Source: Anadara kagoshimensis (taxonomy: Eukaryota; Mollusca; Bivalvia; Arcoida; Arcidae). From it: a stretch of DNA of 64,000 nucleotides. A program made the translations under genes and the position numbers. Under the pieces are notes generated by a model. It saw only the letters and a list, made by a program, of their open reading frames with translations. It made no database searches and was not told where the DNA came from. The stretch covers positions 67,869,260 to 67,933,259 of the forward strand of contig CM037870.1 of the NCBI GenBank assembly GCA_021292105.1. Reading direction: 5' to 3'. Positions 1 through 64,000 of the stretch are shown here, piece by piece (the stretch's first letter is position 1; each line of letters begins with the position of its first letter).

Positions 1-588
1 TTAACACGCGCATGCTCAGATCTCCTCTAGAAGAGTTATTACAATCGCTATTCCATTTTTGTAAAAACTGGTCGCATAATATCTGTTTAACACATTTTAC
101 TAACCATGTTTTATTGCAATATGTTTGAGACAACCATATATTATTTAAACCACATTCATAAAAAATTGCTTGTACGTTTGACATCCATTTTGAATTAAAA
201 CCATTCAGAAATTTATTCAATAAAAATTTGTATAATATTGTTGTATACTTTGATTCTTTATTATAAAGTATTCTTGACCAATAGCTAACAATTCTTGTTT
301 TAACAAATACACTAAGTGGATATCTTCCTAATTCCCTATAAACAATAAAATTAGGTGTTGATTTTTTAACATGTAATACTAACTTACAGAATTTTAAATG
401 AACCCTCTCTATAACATCTAAATTACTAGACCCCCATACTTCACATCCATAAAGTAAAATTGGCATAACAATCTTGTCAAACAAATCTAATTGACACTCC
501 ACTGAGAGATTTAAAAGCCTTGCCTTTTTTAAAACTGTATACATAGCTTTAGTAGCTCTGTCGGCTAGATACACCTGATTTTCACCAA
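1..588 (-). mobile_element. LINE reverse transcriptase, C-terminal part (partial, runs off window start)
   Basis: On the minus strand a reading frame stays open from about 588 to the window edge without a stop, close to 195 codons. It contains the hallmark PILLYGCEVWG, followed by NLDVIERVHLKFCK and YRELGRYPL. These are typical of the region after the reverse transcriptase catalytic core in jockey/CR1-like non-LTR retrotransposons. The upstream part of the polymerase is absent: homology seems to begin near 588, next to unrelated MITE sequence, so this copy is 5'-truncated as LINEs usually are. The lack of stops suggests a fairly young insertion. The 3' end lies outside the window. The clade assignment is from memory of the motif and is approximate. 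Confidence 0.8.
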
Positions 589-757
589 TAACAATGTTAT
601 TTTCTGAAAATGTCTGGTTCTCGGTGAAAAATACATACTGTCAAGAATATTCAAATATAAAAATGATCAAAATATCAAAAAAAATCCATTCCACTTTTTG
701 ATTAAAAATATGGTGACATTTTACGTAATTTCCCTATGAAACTCATTAGTTAGTGGC

Positions 758-912
758 CGGGCTACCCAAGGGAACCAGTAAAAGTGACCTTTGTGGGCAG
801 GTGGCCTTTATATACAGGTTCAAATAATATGAAAAAAGAACAGTTGAGATACAATTATACTGGCCTTTTTAAGCAGGTGGCCCTTATATAGAAGTGCCCT
901 TTAAGACAGGTT
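758..912 (+). repeat. Fragment of a pogo/Tigger-like MITE
   Basis: This stretch matches the complete 178-bp element at 8278-8455: shared blocks include GGGCAGGTGGCCTTTATATA, a central TTCAAATAATAT segment, and the right end CCTTTAAGACAGGTT. The left tip and last few bases of the right tip are missing. It abuts a retroelement tail at 913. Nothing was recognised between the LINE (588) and this element. Confidence 0.6.
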
Positions 913-979
913 GGATAATTGTTGATAAGTTTAATGTCTCCGTGTCCAGGATTGCCCTGGATATATTTGACGCCCCATA

Positions 980-1436
980 CACGGGGGGTATACCAATTTC
1001 TCGAAAATCGCATCCAGCCGATGAGTACGCGCTTTTTAGCATCCGTCCGATGGTTAAGTCATACATCCGTGTGTTACAGCATCCAGCAGAGGAAAATCGT
1101 CACGATCAAATGCAGGTAAAGAGAGATTTTTGCGAATTTACAAGGTTTTGCTTAAGTTAGATGATGGAATATGGTGTAAGAATGGTCTTGCACTGTATTG
1201 ACACCGTCAGATTGCATATGACATGCAGCATAATCAAACTAACCCCAAAAATGTTACACTGAGCAGACAATTTTGATTTTTTTCAATATAAAATGCTTCA
1301 TCGTATGTGTAAAGGTGTAATTTTTTATGCACACACGCACAACACAACACTCTTGTTGCTCCCTTCCATTTTTGCTTGCAACTGTGTAATTAAGTGCAAT
1401 AAATCGGACGTTAAACATTTCGTGGTACGGCATCCG
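980..1436 (+). repeat. Left terminal inverted repeat of the 2.8-kb transposon
   Basis: This is the inverted complement of 3308-3764, nearly base for base. The inner edge contains GTGGTACGGCATCCG, with two further GGTACGGCATTCG-like copies just inside at 1455-1495. Small open frames here, such as those repeating CR-E/D-GMP-like peptides, come from these motifs and are not considered coding. Confidence 0.9.
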
Positions 1437-2057
1437 TTCTGCAGTTTAAAACAGTGGTACGGCATTCGTTCCTTAATGTTACGGCATCCGTCTTCTGTAA
1501 TGACATTTCGTTTTGCTCCACTTTCGAAATATGGCCTTGTTAGTAGTGTTTGTACGCAATTGATTATCACCAAGCAACACACCATCATCACCACTTATGT
1601 ATGAATATTAAAATCTGTAAATTTATAAAATGAAAAGTTACTTGAAAATAACCAGAGCCAGGAATAACACTGACACCACAGCAAAAACAAGAAACTTAAA
1701 AAAACAGAAGCACGATATATGATAACACATGTAGGGACCACTGATTATAAAACTCTCGACTGTGGACGGGCACCAGACATAACGGAAATATGATGTCCAG
1801 TGGTGTGGTTTAAGTACTTTTGCAGGGTCCTAACCATCCAACTTGGTTTACAATTAGTGGTCCTATACAACGAAATTTAACAATTAAAAATAAACTTTAT
1901 TATACCAAACAGTGAACCAACAATCCGGCATGAAAAACATATATGACTAAGTCATATATTCTATTTCTTTCAGAACATGGCGGTTCAGCTAGAGTGAGAA
2001 GAGGCCGGTCATTTTTAGATTGATCAAGAGATCAAACGTTACGAGAGAAGCTTGTAA

Positions 2058-2680
2058 CGCTTTCACCGCCGACATCAACTCCTAAGTAGGATTTGCAGTG
2101 ATTGTGAGAAGGATGTCTTGGCAAATAACTGTAAAAGGCATAAAAAATTGCACTCAAAAGTCCCATTTAAATGTACGACATGCACCCAATTTTTTAACAG
2201 TACAGCTGGTCTCGAGGGTCATGTCAAGGCAAAGCACACTAGACACTGGATGTGCAGCAGCTGTGGAAAAGACTTTAAACGGCGTTCAAGCTTGAAAGAA
2301 CACACGAAGATCAAACATTCTGATAAGGGTAAAAGATTCCCTTGCAATATGTGTGAAAGGAAGTTACCCGCCTTGGCCATATACAGGATAATATGAATTG
2401 CCATCAACCAAGGGCGCCTTACAAATGCCGATGCACGTGGAGCTTTGCGAATAAGTGCAGTTTTATGCGGCATGAGCGTGAGTGTAACGGTCAAGCGAAG
2501 AATAAATGTTCTATCTGCAAACGCAGCTCATCTCATAGAGACATCATACAAACAATCCACGGGGGCAAGAGGCACATATGTGAATGTGGTAACTCCTACA
2601 AATGGAGATCGGGTCTTCAAAGGCATAGGAAATCTTGTACAGCATCTACCATACGGTTTCCAACTGCGTCGGATGACTAA
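2058..2680 (+). CDS. C2H2 zinc-finger frame inside the 2.8-kb transposon (frame shifts once)
   Basis: The frame 2058-2396 encodes three good zinc fingers and the start of a fourth: ICSDC...HKKLH, CTTC...HVKAKH, CSSCGKDF...HTKIKH, then CNMC. A second frame, 2393-2680, continues with C2HC-like fingers (CRC...HEREC, CSIC, CECG...HRKSC). The frames overlap at about 2393, so there is either a one-step frameshift or an unseen small intron. A good 3' splice acceptor (TCTATTTCTTTCAG) ends at 1973 but no convincing start codon follows it. A polyadenylation signal (AATAAA) lies near 2969. It may be a host zinc-finger gene captured by the element or an element-encoded DNA-binding protein. The exact product is unknown. 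Confidence 0.55.
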
Positions 2681-3307
2681 CTTTCATGTCTCTTGCCCAA
2701 GAACTGTCACTCAGTTTATGATGCTGGGACATCTTTACATTATATACACGCGTTTCATGTCATTTTGTTTCAGTGCTACTGAAATTACATGTTCTAATGT
2801 TCAGGAATACTAATATTGCAACATATGAGGGTTTTTTTTATTTTTGCAGTCACGCGTGATGCTTATTTGTGTGTTCGCTGGTGCAGTGTGTGCGTGTGTA
2901 ATGTTATTTCAGTATTGTATTGTTAATGTCTTTTCTGTAATTGTTTCTGCTGATGTTTTTAAAAATCAAATAAATGTAACTTTTTATTTTATTTTTATTT
3001 CATAATTTATTAGATATGTATGATGCAACATGAGGTTTTTTGAAAAAAAATCTGGAATTTTGTGATAATGATGTATTGCCATACAGATGTTATGTTGTTT
3101 TTCTACTGTCTATGTGTGTATTTCCACAAAGGCTAACTTCTATTAGGTAGCATATTACATTTGGGTAAACATGGGTCTGAAACATAAATATATATGTAAA
3201 AAACCAAACTTTGGTTCCAAATTATTATACTATTCACTGTATACAAACAAAGATGGATGCCGTACCTAATAATACTTAAAATATCTGGATGCCGTACCAT
3301 GTTCCGT

Positions 3308-3764
3308 CGGATGCCGTACCACGAAATGTTTAACGTCCGATTTATTGCACTTAATTACACAGTTGCAAGCAAAAATGGAAGGGAGCAACAAGAGTGTTGT
3401 GTTGTGCGTGTGTGCATAAAAAATTACACCTTTACACATACGATGAAGCATTTTATATTGAAAAAAATCAAAATTGTCTGCTCAGTGTAACATTTTTGGG
3501 GTTAGTTTGATTATGCTGCATGTCATATGCAATCTGACGGTGTCAATACAGTGCAAGACCATTCTTACACCATATTCCATCATCTAACTTAAGCAAAACC
3601 TTGTAAATTCGCAAAAATCTCTCTTTACCTGCATTTGATCGTGATGATTTTCCTCTGCTGGATGCTGTAACACACGGATGTATGACTTAACCATCGGACG
3701 GATGCTAAAAAGCGCGTACTCATCGGCTGGATGCGATTTTCGGGAAATTGGTATACCCCCCGTG
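3308..3764 (-). repeat. Right terminal inverted repeat of the 2.8-kb transposon
   Basis: This is the inverted copy of 980-1436. Just inside it (3253-3310) are two more GGATGCCGTACC motifs, mirroring the left side. Confidence 0.9.
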
Positions 3765-4000
3765 CCATAGTTTCATGTTCCTTTTACTCAATTTTGACTA
3801 CACACGTGGTGGTGTAGCTAGCTAAACAGGAGGTATTTACTCTTAGCACCCAGTCTCACTTCCCTGTCGGAAGTTTACGTGTTTAACTTAACGTATTTCC
3901 GAAAGTTATTACTTTGCTTTTCACGGGATTGTGATCCGGACATGGAATGGTATGTTTGTTTGTTTTTGATTTATCTACCTATAGTTTTCTGTATTATATG

Positions 4001-4758
4001 TTGCGCCGTTAGAAATAACATTGTTTGTGGCTATAGACGACTTCACTCTTCGTTGTTGTAAGCGACAAATCGGTAAAACCGGTGGCTGTGCATCTATCAG
4101 AAATCTGCGTACTAAAGGGAGACAACCTATCTTCATCGTCAAAATTACTTATCGGGTTTGGGATACATTTTGTCGTCTGGATTTCCGACAGGTGCCCGTT
4201 CTACCAGGTTTAGCACGGTTGAGTTAGTGTGGTCGCTGATTGGTTTGGCAAAAGATCATTCGATTGATCTTTTAGTGGGGTGTTCGAACAGGTATGTTGT
4301 TAGTTGCGTAATCAATACACATTTTATAATTATCCCACGTGTTGTCAAAGCGACACTGCAAGAAACGTGGGAATTTCAGAGTAAAAAGTCGGTATCTTGA
4401 AACCGGCCGGCATTTTAAGATTTTTACAGATTTCAGGAAGTGAAGTTTATTTTTGACATTTTGCTTTTTAGTGTTGTAGATTATATCACGTGTATTTGTT
4501 CCAGTTTGAAATCTTGCGTTTTTAAATGGTTTGAAATCTTGCATTTTTAAAGTAAATGGAAAATACACGAGTAGACAGTTTGGGAGATAGTGTGGTTATT
4601 ATCACGTAATCTGATCCTGTCAGAAACTAGGACGATCTGAGTCAGTGTTTTGTGTTCATTAACAACGCGTGTTTTAGACGTCTAATCGCTAAATCGGATT
4701 GATAGAGTTTGGTTAATGAATTCTCTTGTTTAACAAAATCTGAATTTCTCTCTGAAAG
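4001..4758 (+). promoter_or_regulatory. Candidate promoter and 5' untranslated exon of the desaturase gene
   Basis: This stretch is visibly richer in CpG than its surroundings and matches none of the repeats in the window. It holds two strong splice-donor sequences, AACAG|GTATGT ending at 4291 and GAAAG|GTATGT ending at 4758. The desaturase start codon at 9108 is preceded by a 3' acceptor-like sequence ending at 9074, so at least one untranslated exon should lie upstream. This is inference only; no TATA box or initiator was identified. Confidence 0.3.
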
Positions 4759-4764
4759 GTATGT

Positions 4765-5780
4765 AATTCAACTAATCTCAAATTTGTTTTCAATTTTTAA
4801 TTTTTTAAACTTACATAAGTTTTAAGAACGTGTGTACTTAAGATAGGACTTTATCAAACTTTAAAGTAAAGGCCTTGAAAATAACAAGGGTTAAGTAACA
4901 ATGGATTGTATAACTTTCGTAAAAAATGTAAAATATTGGAAGTCAACTATATATATATACTGGTCAGTGTTTAACAGAAGTATCCGCATGTCCCCACATA
5001 CTCTACTGTTGGAACCACTCTGTGACAGTTAAAAAATAATCTATATTTCCATAGAAATAAATTTGAATAAAGATTGGTATTTTTCACTTATTTGTATCTA
5101 ATGGTAACTGAAAATCTAGGTTCTAGGAATATTTGATATTATTTGAAGTCAAATTTCAGAAAATATAATAACTCTTTTTAAGTATTTTTCAAAAATTTGT
5201 ATATAACAGGTGAATTTTTAAAAGAAATTTTCTGAAATTTATAGACAATGACAGTGATTGGACTTCATTTTTAAAAACTACCTTCTGCCTCTTAGATTGA
5301 CAAAAATTTTAGTTCTGAAATAAAGAAAACATTATCATTACATGTTTGCAATAACAAGGATCCTCATGACAGTTATATTGTGACTATCTGATAGTTTGTG
5401 GACAAGGACAACTTGATTTCATTTGCTAGTATATGATGGTAGTTTTGAGAATTTTAGTGTTAAAATTGGGAAGTTTTCCCTTGGGGAAACTGTCTGAAAT
5501 CGGTAGTAATTTTGAACAAACAAAATCTGTTAATGGTGATTTCGGCTACCAAGAATGAAAACATAGCTTACATATTTTCTATTGATATTTTCTATGATGT
5601 TTCAAATTTCCAGACTTGATTCCTGGTTTTTATAATATTTTTACTGTTTGAAAAGGAATTTGGATGGCTTTTACCACTGAAACTTTAATTTAGACATAAA
5701 AGGCTACAAAATGAGGTTAAATCTAGCCATTTATTTTATCAAGCCATTTTGAACATTTATGTGAAGAATTTTTTAATTTT
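4765..5780. other. Non-coding, AT-rich; one dispersed-repeat trace
   Basis: No coding exon was seen. Around 5150-5270 and 5455-5580 there are weak matches to the dispersed repeat whose clearer copies lie at 15738, 18795 and 19468. If the candidate untranslated exon is right, this is part of the desaturase gene's first intron. Confidence 0.4.
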
Positions 5781-5785
5781 TTTAT

Positions 5786-6158
5786 ATAGAATTCATTTGG
5801 TAGCAGTACAACAGGAAGGTCCACTACGGATTCATAAATTTGCCAAATTTTTTTCATACTTTGACCATGGTAGAGTGCTTGCTTGGTATGTGGTAGGACA
5901 TGGTTTTAAACCCCTGCCAGAGCAAGACTTGAATAAGTACTTAGTAACTGCTTTTTTGCCAAGCACTCAGCATTTAGAAAAAGTCACAAGGGTCCTTTGA
6001 AAGAGACCTTTAAACCTACGGAATCCTCCCTGCACATTGCCCTTAGTGCACAGCAATGGTAAAAAATTCTGTCACTTCACCTATAGCTGGTGACGTCTTG
6101 TCATAAGTGAAATATTCTCGATTGTGTTGTAAAAACCCATTCAATCTATCAATCAACC
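5786..6158 (+). repeat. tRNA-derived SINE
   Basis: An A-box-like TGGTAGAGTGC and a B-box-like GGTTTTAAACCC sit at tRNA spacing. They are followed by a body with TTTTGCCAAGCACTCAGCATT and TCACCTATAGCTGGTGACGTC, and a tail CCATTCAATCTATCAATCAA. The same body recurs at 10140, 24530 and 36620. It resembles the widespread molluscan SINEs with AATC-type tails (RUDI/Meta-like), named from memory. Confidence 0.75.
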
Positions 6159-6510
6159 ATACTTTGACCAGTCTGCCAGTAAACCATAATTTATGTGGTT
6201 TTTGTCTATAAATGTTGTCCAGGTCTTTCATTGGGCCATATTTGGGACTGGTATTGGGCCCCACATGTTTGTGTATGTCTGTTTTAGAGTTTTGTAACAA
6301 CAACAGAAAATATTTGACTGCTAATTTTTACAATTACAAGGTCACTGGTCCCATTCACATTTGATTGAAGGACAGTCCTGTTGTCTGTCACATTCCAGGT
6401 TAAATCACATATATAATATTGTACTTTATTGGTTTGCATTTGTTATCAAACTGATTTAATCCTATCTGACAGACAGTAAACACATATGTTAAGTACAAGT
6501 ATTAATATAC

Positions 6511-6624
6511 CGGTACTTATATAAAGTATAAAATCCACATATCTATGTGGTTATAGTTCATATTTAACGGTACTTATATAAAGTATAAAATCCACATATC
6601 TATGTGGTTATAGTTCATATTTAA
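6511..6624. repeat. 57-bp tandem duplication (two copies)
   Basis: The block starting CGGTACTTATATAAAGTA occurs at 6511 and 6568 with no noticed mismatch over the repeated part. Confidence 0.85.
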
Positions 6625-6700
6625 CGTATAGAACTCTTCTAGTAGAATATATATTGTATAAATATTTTGAAATTGATATATGTACATGTATATATATATA

Positions 6701-7893
6701 CAGTCGACTCTCGAAATTGAAGGGATTGGATGAAAAAATTCGATTTATCCGAATTTCGAATTAACCGTTTTGATCACTGACGGACACTTCAGAACGATGA
6801 TAACGGGAGATAACTCAATAGTAAAGCATTTTGAATTTTTCTATGTTAATGTAAAGCTTAACAAACTAAAGTTTGACCACGTTCTGTAAGCAATAAATAA
6901 GTAAGTCGGAAAATGCACTGTAACTTACAATATTCCATTGATATTTTCCGTTACACACGGATTATGGCGAGGCCAAAAAAAGTCTTGAAAAAACTTCACC
7001 GTAACTTACAAGGTTCCATTGAAGTTTCCCCAGTGCTAGCGATTCTCAATTGAAGAATTGTTTTATCAATTTACACCTTTTCCCTACGACCGATCTAGAT
7101 CTAGCTATACTAGTAACTCCTGTCAGAATTCATTAAATTTTGTTCATAAGCATAATTTCTTCATCCGTAATCCTAAGCGTCTGACTTTGGTGATTTTTAA
7201 AATCACAGTTTGTCATGTCACACACCTGTAGTAGCTGAATGGTGTAAACATTGCCTTGATAGATCAAAGAAGTTTCGGCGTGTCGATTAGCTTTGGGTAT
7301 TCTGTGGAATAGAAGACCCACTCTATAATTTAAACCAATGAAATTTCTCCTCTTACTGACTGACATTTTACTTATGACCGGTATGTCGAGTACAAATTGA
7401 AAATCGTGAAAATAGCACGGGATGCCGACTTTCTTTTTATTGGTATTTTTAGTCGGAAATGAATCTTCCGAGTAAGCCGTCATTCTGTTACTGTAAACAC
7501 ATTTTAAATAAGAGATGAAGTAATTATTTGAGGTATTGTTCAAGTTTAAGATAGAATATTTTTGTGTATTTTTTTTATTTTGCCGCTTGTTGTATAAACA
7601 TTCAAAAGTATAAACAAGGAAAGTATATTTCGATTAAAACTTTAGATTTTCATTATATTTCGTATTAGATTGGACTGAAAATTGATTTCGATTTAAACGT
7701 TGGAATTTTGGTTATATTTCGTAATTTGGACTGAAAATTCACCTCGAATTAAGCAAAATTTCGAATTTCGGTATTTCGAATTAAACACACAAATTCACAT
7801 AGAAATACATAGCGATCTGACGGGACCATTTGTATCATTTCGATTTAAGCGAAATTTCGATTCAACCGATTTCGAATTAACGAGAGTCAACTG
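6701..7893 (+). mobile_element. pogo/Tigger-like DNA element, copy 1 (non-autonomous)
   Basis: The left end is CAGTCGACTCTCG and the right end CGAGAGTCAACTG, inverted and flanked by TA on both sides. Both termini hold many TTCGAATT/TTTCGATT palindromic motifs. A second copy, about 90% similar by eye and in the same orientation, is at 22526-23814. On the minus strand 7133-7543 is a 136-codon open frame beginning MNNTSNNYFISY; it is not recognised as a transposase. In copy 2 the corresponding frame is shorter. TA duplication with a CAG...CTG tip fits the Tc1/mariner-pogo group, where such elements are usually non-autonomous. Confidence 0.75.
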
Positions 7894-8277
7894 TATATTA
7901 TAAATATAACTTTAAAGTATCTACATTTTACAGGAATGATATTATAAAGTGTCCTTTTAGTTGAAAATATCTATAAAAAAATCATTGATCTTCTTGTATG
8001 ACTTTACACTTTTACATGATTGATAAATGTGTTACAATTAGATTTTTCGGGTATTTTGAAATTTATATGGTTATGTATTCATATTTTTCAGGATTGTAAA
8101 GTGTCCCTTGAATTGATTTTTATTAGATATTTTGAAATTTAAGATATCCACACTTTACATGATTGATAAGTGTCCTTTAAATTGTCAGTTTGCTTGCCAA
8201 AGTTTGGTTGTTTTCTGGGGTGGGTTGGGTGGTATTCTGGCTTTCTCTACTATCTATGAACTGAAAGCCTCGCTATA

Positions 8278-8455
8278 TAGTCAAACCTGTCTGTAAAGAC
8301 CACCTAAGGGAACCGGTGATAGTGTCCTTTATGGGCAGGTGGCCTTTATATAAAGGTTCAAATGATATTAATTAAGAGCATTTGGATAGAATTTTACTAG
8401 CTTTTAAAAGCAGGTGACCCTTACATAGAGTCGACCTTTAAGACAGGTTTGACTG
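8278..8455. mobile_element. 178-bp pogo/Tigger-like MITE
   Basis: The inverted ends AGTCAAACCTGTCT...AGACAGGTTTGACTG are flanked by TA. It is too short to encode anything. A truncated relative is at 758-912. Confidence 0.8.
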
Positions 8456-8827
8456 TAAGTGACAGAATCATGACTGGGCATAAATCTTCATTGATCCTCG
8501 CCACTCTTATGAATTGGTTTTCTTTAGATATTTCGAAATTAATGTGACTCAAGGTATAAACATTTTACAGAATTCATTACCAGTAGTGTCATTCTAAAAA
8601 TTGATTTTATTTTATACTACATATTTTTATTGCCAGAATGTTATTAAATGTTGTCAGCCTATACAAGAACATATGTTAATATTGATGTGTGTAAATATTT
8701 ATTTATGGAGGACATTTTGACCTGTTCTCGATCCAATTCAGCATTCAATCTAGGATTTTTAGAGGGGGGTTCAAATTATTTCATCTTAATTGCCATGAAA
8801 CATCAATATTTTTACATTCACTACCTA

Positions 8828-8922
8828 TTTTCAAGTCTTGATTATACCCTGGTGGGGTTCAAACCCATGACCTCCCACATACTAAGTGAGCACTTTACTA
8901 ACTGAGTTACCCAGATGGGTGA
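8828..8922 (-). repeat. tRNA-like SINE head, minus strand
   Basis: Read on the minus strand, GGTAACTCAGTTAGTAAAGTGC resembles an A box and GGGTTTGAACCCC a B box, about 40 bases apart. There is no complete cloverleaf, so this is a SINE promoter region and not a tRNA gene. Confidence 0.6.
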
Positions 8923-9107
8923 TTTTTGGCACTGGGTCCAGGGCCTCCAAAACATTAGGAAAAATTGATGTCTTTTAATTCCACTTTTTGAAGATTTAGA
9001 TCTAGTAAAATGTAAAATGGTAATGGATACAGACCTGTGCATTTCAACATTTGTACTTCTTATTTTAAATCAGCAGGTGCCCGTAATAAGAATTAACATC
9101 AGACAGA

Positions 9108-9287
9108 ATGGGTAGAGGAGGATTTAAAGATAAGAAAGAATATACCTGGGAGGAGATTAAAAAACATGACAAAAAAGATGACAGATGGCTGGTGATATCT
9201 GGAGAAGTATACAATATAACAAACTGGTCAAAACGACATCCAGGAGGACCTAGGGTCATCGGCCATTATGCTGGACAAGATGCTACA
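9108..9287 (+). CDS. FADS: Desaturase exon 1: cytochrome b5 domain
   Basis: Residues 1-60, with [14 protein letters not shown] and [13 protein letters not shown], form the haem-binding electron-donor domain. The donor is ACA|GTAAGT, phase 0. If the intron were retained the frame would stay open for 29 more codons and stop at 9375-9377, giving an 89-aa b5-only protein. Confidence 0.95.
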
Positions 9288-11466
9288 GTAAGTTATAATT
9301 TCTGGGGAAGGGAGTTGTCAGAAAAATGCAAGAATATAATAAATAACAGTTATGCAGACATAAATGATAGGCAGTGACTCTCGATGACAGGTTCTGTGAT
9401 TAGTTAGCCAGTCTTGAATACTGAAGCACATAGGTCCTGGCACTTGACACATACTGATTTATTAATTTCATTAAGTACCAATTGTTCATAAGGAACAGAG
9501 TTGAGTTGCAGACCTTCGAAAAGTGAACTGACATATTTTTTTCATACTGGGATCTGCTCAAGTGGTATTTGAAACCAGACAATGATGGGGGTAGCCTACA
9601 CTTTAAACCACTCATCCTCCAAGGCCATTATGTGTTGATATAGCAATTTGTACTTATTCAAGGTAACTGATTATGTCAATACTGATACATATAAAATTAT
9701 AAAGGTACATGCATACTTATGTAACCTATAATACATTTTTATCAGTGACCTTTTACCTTTTGTCAATATTTGTGGTAAATATAATTTTTATCAATGACAC
9801 TTTTTCTGACCTGCAAATTAACAGTACAAACGTCATAAAATCAAGTCATAATTAACACTGTTTTACTTCGTCATTTTTAGTGTTTACCTTAAGAAGAGGC
9901 AACAGCCCAAATTGCCATGTTAAACAAGACGTTTTTTTTGGTTTCAAATTTGTTTTTGATGTTTTTTTTCACTTCTGTTATATAAAAAACCTTGAAAAAT
10001 AATTTTTAGGCAAATTTGGCCTGTTGAAATCCTCCTTGAACCTTTTATTAAAAAATTTAGGGAAAGTATTGCATCTTATTAAGTTAAGATTCCATAATGA
10101 GCTATTACTATGGTAAATGTGGGCTGTGTTCTTTTACATAGAATTCATTTGGTAGCGGTGCAAAAGAAAGTTCCACTGTGGAATCATAATTTTGCTAATT
10201 TTTCTCAAACTTTTACCATGGTAGAGTGCTCGCTTGGTATGTGGTAGGGCATGGTTTCGAACCCAGACCAGGTCTGACTAAGACTTGAATAAATAAGTAG
10301 TGACTGGTCTTTTGCCAAGCACCATTCATTTAAAAAAAGTCACAAGGTCCTGCCTGCACATTGCCCTGAGTGCACTGCAAAGGTAAACAATTCTGTCACG
10401 TCACCTATAGCTCATGATGTCTTGTTATAAGTAAAAAAATTTTTCATACTGGGATCTGCTCAAGTGGTATTTGAAACCAGACAATGATAGGGGTAGCCTA
10501 CACTTTAAACCACTCATCTCCAAGGCCCTTATGTGTTGATATGGCAATTTGTACTTGTTCAAGGTAACTGATTATGTCAATACTGATACATATAAAGGTA
10601 CATGCATACTTATGTAATCTATAATACATTTTTATCAGTGACCTTTTACCTTTTGTCAATATTTGTGGTAAATATGATTTTTATCAATGACACTTTTTCT
10701 GACCTGCAAATTAACAGTATAAACGTCATAAAATCAAGTCATAATTAACACGGTTTTACCTCATCATTTTTAGTGTTTACCTTAAGAAGAGGCAACAGCC
10801 CAAATTGCCATGTTAAACAAGACGTCTTTTTTCGGTTTCAAATTTGTTTTTGATGGGTTTTTTTTCACTTCTGTTATATAAAAAACCTTGAAAAATAATT
10901 TTTAGGCAAATTTGGCCTGTTGAAATCCTCCTTGAACCTTTTATTAAAAAATTTAGGGAAAGTACTGCATCTTATAAAGTTAAGATTCCATAATGAGCTA
11001 TTACTATGATAAATGTGGGAGGTGTTTTTTTCCTTAAATATACATGTACTACTATTATTCTAGGTTTCTGCAATTTAAAATCATTATTCGTTGCCAAATT
11101 TCTAAAAATTATGAAAACATAGCCCTTTTTAATGTATTTTCCCTAGATTTGGTAAAATATATTACTTTTGGAAAGAATTTCTCTGAAATGAGTAGCCAAT
11201 GTTGAGTTTGGCTACCTGGAATGGAAATGTATTATGACCTGGTAACCTTGGTAATTTAGATACATTGTTAAACCACCAGTTTCTCCGACCTTTTCATTCA
11301 CAGATGTCTCTTTATGATATCAGATTACAAAAGTCATAAAATGATATTATATTAAGAGTTCATTTAGTAATATTAATCCTTCAATTCAAATAATCAATTT
11401 TCATATTCACATTATTGGGAAAAATTCCATTAAGATATATAAATGACATTCAGATTTACAGATTAT

Positions 11467-11498
<32 letters not shown>

Positions 11499-14400
11499 TG
11501 TATTTATAGATACCCGGTATTTATCAGTATAAAGTGGGAACAAGTGAGATAAATAGTGGCCTTCAATGTGTGAACATTTATTTATACCCCCGCTTAAAAA
11601 GTGGGGGGTATATATATTAGTGATAGGGGTGTCCGTCCGTCCTTCCGTTACACCTTAGGGTACCTATCTCATATCCGCAACTCCTCCTAAACCCTTCAAT
11701 GGATTTTCATGAAACTTTCACACAATCTTTGTGATATAATGTAGATGTGCACCTCCTATTTAAAGATTTGATCTGATGGATTTTTTATGCGGGGGGGGGG
11801 GGGGGGGGGTATTTTTTGTGAGCTTGTGGCTCACAGTTTTTCTAGTTCAGTACTGCTATTTAAATGTGGGAATATGTTTTAACTTTTATAGGGAGAATCT
11901 TGTGTCCACATCTAACCTACCCCTACTTTATTGCAAATAGTGTTTTTAGAGCATTTCAACTAACCTACAGTAACTGTAGATACAAGTTTTTTTCTCCACA
12001 TTGTTGGTTAAGAAAACTGAATTAATGTTATGTATACCATAGTTTTATGTTGTAAATTATTGGTTTAATTTTGTTTTGTATTTTTTCATCATATTTTTAG
12101 GATGCTTTTAGTGCATTTCACAATGATTTGAGTGAAGTACAGAAATATCTCAAACCAATACACATAGGAACAGTTTTACAAGATGAAGATGAATCGGAAA
12201 TCAATACCGACTTCAGAAATCTCAGAGAAACAGCTGATAAAATGGTAAATATGCCACAGTTCAACCTGGCTCTCTTAACAGGGTTATATTTGGGGCGATA
12301 ATGGGTCCCATTCACAATTTAAAATCTCTTTTGTTCAGAAATATTGAGCTGGTTTTCACAATTCAAAAAACATAAAAATGGCAAAATAAATTGAAATAAA
12401 AATAAATCCATGTCAAAAGTCAACCTGGAAACAAATAAAACTTAAGCCCCATTTATACGGCGAAAATTGCATACCTAAGTATTTTTACTCACATGTAAAA
12501 TTACTCATGTAAGCAAAAGTATATTTTGCTTTGCGTTCATACATAATTTATGTACCATAAGTAAATTTGAAGTTTTCAACAAATTTTGGATAATTTTCAT
12601 TGTGAACATTGAACAGTTTAGACTTGATTAATATCAGATAACGTTTCCTTACTATTTAAGCACTGATTTGATACTGGGCTATTATAATGACAAAGTAGCA
12701 GTTCTACTTGGTGATCCAGCATATCTGTCATATACCATTTTTTGAATTTAATAATAAAATACAATAAAAAATGTTATATGACATATCCTTTAAAGAATTG
12801 TTTTCTCAAGCTTTATATCTTACACCAATGCGGAGCACATTTATATACCGTCTAGTTAGGGTAGAACGACACTGGATCTTTGATCTCATTGAGTTGCTTG
12901 AAATGCCCATTGTGATTTTTCCAAAAAAGGATTGATGTCCATGTCCTGTTTGCTTGTTCTGTAAAAGGAGCTTGTGTTGTTCCGCATAACATATATCAGA
13001 TATGTAGATTAGCCCATGTCTCCTAAAACCCAGTCTGGGCCCCAAACTGTTTACACATTTTAGCTATTTATTACATTAAAACTTCTTTTTTAACTGGGCT
13101 GGACCCCTAACTCAAATTAGTTTCATCCCTGCAAATTAGTTCTTTAGGATCGGTCGAATGTTTTTATTGAACTTGATGGTGAAAATTATTTCAGTGATGT
13201 TGAAAATGATGCTTGTAATATTTGTTCTCCCAAAACACTTCGTGACGACATGGCATCTCCTTTCATGGACACCTCATTGTCAGATTTGTAAAAGTAAATT
13301 TTCTGTGGTTGGCTTTTGTTGCTCAAGCACTTTCTCTTTTCTCTTTGAAAACTAGAAAAACGTCAAATTTTAGTGACAGTTTGTCACTAGTTTTTATGCT
13401 TTTGTAAAATAAATCTATTTCAATTACAACTTTTCATCTTTATTGGATAATTATAACAAATCAATGGGGGCCGTGGTGGTTAATAGTGGTTGGCTTTAAC
13501 CGCTATGAGTTAGATCCCCGATTCTAACACCATATGTGGTGAGTAGGTTTCCCTTACAATTGGCACCTGTTGGTTAGCTCGATGTCAATACAATGGGATG
13601 TATGTAATGTTAATCTGTGACATTGTATATCAACACTATTAAACAAATTTTCTAGTACAAGACATATTACACACACCCATATTCACCCCTGCACCACATG
13701 GACCTGAATGAACATTAACCCATAGAGATAAATAACCTGGCATAGGTACATGTGTTTAAAATTATGTGAGTAAATATTACTGTGCGTTCATACGACACTG
13801 AAGCAAAATTTGCATACCTAAGTATAAAATACTCACATACTATAGCAAATTTGCACTTGGTCCCCACTAGGTGCAAATTTACTTACATGAGTAAAATTTG
13901 CGTATATGCAAAGTTGTTCATACGACACAATTTGCATATGTGAGTAAATTTACACATGAGTAAAAAATACTTAGGTATGCAATTCTCGCCGTATAAATGG
14001 GGCTTTACATACATTATCAACAGATGTGTCCACGCTGGATTTTGATGTGTACACTACAGTCATTGAAGTTGAATTAATTAAATTCATTGGACATTTACAT
14101 TTTCATCTTTCTGAATTTAGAAGACAAAAACAAATACTTTTTATTCCTGAAGTTTGTCTGTGCAATTTTGATTCTTAGATAGTTGACATATTTTCTGATT
14201 TTGTGTGTTTAATTTATTGTAGGGACTTTTTAAGCCAAGTTACTTTTTCTTCATGTTGATGTTAGCACATATACTGGCATTAGAGGTAATGGCTTATCTG
14301 ACACTGTACTACTTTGGTACAGGATGGGCACCGTTTGTAGCATCCATAATATTCTATTCCACCTGTCAGGTATGTATTAACACTATTTCAGTTTAATGTG

Positions 14401-17400
14401 AAAAAACCTCATTTCCAAATAAAAAACAGATAACTGCTTTTAGTTTAAACATGTATCTTGTTATGAAGGTCAAGACTTGTATATATGTGCATATCAAAAT
14501 TTTACAAGCAAGTTGAATACATAACTTCTGTGACAGCCAAAATGACTTAGGTTTTTACAGGTCTGACAACCTGCAGGAAAAAGGCCCAATGCCTGCATCA
14601 GGGATTCAAAATCGTGTTTTGTAATGGTAGGTCCACGACCTTTTGCTTTTATTTTTGGCAGGTCATACATAAGCTTTGAAAGTCCAGTATCATTATTGAA
14701 AGATTCATTTGCAATTATAATATCATATAGAAAAAAAGTATCTATTATCCTGAAAAAATGACAGGACCATCAGACTTTTAAAGTTTAATTATCAAGGATC
14801 CAAATGTAGATTCAATCTCAGACCTGGGGAATTTCGAATCTGCTGAAATGAAAACTTATATTAATTTTATAAGTTTTACCTTTGACATAACTTAACTAAA
14901 TATTTTCCCATTAGATTTTCAGCCAAAATGATATTAAGCAGCAGGTTTTCTCAATTTTATGGGCCCTGGACCCAGAACCAAAAATAGTTTTGTGACAGCC
15001 TGTGAGGATCACATTTACGTCATTTCAAACAAGAAAATATTGTAACAGTACATTTAGTTATATATTGTACATACCACACATTTATCGATACATTTATGAA
15101 ATATTGATGTGCATGTTCACACTTTTGACTGCAGGTATCAGAGTGGAGTAATGTGTTACACCCTAGACAAGATTCTTTCACTAATATGGAGCCAGTCAGT
15201 TCTTAAAAGATGGAGGATACAAGAGTACTCCAGAGAAAAAACACCTACCAAGGTCAAATGAGCTGACACACTTTCTCAGATTAGGATCTTCCTCTGCATT
15301 ATTTTTTCAGTTCATCAATCAGCTATAATCATGTCTTCCCTGTATATCCTACATTTCTACAAAGTTGGCACAAATGTAAACCAAAATATGAGGATTTACC
15401 ATGAACTTTGGTAAAATATGTAGATCAAAGTCACAAAACTGAAGCGAGCATGATCACTTTTCCTGTTGTTGTTAATTATGTAAAACAGAATAATATTGGC
15501 TAGGTACAGAGGTTCATAATCATATATGTGCCATAGACAGCGTGACACAGCCATAATTTCATGAGTTGTTGGCTCCGGGTTTGAGCACTAGCGGTGCTGA
15601 TTTGTATATACCAGTATGCTTGAGCAGGACATTTACTTTACTTTGCCCAGACAGTTGATAAACGTTTGTGTAGCTGGTAGCAGAAATGGTGGGAATTGCC
15701 TTGTGATGGAACGGCAGATCATTCTTTACAGTTTATTTTTAAAATTATGAATAGCCAAATTTCCAAAAATGAAAGTATTATCCTTTTTAAAGTATTTTTC
15801 ACAAATTTGCTAAAATAGGTTAATTTTTGAAAGAATTTCTCAGAAATTATTAGATTTTGGCTACCAGAGATAGAAACATGTAGATATTAAAGTGTTTAAA
15901 CAGTAAATCTGTTTGATATCAGTTTAGATCAAACAATGTTATTTTGAAATTTACATGTGGTATTTTCAAACCATGAAATTTGTTGAATTTATGCATTTAA
16001 AAGAGTTTTGTTATTAATTTTTATTAATTTTTTTTTTTATTTGAATAAAATTTTGCAGTATGATTTTTACTAGCTGATTTTTTTTTTTTTTTTTTCTATC
16101 TTATTTGAACTTAATTTGTACAACTAAACATGATCAATTTTTGTTCCTTCCTTCAGGCACAGGCAGGCTGGGCTCAACATGATTTTGGCCACTTGTCAGT
16201 CTTTAAGAACACCATAATTGACCATTTTTTACATTCCTTTACCATGGGTTTTATTAAGGTAATTTATTCTCTTTATATGTGGACTGTTATTGTTGTCTCA
16301 CAAAACCTGCATATTAATATTGTAACAAGAGTTATTTCCCTTTGATTAAACACAACTATTTATCGTATAAAACAAGATTTTTGAAATAATTTTTATATCA
16401 ACCTTTGATTAAAAAGATATTTAATGAGCAAAAAAGAAAAAAAAATATGTTGGAAATATTTTTCAAATTTTGGCTTATATTTTAAACAGTTGTAGCATGC
16501 CTAAAGGGAGATAACTCTTTGAATGTGGCCTCTGACAGAGGTTGGTTTATTTTTTTAGTAATGCTTTAATTTAATAGTGGTATGTCTTGTCAATGATTAT
16601 TTACAGGTACAGAATGGTTGGTTACAGCACGATTTTGGTCATTTATCTGTATTTCATCACAGGATATGGGACAAAGTTTTCCAATATTTTATTTTTGGAT
16701 TTATCAAGGTATTTTTGTTGCATGGTGTGGTTAGAAATGGAGCAAAAACTGCAAATTTTTCCATCTTAATCCACTCTCCAGTAGTCAAAACGCTTTATAT
16801 ATATGTGGTTAAGGTCTATATTTGTTTTACTATGTAAACAGCATGTAAACAGTTTTATTTCAGTGTATTTATGTACAGTTTCATTTTTGGATGGTTGTCA
16901 GATAACAGCAAAAGTCTATTTGAACCTGCCTGTATTTATATGTACCTTGCCATCAGATTCTGTACCTCCATTGGATTCTATATGATCTCAATACAACTCT
17001 TATTGGATCATGTATGGCCCATATCTGGTCTCCAGTGGACCTTGTCAAGTTCAGACAAAGGGGAAGATACCATATAATTTTGTATCACAAATTTGACATT
17101 TTGTGTAATACAGTGGACTTTTTTCACCGCAAGCCTGACAGAAATCCTTAAATGAGACATTGACTGGAACATTGTCACATTTGAATTTAAAAGTTTGTTA
17201 AAATTGAATGATCCTTCTTCAGCATAAAAACTTTATGGAATAATCCAAAACACAGATAGTGTCATCCTTCTTCACTTGAATATAACTGTTTACTGAATGT
17301 ACATGTATGTCGTCTACGTAGTTGTGTGTGTTCATGTTATATATACAGTAAAACCTTATCATGATGCCTCTGGATAAACATGACACTTTCATTATTGCTA

Positions 17401-20400
17401 CAGTACTTTCTAGGTTTTCACAAGTAGCAAAAATTTTGAAACAATATCTGTATAAGAAGAAACATAAAGTAGAAACTTTGGCAGTTATGATTTCTAAACT
17501 ATTTTGTGTTGAGAAATTTTCATGGTTCAACTAAGTAAAGCTTACCAAGCAAAATAAGAAAATTGTGCAAGAAGATAAATTCATGGTACAACGCGAGGTT
17601 TAGAGGTAAAAGGTGCTATATTAAACCTTGTAAAGAAGGCATATAGCCCCTTTTACCTCTAAGCCCTCAAACTGTTACGGTCACAGTGAAAATCGCGAAT
17701 ATTTTTCTTCGTGAATGTTTTTTCTTATACAGTAGTCTTAAGTATAATGAACAAATGGTGGCTATCAATAGTGGTTTTACTGTATAAATACATGTGTAAT
17801 ATGTAGCATAGTTTAAAATAGTTACAATATCCTGTATCATCACTCTTGTTTTCCTTTACAGGAATATTTCTAGCAGTCTAGTATACTTTATTGCCAATTG
17901 AGTAGAGGGGATAATGTCAATTTATTTACAATTTGTATATTGATGTCAATCTCTGTATTGTCATGGTTCTGAAGAAATCCACCCTAGGCTGATAGTGTTT
18001 AATCTACAATGTAAAAGGGTGTCATTTTCAAAAAAAAAAAAAATCTAAAACACCTTGACATCAATATTTTTGCATTCACATAGTGTTATATACTGATATG
18101 TCCTACTAAGGCCTATATAAATTATTTGGCAACATAAAAGAATTAATGGTTGTATGGCCCCTCTCAGAATGAACTCTTCCAAAAGATTGACCAGCACCAT
18201 AGAACCTGCAATAAAATCACAATATCTGAAGTTGTTGGTGTTCATTCTATAATTATTCCTTGAAAATAAGTAGTAAAGAGTACACATGCCATGTCCAGAT
18301 ACATATCCAGTGTAGATGTTTCTGAAATCAACTTTTACTTTCTTACACACATACTTTTGCTGTCAGTGGTCCCACCCAATACATGTTTCACCATGTTTAG
18401 TTTGTACAGAATTTCTGGTTTCTTCATTGGGATGTTTTTCTCTCTATACTTTTGACACATTCTGTATATTTATCACATTAGATTAGAAATATACCATTTA
18501 ACATAGTGACACTATAACAAACATATAATTACATAACTACAAACATATATTCAGTGTTTTGATAATATTTCTGGAATTCAGACTTAAATGCAATACATTA
18601 ATATTTTATACTTGATGTTAAAAACTCACCTTCCAACTAAATCAATTTTATTTACTTATATTATTTACTTATCACATATGATTTATCAGACTGTTCTGTT
18701 AGTTTTTAAATTTTGATCTTTATGCTTTTATTAAGTTTGTTTTATTTTATTTGAATTTTCTTCTTTTTTTCATCTGCATGTTGACATACGGGTAGTTATA
18801 AATAGTCCAATTTCCAAAAATTTTAAAAATATTTCCATTTTAAAGTATTTTTCGCAAATTTGCTAAAACAGCTTACCTTTTTGTAAGAATTTCTCAGAAA
18901 TGAGTAGCCAATGGCGATTTTGGCTACCCGAATGGAAACATAGACAATTGCAAATGAGACAAGATCTGGTTCAGATTTTCATTACCGGGTAATTATTGTT
19001 TGAGACATTTCAAAAATTGAAAGTTGTGAATAAGTTAGTTCAAAACTGAAGATCACTGGATACAATTGAAGTTTTTGTGTCAATATGACTTACAGATATG
19101 TCATAGACCAAAGAATGAATATTAGTTTCCATTAAGGCTCTAGGAAAAACCGGGTTGAAAGGCAGGGATTATTTTACATTGACCATATGGGGCAGGATAC
19201 CAAATAAACAGTAGGCATAAAAATTATAGTGGATCAGTTTTTTTGGTCGAAATTTAAAGTTTGCATCTCTGGCATCCATTGATTTGGGTACAGTTTAACT
19301 GAGGTTATATAATGACATGGTTATAAGTGGTTAAAATCTTCTGAAGTTTTAGTCTATAAATTAAGAAAGTTGAAGTATAAGGTACTAAATTTCCTGAAGC
19401 TAACCCTTATGGTGACTGAAAGAGTTAGTTGAGGCATATTATAGTTTTCCACAAATTTAGAATTATCAGCAGGCAAATTTCCAAAATTTGTGAAAATATA
19501 GTCCTGTTAAATTGATTTTTCACAAATTTGCCATGATTGGTTACTTTTGAAAGATATCTCAGAAGTTAGTAGCCAATGGGAGTTTTGGTTATCATCCTTG
19601 GAATAAAAACCTAGATATTATTCTATTTAATTATTCCTTTATTGTTTTGTTTGATGTTTAATTTATTTTTATTTTTTCAATTTTTGCTGAGTTTCATTTC
19701 CACACTTTTAGTTTTTTTGTTATCACATACCACATATTTAAGCCTAGCACCAAAAATCACAATATATATTAATTAAACTTCTTTTCAGTAGTACCCCACT
19801 TTTCTTGTGAAAGGTCTCCCCTGAAAAAGAGCAATATGTTACAGGAAGTGACTGGGGGGGGGGGGGGGGGGGGGGTGCAAAAATCTTGACTGTGGTGTCA
19901 CAAAAAGGAAAACTGTATAAAAGAAAGGTCCCTATGAATTTTTAAGAATTTCTCAATCAGAATGCAATAGCAAGTCCATAGATGTTTTATATACATGCAT
20001 TCTTAAGACAAGTAGTACTAAATTTGTAAACATCTTTGCTGTCGGGGCATAAATGGGGAAACCGTAGAGAAGCCCCTATAAATTAATTAAAAATCATCTC
20101 AGATGAGTATACAACATCTAGATCTTAGATATTTATACCTTATATCCTTAAGATTGTACATGTATAAATTTTACACAAAAATTGGCAATGGGCCCCAGAT
20201 TATTTGAAACATATGAAGGGTTACTATCTCAGGATTCCAATACAGATTATTTGAAACTGTTGAAGGGTTACTATCTCAGGATACCAATACAATATTTTGT
20301 ATCTTGCTCTACAAGTATACCAATTCAAACAGTTTTTACCACTCCTTGTTGTCATTTCATTTTAGCTGGTACACACAAAACACAGAAAATCTCATGACTG

Positions 20401-23400
20401 TTTAGCCTCTTATTAATGTTTTATGAAATGGGATTGCCCACATACCACTTGATAAATACCCCTTTAACGATTTTGTGGAGGTTTTGGAAAATGTTAACAT
20501 CAGAAATTCCCAGGATTAAGATGGTTTTTATGGGAAAATTTTAACTGATTTGATTCCACATCCATTGAAAATAATTGTCCCACACAAATGTTTCGGGATA
20601 TCACATAGAGTACTAGATTTCTGATTCTGTAATGTTTTTCCTTGTTTATATTAAGGGTGCATCACCACATTGGTGGAACCACATGCATTACCAGCACCAC
20701 GCCAAACCTAATGTTGTAAGTATATACTTCATAATTAAAATGATTGTTTTTATACTGTAAATACATGTAATGAAATTTTCATCAAGATAGATGCACAAAA
20801 TTATTTACGCTCTATTGAATGATGATCACTACAAATGCAAGTGAATTATATTAAAAAAAACAATATTCCAAAAAGTTTCATTTTCATGTCATGTTACAAA
20901 TTTATGTGAAAATAAAACGATTGCGAAATGTTCCAGATTCACAGTAATTTGCTGCTTTAATTGCGGTCTCAAATCATCTTATCTAAACATCAATACATTT
21001 TTCGATGCCTATGTGCTAAAATCTGGTTAAACAAAAAGTGGCAATAAATCAAGGTTTTACTGTGTTTATGCGATTCTTACAGTGCTTCTATTTACTGGTG
21101 CTAGATAATTCTGAATTTTGTAAATGTAAAGTATAACCTCCGGAAACCGAACCCTTTGAAAACCGAATTCCTGTCAAAACCGGCTGGATCCGTCGGTCCC
21201 AGAGTTTTTACCCTTTATTCTATATGTTAAAAACCTTGATAAACCGAACCCTGTGAATTCTGAATACTGACCAATTTTTTCAGGAAAAACCTGTTTGGTA
21301 TTCAATATTTGACCTGTGAAAAACGATGGTTGTTTTTCAAGTTGCATCTTTAAAAATGAAAAGTTATGCGATAATTTTATGTGATTTATCAATCGGATAA
21401 AAAAAAATACATTAAAGGTTTATTTTATAAAAATGTACTGTGGAAAATTACACACATCAGGAAGTATAACCTCTCTACTTCTTTTGGCACTCAGGTATTC
21501 CCTACATTTCTGAGACTATTTTGATGAGTTTTACTGTGATTAAACCAGTTTTACTAACGCTAGATCATTATGAAGTTGATATAATTGTTTTGGCACTCTG
21601 GTATTCTCTACAATTCAGACACTTTGATAAGTTACACTTGATGTTGGCATTAGATTGATTGAAGTTGTACTATTGTTTTATAGATGGATAAAGACCCAGA
21701 TGTAAGAGTAGAGAAGTTGTTTGTAGTTGGAGATGTGATGCCAGTAGAGGTTAGTACATACGTTTACTATATGTCAATGGGGTTTTTCTGTTCTTAAGAT
21801 CTTGTGAAAAAAATTCCTTGTTTTCAAGTTTCTTTTCTTTTATTTCGATGTTGTGATGTGACAGATAGTGAAAATGCAACTGAAATCTGTTAAATTTTAA
21901 TCTATGCACATTTTGATGTGTGTTTCTAGAAACCGGACGTATTGTGGCAAGGTGTTGTCCATCCTTCTTTCCATCATAATTTGTCAGAGCTATTCCTCCA
22001 AAACCGTTGAAATTACCTACTAAACATGGTTTACATGATTGCCACGATATGACATTGTTTGTACCAGAAGAGGAATTAACTCTGTACAAATTTCTCAGAG
22101 TTTTGCCCCTTTGAAATTTTAATCATGGGTGCTTTTTTAACCAACAGTTTAATGACAAAATATAAATGGGGTATGTACTATAATCTTGTTACACCTATTG
22201 GTGTTCTTGTTTATTCCAAAAACTCATTTTTGTATCTTTTTACTCTCACTTAATGTTAATATTGTTTAACTATTTCTGTCTTGACTGTAAGAATTTTTCT
22301 TTTTTTCTTTCCCTTATCCAGGTTGCTAAGAAGCAGAAGAAATCCATGCCCTACAACCATCAACATAAGTATTGGTTTATAGGTGAGTTATGTATTTCAA
22401 ATCTTAATATCACTCTTTATATGATTTTTTTTGGACTGAATTAATTTAATGAACTGTTCAAGTGTTAATGGTTCCATGTTGGCGTATGGAAACTCCACAA
22501 ATAGTCCAAATTAATATTTGATATACAGTCGACTCTCGTTAATTCGAAATTGAAGGGATCGGATGAAAAATTTCGATTTATCCGAATTTCGAATTAACCG
22601 TTTTGATCGCCGACGGATGATAAAGGGAGATAACTCTAATAGTAAATCACTCCTCCATTGATGTCACGTGTATGCTGTTACATATTATGGTGTATCGCTT
22701 ACGATTAAAAATCATTTTGAATTTTTCTATGTTAATGTAAAGCTTAACAAACTAAAGTTTGACCACGTTCTGTAAGCAGTAAATAAGTAAGTCGGAAAAT
22801 GCACCGTAACTTACAAGATTCCATTGAGATTTTCCGTTAAACACGGATTATGGCGAGGCAAAAAAAAGTCTTGAAAAAACTTCACCGTAACTTACAAGGT
22901 TCCATTAAAGTTTCCCCAGCTCTAGCGATTCTCAATATTGAAGAATTGTTTTATCAAGATTTTTTAACAATTTACACCTTTTCCCTACTACCGATCTACA
23001 TATAGCTATACTAGTAACTCCTGTCAAAATTCATTAAATTTTGTGCATCATCGTAATTTATTCATCCCTAATCCTAAGCGTCTGACTTTGGTGGTTTTTA
23101 AAATCACAGTTTGTCATGTCACACACCTGTAATTAACACCTTCCAGACAGTAGCTGAATGGTGTAAACAATTTGCCTTGATAGATCAAAGAAGTTTCGAC
23201 CTGTCGATTAGCTTTGGGTATTCTGTGGAATAGAAGACCGCCCACTCTTTAAGTTTAAACCAATGAAATTTCTCCTCTTACTGACTGACATTTTACTAAT
23301 GACCGGTATGTCAAGTACAAATTGAAAATCGTGAAAATAGCACGAGATGCCGACTTTCTTTTTATGGGTATTTTTAGTCGGAAACGAATCTTCCGAGTAA

Positions 23401-26400
23401 GCCATCATTCTGTTACTAAATAAGAGATGGAGTAATTATTTCAGGTATTGTTCAAGTTTAAGATAGAATATTTTTGTGTATTTTTTTATTTTTTTTTTGC
23501 CGCTTGTTGTATAAACTTTCAAAAGTATAAACAATTAAGGAAAGTATATTTCGATTAAAACTTTAGATTTTCATTATATTTCGTATTAGATTGGACTGAA
23601 AATTGATTTCGATTTAAACGTTGGAATTTTTGTTATATTTCGTAATTTGGACTGAAAATTCACTTCGAATTAAGCAAAATTTCGAATTTCGGTATTTCGA
23701 ATTAAACATACAAATTTACATAGAAATACATAGCGGTCTGACGGGACCATTTGCATCACTTCGATTTAAGCGAAATTTCGATTCAACCGATTTCGAATTA
23801 ACGAGAGTCGACTGTAATTCTAACTAGGTCACTGTTGACATATTTTTTGTTACTAAACTCAAACTAGGTCACTATTAACACATTGTAAGTCACTGAATTC
23901 AAACTAGGTCACTGTTTACACATTTTAGTGACTTAAAACTAGGTCACTATTGACACATTATAGGTCACTGAATCTTTATGCATGCCTTTGGAATCTAGGT
24001 CACAATAACGGTCACTATATCCCTATTTATGATTTTGGAATGATATGAGTTTTATTTTGTTTTGTTTTTAGTTGGTCCACCAATGTTGTTCCCAGTATAT
24101 TTCCAGTTTATGTTATTTAGACATATATTTACCAGAAAGCTGTGGGTGGTAAGTATTCTCAATATACACTCTGGTTTCCTTCACCATTCCAGAACTGACT
24201 GTCTTGATTTAAGTCAAAGAATCTTGATTAAGCATGAAACACCATTCCTCCTCTTCACTGTACCTTTTTTATATACATGATCAAAAACTTTCAATTTTAA
24301 TGATCAAAAAGTGCCAAGGCTCTCGCAGGGTCATATTTGGGACCAATATTTGGTCCCATTCAAAATTACAATTTTATGGGTTTTTTTCACAAAGCTGATT
24401 TTAAAAATTTAAATTGACTGTAAAAATGTTAAAATTAGTCAAAATAAGACTGAATTAAAAATCAATCTTGAAACAAATAAAACTAATATATATTACTACT
24501 AACATGTAAGTTGATTACTAGCTAGTCTGGACCACTACGGTAGTGCAGCTGGTAGTGTTCTTGCTTGGTATTTGGAAAGTATTGGGTTTGAACCCTGGTC
24601 CAGGGTCTGACCGAGACTTGAAAATAGGAAGTGACTGTTCTTTTGCCAAGCACTCGGCATTTAAAAATGAAATTCATGGTCCTTCAGAATAAACCTTAGT
24701 GCCACACCTTCCCCGTGACAGTAGGCATGGAACATTAAAGAACACTCTTCACATTGCCCTTAGTGCACTACAAAGGTCAAATTGTGCTAGTTTACATATA
24801 GCTGGTGACTTTATGATATAAGTGAAATATTCTTGACTGGACCATAAAACTCCATTCAATCAATCATCAGCTGGTGTACTACTGATTATATTGTGACAGT
24901 GGTAAAGCTTTCGACATATTAGCTGTAGTTGTACTTTTTTAGGTGGGTAGAAATTTCCCTGGCTTTAAAAACGGTTTAATGTCATATATTAGTTTTTCTG
25001 ATACAGTTATTTTTTTCATTGTGTTTCATATTTTTCTTGAGAATTTTTGTGAGGATGACATTTTAACAAGTTGCTTATCTACTACTGGTGGTCAGAGAAA
25101 TCATTTGTTGGAACAGTTTTGGCTTTGACTGATGTGAAGCTCCACTCACATCCCTTTACACTCCAAAAAAGGTTCTGTTTGTGACGTCACACTCAGCCAT
25201 GTCACTTGAGCATCTCCATGAGGTTATGGTGATTGTTTTGATAAGGTGATAAGCAACAAAAATATCATTGTAAATATACTGTAAACCGCTTTATATTGGC
25301 GCATACTTATTTTAGCGATTGATGACTAGTAAACATATTAGCGCAGTTTAATTTTAGCGTAATCAATTCCCGTCTGAACTGTTTAATACATCTTTATATT
25401 GTCGTATTTTCTCGCCTAAAATCCACAACTTTTAGCCAAAAAATAAAATTTGAGAAAGGGATGCCAGGTTACAAGATAATCATAAAAATAACTATGTAAT
25501 GTTTGACTTTTACTGAGAAAATCTCCGTAACTGACCCAGGAAGTCACTAGACTGACAGATGTCTGCAGGAAGCTTTCATCATAATCTGGTCCTCTCGTCG
25601 ATTAGACATTTTACTGAATAAATATTTAAATCAATAATAACATATTTTGTTTTTATTCATTTAAATACCAACTAGTTTTTTTTACAAATGTTTCGACACA
25701 CTGTCGATGTATCCCCGATAACAGCCGCTTAGATCATTATAGAGGTCAATAATTAGGATTTATATTATGTTGCCGACACCACAGAAAAAAAAACAATTTT
25801 CGCATAACGGGTCTAATTTATTGATATAATTGTTAATATTTTAATGGTTGAAGCCAACTACTGGTAAATTAAAATTAATTACCTGAAAAGGTGACTTGTC
25901 AGATTGAACGTATCACATACAATGGCCAGTAATTAACAGCTATGCCAGTGTTCCCTAATTTATCCGTTTGTCGGTGGTCAGTCTACCGGGTCTGGGTAAT
26001 TAATCCCTAATTACTTATCATGTGCGGGTATATTGATGGAAGCCATACCAGTGTCATTCAGAACTATTATTATTTTAACACTAACTATATAACCATTTAA
26101 CGTGCGTCCATACCCATTCATAGTCACAGCCGTGATGTACAGTACTGACCTTTTTTTGTTGTAATTTTAGCGGCATTTTTATTTTAGCGCTGACACTCTT
26201 ATCGCCGATTGCGCTAAAATAAAACTGCCGCTAAAAAAACACGGTTTACGGTATATATATATACAATGTATAATGTTAATATTTAATTATTTACAGGATC
26301 TTATTGTGGTGCTAGCGTTTTACATCAAGTTTTTTGCACTGTACACTCCAATTCTAGGTCTAGGATGGACTCTAGTCTACTATGAAGTAATGAGGTAAGT

Positions 26401-28937
26401 AACCAACATTTTACATGTAGTTTCTAAAACAGCCTCTATGATGTACATGTGGAAATGTTCTACAATAGCACAAAAAATAACTTTGAACTACATGTAAATC
26501 TGTGTATTTATTGAAAAATATTTTTAAATAATATTTGTACATGTATTTATCTTGTTGATTCTTAAAAAAATTAATGCTGTTGATTGTGAACCAAATATGA
26601 TTTGATCCTGGCATTTAAAATACCAGGTGCTTATCCTGAATTACATGTACCGGTACATATATACACAGTAAAGGTGATAATTTTTTACTGGGGTGAAAAT
26701 TTAGCTATTTCTAAAATCTGCCATGGGTGTAATTTTCGGGTAACCTATATAAGTGGGTGTATATTCTATATATTATGATATATCAACCTATATGGTAGAA
26801 ATTTTCACATGGGTAAAACTTTCGTGGTAATTTCTTTAGCACAAAATAAGCCAAAATTTTACCCACAGGAAAATTCCCCCCTTTACCGTATTTATTTTAT
26901 GCCCTGGTCACCCATTTCTGGATCACCTGCCCAGTTCTACTCTATAAATTTCACAGTGAAAAGCCTATTTCCGTAGTTTGACATGGATTTGATAGATGCA
27001 CAACCATGGTGTAACTGTACTAGTATGTAATAAACTGTAACTAACTATAAAAATCTTGACTACTTCAGACTTAGGTTCAAAAACTGTTGTGGATAAATAA
27101 GTACTGCTATGTACATGTATGACTTTGAATGATTAGAAATGATCAGCTTACACTGAAAGCTACTGACCAATAAGATAACCACAAAGCTGATCCAGAGAGG
27201 TAATCTGTGAATGTGAGACCAGGGAATTGTAGGGTGATAAAAAAATAATTGGCTTACCTGAGGAGCACAATACAATGATAAACCAATAGATGTTGAATTT
27301 ATATACTTATTTTACAGGGTGATAGAAAGTCATTGGTTTACCTGGGTAGCACAGTCAAATCATATACCAATGGATGTCGATAATGATAAAGCTAAGCCGT
27401 GGTTAAAGCTACAAATGCATGCTACCTGTGATGTAGAGAAATCCTTCTTCAATGATTGGTTTACGGGTCATCTTAACTTCCAGATAGAGCACCAGTAAGT
27501 ATACTTAGTCAGTTATTATACCCCCTCCCACACCACCCCCACCCCCCACCACCACCACCATCTGTATACTACATTTATGTTTTATGTACATACCAGTATA
27601 TATAACAGTTTGTCAGTTTATTCGCCGAAGATGAGTGTTTTATCTAAGCACTCTGTTTTCTCCATCATCCCAAAAAGGCTGCCTCGATACTTATAAGTGA
27701 AATATTTTTAATACCATGTACCCACTCCAATCAGTGGTCTTAGACATAAGGCTTCCATGTTTACTAAAGTTTGTAAGGTTTATACATATGGTACTACACA
27801 AGACATTGTACAATGTAATACTATAACAAACAAATATTTCCAAAACATAAGATTGTATGGTATACAATGGCTAACAATGAAAAATTTGCTTCTGAAGTTA
27901 ATTGATTTCGATGTCAAGATTTTATATTCATTATGGAAATGTTATTAATTTTCTTTTTTGTTATGGAAAAATCAAGTACCGGTAGTTGGACATTTTGCAC
28001 ATTTCATAATTCATGAATTTAAATTAATGTTATATAACTTTGTATATTTCAGTTTGTTCCCCACAATGCCAAGACACAATTTATACAAGATAGCCCCACT
28101 TGTTGAGTCATTATGTAAGAAACATAATGTACCATATAAAGTTAAACCATTGTGGACTGCCTTCAGGGATGTAGTGACGTAAGTATTGTTAATGGTCTCT
28201 CCTTGTAGTACCATATAAGTATTTTAATTGTCTCCCCTTGCTGAAAGTTTCAATTTGGTTGAATGCTGTTTTACATCACATCAGTATTTTTGGCTATTCA
28301 GGACTAGATAATTATTCATTCATCTCAAGTGGTGCATAAGAGGGTCTAGGTAATCAAATGATCTAAATCATGCACTTACGGATCACAGCATCTCTCATTA
28401 GGACAGATATTAATGTGAGAAAGTTTGTCAGTTCAATTGCCAATGTTGTTTGGTTTCTTTTGTTTCTTCCGTCATTCCTGGACTGACTGCCTGGATATAA
28501 GTGAAAATTCTCGACTGGTGAGTAAATCGTCATAAAAAATTGTAAGATTGAATTGGTGCATTAGTGTACGTACAGATGTGATCCAATTTGTACTTGTGAA
28601 TACTTATTATGGGGGGGAGCTTTAGAGTGTTCAGGCACTTTGGCCGCATTACTGAAAGAGATGATACAAGAACTTCAAAATTAATCCATATGCTTTTTGT
28701 ACAACTATGCACTTGAAAGTTGTAAGGAATGAAGCAAAATTTATTCTGGCAACAATTGGTATTCTCTTCCAATGAACCTTTCCCAATTATACATTTTTCT
28801 CAGGTGACTGTAAATGCATATTGGCCTCTAAATTGCTTAATGTGTCACACTGAAATGTGTTCATTGTGTTTTTTAGGTCCTTGAAGCATGGTGGAGAATT
28901 ATGGGAGGCTGCTTACCATGCTCACCACTTGTCGTAA
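9108..28937 (+). CDS. FADS: Front-end fatty acid desaturase (cytochrome b5-fusion, FADS1/FADS2 family)
   Basis: The gene encodes a membrane desaturase that inserts a double bond between an existing one and the carboxyl end of a fatty acyl-CoA, in polyunsaturated fatty acid synthesis in the ER; Delta5 or Delta6 specificity cannot be read here. Coding exons: 9108-9287, 12101-12244, 14223-14369, then 16157-16258 or 16607-16708, 20656-20715, 21684-21749, 22322-22382, 24072-24148, 26297-26394, 27318-27494, 28053-28178, 28877-28937. All phases join to 432 aa (human FADS2: 444). An N-terminal cytochrome b5 domain has HPGG at 44-47 and the second haem histidine at 67 (AFH). The histidine boxes are HDFGH (165-169), HYQHH (202-206) and QIEHH (367-371); the Q in place of H in box three is the front-end signature. 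The last box is split by intron 10 (CA|T). The start was chosen because MGRGG leads directly into the b5 fold. Exon 4 is duplicated. Confidence 0.95.
9538..11024. repeat. ~590-bp direct duplication flanking a SINE (intron 1)
   Basis: Bases 9538-10133 and 10440-11020 are near-identical in the same orientation, offset by about 902 bp (for example CATACTGGGATCTGCTCAAG at 9543 and 10445, and TAAGATTCCATAATGAGC near 10085 and 10981). The 300 bp between them is a SINE. Several small indels and substitutions separate the copies. Confidence 0.85.
10138..10439 (+). repeat. tRNA-derived SINE between the duplicated blocks
   Basis: It has the same family body as 5786-6158: TGGTAGAGTGCTCGC, B box GGTTTCGAACCC (near-canonical), TTTTGCCAAGCACCATTCATT, and the final GTCTTGTTATAAGTAAA. 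Confidence 0.75.
11081..11235 (+). repeat. Dispersed ~150-bp repeat (GCCAAATTTC...TTTGGCTACC family)
   Basis: The order is GCCAAATTTCTAAAAATT, a block like AATGTATTTTCCCTAGATTTGG, then TTTCTCTGAAATGAGTAGCCAATG and GGCTACCTGGAATGGAAA. Same-strand relatives lie at 15738-15880, 18795-18945 and 19468-19612. Confidence 0.6.
11465..11498 (+). repeat. (TC)n microsatellite
   Basis: About 34 bases of TC dinucleotides with one TTC interruption, in desaturase intron 1. Confidence 0.95.
11583..11846. repeat. Molluscan CCCCCGC...GGGGG repeat with a poly-G tract
   Basis: It starts TATACCCCCGCTTAAAAAGT with its complement GTGGGGGGTATA close by, then GTCCGTCCGTCCTTCCG, and ends at GCTCACAGTTTTTCTAG. A run of 19 G lies at 11791-11809. 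A related fragment is at 50152-50310. This type is common in bivalve genomes; no coding content. Confidence 0.65.
12101..12244 (+). CDS. FADS: Desaturase exon 2: end of cytochrome b5 domain and linker
   Basis: Residues 61-108. It begins DAFSAFH, giving the second haem ligand at residue 67, and ends NLRETADKM. Acceptor ATATTTTTAG, donor ATG|GTAAAT, phase 0 on both sides. Confidence 0.95.
12262..12436 (+). repeat. Dispersed repeat shared with 24305-24487
   Basis: Shared blocks include CTCTCTTAACAGGGTTATAT versus CTCTCGCAGGGTCATATT, then GGTCCCATTCA, and the end GGAAACAAATAAAACTTA. A weaker relative is at 6222-6290. No coding content. Confidence 0.5.
13148..13291 (+). pseudogene. Exon-like open segment with stop and poly(A) signal inside the Harbinger-like element
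   Basis: After an acceptor-like TTCTTTAG the frame [15 protein letters not shown]... runs 47 codons to a TAA at 13289-13291. AATAAA follows at 13408-13413. The composition is acidic and protein-like ([20 protein letters not shown]). It may be the last exon of the element's own second protein or a captured host exon. It is not similar to anything I recognise. Confidence 0.35.
13465..13640 (+). repeat. tRNA-derived SINE nested in the Harbinger-like element
   Basis: It opens GGGGCCGTGGTGGTTAATAG, followed by GTGGTTGGCTTTAACCGC and a B-box-like TAGATCCCCGATTC. This is a typical Ser/Leu-tRNA-like SINE head (gtGGTTAA anticodon-arm pattern). It is not a functional tRNA gene because the stems do not pair well. 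Confidence 0.6.
14223..14369 (+). CDS. FADS: Desaturase exon 3: first transmembrane hairpin
   Basis: Residues 109-157. [20 protein letters not shown] and the following [12 protein letters not shown] are the first two membrane segments. Acceptor TTTATTGTAG, donor CAG|GTATGT, phase 0. Confidence 0.95.
14370..16156. other. Desaturase intron 3
   Basis: No coding sequence seen. A dispersed ~150-bp repeat copy lies at 15738-15880. Around 15550-15720 there is a SINE-like stretch (TTTGAGCACTAGCGGTGCTG, AGCAGAAATGGTGGG). A T-rich tract leads into exon 4a. Confidence 0.6.
16157..16258 (+). CDS. FADS: Desaturase exon 4a: first alternative histidine-box-1 exon
   Basis: It encodes 34 residues, [16 protein letters not shown] then [18 protein letters not shown]. 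It has acceptor TTCCTTCAG, donor AAG|GTAATT, phase 0 at both ends. The AQAGW opening matches vertebrate FADS2 best. It is the same length as exon 4b and 20 of 34 residues are identical, with the block from QHDF to LSVF invariant. Probably used as an alternative to 4b. Confidence 0.9.
16607..16708 (+). CDS. FADS: Desaturase exon 4b: second alternative histidine-box-1 exon
   Basis: It encodes 34 residues, [16 protein letters not shown] then [18 protein letters not shown]. It has acceptor ATTTACAG, donor AAG|GTATTT, phase 0 at both ends, 348 nt downstream of 4a. It is intact: all catalytic histidines are kept and no stops occur. The difference lies mainly after the box, in the stretch leading into the next membrane segment. 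Including both exons would keep the frame but duplicate the metal-binding box. Confidence 0.9.
16709..20655. other. Desaturase intron 4 (3.9 kb)
   Basis: No third exon-4-like copy (no further HDxGH-coding stretch) was found. It contains a MITE (17346-17782), two dispersed-repeat copies (18795-18945, 19468-19612), a run of 22 G (19854-19875) and a 47-bp tandem duplication near 20195-20290 (TTGAAGGGTTACTATCTCAG). Confidence 0.7.
17346..17782. mobile_element. 437-bp TA-flanked MITE
   Basis: The inverted tips CAGTAAAACC...GGTTTTACTG are flanked by TA on both sides. Homology beyond the tips is weak. It contains an inverted pair around 17590-17680 (GCACCTTTTACCTCTAA-like arms). Non-coding. Confidence 0.6.
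20656..20715 (+). CDS. FADS: Desaturase exon 5: histidine box 2
   Basis: Residues 192-211, [20 protein letters not shown], carry the HxxHH iron-binding box. Acceptor TATATTAAG, donor GTT|GTAAGT, phase 0. Confidence 0.95.
21125..21340 (+). repeat. Fragment of a DNA repeat with ACCGAA motifs
   Basis: TATAACCTCCGGAAACCGAA with repeated AACCGAA/ACCGGC motifs looks like one end of a TA-inserting element. TATAACCTCTCTAC recurs at 21466. A matching inverted right end was not found, so the boundaries are approximate. Confidence 0.35.
21684..21749 (+). CDS. FADS: Desaturase exon 6
   Basis: Residues 212-233. [17 protein letters not shown] follows the vertebrate order HKDPDV...FVLGE. Acceptor TTTTATAG, donor GAG|GTTAGT. 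Confidence 0.93.
22322..22382 (+). CDS. FADS: Desaturase exon 7
   Basis: It encodes [20 protein letters not shown], matching the LPYNHQHEYF block of FADS2. The donor ATAG|GTGAGT leaves phase 1. Confidence 0.93.
22526..23814 (+). mobile_element. pogo/Tigger-like DNA element, copy 2, in desaturase intron 7
   Basis: Its ends CAGTCGACTCTCGTTAATTC and GAATTAACGAGAGTCGACTG are a perfect inverted pair of at least 20 bp, with TA on both sides. At 1289 bp it is longer and has better-kept ends than copy 1. A shortened version of the copy-1 minus-strand frame sits at 23208-23408. Confidence 0.8.
23821..23975 (+). repeat. ~45-bp tandem repeat, about four copies
   Basis: AACTAGGTCACTGTTGACA-like units (23823, 23870, 23907, 23937) begin immediately at the right end of the transposon and stop before exon 8. 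The copies are diverged. Confidence 0.7.
24072..24148 (+). CDS. FADS: Desaturase exon 8
   Basis: It encodes [13 protein letters not shown] and [10 protein letters not shown], the cytosolic-to-membrane stretch matching IGPPLLIPMYFQY. Acceptor TTGTTTTTAG, donor GTG|GTAAGT. Confidence 0.93.
24305..24487 (+). repeat. Dispersed repeat shared with 12262-12436
   Basis: GCTCTCGCAGGGTCATATTT, GGTCCCATTCAAAATTA and the final GAAACAAATAAAACTAA match the intron-2 copy in the same order. Confidence 0.5.
24530..24872 (+). repeat. tRNA-derived SINE, most complete copy
   Basis: It has a B box GGTTTGAACCC, GACCGAGACTTG, TTTTGCCAAGCACTCGGCAT, GTGCACTACAAAGG, ATATAAGTGAAATATTC and a CATTCAATCAATCA tail. It lies in desaturase intron 8. 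Confidence 0.8.
25279..26251. mobile_element. 973-bp TA-flanked DNA element
   Basis: It has left end CTGTAAACCGC and right end CGGTTTACGG with TA on both sides. Both ends carry short ATTTTAGCG/CGCTAAAAT motifs (for example near 25312, 25355, 26164, 26190, 26212). No open frame of note. Non-autonomous Tc1/mariner-type is likely. Confidence 0.65.
26297..26394 (+). CDS. FADS: Desaturase exon 9: membrane segments
   Basis: It encodes [19 protein letters not shown] and [12 protein letters not shown], two hydrophobic spans before the C-terminal catalytic part. Acceptor TATTTACAG, donor AG|GTAAGT in phase 2. Confidence 0.93.
26666..26888. mobile_element. ~220-bp inverted-repeat MITE
   Basis: CAGTAAAGGTGATAATTTT at the left pairs with AAAATTCCCCCCTTTACCG at the right. 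Repeated TGGGTGTAATTTTCGGG-like blocks lie between. Target duplication unclear. Confidence 0.5.
27318..27494 (+). CDS. FADS: Desaturase exon 10: includes most of histidine box 3
   Basis: It encodes [40 protein letters not shown] and QIEH. The last histidine codon of QIEHH is split CA|T across the intron. Acceptor TTTTACAG, donor CA|GTAAGT. Confidence 0.95.
27600..27745 (+). repeat. SINE 3'-body fragment
   Basis: GTTTGTCAGTTTATTCGCCG, TGTTTTCTCCATCATCC and CTCGATACTTATAAGTGAAA match the conserved central/3' domain of molluscan SINEs. Another fragment is at 28400-28535 and one at 30690-30900. Confidence 0.55.
28053..28178 (+). CDS. FADS: Desaturase exon 11
   Basis: It completes QIEHH and continues [20 protein letters not shown], nearly identical to vertebrate FADS. 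Acceptor GTATATTTCAG, donor AC|GTAAGT. Confidence 0.95.
28877..28937 (+). CDS. FADS: Desaturase last coding exon
   Basis: It encodes [19 protein letters not shown] and TAA at 28935-28937, like the RSLKKSGKLWLDAYLHK end of FADS2. Acceptor GTTTTTTAG. Confidence 0.93.
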
Positions 28938-29124
28938 AGTTTATTGCTGCCAAAGTTTTCGATATAACTAATATACTGCTTGTCACAATGGAAGTGCCAT
29001 CGGAGACTTAAAATACCTTTCCAGTGCAGAAAAAAACCCTAAGCTGTATGAACAAATTGTAATGAACAATGTTAAATAATTACTATGTTGACTTCCTATG
29101 TGTTATCATGTGTAAAAACTGAAG

Positions 29125-29130
29125 AATAAA
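29125..29130 (+). terminator. Candidate poly(A) signal of the desaturase
   Basis: This is the first AATAAA after the stop codon, followed by an A run. Further AATAAA hexamers near 29622, 29677 and 29987 could give longer 3' ends. Confidence 0.45.
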
Positions 29131-32100
29131 AAAAAAACTGGTTGGATCATTTTTATGAAACGGATCAGCTCAGCTGTTAATAACCGGTTATTTTAGAAAG
29201 CAATATGTTTTTGTGAGAGGAAGGAGGCTGGGAAGGGAGGGTATAATTAATTGTTATTACATATTGTTATTGTCAGTCTTTATTATTGGTAATTATCGTA
29301 TTTATAATTTATTTATTTGTAGCTATTCACATTACACTACTAAGTTATCTCCCCTGTACAAAAATGGATGATTGTGTCACAGTCCAATATTTAAGATTGT
29401 TGAAGAACAATATACATGTATAAGTTTTAAAAGTTTTTGATGGTTTAGATCATGTAGATGTTCAAACTAGCCAAAGTTTTTAGGTTTTTTTCCTGACAAA
29501 TCTGACAAATCTTGTAGTGTTCAGTCTAGAAGGAGTTTTTGCATCATTTGCCTCAAATTACAAAAATTACTGTCCAAAGGCAAAAAACTGGCTTTATTTT
29601 AGTCTTTAGTTGAGTTTGAAATAAATCCAGTTCTATCTCTCATTTATATTTTTTTTTACATAATATTGATCTTTTCAAATAAAACAATATTATTAGGTTG
29701 ACCCAATTTTGTAAAACATGGACCATTTGGAGGTTTGGAACAGGATGACCCAACCAATTACATTTCTGGATTGAACACTGAAATTTGGCACCATTCAAAT
29801 AAGAGACATGAAAAGTTATTTTTGTCCATGTACTTTATGTGGCATCAGTCCAGATAACAGCTTTGTTTTTACTTCGTATCATGATTATAGTTCCTCAAAT
29901 TTAACTTTTTTTTATTTTTAACTTAGATATTTTGTTTTTTGTTATGCATTTTTTAAAGAAAAAAAACAACAATATAATTTATTCATAATAAATGTAAAAA
30001 TGTTTTCTTTGTTTTAATATACAACATAAGGCATTATGTTAACAATGTGGGGAATTGAAATGTATCGGTATTCTGTAACCAGTATGAATGGCACACTGGT
30101 TTTTTTTGCACTGCCATTTAATTTTGTCACCAGGGTATTAACATATTGAATGGAATGTAAATCTGTTGTGTTTTGTATTATTGTCAAACAATAGGCATTA
30201 GATTGGTATATGTTCTGTAATGTTATCCAGACAGCTGAAAATTAGTTATTTAATATACTGAAGATACAAAAAACTGTTGTACATTCCATGACCAACAAAC
30301 AGGATGATTTTAATATGACCAACAGTATACATTATATTTTTATGGAACTTTTTAATAGTAAGTCAAAACATGCTTCCAAGTCCAGAGACCAGCCTTCATT
30401 GCCATCAATATATATAATTGCCAGAAACTGCCTCCAATGTCATCCATATAATGGTTAGAATCCTGCCTTCAGTGACATGAGTGACAAACCCAGTATTTAA
30501 AGATCGGTAACTTATGGTACTTCAATGCTGCTTCTGTAAATCCCAAAATTTTAGCATGAATTTATTTTGCGAGAATTGTCATTTCAAGATATTTGCATAC
30601 TGTTATTTCCGTGTCGTCAGATGATAGTTAGTTATTATACTGTAAACTGAAGCTAGTCATAACACCCTGTTGTCCTGATTTCTACTGCTCACATACCCTC
30701 TCTTACCATACTAGGTAATTCTCTCCTTCATTTTGCTCTCACTGCCTAGGTTTAAATCTCTGTGATATATATCCTAGTGTGAGAAAGTCTGTCTGTTAGT
30801 TTACCGTCGATGGTTGGCAGTTCTTTGTAGACACTCCTGTTTCCTCCACTTTCCCTGATCACCTCAATTTAATTGTTCTTTTTTCATTTTGCTGCTATGA
30901 ATTTTATCTTTCTATAAAAGAATAAATAGCTCTGATTATTCATATTGAATAATTTTGTTTAGTTTGCAGTGAAATAAATCCACACAGTGGAACAGAAAAA
31001 ACAAACATCTTTATCATACGTTTGTTTCAATATAGACTTTGTTTATGTTTTCTGTTTAAATTTCTTTATGATTCTTTTTAAGATATTTTTTTTTTCTAAA
31101 TCAAGATATTTTTTCTTACTCCATTTTTATAAACCTTTATTGATGATGGGTCATGGTATACTGTTAATCAAAAATAAACATATTAACCTTTTGTATACCA
31201 ATATAGCTATGTGGTCATATTATGGTATACCGTTATCTGTTTTTATTTGCCCATATTAATGTTGATGATGGGAAGTATTACGGTATACTGTTTGTTATGA
31301 ACTTGTTAACATTTTAAAATTGAAAAATACAAGTAAAGCTCTCTTGCCATAGAGCTGTAGTTGTGTACCAGTACTTGTATGCAACTAGTCGGTAAGATGT
31401 AACAGGGTATGTTATTCAGAAACCATCAAATTAAATAACACATGGATTCACATAATTTTTGAAAAATTACTTTTGGATTCTTTCATGTTTAACCAATTAT
31501 TTTTGTAATAAGTTTTAATTGCATTATTGGACCATGATTGAAATACAGTTTGTAAGCAGCAATTATATGATTTGGAACAATATCATGTCACACTAACACA
31601 TAGCATCATGATAATGTAGTCCAACAATATGTCAGTTACAAGTGGAATTTTATTGACACTTGACCCAGTGCCAGGCAAATTATTTGTCGGACATATAGTT
31701 GATAGTAATTAAAATTGCCAAAATGTAATGCTAAAATGGAAATTATATAAAATAAAATTGCATCTTTTTGGCCAAGCAGTTTGAAAAATTTTATTTGGGC
31801 CATTTGTACTATTTGTAACCTTATTAATGCACTTATTCATATATATATTTGTAAAAAAACCAAAACACAATTTTGAAATTAAATTTAAAAGAATTGTATA
31901 AATTTTAAATATAAAAAAGTTATAACATTTAGATATAGAATTTATTTTCAGAAGAAAAAAAATTGTTTGAATTATAAGAATGTATTAAGAATGTAATTGG
32001 ATAATATTTATGAGTGGAGGTTCATGTCAGAATTTTTTTATGGTTCCATCCTTTTCCCATTTTTAGTTCATGTGTAGTTTTTAAAAGCATTTGTTTATCA

Positions 32101-34585
32101 ATAGATACATGTTTTAAGCATCTTGGGGCATTTTCTTCGCACACACAATTTTTGATCTAGAGGGTTTTGGAAAACACATGTAACTGTATAGTACATCAAA
32201 CCATTTTAATACATGTACTTGTAATACATGTACCGGTAACTGTATAGTACATCAAACCATTTTAATACATGTACTTGTAATACATGTATAACTAGTTCCA
32301 TGTAGTTGAAACTTCATCTTGATCTAAAATCCTTGTTGATAAAAAAACCTGGTCTAGATGAAACTATCAAATTTTGACATGAACAGCCACTTATAAAATT
32401 GAATTTGATATACGAGTCAGAGAGCTTTGATTTGTTGATTTTTTGCTTTTGAATTTTTGTTATTTTGATGTTATCATATCAGTTTATTATTTCATTATAC
32501 TATTTTGATATACGTGTATTACTACTGTCTGTGTATTATGTACTTGTCATACTTACTGTAAATCAGGATATTTACGTGTCCCCCGTGTCCGTTTCACGAG
32601 AATCTTCATTTCAAGATACTGACCAACTGTTATATTTTTTAGTTGTTGGATGCTGGCCAGTGAAAAGTTAAGTGAATTAAATCAAAATAAAATAGCTGTG
32701 AAAGCTTTGTTTTCATGCCCAGCTACTTTGGCAAATTTATGAAAATAAATTGCACTTTATGCGTAAATAAAACAAAGCACGAAAAAATCCTGATTTATGG
32801 TATTATTTAACCAGTGTATGACAAGCTACACTTACACATGCTATTTTTGATATTCTCTATATAAGAACAAGTGCTATATATATTATTGTTATTAATTTAT
32901 TAGCTTGCTCAAAACCTTTCTTACTATATGCTGAAATGTTAAATGTATGTTTACCTTTTTGATTTAGGACCTTGCTTGTCCAATGCTCATCTGTGTTCAT
33001 GCAGTAACATAGACTAGTTAAAGTTTCAAAGATTTCCATCAGGATTTGAAGTCAACACTGATGTGACTTTGACCTTGACAAATGTGACCTTTGTTTCTTC
33101 AAAACTGTTAAAATAAACTATCTCTTTCCCCTCTCCCTTCCCTATACCAGTATATCTGGGATCCCAAGATTGTTTTGCAAAATTACAAAGTTTTGAACCT
33201 TACAATGTCACATCATTCTCATTGACCTTCCGTAAATATCATAAAAATAAGGTATACATGTATGTGTATGTGTGCTAGTGCATTTTTTTCTAAATTGAAG
33301 CAAAAAGGCATTTGCTTTTTAGTGAAAAAACCTGGCCAGAATGTTTATTTATTCATATTGCTTAATTAGAAATGTTTGCTTGAGCATTCTGCCTGTACTC
33401 AAGATATATACAAGAATTAAAAATATTACTTCTCAATATTTATAAATACTTAATCCACATTTGATCTGAAGATAAAAAAGCCATTAAATTGTGTTTGCTG
33501 TGAATAATAGCATATTAGCATAATTTTTATAAAGAAATCTAAATTTAAAAATAATTATATATTTAATGGGAAAGTTTGCGCAATGAATGTAGAAAATTTT
33601 GATCTTCAGAATTTCTTTTGCTAATAATTAGGGTGTTAGTTTCCCTTAATGTTATTAAATATATGACAATATATCTTGAAGGCAATTATATTATACTGTT
33701 ATAATCACTAGCACTTTAGATAATTGATGATTTTGGTGCACTACAAGTTTTAATTGGTGTCTAGTCATCCAATAAAAAACCCCTTTGATTGAGCCAACAT
33801 GACAAAGGGGTCCTCGTGGCATTTACCTCCCTTGTTAAAGAAAATGATGTCAAAGATTTGGGTAACATGTGCTGTAGCAAGCTCAAATAACCAAATTTCT
33901 TTTATTATTATTACAATTGAGTTTTATGTAAAGGGACATTTTGCTATGGGCTGGCCCGAATAATAATTCTATGTAATATTAAAAACCAATTTTTTAGGTA
34001 TAGGGGCATTTTTGCTATGGACTGGCTCGCATCATAATTTTGTAAATATTACAGCAAGGATGAAACAAATATATGACTGTCTGTCTCTTAGCTTATCTGT
34101 AAAAAATCCAGATAATAATTATACTAAGTAAATCAAGAATGTATTTAAACAACTTTTAGTTTAAACATCTGATGGTGATAAAATGTTGTTAGATTTTAAT
34201 TTGGGGCATTTTTTCTTCATTTAGTATAAATGGTACAAAAATAAAGTCCAAATCAAGTAAAATTGGTGGAAGGTATTTCTGAGCATTTTGGACCCTGTCT
34301 TTTCATTTTGAGGTCCTCAAGTACTGAATTTATCATCGGTGACTTGTAAATGTTTAACCAACCAGAAACCTCATGCATACTACTAGTCTACAGTATTACT
34401 TACTATATTTAAACTGCACATGCTTGTAGTTTTAATTATAACCCTACAGTCACACATTCATGGATCACCTCGTCGATTCCACTAAGGGTTTAATTTCACA
34501 GATGACTGGAAAAGCCAATAGATACCATAGTCTTGACACAAATCCAATGTGGACTACTAATACAATTAGTTAACTATGACTAATA
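29131..34585. other. Intergenic, no gene seen
   Basis: AT-rich with no convincing exon on either strand. It contains a SINE fragment (30690-30900), a 56-bp tandem duplication (about 32180-32290, TACATCAAACCATTTTAATA), and a diverged duplication near 33915-34040 (GGGACATTTTGCTATGG versus GGGGCATTTTTGCTATGG). Confidence 0.6.
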
Positions 34586-35209
34586 CAAACCCTTGACGAG
34601 TTCTGGCTAAACGTAGAAACCCTTGACGAGTTCTGGCTAACCGTACAAACCCTTGACAAGTTCTGGCTAACCATAGAAACCCTGGACGAGTTCTGTCTAA
34701 CCCCAGAAACCCTGGATCAGTTCTTGCTAACCGTAGAAACCCTGGATGAGTTCTGGCTAACCGTAGAAACCCTTGACAAGTTCTGGCTAACGGTAGAAAC
34801 CCTGGACGAGTTCTGGCTAACTGTAGAAACCTTTGACCAGTTCTGGCTAACCGTAGAAACCCTTGACAAGTTCTGGCTAACCGTAGAAACCCTTGACAAG
34901 TTCTGGCTAACGGTAGAAACCCTGGACGAGTTCTGGCTAACTGTAGAAACCTTTGACCAGTTCTGGCTAACCGTAGAAACCCTTGACAAGTTCTGGCTAA
35001 CCGTAGAAACCCTTGACAAGTTCTGGCTAATTGTAGAAACCCTGGACCAGTTCTGGCTAACCGTAGAAATCCTTGACAAGTTCTGGCTAACCGTAGAAAC
35101 CCTGGACAAGTTCTGGCTAACCGTAGAAACCCTGGACGAGTTCTGGCTAACCGCAGAAACCCTGGATGAGTTCTGGCTAAAAATAGAAACCCTGGACCAG
35201 TTCTGGCTT
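34586..35209. repeat. 30-bp minisatellite, ~21 copies
   Basis: The unit contains CTTGACAAGTTCTGGCTAAC and GTAGAAACC. Variation alternates between GACGAG/GACAAG/GACCAG, and blocks of three units recur (34781-34900 and 34901-35020 are nearly the same), so a higher-order period of about 120 bp exists. Because 30 is divisible by three it stays open on both strands (about 218 codons on plus). With no start context, splice sites or neighbouring exons it is judged non-coding. Confidence 0.95.
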
Positions 35210-36115
35210 ACAAATAAGCACAGGTTATTAAGATAAAAATGGACCAGTATGTTCCAGTTTACAGTTTAGTAATATAAGGAAATATATTATGGTTGTTTGA
35301 TCCATGGTCAGATTTTTAACATGTTCAAAAAATTGTTAGGGATCCATAAGTAAAACTATGTATGACTTTGACCACAATACCGCAAGCTACAGACCAATAC
35401 AGATTACCATGAAGGATTCCCAATCCAACTGGTAGCTAATCCAGCGAGGTGATCTGTGAATGTTTGACCAGGTCAATTCAGAGGTTGTATGTTTTAGGTC
35501 GGCCTTTATATATTAGGATAAGTAATTGTTGCTAGTTCTATGTTGATAATTGTTAATTATTATCTGAACCATATCAGATAATGCTGGTTAGACTTTTAAT
35601 TAGGAAAACTTTATACAATATGTTAATTAGCATATTCAGTTAATTATTGACTGTTAATGCTATTTATTTATATATAATTATATAGTGTTGATTTTTTTTA
35701 TTAATTAATTCTATAATCACATTTAAATATTGCTAAATTTGTATATGTTTTTATTTTAGTTTGCAGTCTATCAAATAAATATAAATCTTCAGAGATTTAC
35801 TTTTTTTTCATGAATTACTCTAGACCAAGCATTCCAAGCATTTTGGCAAAATGTTTCTTTTTTCTTCAAAGATATGTTTTTGAAAACAAGTTAATACACA
35901 TGACCAAGCTTCATTAGCATTTTAGCAGAGTATTTCTAAAATTGGAAATCATATCTCACTGCGACCCTTATCATGGTTCATTTAGGTAGTGGGCTATTTT
36001 AAGCCCCAAGTCGACATTCTTTCACATGTTCACTTGGTATTCATTACCACTACTGTAGTTTAGTTAAAAACTTTATGACAAATGTGATGACTTTAATTTT
36101 TCTTTTGTCAACTTT
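35210..36115. other. Intergenic, no feature recognised
   Basis: AT-rich unique sequence. The stretch 35330-35500 resembles 27000-27250 loosely (TATGACTTTGA, GAGGTGATCTGTGAATGT, GACCAGG), suggesting an unclassified dispersed repeat. Confidence 0.4.
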
Positions 36116-36119
36116 CCTT

Positions 36120-36590
36120 TTCTATGCAGCAATATACCTGCTTCTCCTGCTTATGGTGTGTTTGTTTCCCAATTAATACTCTATGGTAGAGCTTGTTCCC
36201 AATACAGGGACTTTGTACAACGAAGCAAGCTGCTTGCAACAAATAAATTGTTGACTCAGGGATATTGCAAGCTTAGGCTTATCAAGGCCCTCAAAAAGTT
36301 GTATGGCTGTCATCACAGTATTGTTGATAAGTTTAATGTTTCTGTGTCCAGGATTGCCCTGGATATATTCGACGTCCCATAGTTCTATGATGCTCCTTTC
36401 ATACAATTTTGATTACACATGTGGTGGGTGTAGCTAGCTAAACAGGAGGTGCTTACCCTTCCGGAGCACCTGGCCTCAATTCCCTGGTGAAAGTTCACAT
36501 GTCTAACTTACTTGTCAGTTCCAAAGTTTTGACTTTGCTTCTGGATTGTGATTCGGACATGAATTAGTATGTTTGTTTTTGATTAGAAAA
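36120..36590 (+). mobile_element. Reverse-transcriptase retroelement tail, copy at 36 kb
   Basis: The frame from 36125 reads SNIPASPAYGVFVSQLILYG, then ACSQYRDFVQRSKLL and VSRIALDIFDVP before a stop at 36380. This is the known C-terminal end of a reverse-transcriptase protein family in marine invertebrates (YGVFVSQLIRYARACS type). The non-coding tail has GTAGCTAGCTAAACAGGAGG and GGATTGTGATTCGGACATG. It is 5'-truncated. It shows the empty target site of the 980-3764 transposon. Confidence 0.8.
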
Positions 36591-36619
36591 TTGTGCACTT
36601 CAAATTTAGGAGGTCAGAA

Positions 36620-36862
36620 TCCCCAGCAGGTTCTAACTTTTCCTTTCTCCAAGCATATAGTATTTTGAAATAAAAGTCATGGGGTCCTTCGGAAAAGAGC
36701 TTAAAAACCAACTGTGTCACTGTAGGAGAGGCATGCTAAAAGAACCCTCCCTGCACATGGCATAGGTAAAGCTATCGACCACTTCATCTATACCTGATGC
36801 TGTCACAACATAAGTGAAATATATTGGGACTGTAACTTCACATTCATTATTCAATCAAATTT
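36620..36862 (+). repeat. SINE, 5'-truncated copy
   Basis: GTCATGGGGTCCTTCGGAAA, CTCCCTGCACATGG, ACATAAGTGAAATAT and the tail ATTCATTATTCAATCAA match the family at 24530. The tRNA-like head is absent. Confidence 0.65.
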
Positions 36863-37659
36863 GTATTGCATGGTCAGTTTTGGATGATGAAGTATGCATG
36901 GATTTATGAGGTATTATGCCCCAGTCAAGAGCACATTAAATTACTTCAAAAACCATTAAATTATCTTTATTATAAATGCTGCTTAACTCTTAAAAGATGT
37001 GGTTAAAGTCAAAGACTCATGATTCAAAGGTTGTGGGTTTGTGACCCAGCAAGACATGTGCAAAGCATTTAATTTCATATTGCTTCAGTAATGGGTGTTA
37101 GCTAACATAGTGGGCAAGTACATTTTGATAAAACGTACCCATGTCAAAAGGTACCTATCAAAACATACCCATTTTTGGACGAAACGTATGCCTAGCTATA
37201 TATACGTCCCTGCATAGAACTGAAAAATATGTACTTTACTTTATAAAAATAATTGTTATTTGACTAGGATATAAAGATAACATTAATGCATACCCTCAAT
37301 ATGATTTAGAGGTTCTCTGTGACCTACACATGACATTCACTTTACTGTACATACAAAAAAAACTGGTAAGTACAGATACACACATACCGTGACATTTAGT
37401 CTGCTGGATATTTTCACAATTTACGGTGTCTAAACATGGCATGACAATTTAGATACATTACATTTTTTCCTTGAGTTCAATGTAAGCACTTTGTGCTTCT
37501 AGTACTAGTTTCAATATTTTATTTTGATTGTAGGTATTAGCGGTATTTACTAGTAATTAAATCAGTGTGGTTAAAGTGTTATTAATCATAATAATACAAT
37601 TTGTCATATTCTTGTAATGTCTATAAATTAGCTACATGTATGTATTTCAAGTCTTGTGA

Positions 37660-38490
37660 AAATATTTGCAGATGACACAAAAAATGAGACGTACACGTAA
37701 GCAACGAAATGGAAACTAACAAGTTACAAAATGAGTTGGACAACATCCAAAATAGGTCTGAAACATGACAGTTAAGATTCAACACAAAAAATGCAAACAT
37801 CTACATTTAAGACCCATGCAAACAAACAAATATTCAATGTTGAAAAAATGAAGACAGTGTAAAATATAGATCATTCAGACGAAGAAAAAGTCCTCAGGTC
37901 CTAAGAATAATTATAGATAAAGATCTAAACTTTCTACCACATCATGACAACACAAGCTGTCAAAAAAGCAAATCAAAAACTTGATTGGTCAAACGGACAT
38001 TCAAAGTCTAAAAAAGAGTAGTTTCTATACTTGTATAAAAGTCTTGTTCGTTTACATCTCGAATATAGAAGCAATGTTTAGTAAAAGGAACCGTAGCCCT
38101 GGAACTTGAATATACAAAGAATGGCAACAAAATGGATTTCAACTATTAAAGGTCTAACATATCCAGAAACACTAAAGGAGCTAGGGTTGCAATCGTTAGA
38201 GCACCGAAGAACACGTTCAGATATAGTGGAATATTTCAAAACTGTTAAAAGCCAACAACAGATTATTTCCAAGTATGATGTATAGCAGAACTAGGGGACA
38301 TTAACACAAAGTTTATAAACAGTATTCAAAAACATTAAAAAGAAAAGAAATTGTACTCAAAGAGTCGTACTTAAATACTTGGAACAATCTGTCGGAAGAT
38401 GTTATAGAAAGTACCAGCTTATGATGTGTTTAAAAGTAGGCTTAATGATTAAAAGCAGGCTTAATGATATTGGAAGAACATCGGTTTCAA
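37660..38490 (+). mobile_element. Decayed jockey/CR1-like LINE, reverse transcriptase C-terminal half
   Basis: In broken frames the plus strand reads FADDTKN, LQNELDNIQNRSET, LRFNTKNAN, then KSSFYTCIKVLFVYISNIE, EHRRT, and TWNNLSEDVIES-like. This is the usual order ADDTK...LQ.DLD...W.LRFN...LYKSLVRPHLEY...LEHRR...W.NLP of LINE polymerase ends. Multiple stops and shifts show it is old and dead. It is a different lineage from the fragment at 1-588. Confidence 0.75.
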
Positions 38491-39503
38491 GTTCAATCTA
38501 GAGTGTTTAAGGGCGACCGGAAGTGACAATTGAAGTAGTTGCAGAATATGAAGACATAACAACAAATGGGTCTCAGATCATGAAATGTGAATTATAAAAA
38601 TTACCAGAAAATCCACATTGTCACACTGATGGATAAACCGTCATAATGGATTCTTTTTTTCTTTCATTCCAAGCCAATATTTGACTTTCAATAAGATTGA
38701 TTAGTATTTCAATAAGCATGGAACTCAGTCTAGAAACGACGTTTATGTAGTTCTAGTTTAAGTTTTTTTTTAAATCACCCCCATTTACTGAATCTTTAAA
38801 CGGCTAGTGCTACCGCTGACGGAATCCGTGCCCCGCCTCGCTTTCACTTTAAGGTTTTACAGAACAAAAAAAAGGGGTGTCATTTCAATACTGATTACGG
38901 TGTGCCATAATATAATGTGCTATGCCAGTCTCTGATTCTTTTGAAAATATGGGAATTTTATGTGGTTGTCATGGTAACAAGACGAGTTTCAAAATTGTTT
39001 AATTGTTAGGTATGCATTTGGATAAAAAAAATACAAAGCACTCGAATGGTTAAAACAATAAGCATAAATAAAACATGGATAAATTTTGACTAAGATTGGG
39101 TATATTTTGCTGGGATACGTTATACGAGAGGTTCGATCGCCAACTGCAACATCACACTTCCGGTGTAGGTCACCTGTCAAAAAAATGACTCTGAATCGTA
39201 AGCATCTTGAGTAGCTAAATGCGGTAGAATAGACACGTTTATAGTCAAATACATCTATGTAAGTCCTTACTGTAGCGAGAGTAATGTGCATTAATAATAA
39301 TTAGAAATATTGGCATCTGAAACGTTTCATTGTGGCAAGTTTGCCCCAAGTCTTCTCTAAAATGGCCAAAACGAAAATAATTTGTCTCTTTGCCAAAAAG
39401 AGAGAAAAAAAGATTAACAAAATGCCTTTGAAGTTGAATTTTTACATGTATTGTTTAAATTATGTGATGTTTTCCTCTTATTCGGTTGTAAAAACAAGCG
39501 ATG
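38491..39503. other. Intergenic; CpG-richer stretches possibly near the SLC35F5 promoter
   Basis: 38805-38860 and 39110-39210 have more CpG than neighbours (CGTGCCCCGCCTCGC, ACTTCCGGTG). They may belong to the promoter of the transporter gene at 41359, whose first coding exon begins with an acceptor at 41317 and so needs an upstream untranslated exon. No firm start site was seen. Confidence 0.25.
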
Positions 39504-39511
39504 GAGATAAC

Positions 39512-40073
39512 ATACCTGTCAAGTCACGCGCATTGCGCGTGTGACACACGCATTTTAGGAGTAAATCACGCTCACACGCTAAGCATTAATAAACACACGC
39601 ATAATAGAAGTATTTGGAAAATGAAAAACTGAAACCCTATATTAAAATGATAAGATGTAGGAGTTTAGTTACCGGCAGTTAAATTACCATGTTTAATATG
39701 ATGAAGATAATTTCAGCTGCTGGTAACTCACAAATCCTAGTGAAAACTACATAAAAACAAGATTTACTTACTTTGTCATGGATATTCCTCCAATTCTTGG
39801 AGAACTTTTGGAAATTACGTAACGACAACAAGATCATAGTAAAGAAGAACGTGATAAAAAGTTGAAATGGCGGAAAATAAACCCCATGTGGGCGGGTAGT
39901 TGAATGTGGTTCTATAAGATAATTTAATGCCCTGAAATGCAAGAGAATGCAGGATTTTGTATCATAATTTCAAAAATTTTAAGGGGGAGCATGCCCCCGG
40001 ACCCCCCTAGCGACGTGCGACTTCGTCGCACGCATCATCACACGCCTGACTCCATAAGGACCTTGACAGGTAT
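39512..40073. mobile_element. 562-bp hAT-like element with perfect 8-bp target duplication
   Basis: The ends ATACCTGTCAAG...CTTGACAGGTAT are inverted, and GAGATAAC flanks both sides (39504-39511 and 40074-40081). An 8-bp duplication is diagnostic of hAT-type insertion. The right part contains GCATGCCCCCGGACCCCCC and GACTTCGTCGCACGC, a GC-rich block I associate with hAT/zinc-finger transposase genes of marine invertebrates. Left side has CACGCGCATTGCGCGTGTG palindromes. It has no complete coding frame, so it is non-autonomous. Confidence 0.8.
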
Positions 40074-40081
40074 GAGATAAC

Positions 40082-41317
40082 AAATAAGTGGAGCTGCATA
40101 GTCCTACTTAGTCCGACTAATCAGCCCACTAAAACCCCATTTTAATTTTTTTTTTACTTTTTGGGGTTTTGTGGTCTGACAGCTTCCATTATTAAATTCT
40201 TGAAATTTCTGGCGAAAACGTCAGAAACGAAAACATGCATAGATAACTTTCAGTATTTCCTTACCATGCTTACCTTGCTCTTGCTGACAACATGGAACAC
40301 TTCCTAAAACATTATTCTACTGATCCATGCTTAACTTTTAATTAAAATTCATTGATATCGGTAGATATACCAAGTTTTCTGATGTCTCTTCAGCTCCCTG
40401 TCACTTTTGCATCGTTAAGACATTACTAATCTTCATTGACCAATCAGATCGTGCGATAAAAAGCTTTCCTATTTTTTTTCCAACTGAGATGGTATGTACA
40501 AGTTTTAACAAACTGCATATAAGTCACAGTACATGGCATGATACAAAATGTACTGGTTATCTGAAAGCTTGTAAAACATGCTACGCTGCAGTCAAATTTA
40601 ACAGAAAGTTTGTTAAAATATTTTCTAAATCATTAACAGGATAACATTGTCAGTTATGAAAATATGATAATGATATGATAATGAATACATGAATTTACTC
40701 GGTTAATACATCTCTTTTCATTAGTTAAGATCAAAGACTATCATTAAAATAAAAAATATAAAACAATTCATGTAATGTTCAAAATAAGTCCTTAACACTG
40801 GGGTTCAAAATTCCTGGGATCTGGGACTGACTGATTTTACATTAGGACTCTTGATATTTAAAAGTCTGATGGACCAACTTTTTATTACCAGGATAATGAT
40901 TTTTCTTACTTTTCTTTATGATAACATGAACATAATTTCAATGTTTAGTTTGGACTTTCAAAACTTCACCTGCAAAAAATAAAAGTAAAAGGTCCTAAAT
41001 CTTTCATTACAAAACATAATTTTGAAACCCTGTAATAATTTCAACATATTCTATTGTGGTATGTTAGAAACTAATATGAAACAGTTTCCAATTTTTTCCA
41101 AAAGTTACCATTCTCAGACTGCAGGACTGGCTGTTATTTTGAACACTGCTTTGTGGAATAAAATGCATGTTTAATCTCAAAACAGTTCAATTTTATTTTT
41201 AAAAAAAGAAAGAAAGAAAAAGCATAAGCTATTTCAGGCTGAATCAAGTTTTAAAAAACAAAAAAAATTACCAAATTTTCAGCCAACATTTAGTTAATAG
41301 ATAACTTATGTTTTCAG
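40082..41317. other. Intergenic/upstream of the transporter gene
   Basis: AT-rich with no coding sequence recognised. Possible untranslated exon(s) of SLC35F5 were not identified. 40800-41060 resembles 14560-14830 in places (CTGACTGATTTTACATT, AAAGGTCC), an unclassified dispersed repeat. Confidence 0.4.
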
Positions 41318-41463
41318 GGATGGATATATGATAGATTAAACAACTTATATCAACAATTATGCTTGGTACTCAAACCCTCAGTAAAGTACAGAGGTTGGTG
41401 TTGGGTATTGTTGTGCTGTTAATTGTGGATCTGATTTGGGTAGCATCATCTGAACTCACCGAG
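41318..41463 (+). CDS. SLC35F5: SLC35F5 first coding exon
   Basis: The ATG at 41359 opens [20 protein letters not shown], with the first membrane segment at residues about 13-29, ending SSELTE. Acceptor GTTTTCAG at 41317, so 41318-41358 is untranslated. Donor GAG|GTAAAT. Confidence 0.9.
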
Positions 41464-44400
41464 GTAAATATAGAGAGACTACCTAACTAACTAGTTTTTA
41501 TGGGATATGGTAATATATCCCACAAGATATATTTTGTTCTTCGATTTTGAGTTTCACAAGCTATGGACAGCCTTTACTTTAGTAAATATATATTTCACAA
41601 TGTAACAGCTATGTTGCAATTTAACAGTAGATATATAGATGTAAGCAAATTAATAAAATATTTTATCAATTGACTAATCAATTAATTAATCAATAATAGC
41701 AGCTATCTTAATATTCATTTATTTTATCAATTTCATTATAGTCAGTTTGATAGAAAGTACAGAAGGTTATTGTTAAATAATATATTTTGGAATCATCACT
41801 GATTAAGGTTTTATTTTTTTCCTTATTTCAGTATTTATTTAAGGATACACATTTTAATCAACCATTTTTTACTACATATGCAAAGACATGTATGTTTATG
41901 TTATACTTACTGGGGTTTATATTCTGGAAACCATGGCGACAGCAATGTAAACGTGGTAACAAGGTATGTACCATCATTAGTCATGAGTATGTGGTTCACT
42001 TGTGATTGCGATTAACTATTATCTTATTTTTGTTTCCTCTCATTAGCAGATTGGATTAAACTTAATCAAACTTAATAATTCCTGACATTTACAATAAATA
42101 TTTCAAGTTTTTTAACCCAAACAAAACTTTGAGTTATAGAGTGTATTTGAATTATAGAAATTTGAATTATGTAAGATGTATTTATATAGTCTGTATAGAA
42201 AACCAGTTCGGACAAAAAAATGACTTCGAGTTACTAGTGGTATTACAGATTTCAGATATATAAGTATGAGTTATCAAAGTTCTACTGTAACATGAGACTT
42301 AGGTTTTACTTTTTCAGTGTTGAAGCCTGCATTTACACTGTTGTGGATTTGCCAGAATGTAAAAGTGGTATACATGTATAAAAGTCTGTTTAAAAAAACC
42401 TGAGATGAGTCTTAATATTATATGATAACTGTAAGATCTAGGCAAGAGGTGATCCTATGGAGTTTTTGTTTTAATTTCTTATATACATATATATTAATAC
42501 AACAGTATATTGTTTATTATTTTGTTGTAGAAATTAATACAGCCAGTAGAACCATCTCATCCTGAAATCCCAGTTGATTCCAAATCTATGGTAGGTGTTT
42601 TATTATTGCGCCTATATCAAGAGACATACTCAAATATGGAGTAGATAATCATTATATTACTTTTGTGAAAACACAATCAGATTCATCATTTTATAAATTT
42701 ACTCATAACATTTATAGCTTATATTATCTTAATCAACTAGTCAAAAGAAAACCTAGAAAAATATAAAAGGTTTACAGTCCATGCTGTCTAACTTGCCTAC
42801 ATGTTTTTCAAAGAGAAATGTTCAGAGGTAGAAGTCGTATACTTTGGATAATTACTGTAAAACATGAAATTTTCGTGTGCATGTTATTTTCGCTTAATTC
42901 GCGATTTCACAAAAAATCGCGAAAATAAATTTGATCGGATAAATATGAATGTACTGTTCTCGATTGCTACGGTATAAATATATATAAAGCATATAAACAC
43001 TGTCAGAAAATAATAACGTGTACCGGAAGTTGCGGTAACTGTTCGGAACACACTGTTTTTTTTTGTCTTGAAGTATCTCGAAAGCAAGAAAAAAAGGCAA
43101 TTTTACGTACATACCTATGACTTTTACATGAGGGGCTCACGATGGGATTGGGCTCACTACGAGATATCACAAAAATTTTGTGCCGCAAAACGACTTTAAT
43201 ACAAATATCGCGAAAATAAAGTGTTTTACAGTATATACTTTTGGATGGTTTCTCTATAGAGGTGATTAATTATGAATTATACAAACACATATAAATTTTA
43301 ATTTAATTTGTCAACAGTAGCATTTATAACATCTGTTTTTGGTTTATATTGTCATGCTAAATGTGAATTATCATGTCATGCACTGTGCCTTACATGTTGA
43401 TCTGTGAACACGGCAGATTTATCTCATTTCTCATCATTATTTATCAAGATTAATACAATGATATAGAGAGAGGAGCTTTAACAAATTTTGTTTGAATATG
43501 ATAATTATAATACTTGATGCACCAACAAGGCTTGTGAAAGTAGACATTAAAATATATGTAATGTGTGGTAATTTTCACTAGTGAGAACTCTTCTACATGT
43601 ATGTATCCAGCTCAATTGAAATCATTAATATAGTATATAATTATTTTTCCTTTATCAGACTGATTCTATATATGTGCCATTAAAACATGAAGATAAATCC
43701 AGTGGTACAGAATCGGATGAAGCAAGTAGTAAGTATATAGACTGGTTAACCAACTGGGGACTGACTGGTTAACCGACTGAGGACTGACTGGTTAACCGAC
43801 TGAGGACAGACTGGTTAACCGACTGAGGACTGACTGGTTAACCGACTGAGGACAGACTGGTTAACTGACTGAGGACAGACTGGTTAACCGACTGAGGACA
43901 GACTGGTTAACCGACTGAGGACTGACTGGTTAACCGACTGAGGACTGACTGGTTAACCGACTGAGGACTGACTGGTTAACCGACTGAGGACAGACTGGTT
44001 AACTGACTGAGGACAGACTGGTTAACCGACTGAGAACAGACTGGTTAACCGACTGAGGACTGACTGGTTAACCGACTGAGGACTGACTGGTTAACCGACT
44101 GAGGACAGACTGATTGAGTCACTGAGGATTGACTGACTAACCAACTGAGGACTGATTGATTAAGTCACTGAGGACTGATTTATGGATGGATGAATGGACT
44201 GACTGATGGATAAATAGACTGACTAACTGATGGATAAATGGACTGACTGACTGGGTACTGAGTTTTCATAGAAAACGAAATGTTACTTGATTGTCATCTA
44301 CCGGTATTATCCATTTAACACAAAGTCTGTGTTAATATTATACATTTTGTAAAATTGATTATTGATAGGTACAGAAATACTTGAGTAGCCTGTTTATGGT

Positions 44401-47400
44401 GTTTGCATCACGGGCAAGAGCAGTTTTGTAGTTACATGTTGAACAGGGAGTTCAGATGTTGGTTGTGGTTATTACCTCATGATAAAATACAATATACCCC
44501 ATAGTTTATAATAAATGAGTCAATCTATCCTACTATCTTATTTTGACACAGATTTTGTTTATTTACCCAAATTTTTTGAGAGGTAGGATGAATTGCTGAT
44601 ACTAAATTGTGTTACTTTTTAAAAGGTTTTACAAACTTTTTAAAAAAAGTAATTTTTAGGAAATGGCCATTTGTTTATCAGCCAAAACCTTAAGATGTGT
44701 ATCTTTATGTATGTTGTATTCATGATACAGTACGGCAGATGGAGGTTAAAAGCTTAAAAGTCTTTGTCATAGACAAGATAGTTAAAAACCATATCTGATT
44801 ATGTAAGAATTGTAATGAAGTCATATTTATTTTTATATTGTAGGTTTATCTATGAAGAGAGGAGTAAGATTTAGTAATCTGTCTGAAGTCAGGCAGTTAT
44901 CAGGTAATATTTGTTTTATACATGGGAGTTTTGTACATTCAACTTAAAAATTTAGCCTTGTTCACAGGAAGTGTTATATAATCGTAATTATAGAATCAAT
45001 GCTTCTTGTTGTTATACAAGTTACAATCTTTCAGTGAAAATAACGTAACTAGTATTTGCTATCATTTGTGTCAGAAATGATGTTTATGGAAAGTAAAAAT
45101 TTATGAAAGATTTCTTCTTTGCCATCTAAGTATTATAAGTGTAAATATTTCCTACGATTTAACTTGGTTTGATATTTACATTTAAGATAGATTTCTGATT
45201 TTTTGCTGAAGGATAAACTGCAGAATATATTAGAGGAATATAACTTCTTAAAAGTTACATTATGGAATAGAATGATTACATGTATACACTCTTTGATCAC
45301 AACATACCGGTAGTTCTAGGGACCCAAAACAAAGTTTGGATCTTGGTCTTTGACCTGTTTTTCTCATTTGGCCCACAACAGTATGTAGTGGCCCTAGCAA
45401 GAGTCTGTAATTGTACAATATACAACCAACTAATAGACTAACCGATTAGCCTTCCTGCCCATCTACCTTCGATTCAGCTCATTTGACGTGCCACATGATA
45501 AATAAAACAAACAGACATTTTGTTGTTGATAAAAGTATAACAAACAATTAACTGAGACTGTTAATTATTTCAGAAACCTATGCAGAAGATGCACTATTAG
45601 CTAGACTGTCATATCAGGCCACACTACGTGCTGAAGAAGCTAAATTCAGAGAAATGAACAAACTTACAATAAAACAAGTCGCTAAAATTGCCTTTATATT
45701 TTGTATATTGGTAAGTATTAATGTCTTATTAAGAGTTCTCTTAATAAAGTTATATTTTATAAAAATACAGTATTCCACCTATTATTTATAAGTTCCAACT
45801 CTATAAGAGACAGTTTTATTGTAACCATTCACATTGAAATCATCTACTTTTTTGCTACTAATTTGGATAGATATAGAATTAGGGAAGACTGAATTGATAA
45901 ATGTTTCATATCTCTTGTTCATAACTGTTCCTAACAACAAATACTGTCAAGTGTTTGAACAATGACAGGAAGTGAAAAGTTTTAATTTTATATTTTAATA
46001 ATGTTTAATTGTTTTACTGTATTGAAGAAGAAGAATGGAGATTATTATAGGAGGATGACTTGTGCCATGTTATGTACTTACATGTATGTGTCAATATTTA
46101 TTTCATGTTTACATAAGATTCTATATTCTTATCATTAATACAACATCAACATGGTGACAACTAAATAAATAGGAATAATAAGTTCATGTTCATTAGAGGA
46201 GAGCCAGGAGACTAATTACTATCATACTGTTCAATCTATCCCATGCATATAAAAGTTTTCAGTACACATTTCATTAAGACCTGCTATTGTTACATTTTGG
46301 ATACAGCGAGCTAACTTATATTCTAATAACTCTTTGTTTTGTTATTTTCAGTGGTTTTTTGGGAACTATTCATACCAGGTAGCTTTAAAAGACACAGAAG
46401 CAGGCATTGTTAATGTCCTGTCATCAACCTCAGGTCTCTTCACACTGGTTTGTGCAGCTATTTATCCTAGCTCAGGGGCAGATAAATTTACACTCTCTAA
46501 ACTTGTAGCAGTTCTTTTTAGGTAGGTATAATAGTGAAATGTTCTTTTTAAAGCATGTGTGCACAAAATTACATAAAACATGTGCCATATTTACACCCAT
46601 GCAAATTATTTGAATAAAATGTGTAGAGTTATTAAGGGCAACAATTCGTACCAGCTATAATGGAAATTAATGAAACCACTTGACACAAGTGATCTCGATG
46701 GTCCACAGTTGTGTCATGACCTTGAACCTGGATCATGTTTTGAAGGTCAATTATGTGGAGTCTGTACACTTGAAATTCAAGCCTTAAAAGAATTGCATTG
46801 AACTTGGCATATATCAGCTGCATGGTCCATTCATTGGGTTGTTCTTTTTCCTTTACTCTAGAATTTATCTTGAAGAAAAAAACCCAGTGAAGAATGTGTT
46901 AGGATAGTGGTTACAGTGATAGATTTTTTTTTTCAAGACTAATGTTATAAAAACTATTTTGGACAAAATACTGAATTTGCCATTCATTCCAAAACATAAC
47001 AGTTTGCCTTCATGTCATATGAAATTTTTAATTGCTATATTTCAGTATATCTGGCATTGTACTAGTCAGTATGTCAGATGTGTCATTAGAAGATGATATC
47101 CCAGTGGGAGCATTATGGGCCCTTTGTGGTGCCATTAAGTCATGTAGTTTAACTTGCTATATTTCAGTATATCTGGCATTGTACTAGTCAGTATGTCAGA
47201 TGTGTCATTAGAAGATGATATACCAGTGGGAGCATTATGGGCCCTTTGTGGTGCCATTAAGTCATGTAGTTTAACTTGCTATATTTCAGTATATCTGGCA
47301 TTGTACTAGTTAGTATGTCAGATGTGTCATTAGAAGATGATATACCAGTGGGAGCATTATGGGCCCTTTGTGGTGCCATTATTTATGCATTATATTTAGT

Positions 47401-50400
47401 CTCACTAAAGAGAAGAGTAGATCATGAAGATAAGTTAGATATTCCAATGTTTTTTGGTAAGTTTTAGCTCTACTATTATATACTATGAAACAGTCTGAAT
47501 GTACAATTTTACAGTCAGTGTTTAACAATATCCTACCTCACACTAGTTTCTGTGAATTTCATTCAACAATATTGGTTACATGTTGATCATATATAATCCA
47601 CAACAAGTGTTAAATGATGGGAGGTTGTTGCATCATTGGTCGTCAAAAAATCGAATGTTGTATATAAAATAGTTTTTAAAACCAGTTGTCAAAATGATGT
47701 GATTTTGAGTATGGTAAGATGGTTATATGTTTTATGCATTCTTATAGATCCTATTTTTTTGAGCACATGATTTGTATATGAGTGGGTGTCAAACAACATT
47801 TTATGGTAATTATAATGACTGGACATACAAAGTAAATGTAAGGACCAGGGGCCAGTGGTTCAAAGCCCGATTACTTTAATCAGTTGATTAGTTGAAATTT
47901 GATTTTTGGGTAATTTCTAATATATTGTGAAACCAACGTTGAAAATTACAAAAATGGGTAGAATGTCATCAAAATAAAGAACTTTGTTATAAAAGTTTTA
48001 ATTTAATAATGATACTTTGATTTTTGTTGGTATTTTGAATTTGTGTAAATCACTGATTAAACTAATCAAGCTTCGAACAACTGGGTCCTGGTATTTGAAC
48101 TATTTTAATTTTTTAAATTAAAAAAATACAACTATTGTAATTGAAATATTAAGAAATGGTTTTTGTTGGTTTGTAGCTAGTACTTGTAGCATATAAAAAA
48201 TTAATCATTTTGCACATCAATTATATATTTTTTAAATTAATTTTATTTTCAGGTTTTGTAGGTTTATTTTGTGCCGTAGTTCTGTGGCCAGGATTCTTTA
48301 TCCTTCATTATAGTGGATCAGAGACATTTAAATGGCCTAATGGAGAACAGTGGTTATTTATATGTATAAATGGTGTGGTGGGAACTGTTATTTCTGAATT
48401 TTTGTGGCTTTGGTAAGTAATGGAGCAAAATAAATTGTCACTTGACATGTGCAAAATTTGTTGGTAAAAGTGACCTTTTCTATCAACCTAGCTTAAGAGT
48501 TGTAAAAAAAGGAAATGACAATTTTAGCTTGATTTTGATCATGTAGAGTTCAGGTGTAGAAAAAATAAAAATAAAACTCTTTTCTGGAAAATTAAATTTC
48601 CTTGTCGCTGGAGATACAAAATATGACTAAATTCACTTAAATTCACTTTAATCACCAAATTTTGTTCCTACAACCCTTAAGTGTACAGATCATTAATATA
48701 AAAACAAAATTCCTCTGGAACAAGGCTTTATATAAATTTCCAACCTTTCTAATAAATACTTGTATCTCCATGTTCTTTTAGAGCATTGGTTATTTTTATG
48801 GATTACCTTTTATAGGTTATTTAATAAAACACAAAGGCTGATTGTTAAAGAAATTATCAACATTTACCTGTGGGATATTGTCCAATAATACACAGGCTGG
48901 AGTTCACATACGCAAGAATATATCACAAGGTGGCTGTTCCACCGAGTGATACATTCGACGCATGGTAACGACGGCCCGTGTATTATTCGACGATGTACCA
49001 CAGGTAAATGTTGATCATTTCAATTCTAACATGACTTAGATAAAAAGGATTGAACTAAACATTGCAAACTCTTTCTTTGGAAGTACATTTTACTATCTAT
49101 TTGCAGAAAGGTCCATTGAAACAATTCAGCTGTTGAGATTACCTCCAATTGAGATAAATGATTTTATGAATGAAAATTACATCACAACCATTGTTCGCGA
49201 CACATAGCGTGACATCATAAGATACTCAAGGGATTACGTCATTAAAAGGAAACAAAGTATATCATTTGTTATACCACGGCTGGCTCTCTTCATGTTTCAT
49301 ATGAAGGAAAACGCAGGTCATGTTAGAATTTGTTATAACTTTATGCTGAAAGTACAAATCTTTAACTTGATATTGAGCCTTTGTCATTTTCTTGAATTTT
49401 GCAGTTTTTTTGATACATTTTCTTAAGAGGCTTTTTCAAAATTTGAGAAAAATCATTTTTATGCAGCTTCTGTAATTAATGGTGGAAATACATAACTATT
49501 TTGATTTGTATTTGTATATTTTCAGGGGTTGTTTTTTGACATCATCACTAATAGGAACATTATCATTAAGTTTAACCATTCCATTAACTATGTTAGCAGA
49601 TGTTGTGTTAAAAAGTGTAAGTAATTACAATAAGTCCTCCCTCTGTAGACATAGACCATGGTGGACAAAGTTTAGCCTCACTGTGGGTTAATAATTTTGT
49701 TCTGGTTTAGGGTATCCTCATGTTTGAAAAAGGAATATAATTATTATGTTACAGCTGTATGTGTTTGTTCATTAATTTTCTGAGAACTAGAGACTGTGAA
49801 CCTTAATGGATTTTAATCCTGAATGTAAGTTGAGTATTCAGTTTGGTTGTTATTACTCTAAATTTAAAATTCAGATAAATAGAATAAAATGTTTGTTGAT
49901 CTTCTTTTCACAGATTATGAAAATAAGGTGTTATTGTAAGCTAAAACAAATATGCTTTGAAACCACTACACCAGATAGAACCATATTGGTTTAGGAAGGC
50001 TCAACATGCTTTACCTCTTGTCATTTCTGCTTATCATCTATACAAAACGGTGTACCCACATTGAAACAGACTGAAACCAGTGTTCTTTAAAATCATGACT
50101 GTATCATTTACCACTCTTGTCATTGTTCACCATACTGTGAACTAGTATATTCTTGCTGGTTTATGTTATTATATCCCCGAAAACTAGTTTGGGGGGGAAG
50201 GTATATAGGAATCACTATGTCTCTGTCTTTCTGTGTAAAATCGTGTCTCGGCCATATCTCATAATGCTCTGGATGGCTGTCTTAAAACTTCACATGAATA
50301 ATCTTCATTTATACTCTGTTTTAGGTACCTTATAATTGGCTGTTTTATGTAGGAACTATTCCAGTATTTTTATCATTTTTTGCTGTCAGCTTTTTGACAC

Positions 50401-51097
50401 ATTATGAAAATTGGGATCCAGTTTTAATAGGAGTTAAAAAATGTTTACATGTTATATGTCGGAGGAGATTTTTACCAAGGTATGTAAATTGTTGCATCAT
50501 AACTAAGTAAAAGTATATGAAGTACTGTGGCTAAGTATTATCTTGTTTTGATTGTGTATTGTCTCCTGCCTAGAAATCTGTGAGGGGAACTTTGGACATG
50601 AATTATTAGTGGGAGATGCAGATATGCATATTATTCTTCTGTTCAGATTCATTGAATTTCTTTGACTTTTGACTATTTCAATTGTCCCATTGTTTAATTT
50701 TGTCTGGACATGACTGTATTTCCTGCTCAGAACTTAATGATAATGGGGACAATTTAAGTGTTTAATTATTTTTTGTAGGAGTTATGTCCCTTTGAGTTTT
50801 ATAATTTATTATTTTTCTGCAGACTAATCCCTATAATTCCTGTGTAGATATAAATGAAACTTGGAATGATTAATATTTGTAATAATATTTGTCATTGTGA
50901 CTCTTTTGTTTTATGTTATTTGTTGTACACATTGCAGGCTGTGACTTCATTATTATGTTATATATACATGTATGATGTAAGCTTTATACTTCTATATAGA
51001 TTTGTTATTAAATTTATCTTATTTGTTATGTTTCAGAGTTCGAGATCTGGATAGAGAACAGACAGAGAGTTTAATTGGTGTTAATGACTCAGGTTGA
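41359..51097 (+). CDS. SLC35F5: Solute carrier family 35 member F5 (multi-pass transporter)
   Basis: Coding exons are 41359-41463, 41832-41963, 42531-42590, 43659-43728, 44844-44903, 45574-45710, 46352-46521, 47290-47456, 48253-48412, 49526-49616, 50325-50479, 51037-51097. All splice phases agree and give 455 aa (human about 523). The protein is an EamA/drug-metabolite-transporter fold with about ten hydrophobic spans. Diagnostic blocks shared with human SLC35F5 include [13 protein letters not shown] (cytosolic loop), [49 protein letters not shown] and NWDPVLIG. The substrate of this orphan member is unknown; family relatives carry nucleotide sugars or thiamine-like compounds. The acceptor at 41317 puts 41 nt of 5' UTR in the first coding exon, with a short upstream ATG frame (41321). 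Oddities: exon 8 is partly triplicated, and an alternative terminal exon is possible at 53504. Confidence 0.95.
41832..41963 (+). CDS. SLC35F5: SLC35F5 exon 2
   Basis: [19 protein letters not shown] then [16 protein letters not shown], the second membrane segment. Acceptor CCTTATTTCAG, donor AAG|GTATGT. Confidence 0.93.
42531..42590 (+). CDS. SLC35F5: SLC35F5 exon 3
   Basis: Twenty hydrophilic residues, [20 protein letters not shown], in the cytosolic loop. Acceptor TTTGTTGTAG, donor ATG|GTAGGT. Confidence 0.85.
42855..43231. mobile_element. 377-bp TA-flanked MITE in SLC35F5 intron 3
   Basis: The ends CTGTAAAACA...TGTTTTACAG are inverted and flanked by TA. Subterminal TTTTCGC/GCGAAAA motifs recur in both arms. 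The minus-strand frames inside (for example 42884-43087) are not considered genes. Confidence 0.75.
43659..43728 (+). CDS. SLC35F5: SLC35F5 exon 4
   Basis: [20 protein letters not shown], acidic loop. Donor GTA|GTAAGT in phase 1, followed after 11 nt by a minisatellite. Confidence 0.88.
43740..44112 (+). repeat. 23-bp minisatellite, ~16 copies
   Basis: The unit is close to GACTGGTTAACCGACTGAGG plus three bases, with A/T alternation at one position (GGACTGACTGG versus GGACAGACTGG). Related degenerate GACTGA units continue to about 44260. It lies immediately after the exon 4 donor. Confidence 0.95.
44844..44903 (+). CDS. SLC35F5: SLC35F5 exon 5
   Basis: [19 protein letters not shown], equal to the KRVRFSNIMEIRQL block of human SLC35F5. 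Acceptor TATATTGTAG, donor CAG|GTAATA. Confidence 0.93.
45574..45710 (+). CDS. SLC35F5: SLC35F5 exon 6
   Basis: [20 protein letters not shown] then [16 protein letters not shown], leading into the next membrane span. Donor TTG|GTAAGT. Confidence 0.93.
46352..46521 (+). CDS. SLC35F5: SLC35F5 exon 7
   Basis: [40 protein letters not shown] and [13 protein letters not shown]. Acceptor TTATTTTCAG; donor TTTAG|GTAGGT leaves AG, completed by T of exon 8 to serine. Confidence 0.95.
47032..47289 (+). repeat. Two extra tandem copies of the SLC35F5 exon 8 start
   Basis: Units of 122 bp at 47046-47167 and 47168-47289 repeat the acceptor (TGCTATATTTCAG) and the first ~104 nt of exon 8, then switch at GCCATTA to intron-like AGTCATGTAGTTTAAC before the next acceptor. 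The three copies differ by only one or two bases each (C/A in GATATC/ACCAG, C/T in GTCAGT/GTTAGT). Reading on from copy 1 or 2 shifts the frame and reaches TAG in the next copy. Confidence 0.95.
47290..47456 (+). CDS. SLC35F5: SLC35F5 exon 8 (complete copy)
   Basis: [40 protein letters not shown] and [15 protein letters not shown]. Only this third copy continues to a donor (TTTTTTG|GTAAGT) in frame, so the correct protein needs the most distal of three identical acceptors. Confidence 0.95.
47844..48092. mobile_element. 249-bp inverted-repeat MITE in SLC35F5 intron 8
   Basis: ACCAGGGGCCAGTGGTTCAA at the left pairs with the complement of TTCGAACAACTGGGTCCTGG at the right; inner arms share TGATTAGTTTAATCAGT-like sequence. 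Target duplication not resolved. Confidence 0.65.
48253..48412 (+). CDS. SLC35F5: SLC35F5 exon 9
   Basis: [20 protein letters not shown] and [15 protein letters not shown], two membrane spans. Acceptor TTTATTTTCAG, donor TG|GTAAGT. Confidence 0.95.
48850..49021. repeat. 172-bp foldback repeat in SLC35F5 intron 9
   Basis: GAAATTATCAACATTTACCT at the left is the near-complement of the right end AGGTAAATGTTGATCATTTC; arms of about 45 bp include AATAATACACAGGC/GCCCGTGTATTATT. The 70-bp centre is CpG-rich for this region (TTCGACGCATGGTAACGACG). No coding. Confidence 0.7.
49526..49616 (+). CDS. SLC35F5: SLC35F5 exon 10
   Basis: [20 protein letters not shown] and [10 protein letters not shown]. 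Acceptor TATATTTTCAG, donor AGT|GTAAGT. Confidence 0.95.
50152..50310 (+). repeat. Molluscan CCCCGAAA...TTTGGGGGG repeat fragment
   Basis: TATCCCCGAAAACTAGTTTG, GGGGGGGAAGGTATATAGG and TGTCTCTGTCTTTCTGTG; relative of the element at 11583. It ends about 15 bp before the exon 11 acceptor. Confidence 0.5.
50325..50479 (+). CDS. SLC35F5: SLC35F5 exon 11
   Basis: [36 protein letters not shown] and CRRRFLP, the last membrane span and start of the C-terminal tail. Acceptor CTGTTTTAG, donor AG|GTATGT. Confidence 0.95.
51037..51097 (+). CDS. SLC35F5: SLC35F5 exon 12 with stop
   Basis: [19 protein letters not shown] then TGA at 51095-51097, matching the human ESLISM tail. The last codons contain TCAG|GTTGAT, a weak donor that could splice to 53504. 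Confidence 0.88.
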
Positions 51098-51207
51098 TGT
51101 TTAACATTGTTAATATACAGGAGTGTTATGATCAAATTGTTTATTTTTACTTTGTTAATCCATAAAGTACTGTTGTGAGCTAAACCATCATTACTATAAT
51201 TGGGGCA

Positions 51208-51990
51208 CAGTGATGAGATAATCCACCAGTATGCAGTGAGCTAATCCTTCAGTACTGCAGTGAGTCAATCCTTCAGTACTGCAGTGAGTCAACCCTTCAG
51301 TACTGTTGTGAGTCAACCCTTCAGTACTGCAGTGAGCCAATCCTTCAGTGCTGTAATAAGTCAATCCTACAGTAATGTAGTGAGTCAATCCTTCAGTACT
51401 GTAGTGAGTCAATTCTTCAGTGCTGTAATAAGTCAATCCTACAGTACTGTAGTGAGTCAATCCTTCAGTACTGTAGTGAGCAAGTTCTCCAGCACTGCAG
51501 TGAGTCAATCTTTCAGTACTGCAGAGGGCCAATCCTTCAGTACTGTAGTGAGCCAGTTCTTCAGTATTGTAGTGAGCCAGTTCTTCAGTACTGTAGTGAG
51601 CCAGTTCTTCAGTATTGTAGTGAGCCAATTCTTCTGTACTGTAGTGAGCAAGTCCTTCAGAACTGTAGTAAGTCAATCCTTCAGTACTGTAGTGAGCCAG
51701 TTCTTCAGTACTGCAGTTAGCTAACCCTATAGTACTTTGGTAAACCAATCTTTCAGTACTGAAGTGAGCCAGTCCTACAGTGCTGTAGTGAGCCAATCTT
51801 TCAGTACTGAAGTGAGCCAGTCCTACAGTGCTGTAGTGAGCCAATCTTTCAGTACTGAAGTGAGCCAGTCCTACAGTGCTGTAGTGAGCCAACCTTTCAG
51901 TAGTGGGGTGAGCCAGTTTTTCAGTACTGTAGTAAGCCAATCGATCAGTACTCTAGCAGTGCTAATCCATCAGTGCTGTAAAGAGCCAAG
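51208..51990. repeat. 24-bp minisatellite, ~32 copies, with AP-1-like motifs
   Basis: The unit contains CAGTACTGTAGTGAGTCAAT followed by CCTT. The exact heptamer TGAGTCA occurs at 51261, 51285, 51309, 51381, 51405, 51453 and 51501, always in register; later units carry TGAGCCA. Because 24 is divisible by three, long open frames arise on both strands (248 codons on minus, 51194-51940), judged artefacts. It lies about 110 bp after the SLC35F5 stop. Confidence 0.95.
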
Positions 51991-53503
51991 AGGATAGTGA
52001 GTTCAGGACTAAAGAGAGCCAATACATTCATTGAGGTTAAAATTTGCTTTGTGACAATAACCAGCTAATCCACTATCAGATCTAATCAATAATAATTGGC
52101 TAACTGTATATGGCCTGTAGGTTTAGAATGTGATCATATTGGTTTGGAAATTTACAATCGCATATTTAATTGACTTGAATTAGAACCATTCCTGATGTAT
52201 TTATAAAATGATGTGAGATATTTTGTGTGATCCAGTGATGTTATGTATAAGATGAAACATTCGTGTGGAAAAATATTCATGATTTTCATGGTTACTCTTG
52301 TATCGAGAATATATCTTCTCAGTGAAATTTCTTATTTCCCTTGGTATACTTTCCATACAGATAGAACCGTGAAAATTTCTTACCATGAAATAGTTCAGAA
52401 GATCAAAACAGTGAAAGTTTCCTACAGCTAATGTTTCTTCTTAAACAGTATAAGAACTTTTATGCTTATTAAACAGCTGTTTACATAGAAATCCTGCTTG
52501 TATGTTGATGGTCATTTACTTCAGAATGTGTTTGAAAATGCATATTTTCTGGTAAAGTGTGTTGATTTAATTTTTTATGTCAGCTCTCCCTACAGATGTA
52601 GTTATGGTGTTGCTATTGAACATTATGGTTGTTTTCTTAATGTAATATATTGAGTTTGGTAAAACCATCATATATATATAACCTGTTAGGTTGAACCTTT
52701 ACTACAGTATTGTATTATTTGTTTGATGTTTACAACATGTTTCCAACCTCAGTCGTGAAATGAACACAACATAAAATCTCTACACTTAATTACTTAACCA
52801 TTGCATAATTTTTTTTTTCAAGAACTTGTACATTATAATCCACTTCCCATGGATGTTAGCATTTACATGTGGTTTTAGCATGAATGACATACATTACTAC
52901 CTATATTATCAGAAAAATTATACCCCTCCACCATTAACCTAGATTTGAAGGAATGTGCATGCCATTGAATGTAGTGAATGGTTTGTTGACATTTAAATTC
53001 TATAAAACTGACAATTTTAAGGGAACATTTTATACTTTCATGGTTTCCATCATAAAATTTTTGTCAAAATGTAATGGATATGCATTTGGGTCATAAAATG
53101 CAGTGTAAAAATATTTTAATTGTTATAGATTGGAAAAGTAACAACGGTCATATTGATTATACAATAATTATTGAAAACATGGTGCATAATGCCAATAATG
53201 GCCAATTTTGGGTGTCATTTCACCACTGAGGTATGTAAACACATGTAAACAGCTACTGATCAATGAGGAATGTTAAAATATAAAACTGAGATTGTATTGG
53301 GAAGTTAAGTGCTTCAGTTGTAATTCAATTTTACGTTTTTATAAAATCAGAAAACTAGAGATATCAGAGATATGTGATTTTGTATTTAATGTTAAACACT
53401 TTTATTGTTAACCTAAATTAACTGAATTGATTCACACAGGGATTTAAAAAATATTTTGATAATGATTAATATAAAATTATCAATTTTTTCTTCTCTCTTT
53501 CAG
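51991..53503. other. Downstream of SLC35F5, no coding seen
   Basis: AT-rich, no repeat recognised. It is either 3' UTR/intergenic sequence or, if the exon at 53504 is used, the rest of a last intron that also contains the minisatellite. Confidence 0.45.
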
Positions 53504-53541
53504 TGGTTATACCTTTATATGGTATGGGTAAGAAAAGCTAA
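53504..53541 (+). CDS. SLC35F5: Possible alternative last exon of SLC35F5
   Basis: A strong polypyrimidine acceptor (TTTTTTCTTCTCTCTTTCAG) ends at 53503. Splicing from the weak donor at 51092/51093 would replace the final G-stop by VVIPLYGMGKKS and TAA at 53539-53541. A poly(A) signal AATAAA follows at 54394. Inference only: the donor is poor and I do not know this tail from other species. Confidence 0.3.
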
Positions 53542-53962
53542 GTTATTCAAGGGAGATAATTCACAAACGTAAAAGTTTGGAAATTCTCAGAAGTTTTCTG
53601 CTTTATTAATAACTCATTGTTGAACAATATGTTAAGTTTATTTTTATTATTGTTAATATACTATACATTATATTTATAAATATACTATATATACCTGGTA
53701 TATCCAGGTTTTATTTGAAGTTTAACTTCACTAAATAACAAGTGTTAAAATTTTGTTTGCCTTCAGACACTCTGATCAGACTAATACTCGGTACCAAATT
53801 GAATCCATGTCCCATTATTAATGATCTGACTTAATGTACCTAATCACACATTCTCTTTATTAATAAAAGCTAGGACATCTGACATAATTTGGTATTTCTG
53901 AGCATTTAAGGTTTATAAACACATTCAAGTACTAAAGGTAAAGAACAATAGGAAATATGATT

Positions 53963-54304
53963 GTCATAGTTTAATGCTACATGTAGCTTGTGCAGTTATG
54001 GGAAAGTAGTTGTCTGGTTGTCATAGTTTAATGCTACATGTAGCTTGTGCAGATATGGGAAAGTAGTTGTCTGGTTGTCATAGTTTAATGCTACATGTAG
54101 CTTGTGCAGATATGGGAAAGTAGTTGTCTGGTTGTCATAGTTTAATGCTACATGTAGCTTGTGCAGATATGGGAAAGTAGTTGTCTGGTCGTCATAGTTT
54201 AATGCTACATGTAGCTTGTGCAGATATGGGAAAGTAGTTGTCTGGTTGTCAGAGTTTAATGCTACATGTAGCTTGTGCAGATATGGGAAAGTAGTTGTCT
54301 GGTT
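53963..54304. repeat. 57-bp tandem repeat, six copies
   Basis: GTCATAGTTTAATGCTACAT begins copies at 53963, 54020, 54077, 54134, 54191 and 54248 (one with GTCAGAG). Copies are almost identical, indicating very recent expansion. Confidence 0.95.
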
Positions 54305-54877
54305 TTTATATTGTTATTTCTTATCAGATAAATGTTATATAGCTCTACAGCACTATTATGTACTGGTATAACATGAAGACATTTTATAATTTTAATAAAG
54401 ATTTTATGCTTGGCTTAAATGTTTTAACTCTTCTTTAACTCTTTTAGTAAAATTAAATTGTTTGAATAATTTTCTTCTCAAAATGAATAAAAATTGCAAT
54501 GAAAATGACTTTTATAATTTGTTGTCTTCCAAAAATGTATAAGCAAATTTTAGATTTTTTCTTTTTTTCCAGACAGTTATCTCCAGAGATTTATCTCCCT
54601 TGCACTGTTTTTGTAACTTCTATAAAGTTTCCTTGTGGAATAATATATCAACTATATATCTAACATCAGGCCTTAAATGTACTTATATATACAGTAGTAA
54701 TTATTATGTGAAGTGTGAGATTTGGCTTCCAGTGTTAAATTTTATATTTGAAGTATTTTGATAAACTAGATTATCTTTTGTTCTTCTGATACATTAACAT
54801 TTACTGATCATGTTAAAGGAATAATTATTCACACTAACTAAATTGTGATTTCCTACTTTCGGGGAATTTCGCAGAAG

Positions 54878-54906
54878 TGTGTGGTGTGTGTGTGTGTGTG
54901 TGTGTG
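54878..54906 (+). repeat. (GT)n microsatellite
   Basis: About 29 bases of GT dinucleotides with one GG interruption near the start. Confidence 0.9.
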
Positions 54907-55284
54907 ATAAACATCATTCTGCTATTTGACAATTCATCAACCACATTCCAATCAGTTAAATATCTATAACCTCATCATGATGTGTTATTTTAAACACTGA
55001 CTATATAAAATGCACTTTCATTTGATGTGTTTTTTTTCAGAATTTCTTTTATAAAGTTTGTTTTGTAATATCTAATACAACAAAAATATATCTTATCTAC
55101 ATAATTAAACATAATATGTTTTTCATTGTCCCATTATTGCTCTATTAAATTGTTTCACATTAATTTTGTTTTGCTCTATTTTTAAACTGCAGTGAAATTT
55201 TCTTATGATTTCACCATTTCTTATGTGAGATTTCTGTGTGATAAAGGGATTGGAAGACTTTAGTGTAACAGAGAACATTTATAG

Positions 55285-55470
55285 AACCTAAACTGTGGTG
55301 AAAAGTGTCATGGTACAATTATTGAGGTGCGTTATAAATGTGGTGACAAGTGTTGTGGTAAAGTTATTGAGGTGCGTTATAAATGTGGTGACAAGTGTTG
55401 TGGTAAAGTTATTGAGGGGTATAGAAACTGTAGTGACAAGTGTTGTGATAAAGATTGAGGGGCATTATAA
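55285..55470. repeat. ~45-bp tandem repeat, four copies
   Basis: GTGGTGACAAGTGTTGTGGT and TTATTGAGGTGCGTTATAAA recur from 55293 to 55470. Two central copies are identical, the outer ones diverged. A short frame repeating VINVVTSVVVKLLR follows from this and is not taken as coding. Confidence 0.85.
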
Positions 55471-55496
55471 GCAGGATTTATTGTATATTTAATGTT

Positions 55497-57366
55497 TTTA
55501 GCTCACCTGAGCCAAAGGCTCAGATGAGCTATTGCAATCTATCACTGTCCGTCGTTCGTCGTCCGTCGTGCGTCGTGTGTAAACTTTACATTTTAATCTT
55601 CTCCTCCAAAACTACTGGGCCATATTTGATGAAACTCGGTGACTATCATGCCTAGGTAACAGCCTTTCAAAATTGTGTTCGGGGTTTGGCCACGCCCAAC
55701 AAGATGGCCGCTGTTACTAAAAATAGCAAAAAGACAAAAAAAATCTTCTTCTCTGAAACCAAAAGGTGCAGGCAAATTTTGATTGGATATTTGGATTCAG
55801 CATACCTGGGAACATTAAAATTGTGTTTTTCATGAAAATTAGACGAAAAATGGGTTACGCGTTTTTTGCATAAAATTTCGTAATTTTTAAAATGAGACAT
55901 TTATTGTTATAACTTCATAACGGCTGAAGATAATTGTATGGAGTTTTCACTGTTGATCTTGTCTTGCAATTTTCTTCCAATTGATGTCAAGGTCGAAGGT
56001 CAAGGTCATGTCCCAGTTTTTGACCTTTGATAAAAAATGCTATTTTTTTAACATTTCTTGTGATAATGGCATAGGGTTTTCAGTTATTTGTAGGTATTGA
56101 CATGACGATCATTTTGATACATAGATCAGGGTAATGGGTTCAAAGGTCAAGGTCACAGCTGTCCAAGAATACCAAAATAGTTCATTATCTGCAAAACTAT
56201 GAATTTTTTGTATAGGCATGTATATCAGAATATTGTAGGTAATGGCACAATGGTCATTTTGATATATGAATAAAGGTCATGGGTTCAAAGGTCAAGGTCA
56301 CAGATGTAAACAAGTACTGAAATGGTTAATTATCTCAAAAACTATAAACTTTTTGTATAGGCATGTATATTGGAATATTGTAGGTATTGGCCTAACAATC
56401 ATTTTGATATATGAATGAAGGTCATAGGTTCAAAGGTCAAGGTCAAAGATGCGAACGAATACTTAAATGGTTAATTATCTCAAAAACTATAAACTTTTTG
56501 TATAGGCATGTATATTGGAATATTGTAGGTATTGGCCTAATGATCATTTCGATATATGAATGAAGGTCATAGGTTCAAAGGTCAAGGTCATAGATGCAAA
56601 TGAATACTTAAATGGTTAATTATTTCAAAAACTATAACTTTTTGTATAGGCATGTATATTGGAATATTGTAGGTATTGGCCTAATGATCATTTTGATATA
56701 TGAATGAAGGTCATAGGTTCAAAGGTCAAGGTCATAGCTGCGAACGAATATTTAAAAGGTTAATTATCTCAAAAACTATAAACTTTTTGTATAGGCATGT
56801 ATATTAGAATATTGTAGGCATTTGCACAAGATCATTTTGATATATGAATGAAGTTCATAGGTTCAAAGGTCAAGGTCATAGATGCAAACTACTACTTAAA
56901 TGGTTAATTATCTCAGAAACTATAAACTTTTTGTATAGGCATATATTTTAGAATATTGTAGGTATTGGCCTATCGATCATTTTGATATATGAATGAAGGT
57001 CATAGGTTCAAAGGTCAAGGTCATAGATGCAAATGAATACTTCAATGGTTAATTATCTCAAAAACTATAAACTCTTTGTATAGGCATGTATATTGGAATA
57101 TTGTAGGTATTAACCTAATGCACATTTTAAAATACAAATGTTTTAGCTGTTTATATTATATATTGTAGCTAGACTTTAAATATGTTATATATAGCATCCT
57201 TATATAATAATTATTATAATTAATTTGCAAAAATACTTGCATATTATTGGCCCTTACTGCTGAAAATTTTGATATTCTCTTTTATTAATGTCATTGACCA
57301 TTGAACCTCTGCATAAGATATGTACTCTTCCTCAGGTGAGCGTTAAGGCCCATGGGCCTCTTGTTT
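55497..57366 (+). repeat. Molluscan GCTCACCTGAG repeat element, 1.87 kb, with internal 145-bp array
   Basis: The 5' end has the hairpin AGCTCACCTGAGCC/GGCTCAGATGAGCT, then CCGTCGTTCGTCGTCCGTCG. The 3' end has CTCAGGTGAGCG, the palindrome GGCCCATGGGCC and TCTTGTTT. Inside, 56200-57120 is about seven copies of a 145-bp unit with TATAGGCATGTATATTGGAA and TTCAAAGGTCAAGGTCA. The motif AGGTCAAGGTCA occurs at 55997, 56144, 56289, 56434, 56579, 56723, 56867 and 57012. This element type is abundant in bivalves; terminal hairpins recall Helitron-like elements but the class is uncertain. No protein coding seen. Confidence 0.8.
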
Positions 57367-57904
57367 CATGATTCTAGTCATTAAACCATATTTCATTTGA
57401 GATTAGTAATGCATTTTTCATAACTTAGTTAATTTTTTAACATGTAATATTTATATTTCATACAGAACTGTGCCAGATTTGAAGTTAATTTTGGATGTTT
57501 CCAATATTTGTTGTAAAATCAACTTGTTAATTTCAAAACAGATATCAGTGAAAGTTTTAAATCTGAAGTACATTATAGTTTTCTTTTAATTTTCTCTCTC
57601 AGAATTTAAAAGAACATTTTAAAAATATCTTCACTTCTAGTACAGTTCAATACATGTAATTGATGTTTTACAATGATATATATTTGTTGAAATGTATTTT
57701 ATGTTATCAAAACCCATCCCATGGCACAGTATCCTTTAAACATCTGTTTTATGCAAGAACAAATATTATTTTTCTTTGAAAAAAAAGAACCCAAATGTTG
57801 ATATGACCTCTTTTCCAATGTAACTTGCTGAAGATCAACTAGGTTCCCCAATGTATTGACAACCAGTCTGTAAGTCTGCTTCTTACAGTGCACACAGCAA
57901 CTTT

Positions 57905-58180
57905 CATCACAGTATTGTTGATACGTTTGATGTCACTGTGTCCATGATTGCCCTGGATATAACTGATGTTCTGTAGTTCCATGTTCCTTTCACCCAATGT
58001 TGATTACACATGTGGCGGGTGTTGCTAGCTAAAGAGGAGATGCTTACCCTCCCAGAGCACCTGGCCTTACTTCTCTGCTGGAAGTTCATGTGCTGTACCG
58101 AACTTGTCAGTTTCAAAGTTTTAACTTTGCTTCTGGATTGTGATTCGGACATGGATTAGTATGATTGTTTTTGATTTGGC
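57905..58180 (+). mobile_element. Retroelement tail, 5'-truncated copy at 58 kb
   Basis: It begins at CATCACAGTATTGTTGAT, includes CCATGATTGCCCTGGATATA (protein end in decayed form), GTGTTGCTAGCTAAAGAGGA, and ends GGATTGTGATTCGGACATGG. Same family as 36120 and 61130. Confidence 0.75.
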
Positions 58181-59166
58181 AGAGTTTAAAAATTCTTGAA
58201 CTGTGTGTAATATGAAAACTTCAGTGAAAATTTCTCTTAAGTATATATTCTATAGACTTTTGATTTCAATGTAACATTTGTGTTTGTTATATTTTCTACC
58301 TCAAATATTGAGATGATATACATGTTTATTTTTTGATACAAATTGTAAAAGTTGTGTTTGAAACCTGATGCAAATTGTTGTGATGTCTACCATGTTGTGT
58401 CAATCATTCATTGAGATTTTTTCTGATTTTTAAAAAACAATTTAGATTTATTTTAATTATAAACAAATCTGTAAATCTGTAATAATTAATTCTTCAGGCA
58501 GTTTGTGAAGTTCATCCAAGTGTGATTTTGACAAACTTGTTTTTACTCCAGCAAAAAAGTTTCATTAACTGATGAAGAATGTGCAAGGCCATGTTTTTCT
58601 TACCCAATTTAAAAAGACCTGGTATTTATAGAAAATTGTTCTTATCTAGAAAATTGTAAATGGTAATTTCAAACATAAAACAATTTTACTGAAAGAGTAC
58701 AAATGTGTTCATTAATTGTCATATGTATTATTCTCTTAAATATTGATAATAAGGTGTCTCAGTTTATGTTTTACCTTAGCAATCAGACATATCAATCCTA
58801 CTAAAATGTAATGGTGCAAATCTGATAGCTAACAAGATGAATGTTTCAGACAAGACACATTAAAAAAACAATTAAGTATCTGGTCAGTGTATGGGAATCA
58901 TGATGATTTTTTAATCTCTTTAAATGAACATATAAACAGTGTTTTAAATTAAAATATTCACAATTAAGTCATTAAGTGTCATAATTATTTAATTTAGAAG
59001 ATATGTTTTGTATAAACATCAGTAACCATGGAAACTAAGCTTGGTAGTAAGGACCAAGAAAACCAAGCTTGGTCATAATAACTATAACTTGGTTATTTGT
59101 AATCCATAACATGCTTGTTTGTTGTCTGAGGCACTATGGCCACTTTAGTCAACTTCTAAACAATCA
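58181..59166. other. Intergenic, nothing recognised
   Basis: AT-rich unique sequence. A short inverted pair AACCAAGCTTGG... near 59030-59080 was noticed without further meaning. Confidence 0.4.
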
Positions 59167-59425
59167 GGCCCCGGTTTCACAATCATTCTTTAGCTAAGAT
59201 TTTCCTTAACTTAAATTAAGCAAATTTTGATATTCTCTTTTTGGAACTATTGATGAATATTTTTGTCATAACTAACTGCAAATGTTTTAATCTAGAAGTG
59301 ATCTTAAAAATAACACCTTAAATTCCTGAATATCTTGAAAATTAACAAAATTAGGAAGATTTGAAATTTTGCAAGATTTAAGTTAAGGAAAATCTTAGCT
59401 AAGGAATGATTGTGACTCCGGGGCC
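59167..59425. mobile_element. 259-bp inverted-repeat MITE
   Basis: GGCCCCGGTTTCACAATCAT at the left pairs with ATGATTGTGACTCCGGGGCC at the right; arms of about 50 bp continue as TTAGCTAAGATTTTCCTTAA. Target duplication not clear. Confidence 0.8.
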
Positions 59426-61080
59426 AGTATTTTTACAGAATTTGAAGACGGTTTCCACTTTCATTTACCTTTTCCTTGTTTATTCGATGTTTTCTGGAAT
59501 CCATGACCGAATCAGGTCTTGATTTTTATAGAATTGGAATGAAAAGAAGAAATGACAACTTAGAAAAAACCAGTAGACAAAAATCAGCAGAAACAATAAT
59601 TCAAAAACACATAAGACAACACGAAAACACACAAGACCAATACCAAAATGGCATGACTTAGGACGTGCATCCAACAAAATTGCTGAATGGTGTGCTTAAA
59701 CCAATTTAATGCGGTCGCAACCCTCCCACTGTCCATTCAGGCAGCGAAGCAAAAGAATGTTTTCTCTATCATTTACCTTTTCTTTTTTTGTTCGATGTCA
59801 ATTAATATGTGATATTAAAGATATGTTTCTCAAAATGAAAAGATATCGTTTTCATCATATATTTCTCTTAAATTCTCGAAGAAGTAATTTTTCCATTGAT
59901 ATTTAGAACAAAGTTTGAATGAATTTTCAATATATACAAAGGTCTCTTCAACCCCACTCTTAACACGTAATCAATAAAATGTGATATACATGTAGAATAC
60001 GACCACTGGAGTCAAGTGTCAAAGCAAGCAATTAAAGTTACTTTGATTTATTTATTTTTGCAATTTTAATACTGCCCAATTACTAACTACAGTTGCTAAG
60101 TCCATATGCCATTCGCTTCTTACAAAGTAGTCCACCGTTCTGATTCAGGTCTTTAGTTCTTGATATTGGATGATAATAGTTTTTGGCATTTGTCTTCGTG
60201 TCGAGACATATACTTCTATTTCACCACATCTGGTACATTTGGTTGTCATATGACAGGCAGGAGATGATCCCCGATTCCAGAGCACTTGATCCAACCTCTA
60301 TTATTGGATAATCATGTTGTCTTTTGTATTTTAACTACATGTATTTGTCTGTTCAAAGAATATAAAATTTGGGGAATTCTTTTTGAAACGTTTTTTATTT
60401 TTATTATCAAAAAATGAGAATATTCAAAATTTCAACGGGAATACATAAAATAGTCTTGTTTGCATAAATGTTCAGGGAAGTGATATACCTTTAGTATCTA
60501 GAATGAATTTTGATTGTTGAGCTATAATTTTAATAATATATACAAAGGCCACTGAAGTCACTTTTTAAAATATAATTCAGTAGGAATCATACATAGAAAA
60601 CGGTGCGGTAGATAAATTTTAATTTAAAACAGTCCATCAAAATTACTTTTATTCAATAATTTAAGTAACTATTGATAATATAATCTTTTTTTTGTGTAAG
60701 TTTGTGCAGTATTGTTTCCACAGTTGTCTTGTACTTGCCAGGTGCTAACGGTTTCAACTTTACTATGCTGTTAACATACAAAAAAACACATTCGTCCACA
60801 TGACATGTTCATTTAGTTTACCAGTAAATGCTTATTTCCAAATGGAAAATATTTCAAGAATAGGAATCATGTGCATAGCCATACATAATCAAAATAGCTG
60901 AACATTTAAAATAAATTCTAGATAAAAACGATTGTGACACTTTCTTGGATATTCAAGTGATGGGAGTTTCAATATATTTATATTCACAACCTTAATGGAT
61001 AAGCTATCTAGACCAAGTATATGTAAAGACGTAAATTATTCCTTTGATATACATTTGTCCTATGTTTACCAGCTACCAAT
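59426..61080. other. Intergenic; one faint retroelement-tail remnant
   Basis: No exon recognised. Around 60240-60330 ATGACAGGCAGGAGATGATC and CCAGAGCACTTGATCCAACC recall the retroelement tail but are strongly diverged. Confidence 0.4.
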
Positions 61081-61129
61081 GTGATTTTATTACAGTACCT
61101 TCTGAAAGGAAAGACTCTGGACCCACTTG

Positions 61130-61570
61130 GTAAAAAAAACTTGTTAGTCAAATTAGTTTCCCAATTAATACGCTATGGTAGAGCTTGTTCCCACTACAGG
61201 GACTTTGTACAACGAAGTAGGCTGCTTGCAAATAAATTGTTGACTCGGGGATATTGCAAGCCTAGGCTTATCAAGGCCCTCAAAAAGATTTATGGCCGTC
61301 ATCACAGTATTGTTGATAAGTTTGATGTCTCTGTGTCCAGGATTGCCCTGGATATATTTGACATCTCATAGTTCTATGTTCCTTTCACACAATTTGATTG
61401 CACACATGGTGGGTGTAGCTAGCTAAACAGGAGGTGCTTACCCTTCCGGAGCACCCGGCCTCACTTCCCTGGTGGAAGTTCCCGTGTCTAACCTGTCGGT
61501 TCCAAAGTTTTTACTTTGCTTCTGGATTGTGATTCGGACATGGATTAATATGTTTGTTTTTGATTGCATT
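61130..61570 (+). mobile_element. Reverse-transcriptase retroelement tail, copy at 61 kb
   Basis: The frame reads LVSQLIRYGRACSHYRDFVQ, RSRLLANKLLTRGYCKPRLI and SVSRIALDIFDIS with a stop at 61369-61371, then the conserved tail TGTAGCTAGCTAAACAGGAG to GATTGTGATTCGGACATGG. It is the best-preserved copy of this tail in the window. An open frame from 61081 joins unrelated upstream sequence to it. Confidence 0.8.
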
Positions 61571-61574
61571 CATC

Positions 61575-62145
61575 ATTGCACAGATCCATCAATTGTACTA
61601 AGCAAATGCAATCATTTCTGGCCAGTTGTGTTCTTTTATGCAAGATTAAAAAAAAGAACGAAACATAAAAGATATTCAGTTTAATTTGAAATCTTATTTA
61701 TATACCCGGTATATATTTCTTTTTTTTTTAAATCGATACTACATTAACATATATTTGTGCATGAGACATTAAATGCAATGAAGTGTATGGATACCATATT
61801 TGAACCATGAATCTGTATGTAAAGAGATCCGATAAATAGTCGTACTCTTCAACAGTTTGTCATAATAATTAAATTAAATCTGATTCAAAAGAAATAATTA
61901 AATCAAAATTCAAATTATGTACAATTACAGAGAATGTATAAATGTAAATATGAAAATGTTTAAAAATGAAAAAGTATGAGCAAATATCAATAGGCAATTG
62001 AAGATCTCGAGCATGAATAAAATGAATACATGAAGAAAAGGAATAAAATGTACAAGAACCCAAGATGGCTACCAGGCAGCCATTCCATTTTATGGATATG
62101 GGGAAAAAACAAGTAATACATTTACAAACTTCAAAACATTTACTC
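61575..62145. other. Intergenic, nothing recognised
   Basis: AT-rich with no coding or repeat structure noticed. Confidence 0.4.
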
Positions 62146-62324
62146 AACAAGAGGCCCATGGGCCTTAACGCTCACCTGAGGCTAAGTACATATCTCATGC
62201 AGAGAATGCAGAGAATGGTCAATAACATTTATTAAAAAGTACTCTAATTTTCAGCAATAAGGCAGAATTAAATGCAAATATTTTTGCAAATTAATTGTAC
62301 CTTGTCCCAAGAATGCTACATATA

Positions 62325-62365
<41 letters not shown>

Positions 62366-62600
62366 GTCTAGTCACAATACATTATTTATAAACAGCTAAA
62401 AAAGTAAAAACAAAAGTATGAGACTATCACCTTCATCTATATATCAAAATGATTGTTAGGCCATTACCTACAATATTCGAATATACATGCCTATACAAAA
62501 AGTTAATAGTTTTCGAGATAATTAACCATTGCAGTATTCTTTCACATCTGTAACCTTGACCTTTGAACCCATGACCTTAATCTGCTGATTATCATTCACA
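62146..62600 (-). repeat. Partial minus-strand copy of the GCTCACCTGAG element
   Basis: It starts AGAGGCCCATGGGCCTTAAC and GCTCACCTGAGGC, the reverse of the 3' end at 57340. Further in, ATATACATGCCTATACAAAA and AACCTTGACCTTTGAACCC match one internal unit. It is interrupted by (TA)n at 62325-62362 and ends abruptly, so the 5' half is missing. Confidence 0.75.
62325..62362. repeat. (TA)n microsatellite
   Basis: About 38 bases of alternating TA inside the minus-strand repeat copy. Confidence 0.9.
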
Positions 62601-63145
62601 TTATTCCCGTTCCATTACTTCTGAATTGGTAAATTTGTAGTTTGCACATTGCACTGTATGATTTATCTCCCTTTCACGGAAGTCAAATGTAATCGATAAA
62701 TAAGTTTTAAAATGTAGCAGAGTATCGCAACACCAAAATACTTTATTATACCCTTTAAAATAAATTCAAATTACCGTAGATTTCAAAAAGAATTAGTTAA
62801 ATCCACTGGTTATGATTTTACATGGTAGGATGGAAACTTCCCAGACTACTTTTTATTGTATTTATGAGATCAGTTCGCCAGATTGCACAAATTTTTGGAT
62901 GCATCTCGTCGCAATATATTACTTAGATTCCAAAATATATTCCGGAAATTTATTCCAAATGTGCATTTGTAACAAAATGCATTACCCGTTTCAGAATACA
63001 TATCTCACGATAAAACAGATACATTTCCTTCACATTCATTTACCAGGCGCACTATTTCCATGCGTACTAATCTCATAGAAAAGAAGCCCGATCTTGGCAG
63101 AAAGTGATAGCAAAGTACACGTTCACTATCGTGAAACGCTGTACA
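62601..63145. other. Intergenic, nothing recognised
   Basis: No supported exon on either strand. Confidence 0.4.
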
Positions 63146-63149
63146 AACA

Positions 63150-63505
63150 TCACTGTAGAAAGAATTTTGTTTAAAAAACAAGCTAATTTCATTTGAAATT
63201 TCAATATTCTTCTAATATACATGTATATGAACTTTGTTTACAAAACAAAATAAATTCATTTAAAATTTCAGCTCAACTGAGTCCACCCAGTCAACTCAAA
63301 TCTCCTTGGACTCCACTCTGACTTCACAGGACTCTGATAATATTCTTCTAATATACATATGTATACAAACTTTATTTAAAAAACAAGCTAAATTCATTTG
63401 AAATTTTAATATTCTTCTAATATACATATGTATACAAACTTTATTTACAAAACAAGCTAAATTCATTTGAAATTTTAATATTCTTCTAATATACATATGT
63501 ATATT
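63150..63505. repeat. ~67-bp tandem repeat, four to five copies
   Basis: ATTCTTCTAATATACATATG followed by TATACAAACTTTATTT and AAGCTAAATTCATTTGAAAT recurs near 63209, 63350, 63416 and 63480. An insertion at 63275-63345 (TCAACTGAGTCCACCCAGTC) separates the first copy. Confidence 0.8.
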
Positions 63506-63546
63506 GCAAAAATTATTAAAATTAAAATGAGATTCTTAAAATACAC

Positions 63547-63768
63547 TTAAACCTTTGACTTATGTTCACATAAAAATTCTGATCCATAATTCTGGAGATA
63601 TCCAAGTGTAACAAGTGCTCGGGTCAGATGCCTTCTGTCTTCATGAACCAGGTAGTCATAAGACTGTGTGATAAATAACTTTGGTCCATTTTTTGTATCA
63701 TCTTTCAGTGTGCCATTCATCAGTTTTTGATACTGATTTCGAGTCATTGACAGAGCAGTAAAAGTTAT
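63547..63768 (-). CDS. Last coding exon of an unrecognised gene (partial, continues beyond the window)
   Basis: Read on the minus strand, a good acceptor (TTTTTATTTTTAG) is followed in phase 0 by ITFTALSMTRNQYQKLMNGT, then LFITQSYDYLVHEDRRHLTR, ALVTLGYLQNYGSEFLCEHK and SKV with TAA at 63547-63549. Codon use is unbiased and no repeats overlap. The composition is that of a soluble globular or helical protein end. I cannot name the family. An ATG lies 21 nt into the exon, but the frame is open back to the splice site, so it is probably an internal methionine. Confidence 0.55.
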   Translation of the reverse strand: MTFTALSMTRNQYQKLMNGTLKDDTKNGPKLFITQSYDYLVHEDRRHLTRALVTLGYLQNYGSEFLCEHKSKV

Positions 63769-64000
63769 CTAAAAATAAAAAGAAGTTAAAAAATAAATCA
63801 GATGATCATAAACTAGACACAAGCTCATTTGATACATGAGGCTATGGAGGCATATTCAATATGTGCTTCCAACAAAGTTTTATTGAAGATACATTCCTTA
63901 AAGCATTCCTTAGCAGGATTTTGATTCAAATAATTTTCAAAACTTCGGGTTTATTCTTTTCAATTTCAAACTTTTTGGCTGATGTTTTTTATCTTTCAAC

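Follow-up and report, generated by a model that had tools for sequence, protein, structure and literature searches.

Two tandem versions of the histidine-box-1 exon, probably used as mutually exclusive alternatives, in a front-end desaturase gene of Anadara kagoshimensis

The fourth coding exon of a front-end desaturase gene in Anadara kagoshimensis is present in two tandem versions, termed 4a and 4b, both of which are intact and under constraint, and a like exchange of this segment is seen among the proteins of related species. The two exons are probably a maintained, mutually exclusive pair, a reading to which we assign a probability of about 0.8. Each mature transcript would then carry either 4a or 4b, such that one gene would yield two full-length enzymes. 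These would have in common the cytochrome b5 domain, the rest of the membrane domain and histidine boxes 2 and 3, and would differ where the membrane helix with box 1 ends, in the turn that follows the box and in the helix toward box 2.

The stretch of DNA analysed here, referred to as the window, comprises 64,000 nt of contig C14 of a 1.1-Gb genome and includes a complete desaturase gene of about 20 kb on its forward strand, from a start codon at 9108 to a stop codon at 28937. This gene has 12 coding exons when exon 4 is counted once, and every intron is of the GT-AG type (Table 1). Pfam placed domains PF00173 and PF00487 at residues 13-85 and 142-400 of the spliced protein, both above cut-off, with the cytochrome b5 domain, which includes the HPGG motif, fused N-terminally to the FA_desaturase domain; when Pfam was applied to three isolated exon pieces, no desaturase domain was matched. 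The histidine boxes of the spliced protein, namely, HDFGH, HMHYQHH and QIEHH, follow the HXXXH, HXXHH and QXXHH pattern. Judged by its sequence, the gene is thus a mollusc front-end (FADS2-like, 'clade A') fatty acyl desaturase, and a tree built without exon 4 places its product among oysters and mussels (SH-aLRT 88). Its 12-exon structure matches that reported, in the accessible part of the source, for clade A (C. gigas 2 and L. gigantea 2; Surm et al., 2015, PMC4550275), and the accessible part of PMC11677070 likewise describes one 12-exon FADS2 gene in C. gigas. Vertebrate FADS2 and FADS1 have an equal domain order and equal histidine boxes, according to Pfam, and the exon-4 segment aligns in frog and coelacanth proteins.

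Table 1. Coding exons of the desaturase gene and the intron between the two versions of exon 4 (positions in the window).
Feature	Position	Strand	Basis
Coding exon 1: start codon, part of cytochrome b5 domain	9108..9287	+	Pfam PF00173, spliced protein
Coding exon 2: remainder of cytochrome b5 domain	12101..12244	+	Pfam, spliced protein
Coding exon 3: first long helix, most of second	14223..14369	+	AlphaFold model of P0003
Exon 4a: histidine box 1 (HDFGH)	16157..16258	+	tblastn of whole window
Intron 4a-4b: 348 nt, GT-AG	16259..16606	+	
Exon 4b: histidine box 1 (HDFGH), diverged turn and next helix	16607..16708	+	Identical to P0003, 34/34
Coding exon 5: histidine box 2 (HMHYQHH)	20656..20715	+	
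Coding exon 6	21684..21749	+	
Coding exon 7	22322..22382	+	
Coding exon 8	24072..24148	+	
Coding exon 9	26297..26394	+	
Coding exon 10: histidine box 3 begins (QIEH)	27318..27494	+	
Coding exon 11: histidine box 3 ends	28053..28178	+	
Coding exon 12, including stop codon	28877..28937	+	

The two versions of exon 4 are each 102 nt long, have phase 0/0 and are bounded by AG and GT. With either of them the predicted protein is intact, with 432 aa and all boxes, and the PF00487 score is nearly equal (121.5 and 122.3 bits); the frame is kept in any case, inclusion of both giving 466 aa and of neither 398 aa. They share 66 of 102 nucleotides and 20 of 34 residues, with differences at first, second and third codon positions numbering 8, 7 and 21, and the block [10 protein letters not shown] and the exit GFIK are the same in both. 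Eleven of the 14 replacements fall at the 14 positions of residues 174-187, directly after box 1, and the other three, at residues 158, 160 and 163, precede it. At 11 of the 14 differing positions it is 4a that holds the commoner residue, and 4b is devoid of H180 and H183, of which 93 homologs have the former in 80% and the latter in 90%; at 183 scallop proteins, too, carry Q. The nucleotide similarity of 4a and 4b exceeds that of all 200 shuffles, and it does not extend into the 300-nt flanks, where the score was reached by 34 (upstream) and 150 (downstream) of 200 shuffles. No third copy of exon 4 was found by tblastn of the whole window.

Between 4a and 4b dN is 0.33 and dS about 3.1, that is, saturated, which implies that both copies have long been under protein constraint. 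When 36 random substitutions were placed on 4a in 200,000 draws of a neutral simulation, the reading frame stayed open in 33% of draws, was open with at least 20 matching residues in 3.5e-5, and the conserved block was kept in 5e-6, namely, one draw. A preliminary description of this DNA, made from the sequence, had given the same coordinates, lengths, phases and splice sites, exactly as found here, together with the 20 of 34 identical residues and the conserved block and exit. Its proposals that both exons were long maintained, that they are in-frame alternatives with common cytochrome b5 and C-terminal parts, and that joint inclusion keeps the frame are borne out as well, whereas its statement that change is concentrated after the box applies to residues 174-187 and not to the three changes before it.

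The preliminary description had also considered that the pair could be a collapsed haplotype difference. A second copy of the desaturase locus, 88-97% identical to that of the window in aligned pieces, lies 2.06 Mb away (C14:69.93-69.96 Mb), and in it 4a and 4b are again in tandem, unchanged and with their AG and GT sites. The presence of the tandem pair in both genomic copies shows that it did not arise by collapse of two alleles during assembly. Counting both exons, the coding sequences of the two copies differ in 14 silent and one replacement codons of 467, and the second copy could represent either an allele left uncollapsed or a duplication of recent date. The 4a-4b intron has no substitution in 348 nt between the copies, which we dropped as evidence because divergence along the locus is block-like, values of 0-0.2% being also met between 7 and 10.5 kb when scored in 500-nt steps.

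The doubling is not confined to this gene. Two parts of the window, one from about 6.8 to 36.4 kb and one from 44 to 45.5 kb, each occur twice on C14, near 67.87 Mb and again about 69.93 Mb, 2.06 Mb apart, with 88-99% identity and block-like divergence, the segment 44000-45500 being doubled at an offset almost equal to that of the desaturase locus. A paralogous desaturase gene is doubled too (26.66 and 29.01 Mb), with one exon 4 per copy, and a single locus tested on contig C1 is present in one copy. These doubled parts and the doubled second gene point to uncollapsed haplotypes or a recent segmental duplication. A 1.3-kb element at 22517-23823 of the window, whose 45-nt terminal inverted repeats are 82% complementary, is absent from the second copy of the locus; on its minus strand it has a reading frame similar to one at 7133-7633, and it thus looks like a mobile repeat. 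The window also holds, at 34587-35208, a tandem array of 20.7 copies of a 30-nt unit, with frames open on both strands.

To look at exon 4 beyond the window, we assembled the best 120 of 1604 homologs and one protein from a region-limited search, 121 in all, and aligned 122 rows, namely, 119 whole proteins, a trimmed P0028 and the two window isoforms, leaving out the 740-aa P0004. These proteins are representatives of 90% clusters, in which sister isoforms are hidden, and some are predictions. Fish P0004 aside, the best database relatives are P0003 (92%), followed by proteins of Magallana gigas (74%) and of Saccostrea (72%). We then scored 20 pairs less than 16% divergent outside exon 4 for an excess of change within it, which was found at p<0.05 in seven, the window pair included, where p-values are uncorrected over the 20 tests and pairs share members. 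The clearest case is that of Biomphalaria glabrata isoforms X1 (P0022) and X2 (P0030), both of 444 aa, which like the 4a and 4b proteins differ only in the exon-4 segment (17/34 within, 0/410 outside; p 1e-21), as expected of one gene with an exchangeable exon 4; box 1 of X2 is HDLGH instead of HDFGH, and its exon 4 groups apart from 4b. Excess was also found, at uncorrected p<0.05, for 4a against P0003 (14/34 within, 21/398 outside), for oyster proteins P0005/P0006 (12/34, 37/399) and P0006/P0050 (11/34, 37/357), and for mussel-like P0015 (Mytilus trossulus) and P0123 (11/34, 19/211), with a weak case in P0055 (Bradybaena) and P0056 (11/34, 61/410; uncorrected p 0.012). The oyster and mussel-like pairs cross species or samples, and thus speak for divergence limited to the exon rather than for two exons per genome. 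No exon-4 excess was seen in the other 13 pairs, which include scallop and venerid ones and frog P0119/P0121 (3/34, 45/411), the sole testable vertebrate pair and the only one tested that is known to be non-mollusc, nearly all others being from molluscs. The Biomphalaria isoforms and the exon-limited divergence in oyster and mussel-like proteins lend outside support to the reading of 4a and 4b as alternatives.

A region-limited homolog search with 4b gave four matches among four candidates, while that with Biomphalaria X2 matched itself only. Among the database proteins, P0003 differs by 5% outside exon 4 from the window protein and bears 4b with 34 of 34 residues; as its contig does not exceed 4,762 nt, compared with the roughly 20 kb of the gene, it probably stems from a spliced transcript. 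Exon 4 is absent from four of the 121 proteins, all of 399 aa (M. gigas twice, C. virginica and M. galloprovincialis). The entries without box 1 at 399 aa from oysters and a mussel, plus a 426-aa oyster entry missing the first residues of exon 4, are P0025, P0026, P0027, P0075 and P0007, and these entries are possibly isoforms that arise from exon skipping, or annotation by-products, as where annotation failed to settle on one version.

The AlphaFold model of P0003, which has 4b, is confident (mean pLDDT 90.9). Exon 4 corresponds in it to residues 158-191 and ends the long helix 143-168, with box 1 at 165-169, after which a turn and the helix 176-191 lead to the box-2 helix. The model of Biomphalaria X2, also confident (pLDDT 86.0) and with a further type of exon 4, has the same elements, with helices 153-178 and 186-200, which suggests that the exon is a structural unit containing box 1. 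The second helix is more amphipathic and more basic in 4b than in 4a (moment 0.52 versus 0.36; charge +2 versus 0). Among solved structures, searches by sequence gave matches in the cytochrome b5 part (51 of 51 in one search, the 60 listed of 65 in another), and Foldseek gave 8xks_K as the PDB match with the best E-value (1.8e-5; 13% identity, TM 0.51), no stearoyl-CoA desaturase being among the best 50 of its 120 PDB matches. Most likely, the two versions would hold the acyl chain or its carrier differently near the di-iron site, which would tune substrate choice or activity and leave the chemistry unchanged, as the box-1 residues are identical in 4a and 4b.

As to how the choice between 4a and 4b would be made, no feature that forces exclusivity was found in the sequence when intron length, splice types, frame, donors and pairing were considered. 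At 348 nt the intervening intron seems long enough to be spliced and beyond the range in which steric exclusion operates, and the splice types match, all being GT-AG. Weak donors were dropped as a mark of regulation, as by U1 pairing energy those of 4a and 4b are middling (5th and 7th of 12). Docking of RNA by intronic complementarity, for which the preliminary description had suggested looking, gave nothing that we take as a signal in a test with one sequence and, for each intron pair, five shuffles and one reversed control, neither pair being clearly above its controls. The best pairing of intron 3 with the 4a-4b intron had -52.5 kcal/mol (shuffles -47.0 to -59.6, four of the five being lower; reversed -48.6), and that of the 4a-4b intron with intron 4b-5 had -51.0 kcal/mol (shuffles -48.6 to -50.5; reversed -52.5). 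The earlier interpretation is supported for the alternatives, their maintenance, the shared parts and the frame, and the switch of substrate or regioselectivity that it raised would be a possible consequence of exclusive use. As none of the features considered enforces exclusivity, regulation is likely to be by splicing proteins, and we infer that such proteins, acting at the splice sites, probably choose between 4a and 4b.

Three other accounts of the pair need to be weighed against two alternative enzymes of differing preference. That a single exon is in use, 4b in this lineage, with the other surviving as a relic that looks conserved or being spliced at trace level, would fit the fact that the sole protein found from a close relative has 4b and that none of the 121 proteins is a 4a protein from such a relative. 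However, 4a is open, has its AG and GT sites, holds most of the commoner residues and is unchanged in the second copy, and neutral change to a like distance almost never spared the conserved block, so that we consider this account improbable. Even less probable is a cassette system, with proteins of 466 aa or 398 aa from inclusion of both exons or neither. The frame would survive in either case, and the 399-aa entries from oysters and a mussel resemble the shorter form, yet a protein without exon 4 would lose the box-1 histidines, and two box-1 motifs occur in one of the 121 proteins only, fish P0004, which means that double inclusion is not seen among them. The third account accepts exclusive use and differs on its consequence, namely, that both enzymes are equally active and the choice serves regulation, of expression level or stability, rather than substrate. 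The identical catalytic block speaks for it, as would two abalone desaturases, possibly a comparable pair, which the title of a paper by Li from 2013 reportedly names as both delta-5; the clustering of the changes directly after box 1 speaks against it, and we hold it to be a serious possibility that somewhat more probably fails than not.

Whether the pairs of different molluscs go back to one duplication was addressed with a tree of exon 4, built from 41 rows chosen from the 122 and 34 columns. In this tree 4b groups with P0123, P0008, P0043, Solemya and two mussel paralogues (SH-aLRT 86, bootstrap 72), and 4a and Mytilus P0015/P0070 fall elsewhere, whereas in the tree of the rest of the protein P0123 groups with P0015/P0070 (99). 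This conflict is as expected of an exon pair that predates the split of mussels and oysters, and constraining 4b, P0003, P0123 and P0008 together improved on the fit of the free tree by 7.5 log units. These three results suggest a single ancient origin, and they count against repeated, lineage-specific duplications, by which the oyster, mussel, snail and window pairs would not be one inherited pair. Nevertheless, we rate repeated duplications only a little short of an even chance: holding the oyster rows together improved the fit by 1.7 log units, and approximately-unbiased tests rejected neither 4a with 4b and P0003 (p 0.448), nor the mussel-like rows together (p 0.342), nor the Biomphalaria pair together (p 0.434). 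With 34 columns, separate duplications are thus not rejected (p 0.34-0.45).

Mutually exclusive exons that alter an enzyme are known from PKM, KHK and CYP4F3, which resemble 4a and 4b in that the exons are tandem and homologous and of like length and phase. Those swaps are backed by transcript proof and assays, while 4a and 4b are known from sequence. For the gene family considered here, no account of exchangeable exons was found in the full-text literature, subscription papers being mostly outside reach, which is in line with the preliminary description, whose author knew of none; the Biomphalaria X1/X2 isoforms are nevertheless already in public annotation. In the accessible part of PMC4550275, clade-A Fads are, like the pair in the window, near relatives paired within one species, and C. 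gigas 2/3, A. californica 3/4, H. discus delta-5 1/2 and N. melanotragus b/c are read as recent gene duplications, A. californica 4 being named 'isoform X5' in its table. From such names and from gene counts we infer that some of the published clade-A pairs may be exon-4 isoforms. An extension of this, which is speculative and on balance unlikely in full, is that one ancient duplication, shared across bivalves and perhaps by all molluscs, provides two enzymes of differing substrate or position preference, several of the published 'recent gene duplicates' being its splice isoforms.

The literature may thus have counted two genes where one gene probably makes two enzymes. If so, gene counts, qPCR primers, RNAi and yeast assays may mix or miss an isoform, and the pairs published as recent gene duplicates become cheaply re-testable. 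In addition, a natural pair of enzymes only 14 residues apart would help to map the part of a front-end desaturase that sets its preference.
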